This document shows, one piece after another, positions 1 through 64,000 of a stretch of DNA of 64,000 nt. The stretch spans positions 116,973-180,972 of the forward strand of contig NZ_JAYKTS010000006.1 in NCBI RefSeq assembly GCF_037024155.1. The letters are read 5' to 3'. A program made the position numbers and the translations under genes. Under the pieces are notes generated by a model. The model searched no databases, had not been told where the DNA came from, and worked only from the letters and a program-made list of their open reading frames with translations. Position 1 is the stretch's first letter. The number at the start of each line of letters is the position of its first letter. This DNA is from Bacillus sp. 2205SS5-2 (GTDB lineage Bacteria > Bacillota > Bacilli > Bacillales > Bacillaceae_K).

Positions 1-551
1 AATCAATGATCATCGGGGCGCTTTCTGGATTGCTATTATTGTATGTGAGTGGTGCTGTTCCTTGGAGAAAAGCAGACGATTTGTTGACTGAAGGCATGAA
101 AATGATGGCGTTCATCGGCTTCGTGATGATTGCAGCAAATGGATTTGCAGCCGTGATTAAAGCAACAGGTGATGTAGAATCTTTAGTAGAAAACACAGCC
201 TTCCTCATCGGTGATAACAAGACTGTTGCGGCCTTGTTAATGCTAATAGTTGGACTGGTTATTACCATGGGGATCGGATCTTCGTTTGCAACTATTCCTA
301 TTATTGCGACGATCTTTGTACCATTAGCGATTCAGCTAGGCTTTAGCCCGCTCGCTACAATTGTCATTATCGGGACAGCAGGAGCACTGGGGGATGCAGG
401 TTCCCCGGCATCAGATAGTACCCTTGGGCCGACAGCGGGCTTGAATGCCGATAACCAACATAATCACATTTGGGACACCTGTGTACCAACTTTTCTCCAC
501 TTTAACCTTCCGCTCATTTTATTTGGGTGGGTGGGCGCAATTTTGCTGTAA
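1..551 (+). CDS. Na+/H+ antiporter-family permease (YuiF-like), C-terminal part
   Basis: This is the C-terminal ~181 residues of a polytopic membrane transporter; the frame is open to the left edge, so the start lies outside the window. Hydrophobic segments alternate with short loops. The stretch with [13 protein letters not shown], then [14 protein letters not shown] and [14 protein letters not shown], is typical of the Na+/H+ antiporter family that includes B. subtilis YuiF. The family is thought to exchange Na+ or amino acids for protons across the cytoplasmic membrane; the substrate cannot be read from the sequence. Transport role is likely, exact assignment less so. Confidence 0.75.
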
Positions 552-718
552 GTTGACAAACTGAAAAGACAGTCAAATCGAGCCCGGTTTTCGGAAAAAT
601 TGATATATTAATATTCTATAATTATAGGAAAAAATCGTGGGTATCCGCATCTGCCCATGCTTTTCTTTTTCTTTTGCATACATAAGTAATGAGCCCGAAA
701 ATAGAAGGAGGTAACAGT

Positions 719-937
719 ATGAATGAACGTCGACCATATGGTGGATTTGGAAGAAGACCTTATGGATTTGGTGGAGGCCGATATTTCTTTGGAGGACCAT
801 TTATTGGAGGATTAGCAGGTGGCCTAGTAGGATCCGCTCTTTTTAGGCCAAGACCATACCCGTACTATGGAGGGTATGGAGGATATGGATATCCACCTTA
901 TTACGGTGGGGGTTACTACCCGTATCCTTATTATTAA
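719..937 (+). CDS. Gly/Tyr/Pro-rich small protein
   Basis: A 72-residue protein starting at ATG 719, which is preceded by GAAGGAGG at ideal spacing; an upstream in-frame ATG at 689 lacks a ribosome site. Composition is extreme: RRPYG repeats, then FGGGRYFFGGPFIGGLAGGLVGS, then tyrosine- and proline-rich YPYYGGYGGYGYPPYYGGG. The short GGPFIGGLAGGLVG segment is the only hydrophobic part. Such composition is common in Bacillus spore-coat and surface proteins, but no family is recognised and a coat role is only a guess. Confidence 0.7.
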   Translation: MNERRPYGGFGRRPYGFGGGRYFFGGPFIGGLAGGLVGSALFRPRPYPYYGGYGGYGYPPYYGGGYYPYPYY

Positions 938-1080
938 AGATTTCGGTACCCTTGTTGCAATAAAATGTAATAGATTGCGGATTCCTTAAGTTCGAAAAAT
1001 ATTTTGACTTAGAGAATACAAAAAGCTCTAAAATTAATCTTTAAAGCTGTACTACACTGCTGTAAAAGAATCTTTATAAA
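938..1080. other. AT-rich gap without a gene
   Basis: Between the Gly/Tyr-rich gene and the first MITE-like element I see no ribosome site with a following frame and no clear terminator. Confidence 0.4.
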
Positions 1081-1242
1081 TGGCTCTATTCGTATACATT
1101 TTGGCTAAATCACCTGATTTTTGATTAAATCGCCCATTTCATTGTTATTTCCATCAAAAATAGACGAAATGATGCCCGAAACATAGCTATATCACCGTTT
1201 ATAGACTGGTGCGAAAAGCAACAAACTTTGCGGAAACAGCCT
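1081..1242 (-). repeat. MITE-like element, family A (reverse copy)
   Basis: About 162 bp. Read on the minus strand it starts AGGCTGTTTCCGCAAAG and ends CGAATAGAGCC, with the family A core (ATAGCTATGTTTCGGGCATC, GATGGAAATAACAATGAAATGG). The two ends are imperfect inverted repeats. No frame of its own. Recognised by comparison with about ten other copies in this window. Confidence 0.75.
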
Positions 1243-1324
1243 TAAAAAAATATTGTGCCCTTTTCCATAGTGGAGAAGGGCTGTTTTATTGAGAAAAGAA
1301 GCTTGGGTTTTTAAAGTGGTTTTG

Positions 1325-1706
1325 GTGTTTAGCTCCAGGCGCCACCGGCTCGAGGTCATAAGCCAAGCCCTGTCATGAGGCAAAGAGCACGCCTCAGGCC
1401 AGTTCTTGTCTTATGCAGGTCGCCGGTGAGCGGGCGCCTTGCGCATATCTGTGTGTTTAGCTCCAGGCGCCACCGGCTCGAGGTCATAAGCCAAGCCCTG
1501 TCATGAGGCAAAGAGCGCGCCTCAGGCCAGTTCTTTTCTTATGCAGGTCGCCGGTGAGCGGGCGCCTTGCGCATATCTGTGTGTTTAACTCCAGGCGCCA
1601 CCGGCTCGAGGTCATAAGCCAAGCCCTGTCATGAGGCAAAGAGCGCGCCTCAGGCCAGTTCTTTTCTTATGCAGGTCGCCGGTGAGCGGGCGCTTTGCGC
1701 ATATCT
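1325..1706. repeat. Tandem array, three 128-bp GC-rich units
   Basis: Three nearly identical direct repeats begin with AGCTCCAGGCGCCACCGG at 1331, 1459 and 1587 (third unit AACTCC), so the period is exactly 128 bp. Each unit carries GGCGCCACCGGC near one end and GCCGGTGAGCGGGCGCC near the other, which can pair into a long hairpin. Much richer in GC than its surroundings. Single related copies lie at about 30748, 36297 and 47898. The third unit ends on the stop codon of the VOC gene. Confidence 0.85.
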
Positions 1707-2095
1707 TATGTAGATATTTGCCAAGTTACGCCAAAGGGATCTTGAAGTCGGCCAAACATACTTCCCCAGAACATTTTTTCAAAGGGGATAAGGACTTTCC
1801 CTCTGGAGGATAGTGCTTGAAATGCGAGGTGTGCTTCCTCTACGGTCGGAAACACTAACGTCAATTCCATTGAATTTCCTATTTTCACCTCTTCTGTTAT
1901 GGAATCAGCTATGAAAAATTTTTGACCAGCGGCTTGAAGGACTAAGTGCATGATTTTCTCTTTGATATCCTCTTTTGCTTGTGGAGCATCGGCAAAGGTT
2001 TGAACACTAATAACCTTTCCTTTAAGTGCTTCCGCATAATAATTAGCCTGTTTCCTGGCATCATTTGAAAAAAGGTAGGGATATAGTTCTGCCAC
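1706..2095 (-). CDS. VOC (glyoxalase/PhnB-like) family protein
   Basis: 129 residues from a GTG start at 2095, chosen because AAAGGAGG sits just upstream; a longer in-frame extension to 2173 has no ribosome site. The layout fits the PhnB-like branch of the vicinal oxygen chelate fold: N-terminal LYPYLFSNDARKQANYYAEAL, a central FFIADS strand, and C-terminal MFGRLQDPFGVTWQIST (the usual D-P-x-G-x-x-W ending). Many members bind a metal, but the first metal-binding histidine usual in enzymes is not seen, so function is unknown. The stop codon touches the 128-bp repeat array. Confidence 0.75.
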   Translation of the reverse strand: MAELYPYLFSNDARKQANYYAEALKGKVISVQTFADAPQAKEDIKEKIMHLVLQAAGQKFFIADSITEEVKIGNSMELTLVFPTVEEAHLAFQALSSRGKVLIPFEKMFWGSMFGRLQDPFGVTWQIST

Positions 2096-2163
2096 GAGAA
2101 GGTCCTCCTTTTTGATTTTAGTCTGTCCGCAATTCGTCACAGCATCCCAAAAAAAGCTCGTCG

Positions 2164-2544
2164 TTATCGCCAACGAAGAGCAAGATTAACTTTGCAACAG
2201 TCTACATTTTCGTAATCCTTCAAAAATACAATGGATAAACCATCAGGGTTATAACTAATCTTTGGTTGAGATTGCATGCCGATTGAAAGAACGAGGGAAT
2301 TGACGGCATTTGAATCTGATTTTTGAGCGGCATCCATTAATTTATTTGAAAAGCTTTTTGAAACAATAATATTTTTCATTAATAGACGTGCATCTTCTAT
2401 TAATGGTAATGACATCTCAGCCGATTTTTTAAATAGCTTCGTAGAAACGGGGGTGAAATCACGAGGGTAAAAGGGATAAACAGACTGGAATCTGGGGGGG
2501 AGGCTACGTTGAGTGGAAGGATAAAAGGGATGATAACGATACAT
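2164..2544 (-). CDS. yuzC: YuzC-like protein
   Basis: 126 residues, ATG 2544 after GAGGTGA. The N-terminus is rich in Tyr/Pro/Phe (MYRYHPFYPST, SVYPFYPRDF); the rest is a soluble helical region and ends LALRWR. In B. subtilis yuzC, a small protein of unknown function with a similar N-terminus, lies beside yuxO near the mrp operon, and this gene has the same neighbours. The name rests on position, size and composition and not on a residue alignment. It might be spore-associated; this is inference. Confidence 0.55.
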   Translation of the reverse strand: MYRYHPFYPSTQRSLPPRFQSVYPFYPRDFTPVSTKLFKKSAEMSLPLIEDARLLMKNIIVSKSFSNKLMDAAQKSDSNAVNSLVLSIGMQSQPKISYNPDGLSIVFLKDYENVDCCKVNLALRWR

Positions 2545-2742
2545 AAAACAGTCACCTCGGATTGTTATTTAGGTCGACCCTATAATACAAAATATGTATG
2601 ATGCTAGGGCGGTATGTCAATTCAGATTTTCCAAAATAAAAGTGTTCTTTCTTTTCTAAAATGAATGGATATTCATTGACGAATCTACCAATAAAAGGGT
2701 AAAACTAATATGTACATAAAAAAGTCAAATGGAGGGGAAAAA

Positions 2743-3126
2743 ATGAATTTAGAAAACACATTAATCTCGGGACTTGGAATAGAATTACTGAGTGTTGAGA
2801 AAGGGAAGATTATTGCGACGATGCCAGTAGATGAGCGAACTCGTCAGCCATTAGGTTACTTACATGGAGGGGCATCTGTTGCTCTTGCTGAAACGGTCGC
2901 AAGCTTAGGGGCTATTCAATTAATTGATCAAGAAAAAGAAATTTGCTTTGGACTGGAAATAAACGCAAATCATATTAAAGCAAAACGAGAGGGAATCGTG
3001 ACGGCAACTGGAACTATTGTTCATCAAGGAAAAACAACTATGGTATGGGACATTCAAATTCGTGATGAACAAGAACAACTTATCTGTACATCAAGATGCA
3101 CGATGGCGGTTGTTCCAAAACGGTAA
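2743..3126 (+). CDS. menI: Hotdog thioesterase, MenI/YuxO family
   Basis: 127 residues, start ATG 2743 after GGAGGGG; the upstream ATG at 2710 has no ribosome site. The PaaI-type hotdog signature is clear: MPVDERTRQPLGYLHGGASVALAETVAS (catalytic Glu in the ALAE helix) followed by GLEINANHIKAKREG. It closely matches B. subtilis YuxO/MenI in sequence and length. The family hydrolyses 1,4-dihydroxy-2-naphthoyl-CoA in menaquinone synthesis. It is convergent with mrpG, whereas I recall yuxO lying downstream of mrpG on the same strand in B. subtilis. Confidence 0.88.
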   Translation: MNLENTLISGLGIELLSVEKGKIIATMPVDERTRQPLGYLHGGASVALAETVASLGAIQLIDQEKEICFGLEINANHIKAKREGIVTATGTIVHQGKTTMVWDIQIRDEQEQLICTSRCTMAVVPKR

Positions 3127-3334
3127 GGTTTTCTTTCGGAATCTGATGGTAATTTCATGACCATGAGTAAATAGGATTTTCCAACATCTATGATGAATAT
3201 ACTGAGCAGAACTAAGGGGAAATAATTGCACTTAGCAAGGGGCTATTTAATACAGTGCCAGAAAAGGCGAGTCATTCCTATTGTAATCTCACAGGAGGAA
3301 TAACCAGTCGACCTTTCATGAACTTGTTTCAAAA

Positions 3335-3480
3335 GGGCTGTTTTTGCAAAAATTGTGGCTTTTCGAAGTAGTCCTCAATTTGTGATGAAGAATGACTTTG
3401 GGCATCATTTCGCTTATTTTTAACTCGAAATGAGGAAAAAAAAGTGTGTTTCCATCTGTTTTTATAGGCTAAAAGAATTT
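3335..3480 (+). repeat. MITE-like element, family B (3' end degraded)
   Basis: Begins GGCTGTTTTTGCAAAAATTGTGGC and carries the family B core: GTCCTCA, GATGAAGAATGACTTTGGGC, CGAAATGAGG, GTGTGTTTCCATC. The right end is lost near 3480. Compare 16679-16842 and 60338-60502. Confidence 0.7.
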
Positions 3481-3585
3481 TCGAAAAATAAACTATACTT
3501 GAAAGAGCATGCATGCTTCTAGATGAATCATATTGATAACTAGAAAAAATATCGCCTAGAATTGATCTATGTTGTCATTATAATT

Positions 3586-3626
3586 AACAGAAAACGGCTC
3601 ACTAGGTGTGAGCCGTTTTCTGTTTT
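3586..3626. terminator. Terminator between menI and mrpG
   Basis: A 16-bp perfect stem (left AACAGAAAACGGCTCA 3586-3601, right arm 3609-3624) is followed by a T-run on the plus strand. It lies between converging genes and may stop transcription from both sides. Confidence 0.85.
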
Positions 3627-3782
3627 TAAAACTAGTATTAACTGACTCCAATAAATCCTCTTCAAGTCTTACTGTTTTGAATTGGTCTAGACTATGTTCG
3701 AGAATAATGAGTCAATAAAGCTCTATATAGTTCAGCGAATCATTCGCTGAAAAATGAATTATTCTCAGCTGATAGTCCCACT

Positions 3783-4151
3783 TTATAAGCTATCTTTTTC
3801 TTGTTGTTTTTTTAATTGTAAATCATCCCGAACACTTTTCTCCCATAACGGCACTCCTGAATTATAAGCTGCTCGGGATATTAAGTGTCCCGACACAGGC
3901 GCGGTTATGAAAATAAATCCAATACCGAGGATTACTCTCGAATTGAAATGTCCTTCGGTTACATAAAAGAACAAAAAGGTCCCCAGTAGAATACACATGA
4001 CACCAAGCGTAGCGCTTTTAGAGGCAGCATGGTTCCGCGTATAGACATCCGGTAAACGAATTAGTCCAAAAGCCGTGACAAGTGTTAAAAAGGCACCAAC
4101 AATCAAAAAGAATCCAATGAAAATGCTAATGATGGTCTCGATCACGTTCAA
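3783..4151 (-). CDS. mrpG: Na+/H+ antiporter subunit MrpG
   Basis: 122 residues, last gene of the mrp operon; its start overlaps the end of mrpF by 26 bp. Three membrane helices (about residues 6-28, 38-60, 65-90) with LIRLPDVYTRNHAASKSATLG, characteristic of the PhaG/MnhG/MrpG family, then a charged tail rich in Lys/Gln. It is a structural subunit of the Mrp complex in the cytoplasmic membrane. Confidence 0.93.
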   Translation of the reverse strand: MNVIETIISIFIGFFLIVGAFLTLVTAFGLIRLPDVYTRNHAASKSATLGVMCILLGTFLFFYVTEGHFNSRVILGIGFIFITAPVSGHLISRAAYNSGVPLWEKSVRDDLQLKKQQEKDSL

Positions 4152-4413
4152 TAATCGCCCCTTTCTCTAAAAATTTAGAAAAGGCAACTGTCCCAATAAA
4201 GGCAAGAATTCCAAGCAAAAGAATCACTTCTAAGAACGCATGCGTATGAAGGAGCATCGAAATCAAGGCAACGAGCGCCACCAAATTGATTCCAATTGCA
4301 TCAAGTGCGACGACTCTATCTGGAATGGAGGGGCCCTTAATCACTCGATAGATTAGTCCTAGCATCGAAAGAGATACCGCGAGTAAAGAGATTTGAATTA
4401 TTACTTCAAGCAT
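4126..4413 (-). CDS. mrpF: Na+/H+ antiporter subunit MrpF
   Basis: 95 residues with three membrane helices and the family motif KGPSIPDRVVALDAIGIN. The start codon overlaps the mrpE stop by one base. In alkaliphilic Bacillus, MrpF is required for assembly of the antiporter; it has also been linked to cholate/Na+ efflux in B. subtilis. Confidence 0.93.
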   Translation of the reverse strand: MLEVIIQISLLAVSLSMLGLIYRVIKGPSIPDRVVALDAIGINLVALVALISMLLHTHAFLEVILLLGILAFIGTVAFSKFLEKGAIIERDRDHH

Positions 4414-4889
4414 TACCGAGTCACCTCCATGATCGCTTTTTCAAACGTATTTCGTATGCTATTAATTGCTTCATCGACATCGTCGACATCGATTGCGTGC
4501 ACGTATAAGATTTTATTATCGGCTGAAATATCCATGACAAGGGTCCCTGGTGTCAGCGTAATTAAGTTAGCAAGAATCGTAATTTCCCAATCACTCGTTA
4601 ACTTTGTTGGGAATGCGAAAATGCCAGGCTTAATATTTAACTTCGGTCTTAAAATCGTTTTTAAAACCGAAATGTTGGATAGTATTAATTCTCTTAAAAA
4701 GATGAAGAAAAGCTGTAAAACAGCAATAAAACGAATCAAGTAAAACCGAGAATTGAAAAAGCGACGGAATGCAGCAATAACGATGAGCCCTATTAAATAC
4801 CCTATGATAAATTTTTGTGCCGTAAATGACACGGTTAGGAACATCCATAAAAATGCGAGTACAAAGTTTAATAAAATTTGAAAGGCCAT
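4413..4889 (-). CDS. mrpE: Na+/H+ antiporter subunit MrpE
   Basis: 158 residues, the same length as B. subtilis MrpE. Two to three N-terminal membrane helices are followed by a cytoplasmic domain with the typical LANLITLTPGTLVMDIS segment. Follows mrpD after 6 bp and shares its last base with mrpF, so translational coupling is likely. Confidence 0.93.
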   Translation of the reverse strand: MAFQILLNFVLAFLWMFLTVSFTAQKFIIGYLIGLIVIAAFRRFFNSRFYLIRFIAVLQLFFIFLRELILSNISVLKTILRPKLNIKPGIFAFPTKLTSDWEITILANLITLTPGTLVMDISADNKILYVHAIDVDDVDEAINSIRNTFEKAIMEVTR

Positions 4890-4895
4890 ACAACA

Positions 4896-6386
4896 CTACT
4901 CCTTTAAGACGGCTTGTATATAGATTTTAGGGTCTATTAATACATCCGTGGCTTGAATCATTAGTGGACGAAGGAAGTCTGCACTTAATCCGTACAAAAC
5001 GGCGAGTAGCACGAGAACGGCTCCTGGAGCCCATAAGTAAGGAATATTGGTCTCTTTTTTCACTTCATATTCTTTCGGCTCACCCCAAAAACCGTTGATG
5101 AAAATCTTCATCACAGAATAGAGAACAAATAAGCTAGAAAGCAGAACCACTCCCGCTGCTACATAATGTTCTGCCTCCATAGCTCCGCGGATGATTAAAA
5201 GTTTCCCAACAAATCCACTAAAAGGTGGAATGCCTGCTAAACATAAGGTAGCTACAAAAAACGACCAGGCTAGTAGAGGATATTGTTTAATCATACCGCC
5301 CATTTGGCGTAAATTACTCGTCCCGCTAATGGTTACCATCACACCAATGAGTAAAAATAAAGCTGCTTTTACTAACATGTCATGAAGTAGGTAATAGACA
5401 GAGCCTTGAAGCGATGTTTCGGTATTCACGGCAATTCCTAATACAATGACCCCTACAGCAATAATGACATTATAGATAATGATTTTCTTGACATCCCAAT
5501 AAGCAATGGCACCAATAATACCCGCAATAATGGTTGCGATAGCGAGCCATAGTAACAAAGTGTGCGTGAAGTTCGTATCGATATGAAAGAAGAGCGTAAA
5601 CGTTCGTAGGATAGAATAAACGCCCACCTTCGTTAACAATGCCCCAAACAGCGCGAGAACCGGTATGGGAGGGGCAAAATAAGAACCCGGAAGCCAAAAG
5701 TAAAGAGGAAAAATAGCTCCCTTTAAGCCAAATACGATTAGAAACAACATCGCAATAACGGTAATGATTCCAGGTTGATTCAATTCGGTAATTCGTTGAG
5801 ATATATGGGCCATATTGAGTGTACCGACAACGGAATAGAGGTACGCGACTGCTACAACAAACAAAGCAGAAGATATGACATTCACTAAAATGTATTTAAT
5901 GGATTCTCGAAGCTGAATTTGTGTACCTCCCAAAACGAGCAACACATAGGAAGACATTAGCATCACTTCAAAAAAGACGAATAAATTGAAGATATCACCG
6001 GTTGTAAACGCACCATTAATTCCTACTAGTAGGAATTGGATAATTGGATAATAGTAGAATTTTTCACGAGATTCACCAATCGATTTGAAGGAATAAACCA
6101 GAACTAAGAATGTGATGATACTCGTCGTTAACACGAGTAAGGCTGATAAAGGGTCAGACACAAGGGTAATTCCAAAAGGTGCCTCCCAACTTCCAACGTT
6201 CACGGTTTGAATCCCTTCATTATATACAGTATTTAATAAAATAACGGCGGTAAAAACAGATCCGCCAGTTGAAAAAAGAGAAATCCATTTCTGCGCGCCA
6301 ATCCACTTTCCAAGAAACATAAGCAAGATTGCTGTTAAAAGAGGGATGAGGATTGGGAGTATTAATAAGTTAGTCATTTCCTTCAT
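4896..6386 (-). CDS. mrpD: Na+/H+ antiporter subunit MrpD
   Basis: 496 residues, about 14 membrane helices, homologous to the NuoM/NuoN proton-pumping subunits of complex [18 protein letters not shown] carries the conserved glutamate of the first helix pair, and [17 protein letters not shown] and [13 protein letters not shown] carry the central lysines and histidine of the proton path. Overlaps mrpC by 17 bp. MrpD is one of two subunits thought to carry ions through the antiporter. Confidence 0.95.
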
Positions 6387-6711
6387 TTCCTCTCATTTGA
6401 TCCATATTGTCTGTGCCGATCTCTTGGTAGGCACGGTAAGCAAGTACCAAGAAAAAGGATGTAACACCAAAACTGATAACGATTGCAGTTAAGATAAGTG
6501 CCTGTGGTAAAGGGTCAACATAGGAAGGTGCATGTTCTCCAAGAAGTGGAGCAGCTCCCTCTTTTAATCCCCCCATTGTTAAGATCAGTAGGTGAGCGCC
6601 ATGACTTAAAAGTCCTGTCCCAATAATAATCCGAAGTAGGCTTTTGGATAAAATTAAGTAGGTGGCGCTCATAAATAAAATTCCAATGACAATAGACATT
6701 AATATTTCCAT
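6370..6711 (-). CDS. mrpC: Na+/H+ antiporter subunit MrpC
   Basis: 113 residues, three membrane helices, NuoK homologue ([18 protein letters not shown] and [17 protein letters not shown]). Its ATG overlaps the mrpB stop by one base (TAATG), and its 3' end overlaps mrpD, as in other mrp operons. Confidence 0.95.
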
Positions 6712-7133
6712 TATTCACTCTCTCCAATCGTTTGAATAATCGTCATCGTAACCCCAATGACGACTAGGTACACGCCCGTATCAAAGATGACAGCGGTATG
6801 AAGGGATTGCTTACCTAGTAATGGAAGATGAAAATCATTAAATGCATGAGTTAAGAACGGTACATCGAACAATAGGGCTCCTGTTCCGGTTCCAACGGAG
6901 AGCAGTAATCCTATCGCCGTCATGATCTTATAGTCAATCGGTAAAATATACGCAACCGTTTTGATATCATAAGCAAGTAGCAACAAGACGAGCGCTCCAG
7001 ATGTCATCAATCCACCAATAAACCCTCCACCAGGATAATAATGACCCGCAAAGAAAAGTTGTATGGAAAATAAAATGATCATAAAGGCTGCGATCGTCGT
7101 GACGGTTTGAAGAATCACATCATTGGTTTTCAT
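6711..7133 (-). CDS. mrpB: Na+/H+ antiporter subunit MrpB
   Basis: 140 residues with four membrane helices and the MnhB/MrpB motif [20 protein letters not shown]. Starts inside the mrpA stop (ATGA overlap), so translation is coupled to mrpA. Confidence 0.95.
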
Positions 7134-9529
7134 CCTTCATTCCTCCTTGCTAATCGAAGTTTAATCATGGAGAAAATACCCAATGCAGCAATAGCTAAAA
7201 CACAAATTTCAAATAGGGTGTCAAAGCCACGGAAATCGACTAGGATGACATTGACTAAATTTTTTCCTCCTGCTTCTTTGTAGGCATTCTCGATATAGAA
7301 TTCAGATATAGAACTGAACATTTTTTGACTATGAGCTGAAATGGAAATCAAGGTGATTACGAGTCCAACCCCAATCGAAATCAATGCATTTCCTAGTTTA
7401 AAGCCTACATGCTCTTCATGACGTGAAAGTCGTGGGAGATGATAAAAGCATAGTAAGAAAAGAGCGACAGAAACCGTTTCGATGACGAGCTGTGTTAAAG
7501 CCAAATCAGGTGCTCGAAATAACACGTAAAATAGGGAAACGGTATACCCGACTGCTCCGAGCGAGATGATAGCAGTTAAACGTGATTTTGCTAATAAAAT
7601 CGTAAACGTCCCAAGTAATAAGAGTATGGCCAATACTAGTTCGTAGATCCCAACAGGAGCTAAATCATCCGTATTGAACGAAAAGGCATCTTTAGACCAT
7701 AAAGTAAATAAAAGCAGTCCGATGAAAAAGGTGAAAATATAGACTAGGTATGTTCGAATAAAACCGTTCATGACCTTTTTGGTTAGTTTATATGAACCTT
7801 TTTCTAACCCTGTTAGACCACTGTCATACATGTAATTTAATGAAAGCCTAGCTGGGAATTTATCGTATATGTTTATCCATTTAGAGAGCAACCAGAATAA
7901 TAAAGTTCCGCCGGCAATTACCCCGAGTGTCATATATAGCTCAATATTAGGGCCATGCCATGCTTTAATATGAACCTCTAACGGCTTTGGTGAGGTCAGT
8001 ACCCCTGGTAAAATCGACACAACTGCTGGCTTGATAATAGTGTGTGATAAAAGATTTGGAAAAATCCCGAAGATAATCACAAGCGAAGCCAAAACTAGAG
8101 GGGAAAGCAACATCCCAAAAGGAGCTTCATGTGGTGCTTTCTTAAGTTTTTCTGGCTGATATTTTCCAGTAAAAGTCTTAAATAAAAGCATCATACTATA
8201 CAAGAATGTGAAGACACTGGCAATCCAAGCAATCACCGGGAACAATAATCCCCATGTTTCTAAGTTAAATATATTCATTTCAGCAACTTTAACCATTCCA
8301 GTAAAGAACATCTCTTTGCTTAGAAAGCCATTAAAGGGTGGAAGCCCAGCCATGGAAAACGTTCCGATCAAGGCTATTGTAAACGTGATTGGCATCAAAC
8401 TCATAAGACCACCAAGTTTTCTTATATCTCGGGTTCCGGTTTCATGGTCCACGATGCCAACCACCATAAACAAGCTACCTTTAAAGGTTGCATGATTGAT
8501 TAAGTGGAAGACAGCGGCAACTGTTGCGACTAGATAATATTCTTTATAGTCATAATGCAACGCAGCAGATCCGACCCCTAAGAGAGACATAATTAACCCA
8601 AGCTGACTGATCGTTGAAAAGGCAAGAATCCCTTTTAAATCCGTTTGTTTAACAGCATTAAAAGCTCCCCAGAAAAGGGTTAATAGTCCAATACCTCCGA
8701 CAAGCCAAAACCACGTACTTGATTGCGCAAAGACAGGGCTTAAACGTGCAACAAGATAGATACCCGCCTTGACCATCGTCGCTGAGTGTAGATAGGCACT
8801 GACTGGAGTTGGTGCTTCCATTGCATCCGGAAGCCAAATGTGAAATGGGAACTGTGCCGATTTAGTAAAGGCTCCTAAAAGGACGAGAAGCATAGCTGGG
8901 ATAAAGAGTGGTTGACGATAAAGATCATCTGACATCGCCACTAGCTCTCTAATGCTAAATGTATCACCCATGATGGAGAGCAAAACAAAGCCACCTAGCA
9001 TCGCTAACCCACCAAATACCGTTATCAGCATTGATTTTTGTGCTCCGTAACGTGATCGTTCACGGTGATACCAATAACCAATTAACAAAAAGGAGGAAAT
9101 TGATGTGAATTCCCAGAACATATAGAGAACCATTAAGTTATCAGATAAAACAATACCGAGCATTGCTCCCATAAAGAGAAGCAGATAAACATAAAAGTTA
9201 TGTAGCGCTTCCTTTGCTTTTTCTAAGTAAAAAATGGAATACAGAACAACAAGCGAGCCGATTCCTGTAATTAATAACGCAAATAATAGTCCTAACCCAT
9301 CAACGTATGCCACAAAGTTTATTCCTAATGAAGGCATCCACTCTGCTGTACTCTTAACGACATCACCCGCTTCTGTAACGGGGATAAATCGTAAGAAATA
9401 ACTAAATAGTACAATGGGTAAAATAAGAACAAACCAACCTGTATGTATCTTCTTAAAAAGAAAATAAAAAGCTGGAACCAATAATGCCATCAAAAAGGGT
9501 GAGATGATGGCAAAATGAAGTATAGACAA
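7130..9529 (-). CDS. mrpA: Na+/H+ antiporter subunit MrpA
   Basis: 799 residues, first gene of the operon. The N-terminal ~500 residues are a NuoL-type channel subunit: MFWEFTSISSFLLIGYW with the conserved Glu, KSAQFPFHIWLPDAMEAPTPVSAYLHSATMVKAG with the key Lys/His residues. The C-terminal ~200 residues form the MbhD/MbhE-like extension (RAPDLALTQLVIETVSVALFLLC). The start codon is TTG at 9529, supported by AAAGGAGGG twelve bases upstream; there is no ATG in that position. With MrpB-G it forms the Na+(Li+,K+)/H+ antiporter used for alkali and salt resistance. Confidence 0.95.
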   Translation of the reverse strand: MSILHFAIISPFLMALLVPAFYFLFKKIHTGWFVLILPIVLFSYFLRFIPVTEAGDVVKSTAEWMPSLGINFVAYVDGLGLLFALLITGIGSLVVLYSIFYLEKAKEALHNFYVYLLLFMGAMLGIVLSDNLMVLYMFWEFTSISSFLLIGYWYHRERSRYGAQKSMLITVFGGLAMLGGFVLLSIMGDTFSIRELVAMSDDLYRQPLFIPAMLLVLLGAFTKSAQFPFHIWLPDAMEAPTPVSAYLHSATMVKAGIYLVARLSPVFAQSSTWFWLVGGIGLLTLFWGAFNAVKQTDLKGILAFSTISQLGLIMSLLGVGSAALHYDYKEYYLVATVAAVFHLINHATFKGSLFMVVGIVDHETGTRDIRKLGGLMSLMPITFTIALIGTFSMAGLPPFNGFLSKEMFFTGMVKVAEMNIFNLETWGLLFPVIAWIASVFTFLYSMMLLFKTFTGKYQPEKLKKAPHEAPFGMLLSPLVLASLVIIFGIFPNLLSHTIIKPAVVSILPGVLTSPKPLEVHIKAWHGPNIELYMTLGVIAGGTLLFWLLSKWINIYDKFPARLSLNYMYDSGLTGLEKGSYKLTKKVMNGFIRTYLVYIFTFFIGLLLFTLWSKDAFSFNTDDLAPVGIYELVLAILLLLGTFTILLAKSRLTAIISLGAVGYTVSLFYVLFRAPDLALTQLVIETVSVALFLLCFYHLPRLSRHEEHVGFKLGNALISIGVGLVITLISISAHSQKMFSSISEFYIENAYKEAGGKNLVNVILVDFRGFDTLFEICVLAIAALGIFSMIKLRLARRNEG

Positions 9530-9620
9530 TAAAGACCCTCCTTTAGGCGTAGAAAATTTGATGAATCACATAATATGTCTAGAGTTACTATCAGCTTTTC
9601 CTTATTTACACATTCAATTC
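9530..9620 (-). promoter_or_regulatory. mrp operon 5' region
   Basis: AT-rich stretch holding the ribosome site AAAGGAGGG (about 9538-9546) for the TTG start of mrpA. I could not fix a convincing -35/-10 pair. Confidence 0.35.
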
Positions 9621-9941
9621 CTATGAAGCAACAAAGACCATACAAGCATTATAACGTAAAAAATATGGGGATGCATTCAGGAAACTCTCGCCGATAAGGG
9701 ATCCCTGCAAACTAATAAATAAGTAGAAAGTGACCGAAATACCTAAAAATATTTCTGAAGTAGAGAGATCCCAAGAGAATGTGGGGGTGTTTTCTTCGGG
9801 AATTTTAGGAAGTATATGGTTGTTAAACTGGTTTAAGTGTCTAGCCCCAAGTGGAATCAGTTTTTCTTGTGGCTGCATTTGCAAAAATTGTTGCTTTTCA
9901 TACCAGTCTATAACTTTTGATATAGCTTTGTTTTCCGGCAT
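9621..9941 (-). CDS. Doubtful ORF whose N-terminus lies in a MITE-like element
   Basis: An open frame of 106 codons from ATG 9941 (weak AAGGAAAAG before it). The first ~25 residues (MPENKAISKVIDWYEKQQFL) are the translated end of a family A repeat copy, in which the stop usually present in that frame has been lost. The rest (GARHLNQFNNHILPKIPEENTP, then one likely membrane helix IFLGISVTFYLFISLQG) matches nothing I recognise. It may be a remnant of an older gene or a chance frame. Confidence 0.25.
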   Translation of the reverse strand: MPENKAISKVIDWYEKQQFLQMQPQEKLIPLGARHLNQFNNHILPKIPEENTPTFSWDLSTSEIFLGISVTFYLFISLQGSLIGESFLNASPYFLRYNACMVFVAS

Positions 9942-10034
9942 CTTTTCCTTAATTATTAATGGAAATTAACTAAGAAATGAAGGGTTTAATCAAAAAAGCA
10001 GATGAAATAAGCACGAAATATATTAAAAGAGCCT
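9870..10034 (+). repeat. MITE-like element, family A (forward copy)
   Basis: About 165 bp from TGGCTGCATTTGCAAAAATT to AAAAGAGCCT, with core TGATATAGCTTTGTTTTCCGGCATC and TTAATCAAAAAAGCAGATGAAATA. Diverged from the consensus at both ends. Confidence 0.7.
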
Positions 10035-10309
10035 TTAGAAAATAAAAACATAGCTTCTAGATTTTGCATTTTTAAGGTGGCGTCGATGCCTTTTTCTTGG
10101 ATATTTAGTGTTTTTTTCGAATATTCATCTAGTCCTGTCCGGTCCAGAAAAAGTGCTAGTGATTGCTTAGAAATTAAAAGGGTATGTTGTCTACTCTTCG
10201 TCTTTTGCTTGTCGCCTTTAAGAGAAGCCTTCTCTTTTCTAAAATTCCCTTTTCTCCGGGTATAAAAACCATTTGGACACTCCATGCTATAACTAGGTGG
10301 TGATTGTCA

Positions 10310-10516
10310 GTGAAAAGAAAAGTATGTCTTTCTCTTTCCCTGTTTAGTTTTCTGTTCGGCGTATCTTGGTTTGGTCACGAGTCTTTGCAGGATAAAAGAC
10401 GTTATAACAACATTGAGAAGGAGGGAATTATTCCACTGTCTACTTATCAAGAGGCAGAACCAGTTAGTGAACCGGTTCCCTTCGGCTCTCGAGAATATAT
10501 TCGGTATGTCCAATAA
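10310..10516 (+). CDS. Small membrane-anchored or exported protein, unknown
   Basis: 68 residues from GTG 10310, with GGTGGTGAT upstream; TTG 10304 is an alternative. Residues 2-24 (KRKVCLSLSLFSFLFGVSWFG) look like an uncleaved signal anchor, followed by ~45 mostly polar, acidic residues. No family recognised. No terminator seen directly after it. Confidence 0.45.
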   Translation: MKRKVCLSLSLFSFLFGVSWFGHESLQDKRRYNNIEKEGIIPLSTYQEAEPVSEPVPFGSREYIRYVQ

Positions 10517-10584
10517 GGTGGGGAAACCCATCTTTTTTGTGGAGAAAAATCTAGGTTTCAATTTAGGGGAGTTTGGGATTTCAT

Positions 10585-10700
10585 TGTCTTGCTACAGTGG
10601 CTTGAGGCTCGGGTTAAATGAATAACTCTCCAGTGATGCAGGCATCACCTGCGAGCTCTTCATTTGCCTGTCGCCTCAGGACAGCCACTTTCGCTTTTCA
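10585..10700 (+). repeat. Single copy of the GCCACTTTCGCTTTTC repeat
   Basis: CTACAGTGGCTTGAGGCTCGG and, ~90 bp later, CAGCCACTTTCGCTTTTC match the two ends of the 117-bp unit that is tandemly repeated at 24150-24437. Inner sequence differs but keeps hairpin-forming segments (GATGCAGGCATC). Confidence 0.65.
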
Positions 10701-10759
10701 ATCGTTGTTGAAACGGATATGATGGGAGTGGTAATGTCGATTTTTGGGAGAGGCTTTTG

Positions 10760-11335
10760 ATGAAAAATACTTACATAACAGGATACTTTCCTTTGTTTTC
10801 TATTTTATTGTTTAGTTTAACGTTTGCGGTGTATGGAGTAGATGTGTTTGTTTCACTTTTTAAAGGGATTGGAATTTACGCAGGGATGAGAGAGTTTTTA
10901 TCGGATATTCAATTGAATTTATTTGTTTTAATTTTGCTGATGACAGTTTTTTTTATGGTTTTTGCTGCTCTAAAATTGATCGCGGAAACTATTAACGAGC
11001 TTAGTCTGCTCTTTTTTTCAAAGGACTCCAGCGGAGAAGCGATTCAAAGTGTTCGTCCTTTAGCACTTGTTTTCTTTATAGGCGCACTTGTGTCAATCGT
11101 TAGTGTCAATTCTATTGTAGGCTTAATGCTTATTTTTTTGGCCTCTTGTTTCATTTACTTTGTACTCTTTGTCTACAAAATAACCCCCTCGTTGTCGCGA
11201 GGAGGCATGGTAGGTATTGTCTTATTTCAAGTATTATTTTGGAGTCTGGTGATTGTGATAGTCTTTTTTGCTGCACTAAAAATTTATAATGGAATATTAG
11301 CGAGTTTACCTATTCTCACCCAAGTTAAACGATAA
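10760..11335 (+). CDS. yufK: YufK-like membrane protein
   Basis: 191 residues from ATG 10760 (GGGAGAGG upstream; the TTG just before it is less likely). Five or six membrane helices: residues ~8-30, 50-72, 95-115, 117-140, 155-180. Length, helix layout and position near pbpD/mrp agree with B. subtilis YufK, a conserved membrane protein of unknown function. No catalytic motif is visible. The last codons lie inside a 28-bp perfect palindrome. Confidence 0.65.
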   Translation: MKNTYITGYFPLFSILLFSLTFAVYGVDVFVSLFKGIGIYAGMREFLSDIQLNLFVLILLMTVFFMVFAALKLIAETINELSLLFFSKDSSGEAIQSVRPLALVFFIGALVSIVSVNSIVGLMLIFLASCFIYFVLFVYKITPSLSRGGMVGIVLFQVLFWSLVIVIVFFAALKIYNGILASLPILTQVKR

Positions 11336-11354
11336 AACCTAGGTTTTATCGTTT
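11327..11354. terminator. Perfect 28-bp palindrome over the yufK stop
   Basis: AAACGATAAAACCT is followed directly by its reverse complement, centred on CCTAGG at 11340/11341. The yufK TAA is in the left arm. There is no long T-run. Probably a two-way terminator between yufK and the converging pbpD, though it could also be a protein-binding site. Confidence 0.55.
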
Positions 11355-11405
11355 ATAGGTGAAAAAAGTTTAAATTTTGAAATGGTTTTGCGCCTCGAAC
11401 ATTTC

Positions 11406-13280
11406 TTATCTCATAATGTCCCGCCAAATCATGTGACTAGGACGATTTTTTTCAATGCTCTGCATGTTTTGAGGAAAATCATGTCCAACCCATACCCCGG
11501 TTGTATATTCGTCTGTTAACCCTACGGCCCAGTAATCATAAAATTGATTGGTCGTCCCCGTTTTAATTCCCATATATGGTTTGGGGAGATAGGCTGATTT
11601 ACCTGTCCCACTTACAGCGGCTGAGTGGAGGAGACTTCTGACTTTTTCAACCGTTTGTGTAGACCAAAGCGTTACGGACTCTTCATTCCATTCATAGAGG
11701 GTTAATCCGTCTCGATTGACTACTCTGGTGATAGCACGCGGCTCAGTATAAACACCATCAATAAAGCTTGTATAGGCTCGGGTCATTTCTAACGGGCTCA
11801 AGCCATAAGTAAATCCACCTATGGCAGCAGCGAATGTTTGATCTTGTTTTATTACTTTCGAAAATTGAAAGGAGTCGAAATGGGAAAAAGCTTCTTGTAC
11901 CCCGATTTTTTCCATTAAGCGAACAGCAGGCGTATTTAGCGATTGAATAAAAGCCGTCTGGAGTGTCACCATACCCCACTCACTGTTTCCGTAGTTTTGA
12001 GGACAGTAATCCTTGATGCAATACCTATTCGCGTTAACACTTTCATTTAAAGAGGATTGAAAGCGTTCGATATAGGGGGCATAAACAAGCAAGGGTTTAA
12101 CAGACGAACCAGGTTGGCGATATGCTTGGTAAGCGCGGTGGAAAAAATATTTCTGATAGTCTTTACCACCAGACATCGCAACGATTCCCCTTGTTGAATT
12201 ATTAATAACAATAGCTGCGCCTTCCACCCCTGCATAAGGCAGGTTTTCTTTCACAGAGGTCACGGCTTTCGCTTGCATGTCGGGATCCAAATTAGTCTCT
12301 ATTGTCACTCCAGATGTAATTATTTCTTCAACACGATCATCCAATGAAGCAGATATCATCTTCTTCTCTTCCTCAGACTGGGCGGCTGAATTTTTTTCAT
12401 AAAATCCTTCCTTTAAACTAATTAACTGACGCAATTCTTCTTCCACATACACCGCATAATCGGGATACGCATTTTCATGTTTCTTGATATGAAGGCTGAT
12501 TTTCTCAGCTTTTAGAGCAGTGACTTCTTCATGTGTTAGCTTTCCAACATTCATCATTGTATCTAGCAAGCGCTCTTGCCGTTCTTTCGTTGCATCAAAA
12601 TGTGCAACCGGGTCATATTTAGCAGGGTTATTAGGAATAGAAGCTAAGAATGTTAATTCTGCTTTGGAGAGTTGAGTTAGAGGCTTTTGAAAAAAATGCT
12701 GTGAAGCCGACTCAGCTCCATAAATTCCATTGCTAAAATAAATCACATTTAAATATAAATCCAGAATTTCTTCTTTTGTTAAAGCTTGCTCTAGTTCATA
12801 AGCATAAAAAAGTTCCGTTAGCTTTCGGTTATATGATTTTTCTTGATCCAAGTATAAATTTCGCACAAGTTGTTGGGTAATGGTACTACCACCTTGTTGG
12901 ATATGAGTGAAAACTAGATTTTTCACAACAGCTCGTAAAATAGCCCCGGCATCAAATCCGAAATGATCATAAAAATTTTGGTCTTCGGAAAAAATCATCA
13001 CGTCTTTTAAATAAGGAGGGATTTCCTCACCCTTAGCATAAAGACGGTACGGAGTATTCACTTCAGAGAAAACCTCGCCATTTTGATCCAATAAAAGGCT
13101 TGTAACCGGTACTTTTATTTCATTTTTATTAATAACCCTATCCATCTTCTGCTGAAAATCTTCCACTTGAACGACTTCTTGACCTGTTAGGTACACGATG
13201 AAAACAAAAAGCGGAAAAATTATTACGATGGTAAGGTAACCTGTAAAAGTCCTCACAACACAGCCACATCGTTTCTTCAT
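11406..13280 (-). CDS. pbpD: Penicillin-binding protein 4, bifunctional class A
   Basis: 624 residues, same length as B. subtilis PbpD. Order: signal anchor ~11-33; glycosyltransferase 51 domain with catalytic E99-D100 (SEDQNFYDHFG), GSTITQQ 131-137 and RKLTELFYAYELE ~152; transpeptidase domain with SSVK 392-395, SLN 447-449 and KTG 573-575. All catalytic motifs are intact. It polymerises glycan strands and cross-links peptides outside the membrane. Preceded by a gap of ~380 bp from the divergent kapD. Confidence 0.95.
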   Translation of the reverse strand: MKKRCGCVVRTFTGYLTIVIIFPLFVFIVYLTGQEVVQVEDFQQKMDRVINKNEIKVPVTSLLLDQNGEVFSEVNTPYRLYAKGEEIPPYLKDVMIFSEDQNFYDHFGFDAGAILRAVVKNLVFTHIQQGGSTITQQLVRNLYLDQEKSYNRKLTELFYAYELEQALTKEEILDLYLNVIYFSNGIYGAESASQHFFQKPLTQLSKAELTFLASIPNNPAKYDPVAHFDATKERQERLLDTMMNVGKLTHEEVTALKAEKISLHIKKHENAYPDYAVYVEEELRQLISLKEGFYEKNSAAQSEEEKKMISASLDDRVEEIITSGVTIETNLDPDMQAKAVTSVKENLPYAGVEGAAIVINNSTRGIVAMSGGKDYQKYFFHRAYQAYRQPGSSVKPLLVYAPYIERFQSSLNESVNANRYCIKDYCPQNYGNSEWGMVTLQTAFIQSLNTPAVRLMEKIGVQEAFSHFDSFQFSKVIKQDQTFAAAIGGFTYGLSPLEMTRAYTSFIDGVYTEPRAITRVVNRDGLTLYEWNEESVTLWSTQTVEKVRSLLHSAAVSGTGKSAYLPKPYMGIKTGTTNQFYDYWAVGLTDEYTTGVWVGHDFPQNMQSIEKNRPSHMIWRDIMR

Positions 13281-13663
13281 ATTGTTGAACCCAGGGAAGT
13301 AACTAACAATATTGAGCCAGTTCTTTCGGGTTTTATCACTTTAGAGTATTCTCTACTTTATCATAATGTAATTTCTAATAAGAATAAAGAAGTCGCTAAC
13401 ATGAAAACGCAAAAATGTGATTTCAGATAATAGTAGAAAACTTTCTTCATAGAATGATTGTTCAACGGATCTTTATGGGAGATTTGTGCATTTTTATTCT
13501 AAATTAGTGAAGAAAAAGCAATCTATACTCGAATGTACGGGCAATGTACCCGAAAAGATGCAAATGAATTGTTTGAATTGTCATAATTTAAGCGGTTCAC
13601 ATGATATAATAAGTAATAATTGAAAAATGCAAACCACAATCGGGAGAAGACTAAGGAGGGAGA
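13281..13663. promoter_or_regulatory. pbpD-kapD divergent region
   Basis: About 380 bp without a gene. On the plus strand an extended -10 (TGATATAAT, 13602-13610) lies 54 bp before kapD; no good -35 is visible. AAGGAGG at about 13652 is the kapD ribosome site. I could not define the pbpD promoter. Confidence 0.5.
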
Positions 13664-14284
13664 ATGGTGGACGAAAATCAGTTAATTTTCATCGACTTTG
13701 AATTTTCGATGCCAGATCGAAAACATTCACCAAGAGGATTTTATCCAGAAATCATTGAAGCGGGCATCGTTTTAATAAAAGAAGGAAAAATCGTAAAGCA
13801 ATTTTCTACTTATGTAAAACCCATTGCATTTCCGAAACTCACACCACGATGTAAAAATTTTCTTCATATTGGCCAAAAAGATGTAGATAATGGCATATCA
13901 TTTTATGATTTAGCTAACTATTTTCAAGGGATTAATGGAACGGGTCTTAATAAAATCATTACATGGGGAAATATGGACATGAAAGTGCTAAGGCAAAACT
14001 GCCAAAAAGCGACTATTGATTTTCCTTTAAGTGGTCAATTTATCGATTTATCTATGGAGTATAAAAAGTTTTTCGGGGATCGAAATCAAACGGGATTATG
14101 GAAAGCGGTTCAAGAATACGGAAGAGATGGTGTAGGAAAACACCATAAAGCACTAGATGATGCACTTACTACTTATCATATTTATAAACTCGTCGAAAAA
14201 GATAAACAATATCTTAAAAAAGCCTCCCCGCCGACAATTGGCGATCGGGTGGATTTTTCTAAACTAAATAATCTCCTAGCTTAA
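13664..14284 (+). CDS. kapD: 3'-5' exonuclease-like sporulation inhibitor KapD
   Basis: 206 residues, DEDDh exonuclease fold: LIFIDFEFSMPD (D11, E13 as metal ligands), a middle WGNMDMKVLR block, and C-terminal GKHHKALDDALTTYHIY with the catalytic His and Asp. In B. subtilis, KapD inhibits the KinA route to sporulation; the enzymatic substrate is not established. Start ATG 13664 has AAGGAGG upstream; GTG 13667 is a minor alternative. A hairpin terminator follows directly. Confidence 0.9.
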   Translation: MVDENQLIFIDFEFSMPDRKHSPRGFYPEIIEAGIVLIKEGKIVKQFSTYVKPIAFPKLTPRCKNFLHIGQKDVDNGISFYDLANYFQGINGTGLNKIITWGNMDMKVLRQNCQKATIDFPLSGQFIDLSMEYKKFFGDRNQTGLWKAVQEYGRDGVGKHHKALDDALTTYHIYKLVEKDKQYLKKASPPTIGDRVDFSKLNNLLA

Positions 14285-14315
14285 GAGCCTTATTCTCAAA
14301 GAGATAAGGCTCTTT
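14283..14315 (+). terminator. kapD terminator
   Basis: Stem AAGAGCCTTAT / ATAAGGCTCTT (14283-14293, 14304-14314) with a short T-run. Confidence 0.85.
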
Positions 14316-14601
14316 TCTATGGGAAAGAAGTAAAACCGAATTTTCTGTCCACTAAGTGAATGAACAGAAAAAGTCATTTCCCCCACCTCATTGGGGTTGT
14401 GGATATCTTCAAATAGTAAGTGGTCAAATTAAGTATTAAGAAACGAAATCCACAGTTAATCGGATGTTTGTCATAGGGTCAGGGTAATTACATTTTTAGC
14501 CACAAATGGTCGGACTGGAATATATTCAAGATATTTCCAACAAGATGAGATTAAACATTCACATAACGTCATATTGGTTTTTGATATGAGTAGGCTTTGT
14601 T
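14316..14601. other. Gap between kapD and kapB
   Basis: Nothing recognised: no ribosome site with a frame, no repeat copy. Lies between converging genes. Confidence 0.4.
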
Positions 14602-15000
14602 TTAAAAAGTCATATTGTACATTAATTCATATTCGCGTTGGATGCTTCGCAGTGTTTCGATACTTTTTTGAGCATAAATGCTATCCCCTTGTTGAAGTGT
14701 GCTTAACAGTTCGTGAAAGGTGTGGTGTAAAGAGTCTTGATAATTAGGGATTTCTCCTTGAAAAGGTTTTACCATGGTTTTAGGGATGTTTGCTTGTTCA
14801 CGAAAAGCCAATGCCTTACGTTCATGAAAAAACCCTTGATTTACTTGTTTGGGGTGATGAAGATCTCCCTGAACGGGGTGCTTTAGGACAGCTAAAATCC
14901 GGACCACATAAGAAATGTCATTTTCATTGGTTAATTCACCAATATATTTTCCAGTCTTGTAGATACCGGTAACAAATTCATTGATTTTTAGATGAGTCAT
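14602..15000 (-). CDS. kapB: KapB family protein (kinase-associated protein B)
   Basis: 132 residues from ATG 15000 with GGAGGAGG upstream. An N-terminal beta-rich part (VTGIYKTGKYIGELTNENDISYVVRILAVLKHPVQGDLHHP) and a C-terminal helical part (FHELLSTLQQGDSIYAQKSIETLRSIQREYELMY) fit the KapB family. B. subtilis KapB is called a lipoprotein needed for KinB signalling to Spo0F. This protein has no signal peptide or lipobox cysteine, so it is probably cytoplasmic. In B. subtilis it lies with kinB; no kinB is in this window. Confidence 0.88.
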   Translation of the reverse strand: MTHLKINEFVTGIYKTGKYIGELTNENDISYVVRILAVLKHPVQGDLHHPKQVNQGFFHERKALAFREQANIPKTMVKPFQGEIPNYQDSLHHTFHELLSTLQQGDSIYAQKSIETLRSIQREYELMYNMTF

Positions 15001-15334
15001 AGGTTTTCCTCCTCCAATCGCTTATAATGCTATTATACAAAAAAATGGGCTCTTCGCTATTTAGTGTTGACAAGACAATTTTCTAGGGTTCAATTGATGC
15101 TACCATTTTAGCTTAATGTCAGGATTATACATATTGATTAAAACAAGCGAAAAACCGGACAAGGGAATGAGGTCAATTGCTCGCTCAGCATTCACCACCT
15201 GTTACAAGAATAATTGATTGAGTTCTGAAACCTACATAGTTGTTTGAACTAAATACTAAATAGCGAAGAAGCAAAAAATGGCTAAGGTTGATGTTTTAGC
15301 CTATTGAGAAGAAAGAATTATTGGAGGGAACACG
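15001..15334. other. kapB-cyclophilin gap
   Basis: 333 bp upstream of two divergent genes; must hold both promoters, but I see only the ribosome site TTGGAGGG before 15335 and no clear -35/-10 pair. Confidence 0.4.
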
Positions 15335-16063
15335 ATGAATCGTTTAATACGCAATGTGCTCAGTCTTAGTTTAGGGGTGTTGCTGCTCTCAGCTTGTGGA
15401 ACAGAAGCAGCGCCTGAAAAAGAAAATTCAACTGAAAGTAAAGCAACAGAAAGCAATGAGGGAATGGAAGAACAGAATTATCCACAACTATCAAAAGAGG
15501 TTCAAGAAGATGAAATTCTAGTAAATATGCAAACCAATCTAGGAAATATCAAAATCAAGTTATTTCCAGAGCTAGCTCCTAAAACGGTTGAAAATTTTGT
15601 TACACACAGTAAAGATGGTTACTATGATGGATTGACGTTTCACCGAGTTATTAATGATTTTATGCTTCAAGGGGGAGATCCAACTGGTAATGGCACTGGT
15701 GGAGAAAGCATATATGGAGAACCGTTTGAAGATGAGTTTACGTCACAACTTTTCAATCTGAATGGAGCCCTTTCCATGGCTAATGCAGGCCCGAACACCA
15801 ATGGAAGTCAATTTTTTATTGTCCAAAATAGCACTGTTGATTCAGGATTAAAAGCAGATCTAGAAAAAGCAGGCTATCCAGCTGCTATCGTGAATGCCTA
15901 TTTAGAAAATGGTGGAACCCCTTGGCTCGATTCTCGTCATACTGTATTTGGACAAGTTGTCGAAGGAATGGATGTTGTGAACAAAATTGCTTCTGTTGAG
16001 GTGGGAGCAGGAGATAAGCCGGTTGAAGATGTTTTGATTGAAACAATCGAGGTAGTGGAATAA
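15335..16063 (+). CDS. Lipoprotein peptidyl-prolyl cis-trans isomerase (cyclophilin)
   Basis: 242 residues. Signal peptide with lipobox LLSAC at ~19-23 (Cys lipidated), an acidic linker rich in Glu/Ser/Thr (~25-60), then a cyclophilin domain: [20 protein letters not shown], the catalytic [19 protein letters not shown] (Arg of FHR), [19 protein letters not shown] and [14 protein letters not shown]. All active-site residues are present. It should sit on the outer face of the membrane and assist folding of exported proteins, like PrsA but of a different family. ATTGGAGGG precedes the ATG. Confidence 0.92.
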
Positions 16064-16354
16064 ACATGCTTTCGTCTCAGAAGTTATGTAGTTATTTTCT
16101 TCTCATGCCATAGTGAGGATCTTTTTTACACGATATTGTGGACTCGAATCTGAAGAATCTACAGGCCTCTTCTTGTTAGGGAAACAAACAAACTTTAAGA
16201 AAATAGCTAATCGATAAAACGGTTATTCAATCCACTACGGGGGATATAAGTGGTTGTTGTTTTCAAGTATTGCTATAATGAATCATAAAAAAGTTCAGAA
16301 AAAAATAAAACAGGTTAGCAGCTATAGTTGATTTTTAACTGAGAGGAGAAACAT
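16064..16354. other. Gap after the cyclophilin gene
   Basis: About 290 bp; no gene or repeat recognised. GAGAGGAG at 16340-16347 serves the next gene. Confidence 0.4.
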
Positions 16355-16558
16355 ATGCATTCTAATGTAGTTTTAGGCTTATTTCTATATTTTCCGGAAG
16401 ATAAATCAGAATACATTCCAGCTGGCATCACCATGGTGATTTTCGCCATCATTGCATTTTTGACTTTTAAAATGATTATTCGCGTGTCTAAGCGACAAGA
16501 AATGAAAACAAAAGACATGGAAGAGGCCATTCAAAAAGAACGTGAAACAAAAGAATAG
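16355..16558 (+). CDS. Small single-span membrane protein, unknown
   Basis: 67 residues from ATG 16355 after GAGAGGAG. One membrane helix (~residues 24-44, IPAGITMVIFAIIAFLTFKMII) and a highly charged cytoplasmic tail (KRQEMKTKDMEEAIQKERETKE), likely a short coiled coil. Good ribosome site and a terminator downstream support a real gene. No family recognised. Confidence 0.65.
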   Translation: MHSNVVLGLFLYFPEDKSEYIPAGITMVIFAIIAFLTFKMIIRVSKRQEMKTKDMEEAIQKERETKE

Positions 16559-16641
16559 TTCTTTACAAAAGGCTCAATTCGTATCCATCGTAACTGGTGT
16601 TTCACATCAAAAATATGCGAAAACAGTTTTGTTAAAAAAAT

Positions 16642-16674
16642 GCAGAAAACATCGCTTTGTAGTGATGTTTTTTT
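16642..16674 (+). terminator. Terminator
   Basis: AAAACATCGCT, short loop TTGT, AGTGATGTTTTTTT: imperfect stem with a seven-base T-run. Confidence 0.75.
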
Positions 16675-16678
16675 GTTA

Positions 16679-16842
16679 AGGCTGTTTTCGCAAAGATTGT
16701 GGCTTTTCGAATTAGCCCTCCTATCGTGATGAAGAATGGCTTCGGGCATCTTTTCTCCTCATTTTTACCCGAAATGAGGAGGAAAAAAGAGTGTTTCCAT
16801 CTTTTTTGTATGCTACAGCAACAAAGTATGCGAAAAGGGCCT
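16679..16842 (+). repeat. MITE-like element, family B (complete copy)
   Basis: About 164 bp from AGGCTGTTTTCGCAAAGATT to AAAGTATGCGAAAAGGGCC. The core includes GCCCTCCTATCGTGATGAAG, CTTCGGGCATCTTTTC and ACCCGAAATGAGGAGG. Best preserved family B copy with 60338-60502. Placed directly after a terminator. Confidence 0.8.
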
Positions 16843-17108
16843 TTGTTAAACATGTTTACTGATTATTGCTTCAGGGCGTTCACCAACCATACCAAACAGA
16901 GGTCCAACAAAAATTAAACACTCACTAACACAGCTTTTTGAAAACGAAGAAAAATATAATGAGAAATGGTTTTGTGTCTAGGTCTAGACAGCTGCGCTTC
17001 TCTTTTTCTTGATAGCAAATAGTGAGCTGTGATAGGAATATTTTGAATAAATTGCTTCTGGCTTGTACATACTGGGAACATATTATTTGGTTTTTGGAGG
17101 AGAAAGCG
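16843..17108. other. Gap before the superoxide dismutase gene
   Basis: No gene seen. Ends with the ribosome site TTTGGAGGAGA (17092-17102). Confidence 0.4.
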
Positions 17109-17651
17109 ATGAAGAATAAACGAACTTATTGTCTTCTTATGACATGTCTTTTACTTTCAGCGTGCGTCTATCCGGATGTGCGTAAAATTGATGTGGATAT
17201 GAAAAATGCAGATGGTGATTCAATTGGTACGATTACATTACAAGAACAGGCAGAAGGAGTCATGGTTAATGTGGACGTAGAAGGATTGACTCCTGGTGAT
17301 CATGGAATTCATTTTCATGAAAAAGGGTCATGCGAGGCACCTGATTTTACATCAGCGGGTGGACATTTTAATCCGGACAATCATGCACATGGCTTAATGA
17401 ATCAAGACGGTGCACATGCGGGTGATTTACCGAACTTGACGGTAAAGGATGACGGAAGTGCCAAAGCAGAGATTCTTGCCACACAAGTGACACTAGATGA
17501 TGGTAAAAGCTCACTGTTTACGAAAGAAGGTACGGCGATCGTCATACATGAAGTACAAGATGATGGTACGAGTCAGCCAGCAGGAGATGCCGGCATACGA
17601 GTGGCCTGTGGAGAAATCCAAAAGGATGAAAAAGCCGAGAAAAAGGAGTAG
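17109..17651 (+). CDS. sodC: Cu/Zn superoxide dismutase lipoprotein
   Basis: 180 residues from ATG 17109 (GGAGGAG upstream; an in-frame extension to 17022 has no ribosome site). Signal peptide with lipobox LLSAC, Cys19. All metal ligands are present: H68, H70, H86, H94, H103, D106 and H147; also the disulfide pair C75-C167 and the active-site Arg164 (GIRVACG). It should therefore bind both metals and remove superoxide outside the membrane. B. subtilis YojM, the nearest relative I know, is reported to lack a copper ligand; this protein does not. Ends in a Lys/Glu-rich tail. Confidence 0.92.
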   Translation: MKNKRTYCLLMTCLLLSACVYPDVRKIDVDMKNADGDSIGTITLQEQAEGVMVNVDVEGLTPGDHGIHFHEKGSCEAPDFTSAGGHFNPDNHAHGLMNQDGAHAGDLPNLTVKDDGSAKAEILATQVTLDDGKSSLFTKEGTAIVIHEVQDDGTSQPAGDAGIRVACGEIQKDEKAEKKE

Positions 17652-17729
17652 GTTGTAAACTTCCTCCTGCCAATAGGAGCACTTGAAAAGAGGAAAACGT
17701 GATTTAAATCTGAGTTTTTGCTATATAAT
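17652..17729. other. Gap after sodC
   Basis: No strong terminator seen. Confidence 0.35.
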
Positions 17730-17891
17730 AGGCTGTTTTCACAAATTTTGTTGCTTTTCCAACCAGTTTATTAACGGTGATATTGCTTTGTTTCGGGTCA
17801 TCTTTTCATTTGTTTTTGGTGGGTATCAACAGTGAAATGGAAGGTTAATTAAAAATTAGATGAAATAATTAGAATGTATACGAAAAGACCT
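17730..17891 (+). repeat. MITE-like element, family A (forward copy)
   Basis: About 162 bp from AGGCTGTTTTCACAAATTTT to GTATACGAAAAGACCT, with the full family A core (GATATTGCTTTGTTTCGGG, AGTGAAATGGAAGGTTAATT, AAAATTAGATGAAATAA). One of the most complete copies. Confidence 0.8.
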
Positions 17892-18042
17892 ATATAAAAA
17901 CAGTAAGTGCGCCTCGTGTATATAGACACCCTTACTGTTTCTTGAGGAAATTGAATCATTATAGTTTAGATAACCTTTATTCAAGTCAGAGGTTGAGTTG
18001 AATAAAGTCTAATAGAAGCAGCGGTAAAAAAGTCATGGGTAA
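17892..18042. other. Region after the repeat, converging with the GNAT gene
   Basis: CAGTAAGTGCG (17899) ... ACACCCTTACTGTTTCTTG forms a weak hairpin CAGTAAG/CTTACTG, a possible terminator. Nothing else recognised. Confidence 0.35.
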
Positions 18043-18546
18043 CTAGAGTAGTAAGGTCATTAATTCTTCGTCAAAATAGTGATTGTCGACTAATTGAGCT
18101 TTAGGGTCCAAGCCATAAACCGAGAAGCCAAGCTTTTGATATAACCTTTTGGCTTCGCTATTTCCTGAAGTCACGGATAAATTTATTTTTTTAAGTCCAG
18201 GTATACAATTGGCTTCTTGAATGACGCTTGCTAATAAAGCAGCACCTACACCAAGACCTCGCTTCTTCTGTGTCACATACATTGCAAAAATAGTTGCACG
18301 ATGCATCATTTTAGGGTGTGTTTCACGGAGTAATGTGACGACACCAATTAATTCATTTTCAGCAAAAGCCCCGTACGTATAATTGTTTTTATTCTGCAAG
18401 CGCTCCTTCGTTTGATTTATCGGATTTGTTCTCTGGATGGCCTCGTCATAAGTCATTAAAAATGCGTGAGGGTTCGTGGTTAAAGCCTCCAACCGTAATG
18501 ACCAATATTCTTCTGCGTGAGCGGGTGTTAATCGGATTATGTTCAT
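18043..18546 (-). CDS. GNAT family N-acetyltransferase
   Basis: 167 residues from ATG 18546, nine bases after GAAGGAG; the ATG two codons earlier is too close to it. GNAT motifs: IFAMYVTQKKRGLGVGAALL (acetyl-CoA loop R-G-x-G-x-A) and LSVTSGNSEAKRLYQKLGF. The N-terminal IIRLTPAHAEEYWSLRLEAL is common in small-molecule acetyltransferases; substrate unknown. Confidence 0.85.
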   Translation of the reverse strand: MNIIRLTPAHAEEYWSLRLEALTTNPHAFLMTYDEAIQRTNPINQTKERLQNKNNYTYGAFAENELIGVVTLLRETHPKMMHRATIFAMYVTQKKRGLGVGAALLASVIQEANCIPGLKKINLSVTSGNSEAKRLYQKLGFSVYGLDPKAQLVDNHYFDEELMTLLL

Positions 18547-18644
18547 GTGCATTCTCCTTCAATCGTTTGTTCCAAGTACTAACACGAGATGAGAAAGGAA
18601 ATTCCTGATATAGCTGGAAAAATCCAAACCTTGCGCTATTAAAG

Positions 18645-19799
18645 TTAACTTAAAGCTCTTTGTAACCTGAACATCGCTTCTTCTAGTGTATCTTTAGGAC
18701 AGCCAATATTCATGCGGAAAAATCCAGTTCCTTCTTCTCCGTATTTACTACCAGGTTCAAGAGCAAGCTTTCCTTTTTTATGAAGAAGTTCGGTGATTTT
18801 TTCTTCTGAAAGTTGTAGAGCCCGAAAATCGAGCCATAGAAGATAGGTTCCTTCTGTTTCCACAAGTTTGACGTTCGGCAGGTTTTCCATTAAAAAGCTA
18901 GACACGAGCTTTTTATTATTTTCTATGTAAGAAATAAGCTCATTCAGCCAGGGACCTCCTTTTGTGTAGGCAGCTTCGAGTCCGATAAGTCCCAGTGCAT
19001 TCAAAGAGAAAACTCCTTGTTTTTTTTGTGCATTTTGATATTGAACCCGAAGCTCTTGGTTTTCAATAATCAAAAGAGATGCTTGCAAGCCCGCAATATT
19101 AAACGTTTTACTCGGGGCTGTGAGTGTAATCACCGTATCTTTGAAATCTTTTGCAATGGCATAGTGCTGGTGAGGTGGGAAGACTAGATCGCAATGTATT
19201 TCGTCAGAAACTATTAGGACGTTATAAGCTTGACATAATTGAGCCATTTTTGTAAGTTCAGCTTTAGTCCAAACTTTTCCAACAGGATTATGTGGATTAC
19301 ATAATAAGAATAGTTTTACACCTTGCTGAAGACTTTTTTCAAACGCATCAAAGTCGATTTCATAGTGGCTATTCATTTGAAAGAGTGGGCAATCAATAAC
19401 TTCACGGTCATTTTGTTGAATTAATTGAAAAAAAGGAAAGTAGACAGGCGTTTGGACTAAAATACGGTCGCCTTTATCGGTAAAGGTTGTGATCGCTGTC
19501 GCAAGAGAAGGGACAACACCAGGGCTATAGAGAATGGCATCTTCTGGAAAGGACCAATTATGTCTGTTTTTAAACCATGAGGCAACAGCTGAGTTCGTTT
19601 TGTCTGTTGCAAAACTGTAGCCGAAAATACCATGTTCTATTCGTTTATGAAGGGATTGGATGACTTCGTTTGGAGCAGGAAAATCCATATCGGCAACCCA
19701 CAAGGGTAAGATATCGTCCTCTCCGAATAGACGAGGAGTTAAATCCCATTTGACAGAGGCAGTTCCTTTGCGATTTGTTATTATATCAAAATTTTCCAT
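18645..19799 (-). CDS. patB: Cystathionine beta-lyase PatB (PLP, MalY/PatB type)
   Basis: 384 residues, class I aminotransferase fold. MENFDIITNRKGTASVKWD and LPLWVADMDFPAP are typical of the MalY/PatB branch; PLP-binding Lys231 is in TAPSKTFNIAGLQ, with CNPHNPVGKVW (Asn) and VSDEIHCDLVF (Asp) before it. It cleaves cystathionine (and cysteine S-conjugates) to homocysteine, pyruvate and ammonia. AAGGATGG lies upstream. Divergent from yugE by 73 bp, as in the B. subtilis block. Confidence 0.92.
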   Translation of the reverse strand: MENFDIITNRKGTASVKWDLTPRLFGEDDILPLWVADMDFPAPNEVIQSLHKRIEHGIFGYSFATDKTNSAVASWFKNRHNWSFPEDAILYSPGVVPSLATAITTFTDKGDRILVQTPVYFPFFQLIQQNDREVIDCPLFQMNSHYEIDFDAFEKSLQQGVKLFLLCNPHNPVGKVWTKAELTKMAQLCQAYNVLIVSDEIHCDLVFPPHQHYAIAKDFKDTVITLTAPSKTFNIAGLQASLLIIENQELRVQYQNAQKKQGVFSLNALGLIGLEAAYTKGGPWLNELISYIENNKKLVSSFLMENLPNVKLVETEGTYLLWLDFRALQLSEEKITELLHKKGKLALEPGSKYGEEGTGFFRMNIGCPKDTLEEAMFRLQRALS

Positions 19800-19872
19800 T
19801 GATCAACCATCCTTTGCTTTTTCTTATTCTGTGATAAACTATGTGTACAAAATAAATGAATAAGGTGATGTT

Positions 19873-20133
19873 ATGAATTTGACGGAGATGAATAGACAAC
19901 TAGTGTCTTTGTTGAAAAAGTGGGATCCTTTTCAAGTAGGTCCTGAAGGCTATGATACCGAAATTGCCGATGTTGTACAAGCGGTTCATGACAACGAAAA
20001 ACCACAGCCCTTAGCCGGTGAGATTCAAAGTATTTATGAATTTTCATTTGAAGAATGGATTCCTATGTGGGAATGTGAAGTGATTGCTGAAAAAATGCTT
20101 CAAATAAAAAACAGCGCATCTTGCTCATTTTAG
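19873..20133 (+). CDS. yugE: YugE-like protein (DUF1871 type)
   Basis: 86 residues, the length of B. subtilis YugE. Helical and acidic: NRQLVSLLKKWDPFQVGPEGYDTEIADVVQAVHD, then SIYEFSFEEWIPMWECEVIAEKML. Ribosome site TAAGGTGATG. Next to patB and yugF as in B. subtilis. Function unknown; some relatives resemble immunity or regulatory proteins of this size, which is not evidence of function here. Confidence 0.8.
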   Translation: MNLTEMNRQLVSLLKKWDPFQVGPEGYDTEIADVVQAVHDNEKPQPLAGEIQSIYEFSFEEWIPMWECEVIAEKMLQIKNSASCSF

Positions 20134-20175
20134 TTCTTTAAGTATTTTGTCAGAGACGTACAGTCATAATTATAC

Positions 20176-20211
20176 GAAAGGACAGCCCTCTGAACGAAGG
20201 TTGTCCTTTTC
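20176..20211 (+). terminator. yugE terminator
   Basis: GAAAGGACAGCC / GGTTGTCCTTTTC arms (20176-20187, 20199-20211) with one G-T pair and a short T-run. Confidence 0.8.
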
Positions 20212-20271
20212 AAGTTATCTAGTTTGAACTAATGTTCTTCTTTTTGATATAGCTTTGTTAAACAGGGATGT

Positions 20272-20430
20272 TAATCTCCGCTCCAGGCACTCGCTTTCCG
20301 CAGGGTAGGCGGTGAGCCTCCTCAAGGATAGGGACTATTCCCGTGGGGACGAACCTCGTGTACGGGCCATGATTTTCACCTGTCCTACTATTCCCACTGG
20401 AGCCGAGTACCTTCCGTTCTAATTGAATTA
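20272..20430. repeat. Long palindromic Bacillus-type repeat
   Basis: Begins CTCCGCTCCAGGCACTCGC and TTTCCGCAGGG, holds GGTGAGCCTCCTCAAGG and GGACGAACCTCG, and ends CCACTGGAGCCGAG. This resembles the widespread Bacillaceae intergenic repeat with CTCCGCTCCAGACGCTCGCTT-like ends. A fragment of family A core (GATATAGCTTTGTT, 20246-20259) lies directly beside it, so it may have inserted into a MITE-like element. Confidence 0.7.
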
Positions 20431-20669
20431 AAAAGATGTTCATCTATCTCACGTTGAACGTAATCAGGCCATTCAGTGGCATCAGTTGGGAAGTACGTTC
20501 AACCAAATGGCTACCACTATTAATCAATACTCAAGCTAGAGAATTCCATGCGCTCCATAAAAAAAGTAAAGGGAGTCTAACCGGATGGAAACATTGAGAT
20601 GAACATGGACACACCTGAAGTCAACTGTTTTAAGTGAATTCTTTAGTTTAACTTATATAGATAAAAAAC
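20431..20669. other. Gap before yugF
   Basis: Nothing recognised besides ordinary AT-rich sequence. Confidence 0.35.
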
Positions 20670-21497
20670 TTAACTTACCACGAATTGCTGAATATGTTGA
20701 AGTACTTCATCAGGTTTTTCTTCAGGTAAAAGATGGCCAGTTTCCTTCAAAATAATCATATTGGCATTGGGTAAATCTTTATTTAATCGCTTACCTATGT
20801 TTAAGGGGACAACCCGGTCCTGATCCCCCCAAATAAGCAAGCACGGGGTATCGATTTGACGGAGGATGTTCTCGGATAAATCACCTTCCCTGTCACGAAT
20901 CATCCGCGTAAGTGCCCGGAATATTTCATCATCTAGAAATGGTTTTAAATAGCCGTACATCATTTCATCGTCAATTAATTGAATGTCGTGGACCACATTT
21001 TCTAAATTGTTTCGTATTCCAGAACGTGTTAGCCAGAGTTTTACATATAAATGGAAAAAAGGAGCGTAGCTGAGCCAAACAAGAGGTTTATTGACTCGCT
21101 TCAAATACCCGGAACTACCAAGTAATATACCCTTTTCAATTAGCTCAGGCTGTTGCTTCATCATATATAGGGCTACTTGTCCCCCCATAGAATGACCGGC
21201 TAGAAAAACGTTGGTCATGTTGAGTTGCTGTAAAAGTTGGATCACCGTTTTTCCTAAATTTTCATAAGAGTATCTAAATTTATTTGACTTTCCACTTCTG
21301 CCAAACGGGGGAAGGTCTACTGAAAGGACATTGTAATGCTGTTTTAATAGCGGAGTTAACCGCCGAAAGCTAAACGTTGATGAAAGAAATCCATGCAGCA
21401 ATACAAAAGTTTCCTTTGAATGAGGATGAGAATGATATTCATAATAAACTTCGATGCCATTAACCATTCTATTAAACGTAATGTCATTTTCTAGCAT
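20670..21497 (-). CDS. yugF: Alpha/beta hydrolase YugF
   Basis: 275 residues from ATG 21497 (GGAGAGAGG upstream); a longer frame from 21518 would start upstream of the ribosome site. Complete catalytic triad: oxyanion HGFLSS, nucleophile elbow GHSMGG (Ser), Asp in IWGDQDRVVP and His in KETGHLLPEE. Cytoplasmic hydrolase or C-C hydrolase-like enzyme of unknown substrate. Intact triad contrasts with the fusion regulator at 57471. Confidence 0.9.
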   Translation of the reverse strand: MLENDITFNRMVNGIEVYYEYHSHPHSKETFVLLHGFLSSTFSFRRLTPLLKQHYNVLSVDLPPFGRSGKSNKFRYSYENLGKTVIQLLQQLNMTNVFLAGHSMGGQVALYMMKQQPELIEKGILLGSSGYLKRVNKPLVWLSYAPFFHLYVKLWLTRSGIRNNLENVVHDIQLIDDEMMYGYLKPFLDDEIFRALTRMIRDREGDLSENILRQIDTPCLLIWGDQDRVVPLNIGKRLNKDLPNANMIILKETGHLLPEEKPDEVLQHIQQFVVS

Positions 21498-21838
21498 AGT
21501 ATCCTCTCTCCTGAACATATTAGTCTTTGTATTCTCCCCGGCTTGTCATAAATTACACTACTTTATTCAGCAGGAGGAAAATCTCTCATGACGGAAGAGT
21601 TATTTTGTGAAATAATGTGAACATTGAGATAGAATAGTAAAATTCAGTATAATAGTGAAAAAATGAGGCTCTATTCGAATAAATTGTAGCTGAGACATAT
21701 AAAAAAGCTATGAGCACCTTATTTTTGTCATTCTTTTGGTTTAATTATGATATGAAGTCTTTCTATTTCAATATTTTAGAATCTAATACCAAAACAACTT
21801 ACGAAAAATAGTCACAAATAGAGAAAAGAGGAAACGGT
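21498..21838. promoter_or_regulatory. yugF-alaR divergent region
   Basis: About 340 bp. A plus-strand promoter is likely at TTGAGA (21624-21629), 18 bp, TATAAT (21648-21653); it would give alaR a leader of ~180 nt. The leader holds a short repeat-like piece (GAGGCTCTATTCG, 21665). A strong ribosome site (CAGGAGGAAA) precedes ATG 21588 and a ten-codon frame MTEELFCEIM, possibly the stump of a lost gene. Confidence 0.5.
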
Positions 21839-22339
21839 ATGAAATGCACAGAAAAAGAATTAGAATTACTCACAATCTTAGAACAAGATGCACGTATTGC
21901 AGACGAAGTATTAGCAAAAATGCTGAATGTTACGGAAACTGAAGTAACTCAGATGATTGAAAGCTTAAAAGAGCAGAATGTCTTGGTACGTTGTAATGCA
22001 TTAGTAAACTGGTCAAAAGTAGATAGTTATGAAGGGATCACCGCGATGATTGATGTAAAAGTCACCCCGAAGCGTGGAGTAGGGTTTAATGAAATTGCTC
22101 AACGTATATACCGCTTTCCTGAAGTGAAATCGCTATATTTAATGTCAGGTGCGTATGATTTATCGGTGACAGTCGAAGGAAAATCAATGAACGAGGTAGG
22201 TAATTTTGTCTCTCAAAAGCTGTCTACGCTCGATTCAGTGGTTTCAACTATGACGCATTTTTACTTAAAAAAATACAAGCATGATGGCATTATTTTAGAA
22301 GATGGTGAAGAAGATCAGCGTATGGTGGTGTCACCTTGA
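21839..22339 (+). CDS. alaR: Lrp/AsnC-family regulator AlaR
   Basis: 166 residues. N-terminal winged helix (ELELLTILEQDARIADEVLAKMLNVTETEVTQMIESLKE, ~5-45), then the RAM ligand-binding domain (VKVTPKRGVGFNEIAQRIYRFPEVKSLYLMSGAYDLSVTVEG). B. subtilis AlaR (YugG) controls the adjacent alanine transaminase gene. Its TGA overlaps the next ATG (TGATG), so the two genes are translationally coupled. Confidence 0.9.
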   Translation: MKCTEKELELLTILEQDARIADEVLAKMLNVTETEVTQMIESLKEQNVLVRCNALVNWSKVDSYEGITAMIDVKVTPKRGVGFNEIAQRIYRFPEVKSLYLMSGAYDLSVTVEGKSMNEVGNFVSQKLSTLDSVVSTMTHFYLKKYKHDGIILEDGEEDQRMVVSP

Positions 22340-23511
22340 TGAAACAGTCCCATCACTATTTGTCTCGCTCTGTCGATTCTCTTGCACCTTCAGGAATTCG
22401 AAAGTTTTTTGATTTAGCCAATAGTTTAGAAGGAGTTATCTCACTAGGAGTTGGTGAGCCTGACTTTGTAACATCGTGGGGAGTGAGAGAAGCTGCCATC
22501 GCATCACTAGAAAAAGGGTATACATCCTACACAGCCAACGCAGGACTGGTAGAGCTTCGTACAGAAATTTCTCACTATATTGAAGATCGGTTTAAAGTTG
22601 CTTATGACGTCAATGAAGAAATAATTGTGACTGTGGGTGCGAGTCAGGCGCTTGATCTCGCGTTTCGATCGATCCTCAATCCGGGAGATGAAGTCATCAT
22701 TGTGGAGCCGAGCTTTGTGTCTTACGCACCGCTAGTGACGCTTGCTGGGGGGACGCCCGTCCGGATTGATGCAAAAGCAGAAAATGAATTTGTGATGCAG
22801 CCTGATCAGCTACGGGAAGCCATTACAGAAAAGACGAAAGCGATTTTACTTTGTTCCCCAAATAATCCGACCGGTACAGTCATGAAAAAAGAGCATTACG
22901 AAGGATTACTGCCTATCATTCAAGAGGAAGACCTTTTGGTTATTTCAGATGAAATATATGCAGAGCTTGTTTATGATGAAGAACATATTTGTTTTTCTGC
23001 CCTTCCTGACATGAGAGAGCGAACGATCTTAATCAATGGATTTTCAAAGGGTTTTGCCATGACGGGATGGCGGCTGGGGTTTGTTTGTGCTCCACCATTT
23101 TTGACGCAAGCCATGCTGAAAATTCACCAGTATAGTATGATGTGTGCACCTACATCCGCACAGTTTGGTGCTATTGCAGCGCTGAGTGAAGGGATGCGAG
23201 AAGTCGCAGAAATGAAAAAAAGTTATCGTCAACGGCGTAATTATTTTGTGTCGGCATGTAATGAAATGGGTCTTTCCTGTCATTTACCGGGAGGAGCTTT
23301 TTATAGTTTTCCATCCATTAAAAGCACGGGATTGTCATCAGAAGAATTCGCTCAACGCTTGTTGGTCGAAGAAAAGGTGGCTGTGGTACCTGGACATGTA
23401 TTTGGAGAAAGTGGAGAAGGACATATTCGCTGTTCATATGCCTCTTCGCTCAGTCAGCTGCAAGAGGCTGTGAAGAGAATGAAGCGATTTATGGAGAGAA
23501 CTCGATCGTGA
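22339..23511 (+). CDS. alaT: Alanine transaminase-type aminotransferase AlaT
   Basis: 390 residues from ATG 22339, overlapping the alaR stop. Fold type I aminotransferase: GVGEPDF, GASQALDLAFR, CSPNNPTGTVM, SDEIYAELVY, PLP Lys237 in NGFSKGFAMTGWRLGF, and Arg in GHIRCSYA for the substrate carboxylate. The B. subtilis homologue (YugH) makes alanine from pyruvate. The operon with alaR indicates feedback control by alanine or a related amino acid. Confidence 0.9.
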   Translation: MKQSHHYLSRSVDSLAPSGIRKFFDLANSLEGVISLGVGEPDFVTSWGVREAAIASLEKGYTSYTANAGLVELRTEISHYIEDRFKVAYDVNEEIIVTVGASQALDLAFRSILNPGDEVIIVEPSFVSYAPLVTLAGGTPVRIDAKAENEFVMQPDQLREAITEKTKAILLCSPNNPTGTVMKKEHYEGLLPIIQEEDLLVISDEIYAELVYDEEHICFSALPDMRERTILINGFSKGFAMTGWRLGFVCAPPFLTQAMLKIHQYSMMCAPTSAQFGAIAALSEGMREVAEMKKSYRQRRNYFVSACNEMGLSCHLPGGAFYSFPSIKSTGLSSEEFAQRLLVEEKVAVVPGHVFGESGEGHIRCSYASSLSQLQEAVKRMKRFMERTRS

Positions 23512-23518
23512 CCAAAAA

Positions 23519-23613
23519 AGGCTGTTTTCGCAAAGGTTAGGGATTTTCGAATAGGAATAGAACCCTTGACTTGTATGACTTCATGCTCTTTTCCTAACGA
23601 GAAGTTTTTGATT
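23519..23613 (+). repeat. MITE-like fragment, family C
   Basis: Starts AGGCTGTTTTCGCAAAGGTT seven bases after the alaT stop, but its core (CCCTTGACTTGTATGACTTC, TGCTCTTTTCCTAACGAG) differs from families A and B and matches the reverse copy at 50790-50880. Confidence 0.7.
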
Positions 23614-23863
23614 TCTAAATAAAAAGTAAGAATTAATTCGAAAAAACTTTACGGCCTGTTTTTTCTTTGTGCTTGGAGCGACAACGGTTAAGAAAAAAGT
23701 CCCAAAAAAAGAGGACGATGAATATCATCGTCCATTCAATAAAGGGGGAATACTAAGAAAGCTTAGTACTATGTTACCCCGATTGCGAACGGCTTATACA
23801 ACCAAATCAAGTTTTTTTAATGGAAAGATTTTTTCTTATCCATTGAGGCAATTTTATATAATT
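23614..23863. other. Unexplained region with hairpins
   Basis: Holds GGACGATGAATATCATCGTCC (23712-23732, a hairpin), ACTAAGAAAGCTTAGT and GGGGGAATA ... ACCCCGATT. May be a degraded gene or an element end. No ribosome site with a convincing frame. Confidence 0.35.
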
Positions 23864-24010
23864 AGGCTGTATTCGCAAAGTTTGTTGCTTTCCTATCAAT
23901 CTAATACTTATGATGTCGCTTTATTTCTGGGCATCTTTTCGCATGTTTTTGATGGAAATCAACAGTGAAACGGAGGATTCAATCTAAAATCAGATGAATT
24001 AACCCCGTAA
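23864..24010 (+). repeat. MITE-like element, family A (right end lost)
   Basis: Starts AGGCTGTATTCGCAAAGTTT, includes GGGCATCTTTTCGC, GATGGAAATCAACAGTGAAA and AATCAGATGAATTA, then diverges. Confidence 0.7.
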
Positions 24011-24090
24011 ATGATTTTTTTCTAGAACATTAACTGCTGTGGAAGCAAAATTCTCTATGAAAACAGTTTAACTAAAGAAGAATAGGTAAG

Positions 24091-24118
24091 AAACGTCATT
24101 TCATCGGGAATGGCGTTT
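24091..24118 (+). terminator. Orphan terminator-like hairpin
   Basis: AAACGTCATT ... AATGGCGTTTTTT: stem plus six T, without a gene directly upstream. A second hairpin AGTCTATAGT/ACTATAGACT follows at 24127-24149. Confidence 0.6.
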
Positions 24119-24149
24119 TTTCTTGAAGTCTATAGTATAACTATAGACT

Positions 24150-24437
24150 GGGGAACGACTAGATGCCTGCCGCCGCAGGGTGAGCCACTTTCGCTTTTCG
24201 TGATCCAGCTGCAAGTGGCTAGGGACTCGGGCATTTGTCAGCCCACTACGTGAAGCAGGCTTCACTGCGTGTACTGCCAGATGCCTGCCGTCCCTGGGCG
24301 AGCCACTTTCGCTTTTCGTGATCCAGCTGCAGTGGCTAGGGACTCGGGCATTTGTCAGCCCACTACGTGAAGCAGGCTTCACTGCGTGTACTGCCAGATG
24401 CCTGCCGTCCCTGGGCGAGCCACTTTCGCTTTTCTCG
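24150..24437. repeat. Tandem array, 117/118-bp units (2.4 copies)
   Basis: AGATGCCTGCCG recurs at 24161, 24279 and 24396 and GAGCCACTTTCGCTTTTC follows each time, so the period is 118 then 117 bp. Units also share CCAGCTGCAGTGGCTAGGG and CACTACGTGAAGCAGGC (which pairs with GCTTCACTGCGTG). GC-rich against its surroundings. A related single copy lies at 10585-10700. Confidence 0.85.
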
Positions 24438-24438
24438 A

Positions 24439-24466
24439 CAAAAAAACCAGTGAGTTTTCACTGGTT
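24439..24466 (-). terminator. Terminator of the Xre gene
   Basis: AACCAGTGA / TCACTGGTT (24445-24453, 24458-24466). On the minus strand the stem is followed by a run of seven or eight T. The right arm overlaps the Xre stop codon. Confidence 0.88.
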
Positions 24467-24824
24467 ATTCGTTATATTTTAATTCAAATAGCATTTGCAT
24501 CACACGAAGGAAGTCTTCTTCTGAGAATTCTTTTGCTTTGCGAAGAATGAGCTTCGCTTTTTTCGTTCCTATCTCATTCACTAGTTGCTCAATCTCGGGG
24601 TCAATACCAGAAGCAAGGACGCCTTCTTTTTCAAGAAGCTCGGAAGCAGGCACATCTAAAACTGTAGAAAGTTTTAGAATGGTTTGGGTATCCGGCAGTT
24701 GTGTTCCATTTTCGTACTTCTCAATTGTTTTGGTTCCAACCCGTACTTTAAAAGCTAGTTCTTGTTGTGATAGATTACACTGTTCACGATACATTTTTAA
24801 ATGTTCACCAAAATTGTGAGCCAT
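24465..24824 (-). CDS. Xre-family DNA-binding regulator
   Basis: 119 residues from ATG 24824 after TAGGAGGGG; a frame extending to 24869 begins before the ribosome site. Helix-turn-helix at ~7-60 (LKMYREQCNLSQQELAFKVRVGTKTIEKYENGTQLPDTQTILKLSTVL). The C-terminal half (IDPEIEQLVNEIGTKKAKLILRKAKEFSEEDFLRVMQMLFEL) is a helical dimerisation region. Target unknown. It precedes the NSS transporter in the chromosome but each has its own start; whether they are linked is unclear. Confidence 0.85.
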   Translation of the reverse strand: MAHNFGEHLKMYREQCNLSQQELAFKVRVGTKTIEKYENGTQLPDTQTILKLSTVLDVPASELLEKEGVLASGIDPEIEQLVNEIGTKKAKLILRKAKEFSEEDFLRVMQMLFELKYNE

Positions 24825-24906
24825 TTCATCCCCTCCTATGAAAGCGTTTTTCTTATTTCTATTGTACAATAAATATTGAAAAATTTCCCTTCAGATTTTG
24901 AACATT

Positions 24907-26247
24907 TTATAAAATATTTAACGATTGAAGAAAGACAAGGATGATTGCAACTGGAACAATATAGCGTAAACAGATAAACCAAAGATTAAAGCTGACAGAT
25001 GTGATGTTACTTCCTTGTGCAAGTTCTTGATAGCTTTCTGCTTTTTTCATTCTGAAAGAGAGAAAGATACTGATGAGAAGAGCGCCGGTAGGTAAGCCAA
25101 TATTGGTAACGATAAAATCAGCTAGATCAAAAAATGTTTTATTAAAAAATCTGATTTCGCTCCAAATTCCAAAAGATAACGCACTCGGAATGCCTGCAAG
25201 AAATACGATAAAGGCAGCTACAAACGTTGTGTTCTTTCGCTTGTTCTCCTTGTTTTTAGTTAATACCGCAACCAGAATTTCGAGGATCGAAAATGCTGAT
25301 GTTAAAGTCGCGAATAAAAGCAAAACTAAGAAAATGACTAAGAAAAAACCACCAAAGGAGAGTTCATTAAAGACTGCCGGCAAGACGACAAATACTAATC
25401 CCGGTCCTTCTCCTGGCGTGAATCCTAAGGCAAATACAGCGGGGAAAATGACAAGTCCTGCTAATAAGGAGATGAAAATATTTAGACCAGCAACGGAAAA
25501 AGCGGATCGAACTAAATTTTCTTTTTTAGACAAATACGAAGCATATGTCACCATAACCGATACACCTACACTTAAAGCAAAAAAGGCTTGGCCTAAAGCA
25601 AGGAGAATGGTATGCCCCGATAAATAATTCCAGTCAGGTTTTAATAAGAATAATACCCCTTCCATCGCTCCATCTAAGGTTAAAGATCGAATTACTAAAA
25701 CAAGAAAAAAGACAAATAACAAAGGCATCATATAGCGGCTGGCTTTTTCAATTCCTTTTTGAATTCCACCCTGAACGACGTATGCCGTCATGAGAATAAA
25801 TATAAATTGAGCGATTAGCACTTCCCATGGATTGCTAATAAGTGATACGAACAACTCTTCATATTGGGATTGTGTCTTCCCAGATAAAGCTCCGGTAACA
25901 CTTCTTGTCAAATAGGAAAGAATCCACCCCCCTACAACACTATAAAACGATAATAAGATAAAAGAGACAATTGTTCCTAAGTATCCGACCCAATGCCAAG
26001 ATGAGTTTGGTGCAATATTTTTATAGGCAGTGATAGCATCTGCCTTTCCTTTTCTTCCGATAACAAACTCAGCAAGAAGAATAGGTGTCCCAATGATCAC
26101 TGTAAAAAGGATAAACAATATAAAGAAGACCCCTCCACCATTCATTCCAGCCATATAAGGGAATTTCCAAATAGCTCCTAGTCCAATAGCAGAACCAGAA
26201 GCGGCTAAAATAAAGCCAATTCTTGATGTCCATTCAGCATTATTCAT
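24907..26247 (-). CDS. Sodium-dependent transporter, NSS/SNF family
   Basis: 446 residues, about 11-12 membrane helices. WTSRIGFILAASGSAIGLGAIWKFPYMAGMNGGG is the hallmark helix 1 with the unwound Na+/substrate site; GQAFFALSVGVSVMVTYASYL (helix 6) and LFATLTSAFSILEILVA (helix 8) complete it. Related to LeuT/MhsT-type amino acid symporters and B. subtilis YocR/YhdH. Imports an amino acid with Na+, specificity unknown. A long 960-bp region lies upstream. Confidence 0.9.
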   Translation of the reverse strand: MNNAEWTSRIGFILAASGSAIGLGAIWKFPYMAGMNGGGVFFILFILFTVIIGTPILLAEFVIGRKGKADAITAYKNIAPNSSWHWVGYLGTIVSFILLSFYSVVGGWILSYLTRSVTGALSGKTQSQYEELFVSLISNPWEVLIAQFIFILMTAYVVQGGIQKGIEKASRYMMPLLFVFFLVLVIRSLTLDGAMEGVLFLLKPDWNYLSGHTILLALGQAFFALSVGVSVMVTYASYLSKKENLVRSAFSVAGLNIFISLLAGLVIFPAVFALGFTPGEGPGLVFVVLPAVFNELSFGGFFLVIFLVLLLFATLTSAFSILEILVAVLTKNKENKRKNTTFVAAFIVFLAGIPSALSFGIWSEIRFFNKTFFDLADFIVTNIGLPTGALLISIFLSFRMKKAESYQELAQGSNITSVSFNLWFICLRYIVPVAIILVFLQSLNIL

Positions 26248-26759
26248 TTAGAGTACGCTCCATTCTTCGTCATAATAAGTGGCTGTTTTCAGCTACAGTA
26301 AATGCCTAGCATATTATTTAAAAATAGGTGCCAAAAGCAAAAATATCTCTGAGAATAGCCTGATAATTTTACCAATACTACTATAGAATCAATCGACATG
26401 TATAGTCATTTTCGAAAAAAATAAAAATATTATAATGAAACTGAGTTTCCGCACACCGTACTCAATTGAAAATAAATATACATTTTTTATCATATATTTA
26501 GAAATTTAACTGTAATAGAAAAATATAACAACCTATGAAAACATATGTCCACCTGCAGGAATTAAAAGATTTTGTCGATTTTGATCTAGAATTTGTAAAA
26601 AAATTGAATAGATTCACGTGCGAAATGTGAGTTGAAAGCAACAAGTTCTTATAAAAAAGCGGTATAGAAATAGTGACTTACATTGAGAGTGGAGTGAATA
26701 TCAACATTTTCTAAGAAAAGTTTGCAGATAGAGATGAGGTTGTCGCTCTTTAATGACAA
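26248..26759. other. Long AT-rich region upstream of the NSS gene
   Basis: About 510 bp with no frame that has a ribosome site and no family copy. AT content is high. No riboswitch recognised. Confidence 0.4.
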
Positions 26760-26923
26760 AGACTGTTTTCGCAAAGTTTGTTGCTTTTCGAGCCTGTGTA
26801 TATACGTTGACAGAACTTTGTTTCGGATCATCTTTTCGTCAATTTTTGAGGGAAATCAACAGTGAGAATGGTAGGTTCAATCAAAAATTAGATGTAATAG
26901 CTACAATGTATAGGAAAAGAGAC
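26760..26923 (+). repeat. MITE-like element, family A (forward copy)
   Basis: From AGACTGTTTTCGCAAAGTTT to GTATAGGAAAAGAGACT, about 164 bp, with the complete core. Both ends carry the matching AGACT/AGTCT change, suggesting gene conversion or selection for pairing between the ends. Confidence 0.8.
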
Positions 26924-27134
26924 TTTCGCGGTGAATGATGTTTTTTAAAAAAATGGATCTCGCCTCAAAAAAATAAGAGTTTTGGGGATTTTTCGTATTT
27001 ATTTAGACAAAATCATTGCCTAAATACGGATTCATCGATGATTAAGCTCTATAACAATGTAAATGAAAACAGTCATAGGGAGTAGTAAAGTCAGCATAAG
27101 AGGGGAACACTTCTAAATGACAGTGATTTCGCTT

Positions 27135-27163
27135 TTGCTAAAATTGGACAACTGTGATATAAT
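27135..27163 (+). promoter_or_regulatory. yugI promoter
   Basis: TTGCTA, 17 bp, TATAAT (27135-27140, 27158-27163): a good sigma-A promoter 50 bp before the start codon. Confidence 0.75.
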
Positions 27164-27212
27164 CTTTAATTGCGTATAAAAAGATGAAAATTACATTAAT
27201 AGGAGTGTTTCT

Positions 27213-27614
27213 ATGACTACAAAATATGAAGTTGGTACAGAATTAAAAGGTAAAGTAACAGGCATCCAACCGTACGGTGCGTTTGTTGCATTAGACGAAC
27301 AAACTCAAGGTTTAGTGCATATTTCTGAAATTACACATGGCTATGTTAAAGACATTAATGAGCATTTAACAGTAGGAGACGAAGTAAACATACAAGTTCT
27401 TTCTGTTGATGCAGCAGCAAACAAAATCAGTCTTTCAATTCGTGCAACGGAAGAAGCACCAGCAGCAACTACTCCAAAAGAAGCAGCGAAAAAACCTCGC
27501 CGCCGCCAAGGACAAAGCAATATAAAAGCTGTTGAAGAAGCACCAGCTGGATTCAATACTCTAAAAGAAAAACTTGAAGAGTGGATTGAGCAATCTGACC
27601 TAGTCAAAAAATAA
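27213..27614 (+). CDS. yugI: S1-domain RNA-binding protein YugI (general stress protein 13)
   Basis: 133 residues. One S1 domain (~6-75: GTELKGKVTGIQPYGAFVALDEQTQGLVHISEITHGYVKDI), then a basic linker (EAAKKPRRRQGQ) and a short amphipathic helix (LKEKLEEWIEQS). The B. subtilis protein is ribosome-associated and stress-induced. Own promoter and terminator, so monocistronic. In B. subtilis it is close to yugJ; here ~9 kb of other genes separate them. Confidence 0.92.
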   Translation: MTTKYEVGTELKGKVTGIQPYGAFVALDEQTQGLVHISEITHGYVKDINEHLTVGDEVNIQVLSVDAAANKISLSIRATEEAPAATTPKEAAKKPRRRQGQSNIKAVEEAPAGFNTLKEKLEEWIEQSDLVKK

Positions 27615-27619
27615 TAACA

Positions 27620-27652
27620 AAAAAAGCCACCACTAAAGTGTGTGGCTTTTTT
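27620..27652 (+). terminator. yugI terminator
   Basis: AAAAAAGCCAC ... TGTGTGGCTTTTTTT, strong stem with T-run. May also serve the converging regulator gene. Confidence 0.85.
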
Positions 27653-27676
27653 TGTTATTTTATACTTATAAAAAAA

Positions 27677-29026
27677 TTATTTTTCAGGTGAGCGTTCGAT
27701 TTGATTTTTTCGAATGCGATATTGTAAATTTTGCCTGCTCATTCTTAAGGATTTGGCTGTTTTTGTGATATTAAAATCATGATTCATCAGTGCTTTTTGG
27801 ATATAATATTTTTCTGCCTCTTGTAAGTATTCTTCGAGTGACAACAATTCACGATTTGGTTGAACAAGCCATTTATCATCTTCTTCTGTGTCTGCACTTA
27901 CCTTCTGCCTAAATGACATCGGCAAGTGGTGATAGGAAATCATTTCTTCCCATCCGACAAAACTCAACGACTCTTCCATTACTCGTTCAAGTTCTCGCAC
28001 ATTTCCTGGCCAATCATAGGCTTGAAGAGCGTTTATCACTTCTTGATGGATGGCTTTTACATTGGCTCCGAACAGCAAGTTATAAGAATCAATAAAAGAT
28101 TGAGCTAATTCCAATATATCCTCTTGTCGCTCTCTTAGAGGAGGGACGAAGATGGAATAGTTGCTTAGTTTATAATACAGCTCTTTGCGAAGACGTCCCG
28201 CAGCAATGGCATCTATTGGATCTTCTTGCATTGTACCAATCACTTGTATATTTAGAGGGGATTCAATGTTGTCATGCTTGATTTTTTTTGATTGAAGGAT
28301 ATCTAGTAGCTTATCCTGAAGATTTAGTGATAGACGGTCAATGTGAGAAAGAAGAAGAGTTCCACCAGTAGCTAATTGTATAACGCCACCTTCGCCAACA
28401 AGCATGCGAGCAGAATGTGCGGGATCCAAGGAATCGCATTGCTGAGCAATAAAAGGCTTTCCAGCTCTCGAGCTTTCATTATGAATAGTTTGAGCAATAA
28501 GTTCTTTTCCTGTGCCAATCTCACCAATTATGAGTATTGAGGAAGGACTAGTGGTGGCGTGTTTACTGTTTTCAATTACCTCTAAAATAGAGGCAGAGCT
28601 TCCAATGATGGAGTTAAACGTGTAGTTCTCATCCTTTTTCGTCATTTGCTCTTTCATCAGTCGATCAAGCTTTGTTATATCGCGAGCGATTTCAACAGCT
28701 CCAATACATACGCCATGTTCAAATAAAGGGTACGTATTATTGATTGTGGTAATTTCTTGTCCTTTCCGTGTGAAATACGTTTGCTTGACATTTAAGATAC
28801 TTTCACCATTTCGAAGTACATGAAGAAGTGTGCTTTCTTCATCCCGTTCAAAGTGAAAAACATCTAAAATATTTTTATCAAGCACATCTTCAATAGACAT
28901 CCCTTCGATGTCCATCATCCTTTTATTGTAGACTATGGTCTTTTGTTCACGGTCAATGATATGAACGCCAGAGTCAAGCTTTTCAATTAATTCTTGATAG
29001 ATGTGTAAGAGGCTTTCAGTCTTCAT
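27677..29026 (-). CDS. RocR-like AAA+ transcriptional activator lacking GAFTGA
   Basis: 449 residues from ATG 29026 (AAGGAGCG upstream). Order: PAS sensor (~12-115, VHIIDREQKTIVYNKRMMDIEGM), AAA+ core (~135-365) and Fis-type helix-turn-helix at the end (FNITKTAKSLRMSRQNLQYRIRKN). Walker A is normal (GEIGTGKE), as are VPPLRERQEDI and WPGNVRELERV. The GAFTGA loop that contacts sigma-54 is missing: CDSLDPAHSARMLVGEGG stands in its place. Walker B reads GGTLLLSHIDRL, so the usual Asp-Glu is replaced. It may act without sigma-54, as TyrR does. Divergent from rocA, so very likely its regulator. Confidence 0.85.
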   Translation of the reverse strand: MKTESLLHIYQELIEKLDSGVHIIDREQKTIVYNKRMMDIEGMSIEDVLDKNILDVFHFERDEESTLLHVLRNGESILNVKQTYFTRKGQEITTINNTYPLFEHGVCIGAVEIARDITKLDRLMKEQMTKKDENYTFNSIIGSSASILEVIENSKHATTSPSSILIIGEIGTGKELIAQTIHNESSRAGKPFIAQQCDSLDPAHSARMLVGEGGVIQLATGGTLLLSHIDRLSLNLQDKLLDILQSKKIKHDNIESPLNIQVIGTMQEDPIDAIAAGRLRKELYYKLSNYSIFVPPLRERQEDILELAQSFIDSYNLLFGANVKAIHQEVINALQAYDWPGNVRELERVMEESLSFVGWEEMISYHHLPMSFRQKVSADTEEDDKWLVQPNRELLSLEEYLQEAEKYYIQKALMNHDFNITKTAKSLRMSRQNLQYRIRKNQIERSPEK

Positions 29027-29077
29027 AAATGGTCGCTCCTTAAAAAATGCAAAATAAAAAGAGAAAATACTTGAAAA

Positions 29078-29096
29078 ACGCAACATTCTTTTGCAT
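29078..29096. promoter_or_regulatory. Palindromic site 1 between regulator and rocA
   Basis: ACGCAA, 7 bp, TTGCAT. It is the exact reverse complement in half-site sequence of site 2 (29122-29140), 44 bp away. Candidate binding site for the RocR-like protein. Confidence 0.55.
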
Positions 29097-29121
29097 TATT
29101 ATATATGTAAGGGTTTTCTAA

Positions 29122-29140
29122 ATGCAAATTTTTTTTGCGT
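29122..29140. promoter_or_regulatory. Palindromic site 2 between regulator and rocA
   Basis: ATGCAA, 7 bp, TTGCGT. Centre 59-77 bp before the rocA start codon. A weak GG-N10-GC (29112-29125), the minimal sigma-54 pattern, overlaps its left half; its -24 region is otherwise poor. Confidence 0.55.
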
Positions 29141-29198
29141 TTGTAACAGATCACCATAACTTGTTAGTAAATTGAAATGAATTTGAGGAGGAAAAAAG

Positions 29199-30743
29199 AT
29201 GATTCCTTATAAACATGAACCGTTTACAGATTTTTCAAATGAAGAAAAACAAAATGCCTACCAAGAGGGATTAAAACTAGTCGGAAGCTATCTTGGACAA
29301 CATTATCCACTTGTAATTGGGGGAGAGAAGATCTCAACTGATGAGAAAATTGTTTCCCGTAACCCGGCTGATAAAGAAGAAATTATCGGCTATGTGTCAA
29401 AAGCAAATCAAGAATTAGCTGAGAAAGCGATGCAAATTGCTTACTCTACTTTCCAAACGTGGAGAAAATACAAGCCAGAAGCACGAGCTGACATTCTATT
29501 CCGTGCAGCAGCAATCATTCGTCGTCGTAAAGATGAATTTTCTGCTCTTCTTACAAAAGAAGCAGGTAAGCCATGGAACGAAGCGGATGCAGATACGGCG
29601 GAAGCGATTGATTTCCTTGAATACTATGCTCGTCAAATGCTGACAATGAAAAACGGTCACAAAGTAGAAAGTCGCCCAGGTGAATACAATCAATACAATT
29701 ATGTTCCTCTAGGTGTCGGAGTAATTATCTCTCCGTGGAACTTCCCATTTGCGATTATGGCAGGAACAGCTGTAGCGGCAATTGTAACAGGAAATACTGT
29801 TCTCTTGAAACCAGCTTCCACCACGCCGGTTGTAGCAGCGAAATTCGTAGAAGTAATGGAAGAAGCGGGTCTTCCGAGTGGAGTTTTAAACTTTATCCCT
29901 GGAAGCGGAGCGGAAGTTGGCGATTATTTAGTCGATCATCCGAAAACGCGATTCATCTCTTTCACAGGATCTCGTGACGTAGGTACACGCATTTATGAGC
30001 GTGCTTCTAAAGTGAATGAAGGTCAAATTTGGCTGAAACGTGTAATTGCTGAAATGGGTGGAAAAGATACTATTGTCGTTGACAAAGATGCAGATTTAGA
30101 ATTAGCTGCAAAATCGATCGTCGCCTCTTCATTTGGTTTTTCAGGTCAAAAATGTTCAGCTTGCTCTCGCGCTATCGTTCTAGAAGATGTGTATGATACG
30201 GTTCTAGATCGAGTAGTGGAGCTTACTAAAGAATTAACCGTTGGAAATCCAGTTGATCGTTCACACTTCATGGGACCAGTTATCGATCAAGCGGCTTACG
30301 ATAAAATCATGAGTTATATTGAAATTGGAAAACAAGAAGGTCGTTTAGCAGCGGGAGGAGAAGGCGATGATTCGACTGGATACTTCGTCAAGCCAACCAT
30401 TATTGCTGACTTAACGAGAGATGCACGCCTAATGAAAGAAGAAATCTTTGGACCAGTCGTTGGTTTTACGAAAGCAAAAGATTTCACAGAGGCCATCGAG
30501 ATTGCCAATGATACAGACTATGGTCTAACGGGAGCGGTAATCACAAACAACCGTGATCACATTGAGCAAGCTCGTGAAGATTTCCATGTTGGAAACCTTT
30601 ATTTTAACCGAGGATGTACAGGTGCCATCGTAGGTTACCAACCATTCGGAGGTTTTAACATGAGTGGAACAGACTCAAAAGCCGGTGGACCAGATTACCT
30701 TACTCTTCACATGCAAGCAAAAACAACATCAGAAATGTTATAA
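29199..30743 (+). CDS. rocA: L-glutamate gamma-semialdehyde (P5C) dehydrogenase RocA
   Basis: 514 residues, as in B. subtilis RocA. Aldehyde dehydrogenase with catalytic Cys319 ([12 protein letters not shown]) and Glu285 (AEMGGKD), and the NAD-binding [13 protein letters not shown]. It oxidises glutamate semialdehyde, from proline or ornithine, to glutamate. GAGGAGG precedes the ATG. First gene of the plus-strand roc cluster and divergent from its probable regulator. Confidence 0.95.
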
Positions 30744-30747
30744 ATAA

Positions 30748-30850
30748 GAAAAGCGCAAGGCGCCCGTTCATCGGCGACCAGCATAAGACGAGCCGACTGA
30801 AAGGTTGCTCTTTGACCTTTCAGACGGATTGACTTATGACCTCGACACGA
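30748..30850. repeat. GGCGCC-type palindromic repeat between rocA and rocD
   Basis: Starts GAAAAGCGCAAGGCGCCCG five bases after the rocA stop; includes CGGCGACCAGCATAAG and GACTTATGACCTCG, matching the 128-bp unit at 1325-1706 in reverse. The inner hairpin CTGAAAGGT...ACCTTTCAG differs from other copies. Confidence 0.75.
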
Positions 30851-30885
30851 AAATTATATAAAAATGTATATTTTCTTACGATTTG

Positions 30886-30916
30886 AAAAAAAAGAGCCTT
30901 TCAACTGAAAGGCTCT
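30886..30916 (-). terminator. Terminator-like hairpin in the roc cluster
   Basis: AGAGCCTTTCA / TGAAAGGCTCT (30893-30903, 30906-30916). The T-run is on the minus-strand side (eight T); on the plus strand the stem is followed by CCCTTG. It should thus stop antisense more than sense transcription, or attenuate rocA mRNA weakly. Confidence 0.65.
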
Positions 30917-30983
30917 CCCTTGTTCTAAAATATTCTCTTACAAAATGAAAATGTTAAAAAATGTACAATGAGGAGGAATATTC

Positions 30984-32177
30984 ATGACAACACAAACGAC
31001 GTCCATTATTGAACAAACAGAACAATTCGGTGCCAAAAACTATCTTCCACTGCCAATCGTCATCTCAGATGCAGAAGGTGTTTGGGTAAAAGATCCTGAA
31101 GGAAATAAATATATGGATATGTTAAGTGCTTATTCTGCTGTAAACCAAGGTCATCGCCATCCGAAGATTATTCAAGCTTTAAAAGATCAAGCGGACCGCG
31201 TTACTTTAACGTCTCGTGCGTTTCACAATGATCAGCTAGGTCCATGGTATGAAAAAATATGTAAACTAACGAATAAAGACATGGCTCTCCCGATGAATAC
31301 AGGAGCAGAAGCAGTGGAAACAGCTATTAAAACCGCTCGTCGCTGGGCGTATGATGTTAAGGGCGTTCAAGATAATCAGGCAGAAATCATTGCTTGTGAA
31401 GGAAACTTCCATGGACGGACGATGACAGCGGTTTCGTTATCATCTGAAGAAGAATATAAGCGTGGTTTCGGCCCAATGTTGCCAGGAATTAATCTTATAC
31501 CTTATGGAGATTTGGAAGCACTCAAAACGGCGATTACACCTAATACTGCTGCGTTTTTAATTGAACCAATTCAAGGGGAAGCGGGCATTGTGATGCCACC
31601 GCAAGGCTTCTTAAAGGCAGCGTATGAATTATGTAAAGAAAACAATGTATTGTTCATTGCAGATGAAATCCAAGCCGGACTTGCTCGTTCGGGTAAAATG
31701 TTTGCATGTGAGTGGGAAGATGTTGATCCAGACATGTACATTTTAGGTAAAGCACTTGGGGGAGGCGTATTTCCTATCTCATGTGTAGTTGCGAGTAAAG
31801 AGATACTAAGTGTATTCACTCCTGGGTCCCATGGCTCTACGTTTGGTGGAAATCCAATGGCTTGTGCAGTTTCGGTAGCGTCGATTGATGTTCTCTTAGA
31901 TGAAAACTTAGCTGAACGTTCACTACGACTTGGAGAATACTTCATGAGTAAATTAAAAGAAATTGATAACCCTATGATTAAAGAGGTACGTGGAAGAGGA
32001 CTATTCATAGGTGTAGAATTAACAGAAGAAGCCCGCCCGTATTGTGAAGCTTTGAAAGAAAAAGGTCTATTATGTAAAGAAACTCATGACACGGTTATTC
32101 GTTTTGCCCCCCCATTGATCATTTCAGAAGATGAGCTAGACTGGGCAATTGATCGTATTAAAAAAGTTTTAAGATAA
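30984..32177 (+). CDS. rocD: Ornithine aminotransferase RocD
   Basis: 397 residues, class III aminotransferase. PLP Lys256 in [27 protein letters not shown] with the Asp, and [16 protein letters not shown] for phosphate binding. [18 protein letters not shown] is typical of ornithine transaminases. It turns ornithine and 2-oxoglutarate into glutamate semialdehyde, the substrate of the RocA enzyme upstream, plus glutamate. ATGAGGAGG precedes the start. Confidence 0.95.
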
Positions 32178-32276
32178 TAGAAATCAGTAAAATCATCAGA
32201 TAAATGCGAGATTATTCATGACACATATGTTACAATATCTTCGTTCTAGATCACACTTATAAAGAGGCGAGACGCA

Positions 32277-33521
32277 ATGGGAGAAAATTTAAATCTGTTT
32301 ACTTCTACACAACATGTCATACACGATGCCTTAACCAAACTTGGTTACGGAGAAGAATTATTTGAACTATTAAAGGAACCTATTCGGATGCTGACAGTTC
32401 GTATTCCAGTTAGGATGGACGACGGTGGAATAAAAATTTTCACAGGCTACCGTGCCCAACATAATGACGCTGTTGGCCCGACCAAAGGTGGCGTTCGCTT
32501 CCATCCAGAAGTGGATGAAGAAGAGGTGAAAGCTTTATCTATGTGGATGAGTTTAAAATGTGGAATCGTCGACCTTCCATATGGTGGGGGAAAAGGCGGC
32601 ATCATTTGTGATCCTCGTACGATGTCCATGAATGAACTTGAAAGACTTAGTCGTGGCTATGTTCGTGCGATTAGCCAAATTGTAGGGCCAACCAAAGATA
32701 TACCTGCTCCAGATGTTTATACCAATTCACAAATTATGGCGTGGATGATGGATGAATATAGTCGTCTTCGTGAAAATGATTCACCAGGCTTTATCACCGG
32801 TAAACCACTCGTGTTAGGTGGATCTCAAGGTCGTGAGAAAGCAACCGCTCAAGGCGTGACCATTTGTATTGAAGAAGCTGCCAAAAGACGCGGCATTCAA
32901 ATTGAAGGGGCACGAGTCGTAATTCAAGGATTTGGGAATGCAGGAAGCTTTTTAGCGAAATTTATGTATGATGCCGGTGCAAAAGTAGTCGGTATTTCAG
33001 ATGCACATGCTGCTTTATATGATCCTAACGGTTTAGATATTGATTATTTGCTTGATCGTCGTGATAGCTTCGGAACGGTGACAACTTTATTTGAAAATAC
33101 GATTTCGAATAAAGAATTGCTTGAACTTGAATGCGATATTCTCGTACCAGCTGCCGTATCCAATCAAATCACTGCAGAAAATGTTCATCGCATCCAAGCA
33201 CCAATTGTGGTGGAGGCTGCGAATGGTCCTACGACCTTTGAAGCAACAAAGATTCTTTCAGATCGGGGCATCCTACTTGTTCCGGACGTGCTTGCTAGTG
33301 CGGGAGGAGTGACGGTTTCTTACTTCGAATGGGTTCAAAATAACCAAGGATATTACTGGACTGAGGAAGAAGTCAACGAGAAGTTAAAGGTGAAGCTTGT
33401 CGAAGCCTTTAATAATGTGTATGAAACAGCCACGAACCGAAGAATCAATATGCGATTAGCAGCATATATGGTCGGTGCTCGTAAAATGGCCGAGGCTTCT
33501 CGCTTTAGAGGTTGGGTATAA
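32277..33521 (+). CDS. rocG: NAD-type glutamate dehydrogenase (RocG/GudB type)
   Basis: 414 residues. Catalytic region [40 protein letters not shown] with the key lysines, and the Rossmann loop [10 protein letters not shown]. It deaminates glutamate to 2-oxoglutarate and ammonia. Placed after rocA and rocD, it completes a route from ornithine or proline to the TCA cycle. RocG and GudB cannot be told apart here; the name follows context. AGAGGCGAG is the ribosome site. Confidence 0.92.
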
Positions 33522-33527
33522 AGATCG

Positions 33528-33561
33528 AGACAAACTTCTCCTAGAGAAGTTTGTCTTTTTT
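33528..33561 (+). terminator. Terminator of the roc cluster
   Basis: Perfect 13-bp stem AGACAAACTTCTC / GAGAAGTTTGTCT followed by six T. Confidence 0.92.
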
Positions 33562-34087
33562 ATAACTCTTTTCGTATTAATTGCCGCTTTTAAATGAACA
33601 ATTTAATGAAAGCGGCCCCTTTTGTCAGAATAAAGTTTGAAATAATGCGAAAGGTTACCTGAAGCCGAACTCATTCAAGCTAGATAGACTAATGCGAAAA
33701 CAGCCTGTATTTTCAGTGCTTCTTCTTGTGCCTGCATAAATCAGGAAGGAAGGCTCTAGCTATCCACCAAAAAACCTCTTTTCACTGAGTACATTCGTTA
33801 AATATTGACTCGGTAGCAAACTGGTACTGCTCTTTACATACACTGTTAACCGAAAAGTAGGAAGATTTCACTGATAGAAAAGCAGAATATTCACCTATTA
33901 ATTCAATTGCAAGGTGACCGGGTGTTCAGTCGTTCTTTCAGTGAAGAGAGGAATATATAAACTAAAAAATTTGGCGCTGTGAAAAGTCTGCGGATCATTC
34001 TATTCTTCGTAATCGTTTCAGCGAGTACCTCGAAGCTCAGTGTATATTGGTTGACTAAGAGATAGGAACAGAGTATATTTAAACAAA
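33562..34087. other. Long gap after the glutamate dehydrogenase gene
   Basis: About 520 bp without a gene. GATAGACTAATGCGAAAACAGCCTG (33682-33706) is the end of a MITE-like element (reverse). The rest is not recognised. Confidence 0.4.
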
Positions 34088-34115
34088 AGGTTTAAATGTT
34101 TAAACATTAAAACCT
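34088..34115. promoter_or_regulatory. 28-bp palindrome, probable operator of the aldehyde dehydrogenase gene
   Basis: Perfect 14-bp core AATGTTTAAACATT (34095-34108) inside arms AGGTTT...AAACCT with one mismatched pair. Size and symmetry fit a TetR-type operator. 67 bp before ATG 34182. No TetR gene is nearby. Confidence 0.65.
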
Positions 34116-34181
34116 CCGTTGCTATCTAGGATTAAAGGGAATGGTATGAATATAATGAAATACAAAGGAGATGAGCAACAG

Positions 34182-35612
34182 ATGAATCCTATTCTTAAGG
34201 AAAAGTCGCAAATAAATCAACTGCATGTGCAAGAATTGAATTACGACGAGGTCCATTCACTTTATGAGAATCAAAATAGGTATTTTGATTCTGGGAAAAC
34301 TCGTTCGTTTGAACAACGGGAAAAGACGCTCAAAAATCTTAGATCTCTAATTGAACAATTTGAGCAAGACATCTTAGCCGCTTTAAAAAAGGATTTAAAT
34401 AAGTCTGAAGCTGAAGCTTATATGACAGAAGTCGCGATAATAAAAGAAGAAATAAACTTCACTCTAAAAAACTTGAAAAAATGGATAAAACCAAAAAAGG
34501 TGAAAACAGCATTAACGCACTTTGGTACAAAAGGGGTGAAAATACCAGAGCCATTTGGTGTCAATTTAATCATTGCTCCTTGGAATTATCCATTTCAATT
34601 AGCAATATCCCCTTTATTAGGGGCGATAGCTGCTGGAAATACCGCCATCATTAAACCTTCTGAATTAACACCTCATGTATCTAAAGTTTTAAGTACGTTA
34701 ATTAACTCGCATTTTGACTCAGGGTTTTTACATGTGGTTGAAGGTGGAATAGAAACGAATCAACACTTACTAAAACAACCATTCGATTATATTTTCTTTA
34801 CCGGGAGTGTCCCTGTCGGCAAAATTGTTATGGAGGCGGCAGCTAAAAATCTAACTCCTGTCACCTTAGAGTTAGGAGGGAAAAGTCCTTGCATTGTACA
34901 CGAGGATGCAGATATTCCGTTAGCGGCTAAACGAGTCGCCTTCGGAAAATTAACCAATGCGGGTCAAACTTGTATTGCGCCAGATTATCTTTTTGTTCAC
35001 AAGAATGTGAAGAATGACTTTATTCAAGAATATAAAAATACCGTACAGAAATTTTACGGAGATCAACCCATTAACAATGAAAACTACGGGAAAATTGTAA
35101 ACGACCGCCACTTTAAGCGGGTGGAATCATATTTAACAAACGGAGAAATTATTTTTGGTGGGGCGGTTGATGAAGAGCTTCAAAAGATTGAACCGACGAT
35201 GCTTATTCCGGAAAATATGGATGTACCTGTGATGAAAGAAGAGATTTTCGGTCCCGTTTTTCCGGTGCTAACGTTCGAGGATTTAGACGAAGTAGTTTCC
35301 TTTGTGAATAGTCGCCCGAAACCCTTAGCCCTCTATTTGTTCTCCAACAATAAACAAGTAGAGAAGAAAATTATATCCGAAATTTCGTATGGTGGTGGTT
35401 GCATTAATGACACAATCATGCATATTGCCACACCTTATCTGCCATTTGGTGGAGTAGGAGAGAGTGGGATCGGAAATTATCATGGAGAGAGCAGTTTCGA
35501 GACTTTTTCTCATTATAAAAGTGTGTTAAAGCAGACCACTAAATTCGATTTTTCGTTTCGATATCCAAATGCAAAATACGGCTTAAAGATTATAAAAAAA
35601 TTATTAGGATAA
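34182..35612 (+). CDS. Aldehyde dehydrogenase (class 3/YwdH-like)
   Basis: 476 residues from ATG 34182, after AAAGGAGATGA; in-frame upstream starts lie before the ribosome site. LIIAPWNYPFQLAISPLLGAIAAGNT, catalytic Glu in LELGGKSP and Cys in NAGQTCIAPDY. The C-terminal end (PNAKYGLKIIKKLLG) is basic and amphipathic, as in class 3 enzymes that touch membranes. Oxidises fatty or aromatic aldehydes; substrate unknown. Not in an operon with the roc genes. Confidence 0.9.
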   Translation: MNPILKEKSQINQLHVQELNYDEVHSLYENQNRYFDSGKTRSFEQREKTLKNLRSLIEQFEQDILAALKKDLNKSEAEAYMTEVAIIKEEINFTLKNLKKWIKPKKVKTALTHFGTKGVKIPEPFGVNLIIAPWNYPFQLAISPLLGAIAAGNTAIIKPSELTPHVSKVLSTLINSHFDSGFLHVVEGGIETNQHLLKQPFDYIFFTGSVPVGKIVMEAAAKNLTPVTLELGGKSPCIVHEDADIPLAAKRVAFGKLTNAGQTCIAPDYLFVHKNVKNDFIQEYKNTVQKFYGDQPINNENYGKIVNDRHFKRVESYLTNGEIIFGGAVDEELQKIEPTMLIPENMDVPVMKEEIFGPVFPVLTFEDLDEVVSFVNSRPKPLALYLFSNNKQVEKKIISEISYGGGCINDTIMHIATPYLPFGGVGESGIGNYHGESSFETFSHYKSVLKQTTKFDFSFRYPNAKYGLKIIKKLLG

Positions 35613-35663
35613 TAAATGGGTGGCACTGGCCACCCATTTTTCTAGCTATTATTGTTTTACCTC

Positions 35664-35822
35664 GGTCTTTTCTTATCCATTGTTGCTGTATCAACTAATT
35701 TTGATTCAACCCTTCATTGTGTTGTTACTATTTATCAAAAATAGGCAAAAGATGCCATGAAGCAAAGCTATCTAACAGTTATTAGATTGGTTCGAAAAGC
35801 AATGAATTTTGCGGAAAAACCT
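35664..35822 (-). repeat. MITE-like element, family A (reverse copy)
   Basis: On the minus strand begins AGGTTTTTCCGCAAAATTCATT and ends AATGGATAAGAAAAGACC; core ATAGCTTTGCTTCATGGCATC. Diverged but complete. Confidence 0.7.
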
Positions 35823-35984
35823 CTCCTAACAATGAAGAGTAACATAACGGAAGATCTATTTCATTTCTCTTCGAAGTAATACTTCTTGCGCAGTGAATAC
35901 TTTTTTCATTTTGAGTGCCGAAAGTAAGAGAGCTCTCTGGATTAGGTTTGCTTAAATAACCGAAATCGCTGAGTCAGAGATATA
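35823..35984. other. Gap before yuzA
   Basis: Nothing recognised. Confidence 0.3.
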
Positions 35985-36221
35985 TTAAAAGCGAGTTGGC
36001 GTCGCTTCTGGTTCTGTTTCCACTTCTTCTGAGGGCATGAAGATAAGCCCTAAGTTAATGAGGCCAGCTACACCTACAAGTCCATAGATGATACGAGAAA
36101 TGGCCCCTCCCTGTCCTCCAAAAATAGCTGCAACCAAATCAAATTGGAAAAACCCAACGATCCCCCAGTTCACAGCTCCTATAATCGTTAGAACCAAAGC
36201 AATCCGCTGAATAACACTCAT
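35985..36221 (-). CDS. yuzA: YuzA, DUF378 membrane protein
   Basis: 78 residues. Two membrane helices (~5-25 and ~42-62) with the DUF378 pattern LTIIGAVNWGIVGFFQFDLVAAIFGG and IIYGLVGVAGLI, then an acidic tail. Same size and locus as B. subtilis YuzA. Function unknown. AAGGAGGA precedes the start; the gene is divergent from yugJ. Confidence 0.85.
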   Translation of the reverse strand: MSVIQRIALVLTIIGAVNWGIVGFFQFDLVAAIFGGQGGAISRIIYGLVGVAGLINLGLIFMPSEEVETEPEATPTRF

Positions 36222-36296
36222 ATGAATTCCTCCTTATGGATTGGTTCATTGTTAGTGTGTGAAGAATAAATGAAAATATACCAATGCTTAAACCTG

Positions 36297-36412
36297 AAAA
36301 GCGAAAGGCGCCCGTTACCGGCGACCAGCATAAGGCGAGGACTGGCCTGAGGCGCTTTATGCCTCATGACAGGGCTTGACTTATGACCTCGAGCCGGTGG
36401 CGCCTGGAGCTG
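36297..36412. repeat. GGCGCC-type palindromic repeat, complete single copy
   Basis: From GAAAAGCGAAAGGCGCCCGTT to AGCCGGTGGCGCCTGGAGCT; reverse complement of one unit of the 1325-1706 array. The ends GGCGCCCGTTACCGG and CCGGTGGCGCC pair. Lies in the divergent yuzA-yugJ region, so may affect either promoter. Confidence 0.85.
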
Positions 36413-36517
36413 GACACAACCTTTTTAAAATTTTCACTTCACTAAGAGTTTGAAGCAAACTTTTTGCAAAAGCTATCTCAGTGGTCAATAATGATGAAAG
36501 ATGAAGGAGGAGTTTAC

Positions 36518-37681
36518 ATGGATAATTTTACATTCTTTAACCCCACTAAATTAATTTTTGGTGATAACCAATTAGAGCAATTAAAAAATGAAGTTCCTCA
36601 ATTCGGGAAAAAAGTTTTGGTTGTTTATGGTGGTGGAAGTATAAAACGTAACGGCCTATATGAGCGGGTCATTACATATTTAAATGAAATCGATTCCGAA
36701 ATATTTGAATTAGCAGGTGTAGAACCCAATCCCCGTTTAACGACTGTTCAAAAAGGGATTGAGATTTGTAAAGCAGAAGGTATTCAATTCCTATTAGCAG
36801 TAGGTGGAGGCAGTGTTATTGATTGCACGAAAGCAATCGCTGTGGGTGCAAAATATGACGGAGATGTTTGGGATTTTATTACAAGAAAAGCGGTCCCTCA
36901 GAATGCAATTCCGTTTGGAACCGTTCTAACATTGGCAGCGACAGGATCTGAAATGAATGCTGGAAGTGTGATTACAAATTGGGAAACAAATGAAAAATTC
37001 GGTTGGGGTAGTCCCCTAGTCTTTCCAAAGTTTTCAATTTTAGAACCGAAAAATACGTTCTCCGTTCCAAAAGATCATACGATGTACGGTATGGTGGATA
37101 TGATGACGCATGTACTAGAGCAATACTTCCACAACAGTACGAACACAGCTTTGCAAGATCGCTTATGTGAATCGGTACTCCAAACAGTTATTGAGGTAGG
37201 TCCTCAACTCTTGGAGAATCCTGACGACTATCAGCTTCGCGAGACTATTCTTTATTCAGGAACGATTGCATTAAATGGGATGTTGCAAATGGGGTATCGT
37301 GGTGACTGGGCAAGTCATAATATTGAACATGCCGTGTCGGCCGTTTATGATATTCCTCATGCAGGAGGACTTGCGATTTTATTCCCTAACTGGATGAAGC
37401 ATAATCTTGATGTCAATCCGGCTCGATTTGCTCAATTAGCAGAGCGTGTTTTCAATGTCGATTCTAAAGGGAAAACAGAAAAAGAAATGGGTATAGAAGG
37501 AATTAACAAGCTGCGCGAATTCTGGAGTTCTCTCGGCGCACCGACCAGACTAGCTGATTATGACATCGATGATAGCAAGCTAGATGTAATGGCGGAAAAA
37601 ACTATTGTATATGGAGATTTTGGAAACTTTAACCCATTAAATAAGGAAGATGTACTAGCAATTTTACGTGCATCCCTTTAA
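36518..37681 (+). CDS. yugJ: NADH-dependent butanol/iron-containing alcohol dehydrogenase YugJ
   Basis: 387 residues (as in B. subtilis) from ATG 36518 after GAAGGAGG. Group III alcohol dehydrogenase: [49 protein letters not shown], and the metal ligands in [12 protein letters not shown] (Asp, His) and [22 protein letters not shown] (His, His). Reduces aldehydes with NAD(P)H. A 54-bp in-frame extension upstream has no ribosome site. Confidence 0.93.
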
Positions 37682-37751
37682 AATTCTCCCTTCTCTTTAA
37701 CATTTTGTTCCTGCCTTGATTTTTTCAAAGAATGAAATAAAGAAAAGAGTG

Positions 37752-37792
37752 AAGAAACATGTCGAATGTCAGGATTGTCGATGTGTTTCTTT
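37752..37792 (+). terminator. Probable yugJ terminator
   Basis: GAAGAAACATGTCGA ... TGTCGATGTGTTTCTTT: imperfect stem with short T-rich tail. Confidence 0.5.
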
Positions 37793-37948
37793 GCTTATCT
37801 GTAGAAGAAAGTCAGTTTTGATCTATAATCAAGTTAACTGTTAGAAAAAATTCACACTGCATACGCTTACATCTACAGAGGTTCCTTGATTATCCCTCAG
37901 TCATTCGATAAAGTGTAAGAGGATAAACTATTATAGGAGGAATGAATG

Positions 37949-39298
37949 ATGACTCATATTCGATTTGATTATTCAAATGCATTGCCCTTCTTTGGGGAAC
38001 ATGAACTTACATACTTACGAGACGCAGTCAAAGTAGCGCACCACTCTTTACATGAACAAACGGGAGCAGGTAGTGATTTTTTAGGGTGGGTGGACCTTCC
38101 AGTAAACTATGACAAAGATGAATTTTCACGCATCGTAAAATCAGCTGAAAAAATCAAAAGCGATACTGAGGTTCTACTGGTCATTGGAATCGGTGGTTCC
38201 TATTTAGGAGCACGTGCAGCAATCGAAATGTTGAACCATAGCTTCTACAACACACTTCCAGGAGAAAAACGTGGGACACCTCAAGTGTTGTTTGTTGGAA
38301 ATAATATTAGTTCCACATATATGAAGGATTTAATGGATCTCTTAGCAGACAGAGATTTTTCAATCAATGTCATTTCTAAATCTGGAACAACAACTGAGCC
38401 TGCGATTGCGTTCCGTATATTCCGAAAGCTACTAGAAGAGAAGTACGGCAAAGAGGAAGCAAGAGGACGGATTTATGCGACAACCGACAAATCCAAAGGA
38501 GCGCTAAAAACGTTGGCTTCAGAAGAAGGATTTGAATCATTTGTTGTACCTGATGACATAGGTGGACGCTATTCCGTATTAACGGCTGTTGGATTATTGC
38601 CAATCGCTGTGAGTGGTGTTGATATTGATGCGATGATGAAAGGAGCAGCAGATGCTAGGGAAGCTTTTAGTGGATCTGAGCTAGAAGAAAATCTCGCTTA
38701 CCAATATGCTGCTGTTCGTAATGTTTTATACAATAAAGGCAAAACCATTGAAATGCTGATTAATTATGAACCTGGTTTGCAATATTTCTCTGAGTGGTGG
38801 AAGCAGTTATTTGGTGAAAGTGAAGGAAAAGACCAAAAAGGCATATTCCCTTCTTCTGCTAACTTTTCAACTGACTTACACTCATTAGGCCAATATGTTC
38901 AAGAAGGTCGACGTGACCTGTTTGAAACAGTTATTAAAGTGGAAACACCTCGCCATGAGTTAACGATTGAAAAGGCGGATAGTGATCTAGATGGGTTAAA
39001 CTATCTTGCGGGCGAAACGGTTGATTTTGTTAACAATAAGGCGTTTCAAGGAACATTACTTGCTCATACCGATGGGGGAGTGCCTAACTTAATTGTTGAA
39101 ATTCCTAAAATGGACGCCTACACATTCGGTTATCTTGTTTACTTCTTTGAGAAAGCATGTGCGATGAGCGGCTATTTATTAGGGGTGAATCCTTTTGATC
39201 AACCAGGCGTAGAAGCATATAAAGTAAATATGTTCGCGCTATTAGGAAAACCTGGCTTTGAAGAAAAGAAAGCGGAACTTGAAAAACGACTTAAATAA
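37949..39298 (+). CDS. pgi: Glucose-6-phosphate isomerase
   Basis: 449 residues from the second of two adjacent ATGs (better spaced from ATAGGAGG; the B. subtilis enzyme also starts MTH). Sugar-isomerase domains with [16 protein letters not shown], the catalytic Glu in [15 protein letters not shown] and the Lys/His in the C-terminal region (VNMFALLGK). Interconverts glucose- and fructose-6-phosphate in glycolysis. Nearly identical to the B. subtilis protein over its length. Confidence 0.97.
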
Positions 39299-39299
39299 T

Positions 39300-39432
39300 G
39301 GTCCTTTTCATTTACTTTGTTGATTTTGCTGCTGATTTCTATCAAAAATAGACGAACAGATGCCCAAAAACAAAAGTAGATGACAGTTCATAGGCCGGTA
39401 CGAGAAGTTACAAACTTTGCAAAAAAAAGCCT
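39300..39432 (-). repeat. MITE-like element, family A (internally shortened, reverse)
   Basis: Begins two bases after the pgi stop codon (GGTCCTTTTCATTTACTTTG) and ends TTTGCAAAAAAAAGCCT. The block TCATCTAATT...TTCATTTTGTTG of full copies is missing. Confidence 0.7.
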
Positions 39433-39448
39433 AAATAATAGTTGGAAG

Positions 39449-39482
39449 AAGTGTGGTTTCTTGAAAACCACATTTCTTTTTA
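39449..39482 (+). terminator. pgi terminator, displaced by the repeat
   Basis: GTGGTTTTC-type stem: TGTGGTTT, loop CTTGA, AAACCACA, followed by TTTCTTTTT. It now lies 150 bp after the pgi stop with the repeat in between. Confidence 0.7.
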
Positions 39483-39801
39483 TTTAGGGATCTTTTCGTA
39501 GGGGCATTGTTATTGGATTTCATAGTCAATGAACCGCTTCGCTTTGGGGGTGATTTCATTTCTAGAAAAAAGCAAGAAAGCACACACGAAAAAATCGTTC
39601 GGCCTGGTTTTCTTGTGACAGGAGCAACGAAGCTCACGGAATGAGCCATTGGAAAAAAAGTCTTGTGAGAAATTTTAGATTATCCCTTCATCTCTTAAGG
39701 TTGTTGCCTTCTTGCTAAAGTGAATCTTATATAGGTCAAGTTGGCCGCATGATATTATTTCTTAAAGGAGAAACTAAGCAAAAAGGGAAGGAGATGTCGG
39801 T
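39483..39801. other. Gap before yugN
   Basis: TAGGGATCTTTTCGTAGGGGCATTG (39485-39509) is a short MITE-like end fragment. GGGAAGGAGATG is the yugN ribosome site. Nothing else seen. Confidence 0.4.
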
Positions 39802-40206
39802 ATGATAGAAATTCCATCGAAGTTAGCGGGTCAATCCTTTCAACTCTATAACCTTGAAGAAAACTTAAAACCTCTTGGCTATTCCATTGGTGGAAATTGG
39901 GATTATGATCATGGATATTTTGATTATAAAATAGATGATGATGAGGGGTATCAATTTTTGCGTCTCCCATTCGTTGCGGTAGATGGCCAGCTGGATTCTA
40001 AGGGAGTGACAGTAGAAATTGGGACACCCTTTTTGCTTTCTCACGATTATCAGCGAGGACTAGATGATCATGCTGATGCCGGAGCATTTTCTGGAACATT
40101 TAATCAATTCTCTGAGCCTCAAGACAAGGATGCAAACTTCCCAGAAGAACTGATAGAGGTAGGGAAGCAGCACTTAAAAGAAGTGGAAGACGTATTATTG
40201 CACTAA
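39802..40206 (+). CDS. yugN: YugN-like protein
   Basis: 134 residues. Soluble mixed alpha/beta protein with acidic, aromatic blocks: GGNWDYDHGYFDYKIDDDEGYQFLRLPFVAVDGQLD and VEIGTPFLLSHDYQRGLDDHADAGAFSGTFNQFSEPQDKD. Matches the YugN-like family in size and locus. Function unknown. Its stop overlaps the stop of yugO by 4 bp (tail to tail). Confidence 0.88.
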   Translation: MIEIPSKLAGQSFQLYNLEENLKPLGYSIGGNWDYDHGYFDYKIDDDEGYQFLRLPFVAVDGQLDSKGVTVEIGTPFLLSHDYQRGLDDHADAGAFSGTFNQFSEPQDKDANFPEELIEVGKQHLKEVEDVLLH

Positions 40207-41192
40207 TCACAAAGGACGAATAGTTCATTACCAGGAAATATTTTTTCTTGAAGGGGAGGATTCACAATCGTTTCTTCTCCTTTTTTAATTCCCAATAAGA
40301 GTGTGCGTTCAGATAATAAAAGGGCACTAAGCTCTTGAAAGGTTTTGCCATGCCATTCAATGGGAGCTGGTATTAGTTGTACTTTACTTCCTTTTAGTTG
40401 ATCTAACATGGTTAAAATCGCAGCACTCATGCCATGAGAGACGACACTATTCATCATGACGTAGCTAGTTTGTTTATTGGATTGAATGACTTCGTTGGCA
40501 CCTGCTCGATTCGCATTAATGACTTGTTCCTCCGTTAATATTTCAATTACACAGTAGAGTGTGGGTTGCAACCCTTTAATAGCGAGTAACGTTAGGATCG
40601 ATCCCATATCGGCATGGCCTTCTGTTTTATTTTGATCGGCTGTAATGATAACGATGTCAGCTTCTCGGATACTCGCCTTTAATAAAATACCATCTTGATA
40701 AGGTTTTCCTTTAATGAAATGAAGATGATGATTTTTTGAAGGATTTTCTTGTAAAGTCTCATCAATTAAAACAATTTCAACAGTACGACGAAGAGAAGAG
40801 ATTTGTTCAATCAATTCTTTTGCTCGTTCATTCCAACCGACGATGACGACATGATTCTTCAATTTATGAGCTCCTTTTCCTTGTAAATGTGCATTCTGAG
40901 TAGTAACGGCTGTAGCCGCTAAAGAGACAAAATAGGTGCTTAAAAACCCGGCACCCAATAAGATTAACAGTACACCTAGGAAGCGTCCTTTTAAGGTGAC
41001 AGGATATAAATCTCCATAACCTACAGTAGAAGCAGTAATAATCGCCCACCAGAGGCCGTCAATGATGGAGGGGAAGGTGTCTGGCTCGACAAAATGAATG
41101 GAAATCCCAAATAAAAAAATCACTACTAAAGCAATAATTAAGATTCGCCAAACGAGTGGCCAACGTAGAAACATATGGTAAAAGGGCATCAT
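40203..41192 (-). CDS. yugO: Potassium channel protein YugO
   Basis: 329 residues. Two membrane helices (~12-32 and ~70-92) around the selectivity filter TASTVGYGDLYPVT (TVGYGD), then a cytoplasmic RCK/TrkA-N domain starting HVVIVGWNERAKELI with the nucleotide-binding fold. B. subtilis YugO is the K+ channel used in biofilm electrical signalling. Same neighbour (yugN) as there. Confidence 0.93.
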   Translation of the reverse strand: MMPFYHMFLRWPLVWRILIIALVVIFLFGISIHFVEPDTFPSIIDGLWWAIITASTVGYGDLYPVTLKGRFLGVLLILLGAGFLSTYFVSLAATAVTTQNAHLQGKGAHKLKNHVVIVGWNERAKELIEQISSLRRTVEIVLIDETLQENPSKNHHLHFIKGKPYQDGILLKASIREADIVIITADQNKTEGHADMGSILTLLAIKGLQPTLYCVIEILTEEQVINANRAGANEVIQSNKQTSYVMMNSVVSHGMSAAILTMLDQLKGSKVQLIPAPIEWHGKTFQELSALLLSERTLLLGIKKGEETIVNPPLQEKIFPGNELFVLCD

Positions 41193-41647
41193 CTCTTGTT
41201 CCTCCAGTCTCTCTCATTATGGACGAACAGCTATTATTACATAACAATCGTAAGAAAATAAAAAAGGGCTCATTCAACTATGCCGTTTCGTTTTTGGGAG
41301 AAAATAGTGAAAAAAGAGAGGTAATTCGCTTAGCAATACTCTCTTTTTTTATGGATTAAGGAGCATCTTTTTCATAGCTTTTGAAGGGAATCACTTACTA
41401 AATAGAGGATACCATCGAATTTTAATTGCAACAATGAATGTGAAAGTACTTATATTTATTGAAATCCCTTTAAAAACTATGCTGAGCTAACGGTTAGTTG
41501 GAACGATCTTTGATATGGCTAACAAAAGAGTGGAATTTAATGTTAATATAAATAGGGAATTTAAATTATTTTGTGTAAGGATAGGTTAGTTAAATGTAGG
41601 TAGGTAAGGTTAAGTTATTCTATCGTAGTGAAAAGGGAGAGAAAGCA
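41193..41647. other. Gap between yugO and the HAD gene
   Basis: A hairpin AAAAAAGAGAG ... CTCTCTTTTTTT (about 41312-41349) with T-run looks like a terminator of unknown partner. No gene recognised. AAAGGGAGAG at 41632 is the ribosome site of the HAD gene. Confidence 0.45.
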
Positions 41648-42358
41648 ATGAAACAATCATTGATTTTTGATATGGATGGAACGCTATTTCAAACAGATAA
41701 AATCTTAGAATTATCTCTAGATGATACGTTTAGTTATTTAAGGTCGATTGGTAAATGGGACGCAGAAACGCCTATAAAAAAATACCGCGAAATAATGGGT
41801 GTTCCATTACCTACAGTATGGGAAGTGTTATTGCCAAATCATTCAATTGAGACAAGAGAACAAACGGATGCTTATTTTCTTGAAAGCTTAATTGAGAATA
41901 TTAAGAAAGGGAAAGGAGCTCTTTATCCGAATGTAGAAGATGTTTTCAGTTATTTAAATGAAAATAATTATTCGATTTACATCGCGAGTAATGGTTTGGT
42001 GGAATATTTGAAAGCGATTGTGAATTATTATCATTTGGACAAATGGGTTACTGAAACATTTAGTATTCAACAAATACAAACGTTGGATAAAGGAGACTTA
42101 ATTCAGACCATAATCAAAAAATATGCTATTGAAAAAGGGGCAGTAGTCGGTGATCGTCTATCTGATATTAATGCAGCTAAAGATAATGGTCTAATTGCAA
42201 TTGGATGTAATTTTGATTTCGCAAGAGAAGATGAACTAGCTCAGGCTGATTTGGTGATAGATGACTTACTGGAGCTCAAGGCAGTGGTACCTAAAATGAA
42301 AAATAGCTTTGTACGGGGAGGTGTTAATGGTGGAGATTCGTTTAGTGAAGAATTCTAA
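41648..42358 (+). CDS. HAD-family phosphatase (phosphoglycolate phosphatase-like)
   Basis: 236 residues. Motif I FDMDGT (D8 and D10), motif II YIASNG, motif III Lys in TLDKGDL, motif IV VVGDRLSDINAAKDNG. A helical cap lies between motifs I and II. Small-molecule phosphatase, substrate unknown. Its last ten codons overlap the start of the broken GNAT gene, so the two were once coupled. Confidence 0.88.
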   Translation: MKQSLIFDMDGTLFQTDKILELSLDDTFSYLRSIGKWDAETPIKKYREIMGVPLPTVWEVLLPNHSIETREQTDAYFLESLIENIKKGKGALYPNVEDVFSYLNENNYSIYIASNGLVEYLKAIVNYYHLDKWVTETFSIQQIQTLDKGDLIQTIIKKYAIEKGAVVGDRLSDINAAKDNGLIAIGCNFDFAREDELAQADLVIDDLLELKAVVPKMKNSFVRGGVNGGDSFSEEF

Positions 42359-42801
42359 TTAGGATACTATTTCACCATTGATAAACATGTGTTGGAGTGG
42401 AAGAATAATGGCGGAGAGGTTACCGAAGCTCTTTATTGTGCATTTCACTTAAACAAGCTTTATAGCTGAAGAAGATGAAGAAATTGTTGGCTTCTTAATA
42501 GGTATCCTCTCTCAGTCGAAATCTGATGAACATATACCCATTTTATTGAGGTGCATCCGATTTTCGAGGGTGAAACAATAGTAAGAAGCTTTATAGTCGA
42601 TTTTATGATGTGATTAAGAAGTACAGTAGAAAAAATGTCAGTTTGATTACTTGTTCGATAAATAAAGTATCCGTTGGTTTTTATGAAAAAATGGGATTTG
42701 AAATAGAGCAAGGAAATAAAGAAGTTGATGAAAAAACTGTCATTCACGACTATGATGGACCAAATCAAGATAGAGTCCTATTTCGGAAAAAGCTAGTATA
42801 A
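42327..42801 (+). pseudogene. Broken GNAT acetyltransferase gene
   Basis: ATG 42327 (GGGGAGG upstream) reads MVEIRLVKNSN then TAG; the same frame continues DTISPLINMCWSGRIMAERLP ... FIVHFT, TAA, then TSFIAEEDEEIVGFLIG. Two frameshifts follow (HFIEVHPIFEG, then YSRFYDVIKK). The end YSRKNVSLITCSINKVSVGFYEKMGFEIEQG is clear GNAT. Two in-frame stops and at least two frameshifts: not functional. Confidence 0.85.
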
Positions 42802-42824
42802 ACAAATATAGGGAGTGAGAGTGA

Positions 42825-43574
42825 GTGGAATTAGGTAGCCCGGTTGCAGTAGGAAATACAGCAAAGGTGTACCTTTATAATAACAAGATTTATAAAGTAT
42901 TTAATGAAGCGTTATCGGATATGGAATCCCAAAAGGAGGCGTATAAACAAAAATATGCCTATTCGTGTGGACTGGCTGTGCCGGAAGTATTCGATGTAAC
43001 AAGAATAGATAATAAGCAAGTGATCATCATGGAGTATGTAAAAGGAAGAACAATAGGTGACTTAGTCATTAATAACAGGGGCGAAACAGAATATTATATG
43101 AACCTATCTGTTGACATACAACGGAAAATTCATCAAATTGAAGCCAATTCTATTGAATTCATGTCTGATAAAATAAGTCGGCAAGTAGAAAATGCCCCTT
43201 TGTTAGATAGTAAAATTAAATCGATTTTAATTAAAAAAATGGAATTAATATCGTTTGAGGAAAGACTCTGTCATGGGGATTATCATTTATTTAACTTAAT
43301 TATGTTCGAGAGTAAAGTTAGTGTTATCGATTGGGTTGATTCAAGTGCAGGAGATTTACGTGCTGATGTATATCGAACATATCTTTTGTACTCTCAGGTT
43401 TCCTTAGAATTGGCTGAAATGTATCTACGTCTTTATTGTGAGAAGAGCGGTTTATCTAGAGATGAAATTTTTCAATGGGCACCCATTATTGCGGCTGCGA
43501 GATTATCGGAGAGTGTATCATCAGAAAAAACTCAACGTCTCATCGAAATTATTGATCATAATGTACAAATTTAA
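42825..43574 (+). CDS. Aminoglycoside phosphotransferase-fold kinase
   Basis: 249 residues from GTG 42825 with AGGGAGTGAGAG upstream. Kinase-like fold: nucleotide loop GNTAKVYLYNNKIYKVF, hinge IIMEYVKGRTIGDL, catalytic HGDYHLFNLIM and metal-binding VIDWVDSSAGDLRADVYRT. Related to choline/aminoglycoside kinases and fructosamine-kinase-like proteins. Substrate unknown; I see no reason to call it a resistance gene. Confidence 0.85.
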   Translation: MELGSPVAVGNTAKVYLYNNKIYKVFNEALSDMESQKEAYKQKYAYSCGLAVPEVFDVTRIDNKQVIIMEYVKGRTIGDLVINNRGETEYYMNLSVDIQRKIHQIEANSIEFMSDKISRQVENAPLLDSKIKSILIKKMELISFEERLCHGDYHLFNLIMFESKVSVIDWVDSSAGDLRADVYRTYLLYSQVSLELAEMYLRLYCEKSGLSRDEIFQWAPIIAAARLSESVSSEKTQRLIEIIDHNVQI

Positions 43575-43700
43575 CAATTCATATCCACATTTATAAGGGA
43601 GCAGGTTGACTAGGTTAGATCTGAAAATTGAACCATTCTAAATTGATTATCAGGAAAACTCTTAAGCAAAATACGTAAATGAAATGGTCTTCACAACAAG

Positions 43701-43727
43701 AAAAAGCTCAGATCCCCTGAGCTTTTT
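43701..43727. terminator. Bidirectional terminator
   Basis: AAAAAGCTCAG / CTGAGCTTTTT (43701-43711, 43717-43727), suited to both converging genes. Confidence 0.85.
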
Positions 43728-43805
43728 ACGTACTTGCTATTCTGTCTTTCATGTGAGTGCCGATGTGTGCTGGATAGAGACTAATGGTTACCTACTTCTG
43801 TCATT

Positions 43806-46028
43806 TTATTTAATATCCAATTCGAGAATATCCTGCTCTTCAAAGGTAGCGAGATCATACGAACCGATTTTTGAAGAGGAAAGAGTGAATAAATCATCGT
43901 TAATATAGAGTAAACGCTGAATTTCGTTTTCCCAGTTTTCATACATATCTTTCTCCGGTCCTCCATCTAATCGCTGATCATTAAAAGTTAGTGTAGCCTG
44001 TTGTTTGATGCCTTTAGTAGGAGAAATTTCGTATACGAGCGCGCCTTGATAATCGAGTTCTTGCTCATAAAGAGAGCCTTCTTTTTCATGATAGACAGAA
44101 ACCGGGAAGGCGAATAAGTCATTCTTTTTGTGGTGAAGTAGTGCTTTATGGTCATGAAGCATATAAGAATACGTACCTCTTCCACCGATTACTTCGGTTG
44201 CTTGCTCTTTTGGATTTTGGAAGTCAGTAATATCAAATAAAGAAATTTTCATTCCTCCAGTTAACACTCTAGGTGGACTATTAAGCTGTTTGTCATCTTT
44301 AACGAGGGTAGTTTCAAACCCGAAACCAATTAAGTGATTTTCATCGTAAGGGTGCAAGTACGTACTGAAACCGGGAATTTTTAATTCACCAAGAACGGTG
44401 GGCGCCTTAGGGTCACTCACATCAATGACGAAAAGAGGATCCACCTGTTTGAAAGTGACGACATACGCTTTCCCTTCCATAAAACGAACGGAATAAATGC
44501 GTTCTCCTTTGGCTAAATTCTCGACTGCTCCTACTTGCTTCATATTTTCATCTAAGATATAGAGATGATTAGTAGAAGGATCACCTTCCTTCCAAGCTAA
44601 GCCTTTTGTAGTCGCCACTCGCAAGTGTCCGTCTCGTTCATCCATGCTAAACTGATTTAATATCGTTCCATTTATCTTTCCTTTACTGACAAAATGAATG
44701 TTCATTCCACGGACAGCGAATTTGTAAATTTCTGTATCTGGGGATTGCATATGTCCATCAGAAACATCAGTGTATTTTGGAATAGAAAGATACAGATTGT
44801 CACGGGACATATACACCTCGTGGCCACTACCTAAATACGTTTCGATGTTTACTTTAACTTGTGGTTCTTTAATATTGATGGCTGTTAGAAGTGTGATATT
44901 GGTTTCTTCAGACCCAGGGAAATATTTTATATTTGAATAATCAATTGTTTGTACTGTACTGCCTTGTTCTGAATCAAAGAATCTTGGGCGTAAATCGATT
45001 TCTTCTTTTTCTTCCAGTAACCAAAAGTTTGGATACTGCTGAGCCACGAGATAGACATAGCCATTTATTTTTCTAGAGGTAACATAATTACCTTCTAAAC
45101 CGATTTCTCTCATTAATGTTGGCTCACTTCGGTTCGATACGTCATAAAGGTAGGCATAGGTCATTCCGTTAAAGTGCATTCGATCATCGGGCATAGAACT
45201 AGAGGATTGAGCGATAACTTCCTGTTCTTGCATCTCCCACCGATCTCCAATTACAACTAATATATCTCCGTCTAAAAATAATTCTCTAGCCGAAAAGCCG
45301 TTATCAAACGAGGTTTTCGAAGCAATCGATAAATTTTGGGGATCGTGTGTGTCGGTAATGACTAAGGATTGATTGGCGAGCTGATATATATAATTACCAT
45401 CGGTTTTAACGATATCCGCTTCATCTACACCTTGGACTTGATTGTTGGTCTCGGAATAGTTGTTTCCACTCTCATTAGAGGACTCATCTGCTGAAGAAGT
45501 TTGAGCTTCTGCCCTTTGCATGGTAGTATCTTCTTTAAAAAATTGTTGTTGTTGACTTCTTTGCTTTTTCAGTGCCGGTAGAAAGTAGTTTTTTAAGACT
45601 TGTTCCGATTTAATGGTCGGTAATTCAGGCATAACGTTAAAGGGAATTTCTATTTCATCTTCTAGGTTGCTTCCGGATATCGATTTTACAGCATTCGTAA
45701 TATGCAGTGTATATAAATTACTTTCTAAGTCATAGCCATTCTCGGGAGGAAATACTATTAACTTCTTTCCATTCTCAACGAGTTCAAGGGAAACTGGTAC
45801 ATTTTCCCCCTGTTCATTTGTTGCGTATATAGAACGTTCGGTTAAGCTAAGTTCATCCACGCTACTAGAAAAATCAATCTCCCATATTTGATTTTGGAGC
45901 ACCACCATACCATCTTCCTCAAGAGACGTTTTAGCCTGAAGGGTTAGTTTATCAGGTTGAAAATAGATCCAAACGGCCATCGAAATCAAGAGAATAATCG
46001 AACTAAGGACCCAAATAGTCTTTCGCAT
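43806..46028 (-). CDS. Secreted or anchored beta-propeller protein
   Basis: 740 residues from ATG 46028, seven bases after GGGAGGA. Signal anchor ~2-24. Residues ~45-130 form a bacterial Ig-like domain of the SbsA type (WEIDFSSSVDELSLTERSIYATN ... LYTLHITNAVKSISGSNLEDEIEIPFNV). A Ser/Glu/Asn-rich linker (~155-190) leads into a C-terminal beta-propeller-like domain with repeated YIYQLANQSLVITDTHDPQNL and VIDVSDPKAPTVLGELKIPG blades. Faces outside the membrane. Function unknown. Confidence 0.85.
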   Translation of the reverse strand: MRKTIWVLSSIILLISMAVWIYFQPDKLTLQAKTSLEEDGMVVLQNQIWEIDFSSSVDELSLTERSIYATNEQGENVPVSLELVENGKKLIVFPPENGYDLESNLYTLHITNAVKSISGSNLEDEIEIPFNVMPELPTIKSEQVLKNYFLPALKKQRSQQQQFFKEDTTMQRAEAQTSSADESSNESGNNYSETNNQVQGVDEADIVKTDGNYIYQLANQSLVITDTHDPQNLSIASKTSFDNGFSARELFLDGDILVVIGDRWEMQEQEVIAQSSSSMPDDRMHFNGMTYAYLYDVSNRSEPTLMREIGLEGNYVTSRKINGYVYLVAQQYPNFWLLEEKEEIDLRPRFFDSEQGSTVQTIDYSNIKYFPGSEETNITLLTAINIKEPQVKVNIETYLGSGHEVYMSRDNLYLSIPKYTDVSDGHMQSPDTEIYKFAVRGMNIHFVSKGKINGTILNQFSMDERDGHLRVATTKGLAWKEGDPSTNHLYILDENMKQVGAVENLAKGERIYSVRFMEGKAYVVTFKQVDPLFVIDVSDPKAPTVLGELKIPGFSTYLHPYDENHLIGFGFETTLVKDDKQLNSPPRVLTGGMKISLFDITDFQNPKEQATEVIGGRGTYSYMLHDHKALLHHKKNDLFAFPVSVYHEKEGSLYEQELDYQGALVYEISPTKGIKQQATLTFNDQRLDGGPEKDMYENWENEIQRLLYINDDLFTLSSSKIGSYDLATFEEQDILELDIK

Positions 46029-46117
46029 ATTCATTCCTCCCATCACTCTAAAAAACAGTTTATTTGTCAAGTAGACGATTACCTAACAAAAATGTTACAA
46101 AAAATTCTCAATAAGTA

Positions 46118-46145
46118 TTGAATTTTTTCATGAAATCAGTATAAT
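46118..46145 (+). promoter_or_regulatory. tRNA-Ala promoter
   Basis: TTGAAT, 16 bp, TATAAT (46118-46123, 46140-46145), 26 bp before the tRNA. Confidence 0.65.
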
Positions 46146-46171
46146 AATAACTAGTCCAATATTTTGAATAC

Positions 46172-46244
46172 GGGGCATTAGCTCAGCTGGGAGAGCGCTT
46201 CGCTGGCAGCGAAGAGGTCAGCGGTTCGATCCCGCTATGCTCCA
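46172..46244 (+). tRNA. tRNA-Ala (anticodon GGC)
   Basis: 73 nt cloverleaf: acceptor GGGGCAT/ATGCTCC, D arm GCTC/GAGC, anticodon stem CTTCG/CGAAG with loop CTGGCAG, T arm AGCGG-TTCGATC-CCGCT. It reads GCC. The 3' CCA is not encoded (TCG follows the discriminator A). A weak hairpin with T-run follows to about 46278. Confidence 0.95.
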
Positions 46245-46405
46245 TCGATGGAAACCTTTGCGAAAGCAAGGGTTTTTCTTTGTACATGGATTTTTTATGA
46301 AGAAAATTACAATTTGTAAGATGGTTTTTACTGCTTTAAATAAAGATTTACGGGTATGTAAACAACTAATTCTTTTTTTTTTTTTGTTTTTTTAGATAAA
46401 AACTA

Positions 46406-46435
46406 TTGACAGATATATTTTATTAATGATATTAT
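46406..46435 (+). promoter_or_regulatory. Promoter of the CarD-type gene
   Basis: TTGACA, 18 bp, TATTAT (46406-46411, 46430-46435). Transcription would start near 46442, which rules out the upstream ATG at 46443 as a start codon. A run of fourteen T lies just before. Confidence 0.75.
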
Positions 46436-46499
46436 AGTAAATTTGCTAAAAAATGAATGTAGTGCTATGATAAGAGTATTATATATGGAGGTGTCCTAT

Positions 46500-46982
46500 T
46501 TGGAACAATTATTTGAAGTTGGCAGTCATATTATATACCCTATGCACGGTGCAGGGGTTATCGAAGGATTAGAAGAGAAAGAAATACAGGGGAAAATACG
46601 GGAGTATTACGTGATTAGAATTCCTAAAAATGATATGCAGGTGCTAATTCCTAAAGATAAGATTGCCAATTCTAATATTCGTTTGGTCACGGACAAGCTT
46701 TCAACGGAAGATGTGTTAGAGATTTATCACAATGGAGAGTCAGATTCTTCTTTGTCATGGAAAGAGCGATACAAAATCAACTCCGATAAGGTCAAGTCAG
46801 GTAAATTCAAAGAGGGAGCTGAGGTCGTACGTGATTTATTGCGTATACAGAAAGGTAAAACATTAAATTCTAGTGAAAAACAAATGTTAGACAGTGCACG
46901 AAAGCTTTTTGTAGGAGAATTAGAAGTAAGTAGAGGTATCACTGAAGACCAAGCTTCTCAATTATTAAATCAAAGTATGTGA
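46500..46982 (+). CDS. CarD/CdnL-type RNA polymerase-binding regulator
   Basis: 160 residues from TTG 46500, preceded by GGAGGTG at seven bases; the promoter position supports this start. N-terminal RNA polymerase interaction domain (FEVGSHIIYPMHGAGVIEGLEEKEIQGKIREYYVIRIPKNDMQVLIPKDK) then a helical C-terminal domain (WKERYKINSDKVKSGKFKEGAEVVRDLLR). Relatives (B. subtilis YdeB) tune initiation, often at rRNA promoters. Monocistronic. Confidence 0.9.
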   Translation: MEQLFEVGSHIIYPMHGAGVIEGLEEKEIQGKIREYYVIRIPKNDMQVLIPKDKIANSNIRLVTDKLSTEDVLEIYHNGESDSSLSWKERYKINSDKVKSGKFKEGAEVVRDLLRIQKGKTLNSSEKQMLDSARKLFVGELEVSRGITEDQASQLLNQSM

Positions 46983-47069
46983 TTCAATCGTAAAATCAAA
47001 CTTACTCTTATATAGGAATACCTTCTCTTGGATCTAGAAAATTAGTTCTCAATGAGAGGTTTTTTTTAT
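46983..47069. other. Gap before family B element
   Basis: No strong hairpin found after the CarD-type gene. Confidence 0.3.
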
Positions 47070-47228
47070 GCTCTTTTCGCATAAGCTGTTCTAGCATGTA
47101 AAAACGGATAGAGAACTCTTTTCTTTCCTCATTTTGTGTGAAAAATAGTGCGAAAAGACGCCCGAAGTCATTCTCCATAACGATAGGAGGACTTTTTCAA
47201 AAAACCACAATCTATTCGAAAACAGCTT
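47070..47228 (-). repeat. MITE-like element, family B (reverse copy)
   Basis: From GCTCTTTTCGCATAAGCTG to TTCGAAAACAGCT, with core GCCCGAAGTCATTCTCC and GATAGGAGGACT. It ends less than 100 bp before the first cold-shock gene. Confidence 0.75.
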
Positions 47229-47325
47229 TTTTTATGTGATTATTGGATTAGAGTAAGGGTAAAGTGGGTAAAATATAAGAGCAACAACAATTGCAAATTG
47301 TAATAATGCTAGGAGGCAACAAAAA

Positions 47326-47526
47326 ATGGAACGTGGTAAAGTTAAGTGGTTTAACAGTGAAAAAGGATTTGGATTTATTGAACGTGATGGTGGAGATGAC
47401 GTATTTGTGCATTTTTCAGCCATTCAGAGTGAGGGGTACAAATCGCTAGAAGAAGGCGAAGATGTGACTTTTGAAGTAGAACAAGGTCAGCGTGGACCAC
47501 AAGCAACTAACGTACAAAAAGGCTAA
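47326..47526 (+). CDS. Cold-shock protein (CspB family), paralogue 1
   Basis: 66 residues, single OB fold. RNP1 KGFGFIE and RNP2 VFVHFS intact. Binds single-stranded RNA/DNA and acts as an RNA chaperone. CTAGGAGGCAAC ribosome site as in the two paralogues, but the long leader they share is missing. Confidence 0.95.
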
Positions 47527-47598
47527 TATTGCATCAATGTACTCACTTCATTAGTGTTGGTTCTCACATCGAGAAAAAACAATACTATACATGAACCC

Positions 47599-47632
47599 AA
47601 AAGCAGACTAATGATTATTAGTCTGCTTTTTA
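47599..47632 (+). terminator. Terminator of csp paralogue 1
   Basis: AAAAGCAGACTAAT / ATTAGTCTGCTTTT, 14-bp perfect stem. Confidence 0.9.
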
Positions 47633-47698
47633 TGGTGTAAATCCGAGTAGAAATTTCCTCGTGAAGAAAGACCTGTAAAATTACCTTGAAGCTCGTGT

Positions 47699-47735
47699 CA
47701 AATGCCATCTCAGGAAGAGCCACTTCGCATTTCTA
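47699..47735 (+). repeat. Remnant of the GCCACTTTCGC repeat
   Basis: AATGCCATCTCAGGAAGAGCCACTTCGCATTTCTAG-like piece resembles the end of the 117-bp unit at 24150-24437, diverged. Confidence 0.4.
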
Positions 47736-47748
47736 GTAAAAATTTAAT

Positions 47749-47905
47749 GGCTATTTTCGCAAAGAGTGCAGCTTTTCACCGGTCAATAGATGGGAATATT
47801 GCTTTGTTTCGGGGGATTATGTCGTTTATTTTTGATGTGAATCAACAGAAAAAAGAGAGGTTCTATCTAAAATTAGACTAAATAGCAATAAGGTATACGA
47901 AAAGC
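47749..47905 (+). repeat. MITE-like element, family A, joined to a GGCGCC-type repeat
   Basis: Begins TGGCTATTTTCGCAAAGAG, core ATATTGCTTTGTTTCGGG, ends AGGTATACGAAAAG; the last bases GAAAAG are shared with the start of the next repeat. Confidence 0.7.
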
Positions 47906-48007
47906 TCGCTGGCGGCGACCGCATATTAGCGACATGTAGTAGGAGCTGATCGGAAGTTGTTCATTGACCTAATGGACGGATAGGCTTATAACTTCAAGCT
48001 AGGCAAC
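47898..48007. repeat. GGCGCC-type repeat, diverged copy
   Basis: GAAAAGCTCGCTGGCGGCGACCG ... GGCTTATAACTTCAAGCTAGGC matches the 36297 copy at reduced identity. Confidence 0.6.
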
Positions 48008-48026
48008 TTTCTATTTGTAGCCTATA

Positions 48027-48061
48027 AAAAAACAGACCCTTATAAAAGGGTCTGTTTTTTT
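48027..48061 (-). terminator. Terminator of csp paralogue 2
   Basis: AAAACAGACCCTT / AAGGGTCTGTTTT stem with T-runs on both strands. Confidence 0.9.
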
Positions 48062-48073
48062 GCATAATAGTTA

Positions 48074-48274
48074 TTACGCTTTTTGAACGTTAGCAGCTTG
48101 CGCTCCACGAGCACCTTGCTCAACGTCGAAAGTAACTTTTTGACCTTCGTCTAATGATTTGAAACCTTCAGACTGGATAGCTGAGAAATGTACGAATACA
48201 TCTTCTCCACCTTCGCGCTCGATAAATCCAAATCCTTTTTCTGCGTTAAACCATTTTACTGTACCTTGTTCCAT
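48074..48274 (-). CDS. Cold-shock protein (CspB family), paralogue 2
   Basis: 66 residues, RNP1 KGFGFIE and RNP2 VFVHFS present. Differs from paralogue 1 at a handful of positions (for example ADEG/DEGQ region and the [12 protein letters not shown] end). Transcribed from a promoter at 48398-48426 through a ~115-nt leader that is conserved with paralogue 3. Confidence 0.95.
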
Positions 48275-48426
48275 AATATGTTTCCTCCTAGTGTGTTACC
48301 CACACAATGTGTTACTATCCTTGCCCAAAGTGATCATCAAGAAGAAAAGTCATATGCTTATACTATCCTTTACACCGAACAAAAATAATTCTTCTTTATT
48401 GTAACAGTTAATGGAATTGAAAGCAA
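48275..48426 (-). promoter_or_regulatory. Promoter and leader of csp paralogue 2
   Basis: Minus strand TTGCTT (48421-48426), 17 bp, TACAAT (48398-48403). The leader holds AATTATTTTTGTTCGGT, also found in paralogue 3, and near the ribosome site CACATTGTGTG followed by GTAACACAC. GTGTG can pair with either CACA upstream or CACAC downstream, so two hairpins exclude one another. Confidence 0.65.
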
Positions 48427-48703
48427 ATAAAAATTAATAAATATTATTAAAAGCATCTTGAAATCGAATTCTCCCAAGAAATTCTCTGCGCCTTAGAAAG
48501 AGTCAGCTGCTCGGTAGTCGGCTGGAATATCCCGTTTGATTGAACGAGAAGTTCATATCTTATACAAACTGAAATGAAAATCATCATACTATAGCAGATT
48601 TTTTAAGCGAATGTGTAATATTTTTAAAACAATTTGCAACTATTGAAGGGATTCAGGGCGTTTAAGTCGAAAAGAATACATAACGTAGTGAAGGGGTGAC
48701 CCA

Positions 48704-48916
48704 ATGAATAAAGAAAAATTATTGAAAAATCTACAACATGCTAATCGTGGGAATTTTTTTTCAGTTGAAATTCCTGCATCGACTTCGAAGGATGCACTAG
48801 CTATTGAAGAAATGGTCGCTGAATTAGAAAAAGAAGGTAAAATTAAGTTAAGAGAATATATTCCCCGTGAATATTCCGTCTATGTACACGGCATCATCAA
48901 GTATGCATCCGAGTAA
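48704..48916 (+). CDS. Small conserved-looking protein, unknown
   Basis: 70 residues from ATG 48704 with GAAGGGGTGA upstream and a terminator directly after the stop. Soluble: helix-rich N-terminus (NKEKLLKNLQHANRGNFFSVEIP), central amphipathic helix (ALAIEEMVAELEKEGKI), ending LREYIPREYSVYVHGIIKYASE. The helix-then-strand layout could be a small winged-helix-like fold; no family recognised. Confidence 0.7.
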   Translation: MNKEKLLKNLQHANRGNFFSVEIPASTSKDALAIEEMVAELEKEGKIKLREYIPREYSVYVHGIIKYASE

Positions 48917-48931
48917 TCGGATGTTTTTTTA
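48904..48931 (+). terminator. Terminator
   Basis: GCATCCGA, loop GTAA, TCGGATG followed by seven T. Overlaps the last codons of the 70-residue gene. Confidence 0.85.
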
Positions 48932-49239
48932 TTTGTCTCTGCATTTGGGCAAACTGAGATTCATTTTTTGAATGAACAGAATCCACTCTTTATCTTCTTC
49001 AAAAGCAAAATATTCAAATGAATCTGGTTGAACTATTTTTGAGGGAGAATCAACATCGATTCCTTCATGTATCAGGAAAATGTATGATTGATCCAGTCTA
49101 CTATATCCCTGAAATTTGACATTGCATATGATGTGTTAAATGAAAAAACTCGTGAGCAATGATAAGTTGAATATGTTTATCATGATAGGCAAATCCTCTA
49201 AGCAGAAAGCAATAGTGGGATTCTACTGGTGATATGTAG
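48930..49239 (-). pseudogene. Remnant of an HEXXH metallopeptidase-like gene
   Basis: Read on the minus strand: YISPVESHYCFLLRGFAYHD then IQLIIAHEFFHLTHHMQC (an HEFFH zinc motif), two stops, then after a frame change HEGIDVDSPSKIVQPDSFEY and EEDKEWILFIQKMNLSLPKC ending at TAA 48930-48932. The start of the gene is missing. Clearly a decayed coding sequence. Confidence 0.65.
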
Positions 49240-49322
49240 TCGTGCATAAAAGGGAAAAGTGGTGCGCAAATCATCGGAAGTGGTGCACAAAAGGGAGAAA
49301 GTCGTGCGCAAAAAGGAAAGAT
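49240..49322 (+). repeat. Short 21-bp tandem repeats
   Basis: Four imperfect units beginning TGCATAAA, TGCGCAAA, TGCACAAA and TGCGCAAA, spaced 20-21 bp and each followed by AAGTGG or AAGTCG. They abut the upstream edge of the metallopeptidase remnant. Confidence 0.65.
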
Positions 49323-49483
49323 AAATCCCCTATAGGTAAAAAATTCCTTGTAATTTGGCAGGGTGTAAATCGAATGCTTTTTTTCTTCAACAATTGTCAG
49401 CGATATTTAAAGTCTTACTCATAATCTTGTTCATAGATGCTGTTGTAATCATTAAAAACTCTATAGATACTTCATAGTTTTTT

Positions 49484-49580
49484 TAAGGATCTTTTCGTAT
49501 GAATTTCGTTCGAAAATAGTCTAAATGATGCTCCGGGACCTCTCCTTTTAATGGATTATATTAAGTTGAGAAAACAGCCT
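49484..49580 (-). repeat. MITE-like element, diverged short copy
   Basis: From AAGGATCTTTTCGTATGAATT to TGAGAAAACAGCCT, with CGAAAATAGTCTAAATGATGC as in family A and TCTCCTTTTAATGG unlike it. Ends eight bases before the ECF -35 element. Confidence 0.6.
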
Positions 49581-49587
49581 AGAAAAA

Positions 49588-49615
49588 TGAAATTTCTTTT
49601 TGTTATAAACGTCTA
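49588..49615 (+). promoter_or_regulatory. ECF-type promoter upstream of the sigma gene
   Basis: TGAAAT, 16 bp, CGTCTA (49588-49593, 49610-49615). This fits the Bacillus ECF consensus (TGAAAC, 16 bp, CGTA/CGTC), so the sigma factor probably controls its own operon. Confidence 0.75.
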
Positions 49616-49646
49616 ATTAGTAGAACTAAATAAAGAGGAGAATGGT

Positions 49647-50156
49647 ATGGATAGGGAGGAGAAAATTTCGGAGTGGTTTCACTTATACAGTGATGACGTC
49701 TATCATTTCCTGTTATATCGAATGGGAACTACTGAGGTGGAGGACTTAGTACAGGAGGTATTTATTAAGGCAATAAAAGGGATAGATTATTTTAATGGTA
49801 ATTCTAGTCCGAAAACATGGCTCTTCACCATAGCGCGAAATGTAGCGGTAGATGAAATGAGAAAAAGAAAATGGAAGAAGTGGACTTCTTTCGATTCTAT
49901 TCAGGAGCCAAGTGATACTAACACTCCAGAAACAATATGGAGCAAAAATGAGAGTCAAAATGAAATCTATCAGGCTATCATTTCTTTGAAACCGACGTAT
50001 CGAGATGTGGTGATTTTACGCGGAATTAAGGATTTATCCGTCTCTGAAACGGCTTCAGTTCTCAAATGGAACGAAAATAAGGTAAGAATAACGTATCATC
50101 GAGCAAAGATTTTATTAAGGAAGGAATTAGGAGGTAGAGAAGATGAAGCATATTGA
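49647..50156 (+). CDS. ECF RNA polymerase sigma factor
   Basis: 169 residues. Region 2 (SDDVYHFLLYRMGTTEVEDLVQEVFIKAIKGI ... PKTWLFTIARNVAVDEMRKRK) and region 4 (LKPTYRDVVILRGIKDLSVSETASVLKWNENKVRITYHRAKILLRKEL) are complete, with no region 3. GAGGAGAATGGT precedes the ATG. Overlaps the next gene by 14 bp. Likely held inactive by that membrane protein and released by envelope stress. Exact B. subtilis counterpart not determined. Confidence 0.92.
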   Translation: MDREEKISEWFHLYSDDVYHFLLYRMGTTEVEDLVQEVFIKAIKGIDYFNGNSSPKTWLFTIARNVAVDEMRKRKWKKWTSFDSIQEPSDTNTPETIWSKNESQNEIYQAIISLKPTYRDVVILRGIKDLSVSETASVLKWNENKVRITYHRAKILLRKELGGREDEAY

Positions 50157-50721
50157 GAAACACAATGATGAGATTGACGCTCGTTTAAAATCGTTGCCAT
50201 TGCAAAGTCTCAGTACAGAAAAGAAACAGCTTATGGATGCACAATTACAAAATACTGTAGTTTCCTATGATGGATTGAGTTTGAAGAAAAGGCTTGTAAG
50301 AAGATTTGCTTTCTCTTTATTAAGCTTAATCCTGTTATCCTTTCTTTTGTTTGCCGTCTATGCGTCGTTTTATCATTTGAGTATATTTAAAGAAGGAAAC
50401 GAACAAATTTTCTTGGTCAAAAGAAATGTTCCAAACATTGATAAAGGAGAAATCGTGAAAATCATTGATACTCCACATGAACGTACTTTGGTTCAGGATA
50501 TTCTTGAAAGACAACGCTGGTCTAATAATAATGGGTTAGTTATCGGAATGGATTTTATCATGAATGAATATGAAATCTCTATCCATCAAAATCAGACTTT
50601 GTCGATTTATCGATATCAAGCAAGTCAAGAAAAAGTAGCCAGATTGTACGGGGAGGAGGCACGACAGTTCTATTACTTGATTACAGGAGGGGCATTGGAA
50701 GCGGAAGTTGGATTGTATTAA
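50143..50721 (+). CDS. Putative membrane anti-sigma factor
   Basis: 192 residues. Cytoplasmic N-terminus ~1-55 (HNDEIDARLKSLPLQSLSTEKKQLMDAQL), one membrane helix ~58-80 (FAFSLLSLILLSFLLFAVYASF), extracytoplasmic domain ~85-192. The overlap with the ECF gene and this topology support an anti-sigma role, although no ZAS zinc motif (HxxxCxxC) is present. The outer domain probably senses the signal. Confidence 0.75.
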   Translation: MKHIEKHNDEIDARLKSLPLQSLSTEKKQLMDAQLQNTVVSYDGLSLKKRLVRRFAFSLLSLILLSFLLFAVYASFYHLSIFKEGNEQIFLVKRNVPNIDKGEIVKIIDTPHERTLVQDILERQRWSNNNGLVIGMDFIMNEYEISIHQNQTLSIYRYQASQEKVARLYGEEARQFYYLITGGALEAEVGLY

Positions 50722-50789
50722 AAATCGTCTGTCTTCTACTAAATTCTTACTAAGTCAATTAGCTAGGACAGTTTTTTGAGGATAGGCTG
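50722..50789. other. Gap after the anti-sigma gene
   Basis: No clear terminator. Confidence 0.3.
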
Positions 50790-50880
50790 AAGAATTTTTC
50801 ATTAGGAAAAGAGCACGAAGTCATACAAGTCAAAGGATTCCTTCTTATTCAAAAAGCCACAATCTTTGCGAAAACAGCCT
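50790..50880 (-). repeat. MITE-like fragment, family C (reverse)
   Basis: GAATTTTTCATTAGGAAAAG, AGCACGAAGTCATACAAGTC, AAAGCCACAATCTTTGCG, ending AAAACAGCCT. Matches 23519-23613 over its length. Confidence 0.7.
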
Positions 50881-51092
50881 ATTTAAAAGAAAACTAAAGT
50901 TCAACCTTTAAACTGACAAATTTTTCTACCGATGACTTTCGCTTGTAACTAGGACAAATAGTCGAGACTGCTATAAACCTATAGTAGTATCAACTTTTAT
51001 AGTAGGGAAAGCAGAATCGTCAGTAGTGCGGATGCGAAAATTGTTGAAAATTAACTAGTTATGTCAAACGAAATTCTAGTATGCTAGAACAC

Positions 51093-51239
51093 TTGCTATT
51101 TGAAAATCTATCTGTTATCCTTATTAGTAATTATTTTTGTTCGGTAGATATGGGAAGAAAATGATACTTTTCGCCTGGATATCATTTAGAGCAAGAATAG
51201 TAATACATTGTGTGTAACACGCACTAGGAGGCAACAAAT
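51093..51239 (+). promoter_or_regulatory. Promoter and leader of csp paralogue 3
   Basis: TTGCTA (51093-51098), 17 bp, TATCCT (51116-51121), then a ~112-nt leader with AATTATTTTTGTTCGGT and ACATTGTGTGTAACACGCAC just before CTAGGAGG. Same layout as paralogue 2. Confidence 0.65.
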
Positions 51240-51440
51240 ATGGAAAACGGTAAAGTAAAATGGTTTAATGCAGAAAAAGGATTCGGCTTCATCGAAGTTG
51301 AAGGTGGAGAAGACGTATTCGTACATTTCTCAGCTATCCAAGGCGAAGGTTTCAAAACTCTTGAAGAAGGTCAAGAAGTATCTTTCGAAGTAGAACAAGG
51401 CGCACGCGGACCACAAGCTGCTAACGTTCAAAAAGCATAA
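51240..51440 (+). CDS. Cold-shock protein (CspB family), paralogue 3
   Basis: 66 residues with RNP1 KGFGFIE and RNP2 VFVHFS. Codon choice is more uniform (CAA, GAA, GTA) than in paralogue 1, suggesting high expression. Third cold-shock gene within 4.2 kb. Confidence 0.95.
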
Positions 51441-51451
51441 TTAGCCTTTGC

Positions 51452-51485
51452 AAAAACAGACTCCTATTTAAGGAGTCTGTTTTAT
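51452..51485 (+). terminator. Terminator of csp paralogue 3
   Basis: AAAACAGACTCCT / AGGAGTCTGTTTT with T-rich tail. Confidence 0.88.
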
Positions 51486-51558
51486 TTTTAAGTAGAAATT
51501 AAAGAGTTGATAGAAGAAGGGAGGTACTAAGTGCCTCCCTCTTTTTTTATGTACTCTT

Positions 51559-53229
51559 CTACTCAATATGGAATTGATCAACAATTGAACGTAATTCTTG
51601 AGCCATTGCGGTCAACGTTTGGGTGGAAGAGCTGATTTGTTCCATAGAAGAAGTCATTTCTTCTTGACTTGCTGACACTTGAACAGTAGAGGCTGCCGTT
51701 TCCCTCACCATTTGGGCCATGCCTTGTGTGTGCCGAGCGACTGTTTCAGATTCTGAGGCAATTTGGTCAATAGAGAAAAGGATAGTCTTAAAATTATCTG
51801 TGAATAAAGTGAATACCTTTGAAATATTGGTGAATGTCTCGGCTGTTTGATGGACAACATTTAAGCCACGATCAACGGCATGTGAAGACGAGTTAACCGA
51901 AGAGCTGACAGTGCTTATTTCATTCGTAACGGTATGAAGGATGCTTGCGATTTCACCAGAAGAATTTTTGGCTTGCTCGGCTAATCGGCGGACTTCATCA
52001 GCCACGACAGCAAATCCCTTCCCATGCTCTCCTGCACGAGCAGCCTCGATTGCTGCGTTTAGTGCGAGAAGATTCGTTTGTTCAGAAATTTCTTCAATTT
52101 GACGTGTGACAACCGCAATATTTTGTGAGTGATGTTCTAGGTTGTCCATTATCTTTTCTGTATCTTTTATGGTGGTTGGTATACTATACATTTCTGTTGA
52201 CACTTGTTGGACGGATTGATGTCCACTCTCGACTTGTTGCTTCGATTCAATGGAATAGGAATTTGTTTCATTGATCTTCTCTTTTATTTGCTGGATTGTT
52301 TCGTTAGTCGATAGAATCGTTGAATGATTTGCGTCTGAAAGCTTTGTTTGTGCTTCTGCACTTGAAGAAATATCTTGAATGTTAACCATGATATTGTCAG
52401 CGACTACTGTATTTTCTTCAGCACTTGCCATCAGCTCTTCTGACGATTGTAATAGTTTATCAGAGGAATTTTGGATGGTTTTTGTAATGATATGGAAATG
52501 ACTAGTCATTTCATTAAAAATTATTTTCATTTGCCCGATTTCGTCATTTGAGTGAACCGGAAGCCAGACCGTTAAATCCCCTTCTTTAAAACGATTCATT
52601 CCGGACGTTAGCTGATTAAACGGTCTCAAGATATAGTAGGTAACGGGAATGATGATAATGAATGTTAGGATAACTACAATAATGGTTATAAGTATTAGCG
52701 TTTTGAAAATATTCGTAGCAGGCTGCATAATATCGTGTAGGTAACTCCCCACTCCTAGAACCCAACCGTTCGGAAGCTCCTTGAAGGCAATCACCTTCTT
52801 GCCGCCATCCCAATCATATTCAATAAATCCTGTCTTCTTAGTTACCATCTCTTCAACAAAGCTGTGTTGAATTAAACTGGTTCCGATTGTATCAGGATTA
52901 GGGTGATGAATAACATTTCCGGCTTCATCTAATATAAATGCATATCCAGTCATCCCATTTGGTTCGTAGTATTTTTCTTTTATGCCGCTAACGAGCTTTG
53001 CGATAGTGGTTTGATTTTCATTGCCTGAATTTATCGTTTCAGTGTAATTGGATAGGGTGTCTGCTTGTAAGCCCACCATATAGTTTAGGTCTGTAAATGT
53101 TAAGTCCTTTATGCCGCCATAGGTTTGTTTGTAGCTAATCCAGGTCGTGATGATAAGCGGAATGACGGTAAAAAATAAAACTAGTAAAATGATCTTTCTT
53201 CTAAATTTTAAATTCATAAAAAATTTCAT
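51559..53229 (-). CDS. Methyl-accepting chemotaxis protein with Cache sensor
   Basis: 556 residues from ATG 53229 (GGTGG upstream, weak). Membrane helix ~12-34; extracellular Cache-type sensor ~40-180 ([27 protein letters not shown] and [23 protein letters not shown]); second helix ~185-210; HAMP; cytoplasmic signalling domain with the hairpin tip [41 protein letters not shown]. Couples to CheA/CheW; ligand unknown. No terminal CheR-binding pentapeptide. Confidence 0.92.
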
Positions 53230-53604
53230 GCGGACCACCAATAAAATAGAAAAAAATGCCTATAGGAATGAAGGCAACACAGTAAATGTGAAGCAGCTGG
53301 CTGGCGTTCCAATTAGAGTAGCCCCTATAGCTTTGCGTCCCAACCTTTCGATTGGTTTGCCCTTAAAATGTAAATGTAGGGGTATTTTAACATATAAAAT
53401 TTTTTTGCCTGATTATTAGAATATTCTTTTTGTTTGATTCAAGCTATATGTGTCTATTTGCTAAAACCATGTAAGTGAAAAGATAGAATTTCCACGATAT
53501 AACGCGAAATTTTTGTTTTTTTATAAAAAATTCTGAACATCTGCCTGAATATCAGCTAAAATAAAGATAACATCAATATCGCTGGAGAATTGGGGGAGTT
53601 TAAG
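53230..53604. other. Divergent region between two chemoreceptor genes
   Basis: Plus strand GTCCCAACCTTTCGATTGG and AT-rich sequence; I see no certain promoter for either gene. GGGGGAG at 53592 is the ribosome site of the next gene. Confidence 0.35.
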
Positions 53605-55353
53605 GTGAAGAAATTCAAAAAGCTTCGAATCAACATGAGCATAAGGAAGAAAATTATAACGGGATTTATTATTATTTTATTTTTAATGCTAGTCGGAAAT
53701 GCTTTCAATCTTATGCAAATGAATCGAGTGAGTACGTCGGTCAATTCAATGACGGAAAATGAATTTCCTGCAATTGAATCAGTCCTAGAAATTAAGGGGG
53801 CGCATGAATTAACCTATGGTATTTTACTTGAATATACAAATGCATTACGAGCCAATCATAATGTAGATATGAAGAAATTTTCAGGACAATTAGAAGAAAA
53901 TAAGAAGCGTTTTGATGAGTTATATGATCATTATCAACAATATATTGATAATGAGAAAGAACAGCAATTATTTTCTAATCTTACCGCGCATCGAGATAAG
54001 TCGATTACAATTGTAGATCAGGTTCTTAACCAAGGGGAATATAACATGATTACGATTAATCGCTTACAACAAGAAGCGCAAATCACCATCACGAGCATTG
54101 AAGCAAATATCGCCAAAATTGTTGAAATCAATGAAAACTCAATCGTTTCTTCAAAGGAAGCAGTTTCAACAAGTTTTCAACAAGCGAGAACCAATACGAT
54201 GTTCTTTATGGTTTTAGCCACCATAGCTGGAATTGTTATTGTCATTATCATGACAAGACTCATTGCTACGCCGATTAGAAGAGTGACTAGAGTATTGAAG
54301 GAAGTAGCTGCTGGAAATTTGGCAGTGGATAAAATAAATATTAAAAATCGTGACGAAATTGGAGAGATGGTGACCTCCTTAAATCGAATGGTTGAAGATT
54401 TAAATGGAACCATTTCGACGGTTCGTTCAGCTACTCACCAAGTGGCAGCTTCAGGAGAAGAATTTAATGCGAGTGCGGATCAAACCGTGAAAGCTACCGA
54501 TCATCTGTCAGCATTAGCTCAAAATTCAGCTGCAGGAGCCGAGCAACAGTTACAAAGCATCAATGATGTCTCGGTTGCAGTGAATCAATTGTCAACAGGT
54601 ATCAATGAGATCGCTTCAAAAGCTTCTGAGATGTCTCAGCGTACTGAAGAATCGATACGATCTACTCAAAAAGGCTCAGCTAATGTTGAAAATGTAGTAA
54701 AGCAAATGAATTTAATTTCAAAAAATGTCGATGACACGTCACAAATCATCGAGATATTAGGTGTGAAGTCTTCGGAGATTGGGAGTATAACAGAGGTCAT
54801 TACAACCATTGCGGATCAAACGAATTTGCTCGCCCTAAATGCAGCGATTGAAGCGGCGAGAGCAGGGGAGCATGGGAAAGGTTTTGCCGTTGTTGCGGAT
54901 GAGGTAAGAAAATTAGCAGAAGGTTCACGTAATGCAGCGGAAAAGATCACAAATATGATTGAAAATATTCAAGCTGAGACGAAAAAGGCCATTTTGTCCA
55001 TGAATGCTGGGACAGAACAGGTGGAACACGGTATTACTTTTTCAAAACAAGTAGATCAGGCTTTTGCACTTATCGATCATTCCATCACAGATGTTTCAAC
55101 AAGAGTAGAGGAGGTATCTGCAGCCGTTTTGCAAATGACAATGGTAAGCGAGCATATTGTTGATTCAATTAATAATGTGAAAGAAATAGCTGAGACAAGC
55201 GTTCAAGCGAGTCAAGAAAGCTCGGCCGGAAGTCAAGAACAGCTTGCGGCTATGGAAGAAATTTCTTCATCTGCACATTCTTTATCTGATTTAGCTGAAG
55301 AGTTGCAACAAACGATTGATGTTTTTCAGATGAGACAAAAAACTCAGCATTAA
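53605..55353 (+). CDS. Methyl-accepting chemotaxis protein with four-helix-bundle sensor
   Basis: 582 residues from GTG 53605, seven bases after GGGGGAG; a TTG five codons earlier lies within the ribosome site. Basic N-terminus, helix ~16-38 ([19 protein letters not shown]), helical 4HB-type outer domain ~40-195, second helix ~200-222, HAMP ([24 protein letters not shown]) and signalling tip [43 protein letters not shown]. Divergent from the other receptor. Confidence 0.92.
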
Positions 55354-55367
55354 TGCTGAGTTTTTTT
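55337..55367 (+). terminator. Terminator
   Basis: AAAAACTCAGCATT / AATGCTGAGTTTTTTT; the stop codon lies in the loop. Confidence 0.9.
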
Positions 55368-55759
55368 GTAGGAATCTATTCGTTTATTTCATGGGATTAG
55401 AATACGATTAAGCAATCAAACCAGAGAAAGTAAAATTGGAAGGAAGAGTGGGTTTTCCTGAAATGTTCCATATGAGAGAGAGTATATTCACCATCACAAA
55501 AGCTTTTTAGGATATCGAATAGTTTAGCTCATAATAATGTCATAAATTTGAAAAATATTGAATTTTCTGCTGAAACTGAATGGGAAATTTGGTATATTGT
55601 ATTTGGTACAAAGATTACAATATTTCTTTCTTGTTTATGATCAAAATAAGAAGGAACTGATACAGGGTGATTTTCCGTAAAGGATGGCAGAAATTGAAAC
55701 CTTTCCGTCGATCATACGTATCTATAGTTGTAGTGAACATCCTAAAGGGGGACAGGTAA
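55368..55759. other. Gap before the DUF4064 gene
   Basis: About 390 bp; no gene or repeat recognised, no certain promoter. AAAGGGGGACAGG is the ribosome site of the next gene. Confidence 0.4.
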
Positions 55760-56179
55760 GTGAAAAGAACAGTAGAAATTGTTTTATCCGTTATTGGGGT
55801 AATTACCAGTGTATTAATGGCTTTTGCGGGGGGGTTTTTTGCTCTTTTATTGCAAAACGAACAGGTTCTTGCCGACATAGAAGCTGAGTTCACAACAGAC
55901 CCAGATTTGGCAGATGTGAACCCAACTCAATTTATTGAAATGATTGGGGGTGCTGGTTGGGTTATCGTTGCAGCTGGGGTCATTGGACTTGTAATAGGAC
56001 TTATTGCGATTTTTAGTTTAAAAGGCAATAAAAAACCTAAATTGGCTGGAATTTTGTTGATTATCGGAGCGGTCATCATTGCTCTGATGACCTTACTCTT
56101 TGGTTGGTTACCAGCGCTTTTATTCTTGATTGCTGGTATTATGAGTTTGGTGCGTAAGCCAAAACAAGATGTGTATTAA
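55760..56179 (+). CDS. DUF4064-type membrane protein
   Basis: 139 residues from GTG 55760. Membrane helices ~5-30, ~65-88 and ~95-130; between the first two an outer loop rich in Asp/Glu (DIEAEFTTDPDLADVNPTQFIEMI). Pattern KRTVEIVLSVIGVITSVLMAFAGG and GAGWVIVAAGVIGLVIGLIAI fit DUF4064. Function unknown. Confidence 0.8.
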   Translation: MKRTVEIVLSVIGVITSVLMAFAGGFFALLLQNEQVLADIEAEFTTDPDLADVNPTQFIEMIGGAGWVIVAAGVIGLVIGLIAIFSLKGNKKPKLAGILLIIGAVIIALMTLLFGWLPALLFLIAGIMSLVRKPKQDVY

Positions 56180-56252
56180 ATCATCGCGATATTGATGATT
56201 TTTCTGCTCGATGACATATTTGATATGAAATTTAGTTAGAAATTATCTTAAG

Positions 56253-56292
56253 AAAGGATGGGAGTTCATTGGAATTCCCATCCTTTCTGTTT
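56253..56292 (+). terminator. Terminator
   Basis: AGAAAGGATGGGA / TCCCATCCTTTCT, strong stem, followed by GTTT. Confidence 0.88.
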
Positions 56293-56293
56293 A

Positions 56294-56422
56294 AATTAGG
56301 CTGTTTTCTCAAGACTCATTTCGTATACTTTGTAGCTCTTGACACAAAGAAAAAACAGGCAGTAGGTTTTTTAAATTGATTTCTTCCTTTTTATCTAGAA
56401 ATGAAGAATTTTTCAATAGGAA
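56294..56422 (+). repeat. MITE-like fragment
   Basis: Starts AGGCTGTTTTCTCAAGACTC, carries CGTATACTTTGTAGC soon after, and ends with GAAGAATTTTTCAATAGG, which resembles the far end of family C. Probably a deleted copy, directly followed by a family A copy. Confidence 0.5.
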
Positions 56423-56586
56423 AGGCTGTTTTCTCAAAGGTTGTTGCTTGTCGAATCAGTCTATAAACTGTTAGGTAGCTTTGCTTTGGGGTCCTTTTCG
56501 TCTGTTTTTTGTTGAATATAAACAACAAAATGAAGGATGGAATCTAAAATTAGGTGAAATAGCAACAATGTATACGTATAGAGCCT
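56423..56586 (+). repeat. MITE-like element, family A (forward copy)
   Basis: AAGGCTGTTTTCTCAAAGGTT to GTATACGTATAGAGCCT, with core TAGCTTTGCTTTGGGGTCC and TAAAATTAGGTGAAATAGC. Confidence 0.75.
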
Positions 56587-56680
56587 TAAAAAAATGTTAA
56601 TGAGGAATACAGAGAAGCATCTTGTCCTGTTAAATAAGTATATAAATACTATTGCGACTTTATTAAATAGAAAAGGTTTC

Positions 56681-57256
56681 TTATCGTTGAGGATGCACTT
56701 CACATTTTTCAAATCCGCTATTTTTAAATGCAAAAAAGTGAGCAGTCATATAAAGTGCTACATAAATAAAGAAGGAATAAAAACTATTCCATTTAAGGGG
56801 CTGATAGAAGGCTATCCATTCTAAAAAAGGTTCGCCAATAAAAGCTGCTCCTCCTCCCCATATAACTGCTTTCAGAAACGGATGAACACCCTTTTTTACC
56901 TGTAAAAAGAATAATAAACTGACTGGGACGACTGTAATATCCCATGGGATGCATTCAGGAGTGAAAGGGGCTAAGGGGTAACGGTAATACCATGCTCCGG
57001 TCGCGATTCCTATGTAATCCATTATTGAAGCAATCACTATCACGAAAAAAGTCCCGTATAAAAGTCGAGCATACTCTAATTTAGGTTTTAGGTAGTACCA
57101 AACAATCCAAGGGAAGATCGTAATCGCAATCAACAGCCACCACATCGGAGTGAATAGAACATAATCAAACCAAGCTTCATGAGTTAACTGGTAGTTGTGC
57201 ACTCTGTTTTGAGTGATTTCAATTAATTTTTGTTCATAATCAGAAAGAGGATTCAT
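56681..57256 (-). CDS. CBO0543-type integral membrane protein
   Basis: 191 residues. About five membrane helices after an amphipathic N-terminus (YEQKLIEITQNRVHNYQLTHEAWFDYVLFTPMWW). Conserved-looking features: TGAWYYRYPLAPFTPECIPWDITVVPVSLLF and GGGAAFIGEPFLEWIAFYQPLKWNSFYSF. Resembles the Bacillus/Clostridium membrane family named CBO0543; function unknown. The ribosome site is AAGGAGC-like. Confidence 0.78.
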   Translation of the reverse strand: MNPLSDYEQKLIEITQNRVHNYQLTHEAWFDYVLFTPMWWLLIAITIFPWIVWYYLKPKLEYARLLYGTFFVIVIASIMDYIGIATGAWYYRYPLAPFTPECIPWDITVVPVSLLFFLQVKKGVHPFLKAVIWGGGAAFIGEPFLEWIAFYQPLKWNSFYSFFIYVALYMTAHFFAFKNSGFEKCEVHPQR

Positions 57257-57470
57257 AACAAGCTCCTTATTACTAATTTCTCTTAAATCTATTATGCCAC
57301 CCTTTATTAATTTCCATCAAAGTGTATATTAATGACTTTTTTTAGGGATAAATAATGTTGATTAAATTGACTATATATGAGTCTAGTTTAATTTTGTTCA
57401 TTTTCTTCTATCATTTGGAATCGGTTCACGCTATGATTACTAATAGGGAATTTTAGTAGGAGAGATACAA
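57257..57470. other. Divergent region before the fusion regulator
   Basis: 214 bp. TAGTAGGAGAGA is the ribosome site of the next gene. No certain promoter or operator. Confidence 0.35.
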
Positions 57471-59045
57471 ATGCCGATTACGTTATTAGATAATAATCGT
57501 CCAATTTATTATGACTATCACCCTTGTGAAAATAAGGATGCTGAGACGATTTTACTTGTACATGGTTTAGGGTTGGATATGAATATTTGGACATCAACAG
57601 TTAAATTACTTCAACCGTATTTTCATGTTCTTCGATATAATCTCCCAGGGCATGGATCGAATCAAAAAGACTATCGTTTGACCAAATGGACCTGGGAGTT
57701 TTTGAGTAGAGAGCTTGAAAGTATTCTCGATGAACTTCATATTTCAATGATTCATTTTGTTGGATACGGTGGAGGTGGGAATTTTGGTCTAGAGTTAGCT
57801 TCGGCGGGAAAGCCTTATCTGAAATCACTAGTTTTAATTTCAACGCCTATATTCTATCCGCAAGAACTCGGAGAGAAAGAGCTCTCGAGGCGGATGAAGA
57901 TGTTCATGAAAGAGAAAAATGATTTAGTAGATATTTTAGTGAATAGTTTATTTTATTATAAAGATGAGAAAAAAATTTCAAATGTTAAGAATATGTACGA
58001 GACAGTGAATGAAGATGCATATATAAAATTTTACAAATTATGCGGTGAAAGTGTTCTTAACTACACCGCAAAAACATTTAACTCAATCTCGGTTCCAATC
58101 TGTAATATTGTCGGAGAATATGACCCAATCTACCCACCAAAACTTCATCTATTGGATATGAAATATTTAAATAAGGACCGTTTTCTAATCGTTCCCAATT
58201 CTTCAAATGCCATTATGATGGATCAGGCAGACCTTCTTGCTCATTGGGTTCGTGACTTTGTAGAAAAGGTGATTGGTGAAAACAATATACAGCCTCCGAA
58301 AACTGTATTTGGAGAAAAATTAGCGGATGATTTACAATTTATCCTTGAAGCCGCTGTTCACCAACTAATGAGCAAAAAATTGATTGAGGTTTCCGTCGTG
58401 TCTCCGTTTGACGTGAAAATTGATGGGAAATCTCTAAATGGTAAATGGAATCAGCGAAAAGCAAAGCAGTTGTTTAGTTATATTGCTATCCATAATAATG
58501 TGACGAGAGAGCAACTATTTGATACATTCTGGCCAGATCTAGAATTAAATAAAGCTAGAAATCAGCTTCGAGTTTCGCTGAATCATATCAAATCGTTGAT
58601 AGAAGAACATACCGGAGAAGAAATAGATAATTATTTATTAATTGAACGAGAGGGAGTCTCTTTAGTTGTCCGGACAAAAGTCGATTATTTAGAATGGTTA
58701 GAATGGTTTAGAAAAGTAGGAACTTACGATCATATTGAACAACATGTTCATGCCATTATTGACTTAATAAGCAGCTTACCTGATCCGTTGTTTCCTAGCT
58801 TTTACGATGAGTGGATGTTGGAAGCGCGATCATCGTTTGAATCAAAAATAGTTGAAATTTGTGAAGAATTATTGGATTTTGATATTACACCAGAGCAATC
58901 TATCGATATATTAAAGCTGCTAATAAAATTGCATCCTACTGAAGAATTGTATTATGATCAAATGATTTATCTACTTGTGTGTGAAAAAAAAGATAAGGAA
59001 ATTGAGTATTACGAAGAAAAGAGGGAATCAATTCAAAATAATTAG
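57471..59045 (+). CDS. Inactive alpha/beta-hydrolase domain fused to SARP/BTAD-like regulator
   Basis: 524 residues. Residues ~1-270 form an alpha/beta-hydrolase fold (LVHGLGLDMNIWTSTVKLL, YNLPGHGSNQ). The nucleophile elbow G-x-S-x-G reads G98-Y-G100-G-G, so the Ser is lost; D218 (GEYDPIYPP) remains, but the His position is N246 (NSSNAIMMDQ). Residues ~305-385 are a winged helix of the OmpR/AfsR type (SPFDVKIDGKSL, WNQRKAKQLFSYIAIHNNVTREQLFDTFWPDLELNKARNQLRVSLNHIKS), then a helical BTAD-like part to the end. I infer a transcription regulator that binds a small molecule in a dead hydrolase pocket. Confidence 0.85.
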   Translation: MPITLLDNNRPIYYDYHPCENKDAETILLVHGLGLDMNIWTSTVKLLQPYFHVLRYNLPGHGSNQKDYRLTKWTWEFLSRELESILDELHISMIHFVGYGGGGNFGLELASAGKPYLKSLVLISTPIFYPQELGEKELSRRMKMFMKEKNDLVDILVNSLFYYKDEKKISNVKNMYETVNEDAYIKFYKLCGESVLNYTAKTFNSISVPICNIVGEYDPIYPPKLHLLDMKYLNKDRFLIVPNSSNAIMMDQADLLAHWVRDFVEKVIGENNIQPPKTVFGEKLADDLQFILEAAVHQLMSKKLIEVSVVSPFDVKIDGKSLNGKWNQRKAKQLFSYIAIHNNVTREQLFDTFWPDLELNKARNQLRVSLNHIKSLIEEHTGEEIDNYLLIEREGVSLVVRTKVDYLEWLEWFRKVGTYDHIEQHVHAIIDLISSLPDPLFPSFYDEWMLEARSSFESKIVEICEELLDFDITPEQSIDILKLLIKLHPTEELYYDQMIYLLVCEKKDKEIEYYEEKRESIQNN

Positions 59046-59072
59046 TTCATCTCATATTTCGATAAAAAGCAA

Positions 59073-59110
59073 TACAAAACCCTCATTTTATTCGAAATGG
59101 GGGTTTTGTA
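59073..59110 (+). terminator. Terminator of the fusion regulator gene
   Basis: CAAAACCCTCATTT / AAATGGGGGTTTTG stem with a T-run. Confidence 0.75.
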
Positions 59111-59177
59111 ATGTTTGTGTAATGGTGTATATAGTATGTTGTTACTAGAGATTAAATGATTCGGTAAATAGGGGGTT

Positions 59178-59489
59178 TTGAAGTTGGGTAGAACAATATT
59201 GAGTGAAATGGAAAAAAATAAAGTAGTGAAATTAAAAGCGAGAGTGGATAGTGGTATATATAACGATGATGATTTTAAACAAATATTTGCTATTGTTAAA
59301 AATTATGATAGTGAAATAAATCTTGCTCAAACAAAAAAAATCTGTGAACTTGTCCAGTATTTATATGTTGTTCGCAAAGAAGATCGTGTTGCTAGTGTAT
59401 TAAACCAGTTTATCGATGAAGTACTTCCTAATCAAAATCTTGAAGGAAAAAAAACGTGTAGATCTTTTAGTTTTGTAATCGATCGATAA
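59178..59489 (+). CDS. Small helical protein downstream of the fusion regulator
   Basis: 103 codons from TTG 59178, with TAGGGGGT upstream; TTG 59184 is also possible and neither is ATG. Mostly helical and Lys-rich: ILSEMEKNKVVKLKARVDSG, DDFKQIFAIVKNYDSEINLAQTKKICELVQYLYVVRKEDRVASVLNQFIDEV. No membrane segment, no family recognised. Same strand as the fusion regulator, 130 bp away with a short hairpin between (AAAACCCTCATTT ... AAATGGGGGTTTT, a terminator). Confidence 0.5.
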   Translation: MKLGRTILSEMEKNKVVKLKARVDSGIYNDDDFKQIFAIVKNYDSEINLAQTKKICELVQYLYVVRKEDRVASVLNQFIDEVLPNQNLEGKKTCRSFSFVIDR

Positions 59490-59976
59490 GTCAACAGATA
59501 AATAAGTACTTGAGTATGTTTGGTAGGAGCACCTCTATAAGATGGCGATTAGCTACCTATGACTCATTTCCTTATCTTATTCTATGAACACTAAATGTAT
59601 AATTCGACTTGCATTTCATTCGTGCATTTAGTCGTAAAAGCTAAAATGTAGACAAGGGTCCAGTCTGGATACTGTGTTTTAAATTATATGAAATTTGAGT
59701 ATGGCAAACAGCCGATAAGTGACGAAGAAAACAATACTATACAACAAAACGCCCCTATCTCAACGCTCACTATCCAAGTTAAATACTTTCCACGTATAGG
59801 CATTCCCACAAAAAGTGTTTAATCAAATTATCATTTTACTGTCACTGGGACATCATCGGCAATCGGTTTGAATATATCTCACTCCTTACCTCGTAAATTA
59901 CGAGGTATTTTTGTTTGGAAATGACTTTTAAGGAGTGATACTCTGAACGGAAATTCATCAGTGAAAATAAAGTCCC
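59490..59976. other. Gap with one terminator-like hairpin
   Basis: ACCTCGTA/TACGAGGT (about 59888-59911) followed by ATTTTTGTTT is a terminator on the plus strand. The rest (AATTCGAC, GTATAGGCATTCCC and so on) shows no gene. Confidence 0.45.
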
Positions 59977-60201
59977 TTATGGATGATGATGGAAAGGTTC
60001 GATCTTATCAATTTGACTTACTGCTAGGCTCAAGACCGACTTAGTATCATCGTTGTAAAAAAGAAAGGTGTTTGATGAGGGTGGGAAATCGAGTAAGCGC
60101 CCGGAAAAAGATGATGTCCCCATCCTAATTACCACATACTCAACAAATAAAAGTTGATTGGTATTTTGCCATTTTTTTAATTGATCATACCATTGTTCCA
60201 T
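59977..60201 (-). CDS. Small beta-rich protein, unknown
   Basis: 74 residues from ATG 60201; AAAGGAGC lies eleven bases before it. Sequence EQWYDQLKKWQNTNQLLFVEYVVIRMGTSSFSGRLLDFPPSSNTFLFYNDDTKSVLSLAVSQIDKIEPFHHHP suggests five beta strands after a short helix, an SH3/LSm-like layout. No family recognised. A truncated MITE-like copy begins 23 bp upstream, so its promoter lies in or beyond that element. Confidence 0.65.
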   Translation of the reverse strand: MEQWYDQLKKWQNTNQLLFVEYVVIRMGTSSFSGRLLDFPPSSNTFLFYNDDTKSVLSLAVSQIDKIEPFHHHP

Positions 60202-60223
60202 GCAATTCTTTGCTCCTTTATTT

Positions 60224-60327
60224 GATGGTTGATTTCTCTCGAAAATAGACGAAATGATGCCCGAAACAAAGCTCTATCATAGATGATCAACTGATTCGAA
60301 AAACCATAAACTTTGCAAAAACAGCCT
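60224..60327 (-). repeat. MITE-like element, family A (truncated, reverse)
   Basis: GATGGTTGATTTCTCTCGAAA, AATAGACGAAATGATGCCCG, ending CTTTGCAAAAACAGCCT. The outer third is lost. Confidence 0.7.
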
Positions 60328-60337
60328 TCTTTAAAAA

Positions 60338-60502
60338 AGGCTGTATTCGCAAAGATTGCGGTTTTTCGAATGAGCCCTCCTATTATGATGGGGATTGACT
60401 TCGGGCATCTTTTCGCAACTTTTTTAACACGAAATGAGGGAAGAATAGCGTGTTTCCATCCGTTTTCGTATGCTAGAACAACAAAGTATGCGAAAAGAGC
60501 CT
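60338..60502 (+). repeat. MITE-like element, family B (complete, forward)
   Basis: AGGCTGTATTCGCAAAGATT to AAAGTATGCGAAAAGAGCCT. Head-to-head with the preceding family A copy; their AACAGCCTT and AAGGCTGT ends form a hairpin at 60320-60345. Confidence 0.8.
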
Positions 60503-60534
60503 TAAAAAAAGGACATTCCATTAAAGACAGTTTG

Positions 60535-61230
60535 CTAAAAACTTTTTGTCTCTACTCCTTTCACTCCCGCAATGTTACTGGCGATGTGATATACATTTGT
60601 TGAATTCTTTTGGTGATTCACTGACACTCTTAGTTCGAGTAAATGGGAACCATTTTTCATATCCTTTATTCTAGTGTGAATGATATGAATTTCTTCCTCT
60701 TCAAGGGAGTTGATCACTCTCTGTATTTCTGTTTGATCAAAAAGTGTAATTTTTAAAAGTATTTCCTTCTCACTCAATTTTTTGGGGCCTAAGCGATTTA
60801 AAATCATGGGTAAAATCTGAATTCCAAAAATAATTATTAATACAACAGTTAACGCTGCAGTGTAAAAGCCTGCTCCGACAGCGATGCCTAAGCTTGCAGC
60901 TCCCCAAATTAAGGCGGCTGTTGTTAAACCGGAGATACTTTCATTACTTCGGTGAAGAATAACTCCCGCACCTAAAAATCCAATACCTGAAACGATTTGA
61001 GAGGCTAAGCGAAGGGGATCCATTGTGATGTTAACATCGGCATTAGCTGGAAATGAATACGCTGATTCGATAGAAATAATAGTCAATAAACAACTAACTG
61101 TGGACATAACCAGACAAGTTTTAATGCCGATAGGCTTTCTTTTTAGTTCTCTTTCAAAGCCGATGAGCAACCCAAAAAGGGCGGATAAACATAACTTAAT
61201 TATGATTTCAATATCTATCATATCCATCAT
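60535..61230 (-). CDS. MgtC/SapB family membrane protein
   Basis: 231 residues. N-terminal ~130 residues with four helices carry the MgtC signature (LSALFGLLIGFERELKRKPIGIKTCLVMSTVSCLLTIISIE and DPLRLASQIVSGIGFLGAGVILH, TTAALIWGAASLGIAVGAG). The C-terminal ~80 residues form an ACT-like cytoplasmic domain. Family members affect Mg2+ limitation and membrane ATPase activity; none is shown to be a simple Mg2+ pump. Ribosome site GAAAGGGG. No Mg2+ leader is seen. Confidence 0.9.
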   Translation of the reverse strand: MMDMIDIEIIIKLCLSALFGLLIGFERELKRKPIGIKTCLVMSTVSCLLTIISIESAYSFPANADVNITMDPLRLASQIVSGIGFLGAGVILHRSNESISGLTTAALIWGAASLGIAVGAGFYTAALTVVLIIIFGIQILPMILNRLGPKKLSEKEILLKITLFDQTEIQRVINSLEEEEIHIIHTRIKDMKNGSHLLELRVSVNHQKNSTNVYHIASNIAGVKGVETKSF

Positions 61231-61267
61231 ATCGATATTAAGCCCCTTTCTTTCTCATAGTTTTTGT

Positions 61268-61430
61268 GGGTCTTTTCGCATACATTGTTGTTATTTCATC
61301 TAATATTAGATTCCATCCTTCATTTTGTTGTTTGTATTCATCAAAAATAGATGAAAAGATGCCCAAAACAAAGCTATATAACAGCTTATAGACTCGTGCG
61401 ACAAGCAACAATCTTTGAAAAAACAGCCTT
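61268..61430 (-). repeat. MITE-like element, family A (reverse copy)
   Basis: GGGTCTTTTCGCATACATTG to TGAAAAAACAGCCT with full core. Lies ~40 bp upstream of the MgtC-family start codon, so its outer end may hold that promoter. Confidence 0.78.
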
Positions 61431-61609
61431 TTTGAAAGATTATTTTCAAATAAATATCAAAAGAAAAAATTCTAAAATCTCCTTTATTATTGAGGTGATA
61501 CAGTTAGAGGAGAGGGCCAAGGGGAATTGTTGTAACTAATCATCAGAATAGTGTAAATTTGATGAAAGTCTTACTATATTGAATTTCTTAAAATGGAGAG
61601 GAGTAACTA
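61431..61609. other. Gap before the EamA gene
   Basis: TGGAGAGGAG (61593-61602) is the ribosome site of the next gene. No certain promoter. Confidence 0.35.
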
Positions 61610-62509
61610 ATGGAAAAACAAAAAATGAAGCCTTATCTAGCTCTGTGGATTGGGGTTATTGCTGTATCTACTTCAGCAATATTCGTTAAACTATCAACTG
61701 CTGAAGCGGGAGTTATTGCATTTTATCGGTTATTTTTCACAGTCATATTAATGTCCCCTTTATTTTGGTTGAAGTTTAGACAAGAATTGAAAAAGATTAC
61801 CAAAAGAGATTGGGTGTTTTCTATTGTATCCGGTATTTTTTTAGCGTTTCACTTTATACTTTGGTTTGAGTCGCTGAACTACACGTCAGTCGCAAGTTCG
61901 ACCGTGCTTGTCACATTGCAGCCACTATTTGCCTTTATTGGAACGTATATTTTTTTTAATGAGAAGTTAAGTGTAAAAGCCATATTAGCAGGTGGGCTAG
62001 CATTGTGTGGAAGTGTCCTGATTAGTTGGGGAGATTTTCGTATTAGTGGCTTAGCGTTATGGGGAGATATTCTTGCGTTAATGGCTTGTGCTCTAATAAC
62101 CGCCTATTTGTTATTTGGTCAAAATGTAAGAAGGCGTCTTTCTCTCGTCACCTATACATATGTTGTTTACAGTATCAGTAGTTTAGTGCTGTTTATATAT
62201 GTTTGGATTAAAGGTGAAAATTATATTTCTTTACCTAAGATAGAGTGGTTGTATTTTGTGCTCCTTGCTCTTATTCCGACTCTTTTAGGTCATACCTTGT
62301 TTAATTGGTCATTAAAATGGATTAGTACGTCCACCATTTCAATGGTCATTCTCATAGAGCCGATAGGTGCTTCACTCTTAGCATACCTACTATTGGGTGA
62401 GGTGGTAACGCCTTATCAGGTTATAGGTGGTGGGATTATTATGATTGGAATTTTCTTATTTCTACTTAATGAAAATAAGATGAAAAGAAAAAACGCATCA
62501 TCAGCATAA
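61610..62509 (+). CDS. EamA-family (drug/metabolite) transporter
   Basis: 299 residues with ten membrane helices in two EamA repeats (first half begins YLALWIGVIAVSTSAIFVKLSTAEAGVIAFYRLFFT, second WGDILALMACALITAYLLFG). Conserved end TISMVILIEPIGASLLAYLLLGEVVTPYQVIGGGIIMIGIF. Probably exports a small metabolite; substrate unknown. Short basic C-terminal tail. Confidence 0.9.
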   Translation: MEKQKMKPYLALWIGVIAVSTSAIFVKLSTAEAGVIAFYRLFFTVILMSPLFWLKFRQELKKITKRDWVFSIVSGIFLAFHFILWFESLNYTSVASSTVLVTLQPLFAFIGTYIFFNEKLSVKAILAGGLALCGSVLISWGDFRISGLALWGDILALMACALITAYLLFGQNVRRRLSLVTYTYVVYSISSLVLFIYVWIKGENYISLPKIEWLYFVLLALIPTLLGHTLFNWSLKWISTSTISMVILIEPIGASLLAYLLLGEVVTPYQVIGGGIIMIGIFLFLLNENKMKRKNASSA

Positions 62510-62545
62510 GCTGAATTGTTGAAAGAAGTGAGTCGGTTTAATAGA

Positions 62546-62712
62546 AGGATTTTTTCGTATTCACTATTGCTATTGATCCATCATTTTGGGTTAAAATTTA
62601 TTTATGCAGAGGTTACATTCAAGAAAATTACGATTAGATGATCCCGAACCAAGCTTGGTATCAGTTTATAGGCTGGTACAAAAAACAATAAATTTTGCAG
62701 GATTTAGCTTAA
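62546..62712 (-). repeat. MITE-like element, family A (highly diverged, reverse)
   Basis: AAGGATTTTTTCGTATTCAC, GATGATCCCGAACCAAGC, TTTATAGGCTGGTACAAAAA, ATTTTGCAGGATTTAGC. Recognisable only by the order of blocks; probably the oldest copy. Confidence 0.5.
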
Positions 62713-63233
62713 TAGAATGGAAAGTTTCATTTTCACTCTTACAGTTTAATATTAGCTATTCATTTCAGATAAAGAGAGTGTTAAAGGAATACTTAGGCGG
62801 AGCAAAAGCATTTAGCTTATACATAATAAATCAGTCATAACCACTATTGGGATTAATGCGGATTTATTCATGGTAGATGTGGTGGGGTCGCCGTCATGGA
62901 GTGTTTGTGAATTTTTTTGCTCCAGATACTAAGAAATAATAGGTAATAAGGTATAATGAGAAATTTCTTCCTTTTAGTAGAATTGGGAAATTTCTCGTTA
63001 GGTAAAGACATGAAGTCTCACACTAGAAGATTCCACGCTTACTCTAAGAGACATAACCTTTACAAATAACTACTTTGAGATACAATACAAAATTGACTTT
63101 CGAGTATTCTGGAAAAGGAGCTCCTTTAGTCTGAATTTGAAAAAACTATAAGTTCCAACCTCTAAAATATCGGGGGGTGGCGTCTTAGTTGGGTTAGGAT
63201 GAGTAGGTATTATTCTGATAGAATTGATGGTGG
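62713..63233. other. Gap with family C-like fragment
   Basis: GAAATTTCTTCC ... GGGAAATTTCTCGTTAGG (62960-63000) makes a long hairpin, and TTCTCGTTAGGTAAAGACAT and GAAGTC continue as in family C. The rest of the region is not explained; a GC-rich CGGGGGGTGGCG block lies at 63170-63182. Confidence 0.4.
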
Positions 63234-63410
63234 CTAGACAAACCAAGTGCATGCGGTAGAAAAGACAAGAGCCATTGTGGTTGCAAAAATAAATGTACCA
63301 CCGTAAACCTTTTCTGAAGAACTAAAGATTTTGAGTGCTTCTATATAAGAGAATGAAAATAAGTAAACGGCGGTGGAAAATGATACGTAAAAAGCTAGTA
63401 GTGTTAGCAT
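63234..63410 (-). CDS. Very small two-helix membrane protein
   Basis: 58 residues from ATG 63410, nine bases after GAAAGGGG. MLTLLAFYVSFSTAVYLFSF and GGTFIFATTMALVFSTACTW are two membrane helices joined by IEALKIFSSSEKVY. The strong ribosome site and clear topology argue for a real gene. No family recognised. Confidence 0.55.
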   Translation of the reverse strand: MLTLLAFYVSFSTAVYLFSFSYIEALKIFSSSEKVYGGTFIFATTMALVFSTACTWFV

Positions 63411-63454
63411 TTAGCGATCCCCTTTCGATTTTATGACTTATTATTAGAAATATG

Positions 63455-63609
63455 AAAGGAGGAATCAAAACATGATAGTGAATTAATAGATTTTGAAAAA
63501 AATTATAAAATTATATTGCAATCATTTTGGAGGCGTGGTATATTTATATCCGTCCTCAAGACAACTTACTTACTTTTGAAAAAAGAGAAAAAATGTCTTT
63601 AAAAAAGTG
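63455..63609 (+). pseudogene. Possible frameshifted small gene before the rRNA operon
   Basis: GAAAGGAGGAATC precedes ATG 63472, but that frame ends after four codons (MIVN). One base offset gives DSELIDFEKNYKIILQSFWR, then RGIFISVLKTTYLLLKKEKK. A lost base near the start would explain it. Weak evidence. Confidence 0.3.
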
Positions 63610-63610
63610 G

Positions 63611-63639
63611 TTGACTTTATAATGAGGATGTGTTAAATT
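63611..63639 (+). promoter_or_regulatory. rRNA operon promoter
   Basis: TTGACT, 17 bp, TAAATT (63611-63616, 63634-63639). The transcript would start near 63646, leaving a ~120-nt leader with the GAACTTTGAAAACTGAA block usual before Bacillus 16S genes. Confidence 0.75.
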
Positions 63640-63765
63640 AATAAAGTCGCCTCACAGAGACGATGATTGAACTTTGAAAACTGAAAAGACGAAACGTCAA
63701 CGTTAAATTTAAAATTAAGAACATAGATTCTTACAAAATGTTTTATGAGCAAGTCAAACTTAACT

Positions 63766-64000
63766 TTTATGGAGAGTTTGATCCTGGCTCAGGACGAACG
63801 CTGGCGGCGTGCCTAATACATGCAAGTCGAGCGAACAATGAGGAGCTTGCTCCTCGTTGTTAGCGGCGGACGGGTGAGTAACACGTGGGCAACCTACCTT
63901 TAAGACTGGGATAACTCCGGGAAACCGGAGCTAATACCGGATAATTCATTTCGCTTCATGGCGAGATGTTGAAAGATGGCTTCGGCTATCACTTATAGAT
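63766..64000 (+). rRNA. 16S ribosomal RNA, 5' part
   Basis: TTTATGGAGAGTTTGATCCTG, GGCGGCGTGCCTAATACATG and CGGACGGGTGAGTAACACG are universal 16S 5' sequences of Firmicutes. The gene runs off the right edge after ~235 nt. The first variable region and AACTCCGGGAAACCGGAGC are of Bacillaceae type. Confidence 0.97.

Follow-up and report, generated by a model that had tools for sequence, protein, structure and literature searches.

An alpha/beta-hydrolase fold without catalytic serine and histidine, joined to a predicted SARP-type DNA-binding half: a likely one-component regulator family of Bacilli

We describe a gene of Bacillus sp. 2205SS5-2, located in a stretch of 64,000 nucleotides analysed as a whole (hereafter the window), whose product is likely a one-component regulator: binding of a small molecule in the pocket of a hydrolase-type domain that lacks the Ser and His of catalysis would switch a predicted SARP-type DNA-binding half. 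In the proposed mechanism, the hydrolase-fold pocket would bind its ligand instead of hydrolysing it, the ligand-induced change would be relayed through the linker helix (about residues 279-300), and the SARP half would activate transcription. A review of SARPs describes the BTAD as supposedly recruiting RNA polymerase (PMC10972967). The candidate ligand, small and hydrophobic or lactone-like, is simply the default for this fold. The features of the gene, which has a divergent gene upstream, are listed in Table 1. As proposed in an earlier reading made from the sequence only, the design is single-chain, one ORF of 524 aa carrying both halves.

Table 1. Features of the fusion gene and its 3' flank (window coordinates)
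Feature	Coordinates	Strand	Basis
Hydrolase-fold/SARP fusion gene, 524 aa	57471..59045	+	ORF, ATG start
Alpha/beta-hydrolase-fold domain, residues 1-271	57471..58283	+	
Nucleophile elbow G98-Y-G-G-G102, with G100 at the place of the catalytic Ser	57762..57776	+	Alignment
Asp218, sole triad residue retained	58122..58124	+	Alignment
Asn246, at the place of the catalytic His	58206..58208	+	Alignment
Linker including a helix, about 279-300	58284..58379	+	Predicted secondary structure; breakpoints in kinase fusion
Predicted OmpR/SARP-type winged helix, residues 304-404	58380..58682	+	Models, structure alignment, Trans_reg_C
Predicted BTAD-like helical repeats, residues 405-524	58683..59042	+	C-half model, structure alignment
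Terminator-like hairpin 3' of the fusion gene, starting 28 bases past the stop	59073-59110	+	

The N-terminal half matches the Pfam family Abhydrolase_1 at residues 26-242 (E 1.5e-15). This half had been read as dead from the sequence, with Ser replaced by Gly100, His by Asn246 and only Asp218 kept, and alignment with 22 single-domain relatives (hand-picked among the best single-domain matches of the order and class genome searches) agrees: the window protein reads G-D-N, whereas Ser and His stand at these places in 22/22 relatives. Of the elements required of a catalytic hydrolase, the elbow nucleophile and the His are therefore absent and the acid is present. The hydrolase half has His at 17, 31, 52, 61, 90, 95, 226 and 258 and Cys at 19, 191 and 211; none of these falls within the elbow or the His loop, and no substitute for Ser or His is therefore visible in the sequence. 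Among four other hydrolases of the same genome, the triad is SDH in three and DDH in one. The closest solved enzymes include PcaD-type enol-lactonases and esterases (2xua, 4uhd, 7dq9); these possess a catalytic triad, which is broken in the window protein.

Foldseek and VIA searches with the whole protein returned, among the matches listed, hydrolases only, and the C-terminal half was therefore modelled separately. The whole-protein model has a pLDDT of 90.3; the C-terminal half alone reached a pLDDT of 96.8 and a pTM of 0.88, and displays a winged-helix pattern at about residues 304-404 followed by helices at 405-523. The winged helix, whose absence from residues 305-385 had been set as a refuting test, is present in the predicted structure. 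The model of this half aligns over its full length to EmbR (Mycobacterium tuberculosis) and AfsR (Streptomyces), which it resembles in having a winged helix and then BTAD helices. Model and alignment thus bear out the initial proposal of a winged helix of the AfsR/SARP type with a BTAD-like tail. At the sequence level, the C-terminal half of the window protein gave no Pfam match over cut-off, BTAD included; Trans_reg_C matched 20 of 41 family C-terminal halves at E<=1 (best 1.7e-5; window protein 0.099), and with the NCBIfam model of AfsR the half from locus L072 scored E 8.1e-6, under that model's cut-off. Compared by sequence with solved structures, a profile of the C-terminal half matched mostly TPR-like or unrelated proteins, with AfsR only at E 0.85. 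The newer Pfam entry PF27351.1 is precomputed, among 42 family proteins (see below), for the window protein only. SARPs bind repeated motifs, but no direct repeats that might serve as an operator were found in 57257-57480 or 59046-59180, and the aligned upstream regions of three loci share little similarity except for a stretch near the start.

Streptomyces SARPs are described as having an N-terminal DNA-binding domain, their further domains being NB-ARC, TPR, AAA and others (PMC10972967). The window protein differs in carrying a dead hydrolase N-terminal to its DNA-binding domain; this domain is C-terminal, in contrast to the classical Streptomyces layout, and the protein is therefore a regulator with a SARP-type output rather than a classical SARP. 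A profile of the C-terminal half alone (A2) served as a control for the profile A1, whose matches lean to dead hydrolases because it was built from family members. With 7 candidates scored per genome in the A2 search, the paralogue numbers are minimum values. All of the 40 best A2 rows (E<=1.6e-35) fell in genomes known from A1. Among the weaker matches listed, 12 were sampled: none has a hydrolase half, and all 12 have a BTAD over the Pfam cut-off, which links the C-terminal half to BTAD by sequence, though indirectly. Five of them, of about 370 aa, contain a receiver domain (Response_reg in 5/5); two, of about 1080 aa, match TPR and, weakly, an NTPase; the remaining five are of 531-633 aa, with N-termini that are TPR-like in three (weak to fair matches) and without assignment in two. 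As these relatives have receiver or TPR N-termini, the hydrolase sits where other proteins keep signal-input domains. A close likeness is with the REC-SARP response regulators (SAPR) of the same taxonomic order: the output half is related (A2 matches at E 2.2e-25 and weaker) and the order of input, winged helix and BTAD is alike, but the input is a receiver domain (5/5 scanned) where the window protein has a hydrolase fold.

How widespread is the fusion? A protein search recovered 42 proteins at E<=1e-5, the window's own included, among 8000 candidates scored; the named sources include Bacillus, Evansella, Ornithinibacillus, Brevibacillus and Paenibacillus. In a sample of genomes of the order, a member was present in 30/397 (the window's own counted; E<=1.2e-75), and the single-domain hydrolases were clearly set off from these matches, at 4e-47 and weaker. 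In a class sample, which overlaps the order sample, 13/398 genomes had a member (E<=2.1e-84), and beyond these 13, genome G603 carries the two halves on separate contigs. What had been thought unusual in a Bacillus is instead a family spread over several genera. An artefact of assembly or gene calling, affecting the fusion or the residues, is hardly credible: contig ends or a frame break do divide a few relatives (L083/L087, L067), but the window gene lies in a frame of 532 codons open without inner stops, and members recur in 30 genomes, with a broken one in G240 alone. The G240 copy (L067:6403-7957) is split into two ORFs, unlike its intact relatives L064 and L065. Paralogues lie side by side in G150 (three in a row), G226, G249, G333, G123 and G095, the order sample having been scored at 3 candidates per genome, which makes paralogue numbers lower bounds. 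G150 has three consecutive fusion genes (L052:5041-10133) and a fourth elsewhere (L051:6790-8292), and the four differ at the dead triad (Y-D-R, R-D-C, G-D-R and G-D-H).

We then compared the triad across 84 fusion rows, defined as >300 aa and <90% identity between rows; this set also counts P0021, a fragment of 322 aa, and, from the broken copy L067, its first ORF. P0018, P0041 and L087 (hydrolase <200 aa) and 8 rows at >=90% identity had been dropped before the count, and P0001 (the window's own) and P0007 are outside the alignment. A full set of Ser, Asp and His was found in 0/84 fusion rows versus 22/22 single-domain relatives. The combinations were GDN 27, SDN 14, GDH 8, GDS 5, GDF 5, GDY 4, ADN 3 and others 18, with SDH 0, and Asn occupies position 246 in 54% of rows; beyond the 84 rows, P0044 has G-D-N, and L150 and L151 have G-N-F. 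Whether Ser and His are always lost in relatives, as the sequence-only reading had asked, thus receives a divided answer: none of the 84 rows has a complete triad, but Ser is present in 16 and His in 8. Strict mutual exclusion of Ser and His was considered and set aside as not significant, about 1.5 joint rows being expected under independence and the independent gains being few. These counts also bear on the idea that the hydrolase domain is still catalytic by another route, its product or a covalent state being the signal. Some hydrolase-fold enzymes are described as using a D/E-His dyad without Ser (PMC11878206), and Asp and His are kept in 8/84 rows; however, the window protein lacks both the nucleophile and the His, Asn246 is the commoner state of the family, and no row has Ser and His together, which makes this route improbable.

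In the tree, the fusions stand apart from the single-domain proteins (100/98), 24 of 103 inner branches being weakly supported. By parsimony, the ancestor of the fusions had Gly100 and Asn246, and Ser and His were therefore likely regained singly; 13 changes were counted at residue 100 and 24 at residue 246. Asp218, the HG motif and scaffold positions are conserved in the family. Values of dN/dS lie between 0.04 and 0.31 in 12 computable pairs, and do not exceed 0.31 for the hydrolase half in 9 computable pairs, from which the window's hydrolase half is excluded as its synonymous sites are saturated. The distances of the two halves correlate (Mantel r 0.79, Spearman 0.54, 0/999 shuffles): the two halves diverged together. 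The conserved scaffold and Asp, the dN/dS values and this correlation disfavour decay of the hydrolase half. That this half is a decaying remnant, the SARP half alone being functional, would fit the loss of two catalytic residues and the split relative L067, but is very improbable given, in addition, that the half is retained in 84 rows at a mean pair identity of 27% and that hydrolase and linker are found on another output.

The same type of dead hydrolase is indeed joined to other outputs. L068 (P0043; Filobacillus milosensis by its NCBI name) encodes a protein of 366 aa in which a G-D-Y module precedes a LuxR-type HTH (GerE, E 1.1e-16); this fusion was found in one genome, and five SARP fusions form a group with it (100/100). 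The metagenomic proteins P0023, P0027 and P0028 combine an S-D-N module with SPOB_a and GHKL kinase domains and group with the SARP fusion P0011 (99/96). Residues 1-296 of P0023 are 63% identical to P0011, and residues 308-515 are 69% identical to P0048, a kinase with a different N-terminal half, in which hydrophobic segments are seen by eye and a Cache match lies under cut-off. The unit common to P0023 and P0011 is thus the hydrolase plus the linker helix, and in the tree the LuxR and GHKL fusions are nested among SARP fusions. P0045 and P0046, one of them named Paenibacillus glycanilyticus, are stand-alone dead modules of 298 aa with G-D-N. This swapping of outputs, SARP for a LuxR-type HTH or a GHKL kinase, as read from the sequences, is the strongest of the present evidence in support of a role of the dead hydrolase as a sensor module.

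A sensor could also respond to a protein. The dead hydrolase may be a protein-binding scaffold that senses a partner or mediates dimerisation without a small molecule, and triad-less hydrolase folds in DUF687 and DUF3530 have been proposed as scaffolds or non-enzymatic proteins (PMC11878206). The wide variation of residues 100 and 246 is consistent with this reading, which we nevertheless consider rather unlikely, since Asp218, the HG motif and scaffold positions are conserved and the module occurs on three outputs, as sensor domains do. We favour a small-molecule receptor. At the level of the family, the balance tips slightly towards Bacilli possessing hormone-type hydrolase-fold receptors, in which one dead module serves at least three outputs (SARP, LuxR-type HTH and histidine kinase), a counterpart of GID1 and D14 with its own DNA-binding or kinase half.

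Hydrolase folds associated with signalling offer several comparisons. RsbQ is a separate, active and catalytically complete hydrolase, whereas the window protein is a single chain with a broken triad. GID1, the plant gibberellin receptor, is a hydrolase fold turned into a receptor through loss of a catalytic residue (PMC3531792): it lost the His and keeps Ser and Asp, whereas the window protein lacks Ser too and has its own DNA-binding half. The GID1-like S-D-N pattern is that of 14 of the 84 fusion rows, the window protein being G-D-N instead. Among the strigolactone and karrikin receptors of the D14/DAD2/KAI2 type, the triad is present in DAD2 (PMC3531792), in contrast to the window protein.

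Neither one-component regulators nor hydrolase-fold receptors are new in themselves. Titles and opening parts of abstracts in the openly licensed literature yielded no description of a hydrolase-SARP fusion of Bacilli, or of a dead hydrolase over three outputs; the fusion architecture is visible in databases and, as far as we searched, undescribed. NCBI names for family proteins are mostly alpha/beta hydrolase, and family members may be mistaken for esterases, whereas JGI automatic names give both halves for some members. If the receptor reading is true, the alpha/beta-hydrolase fold would count among the sensory input domains of bacteria, its loss of catalysis would parallel that of plant hormone receptors, a set of orphan regulators would be opened to ligand screens, and the variants S-D-N, G-D-H and G-D-N over three outputs would form a natural series for the transition from enzyme to receptor.

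Finally, we considered the gene neighbourhood. Neighbours are common to close kin only, in the order fusion gene, 103-aa ORF and EamA transporter. The 103-aa ORF (59178-59489, TTG start), directly downstream of the fusion gene, has no match in Pfam or NCBIfam; like the place of the EamA-type transporter (61610-62509) near the fusion gene, it is kept in L037, L038 and L069, the last two being one genome. A polysaccharide cluster with Wzz and a BY-kinase (tyrosine kinase) lies near the fusion gene in 5/34 loci (L049, L053, L055, L057 and L061), with CpsB in 4/5 by BLAST grouping, the families having been checked on L055 and L061 only. This cluster was considered as a possible target of the regulator and not retained, since L053 and L055 hardly differ and part of the pattern may stem from old synteny. 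Elsewhere in the window, an ECF sigma factor gene overlaps an ORF of 192 aa without Pfam match, perhaps an anti-sigma factor (49647-50721), and two diverging methyl-accepting chemotaxis genes (51559-55353) differ in their sensor parts (Cache and 4HB); in L038 and L069, a relative of these chemotaxis genes adjoins the fusion gene.
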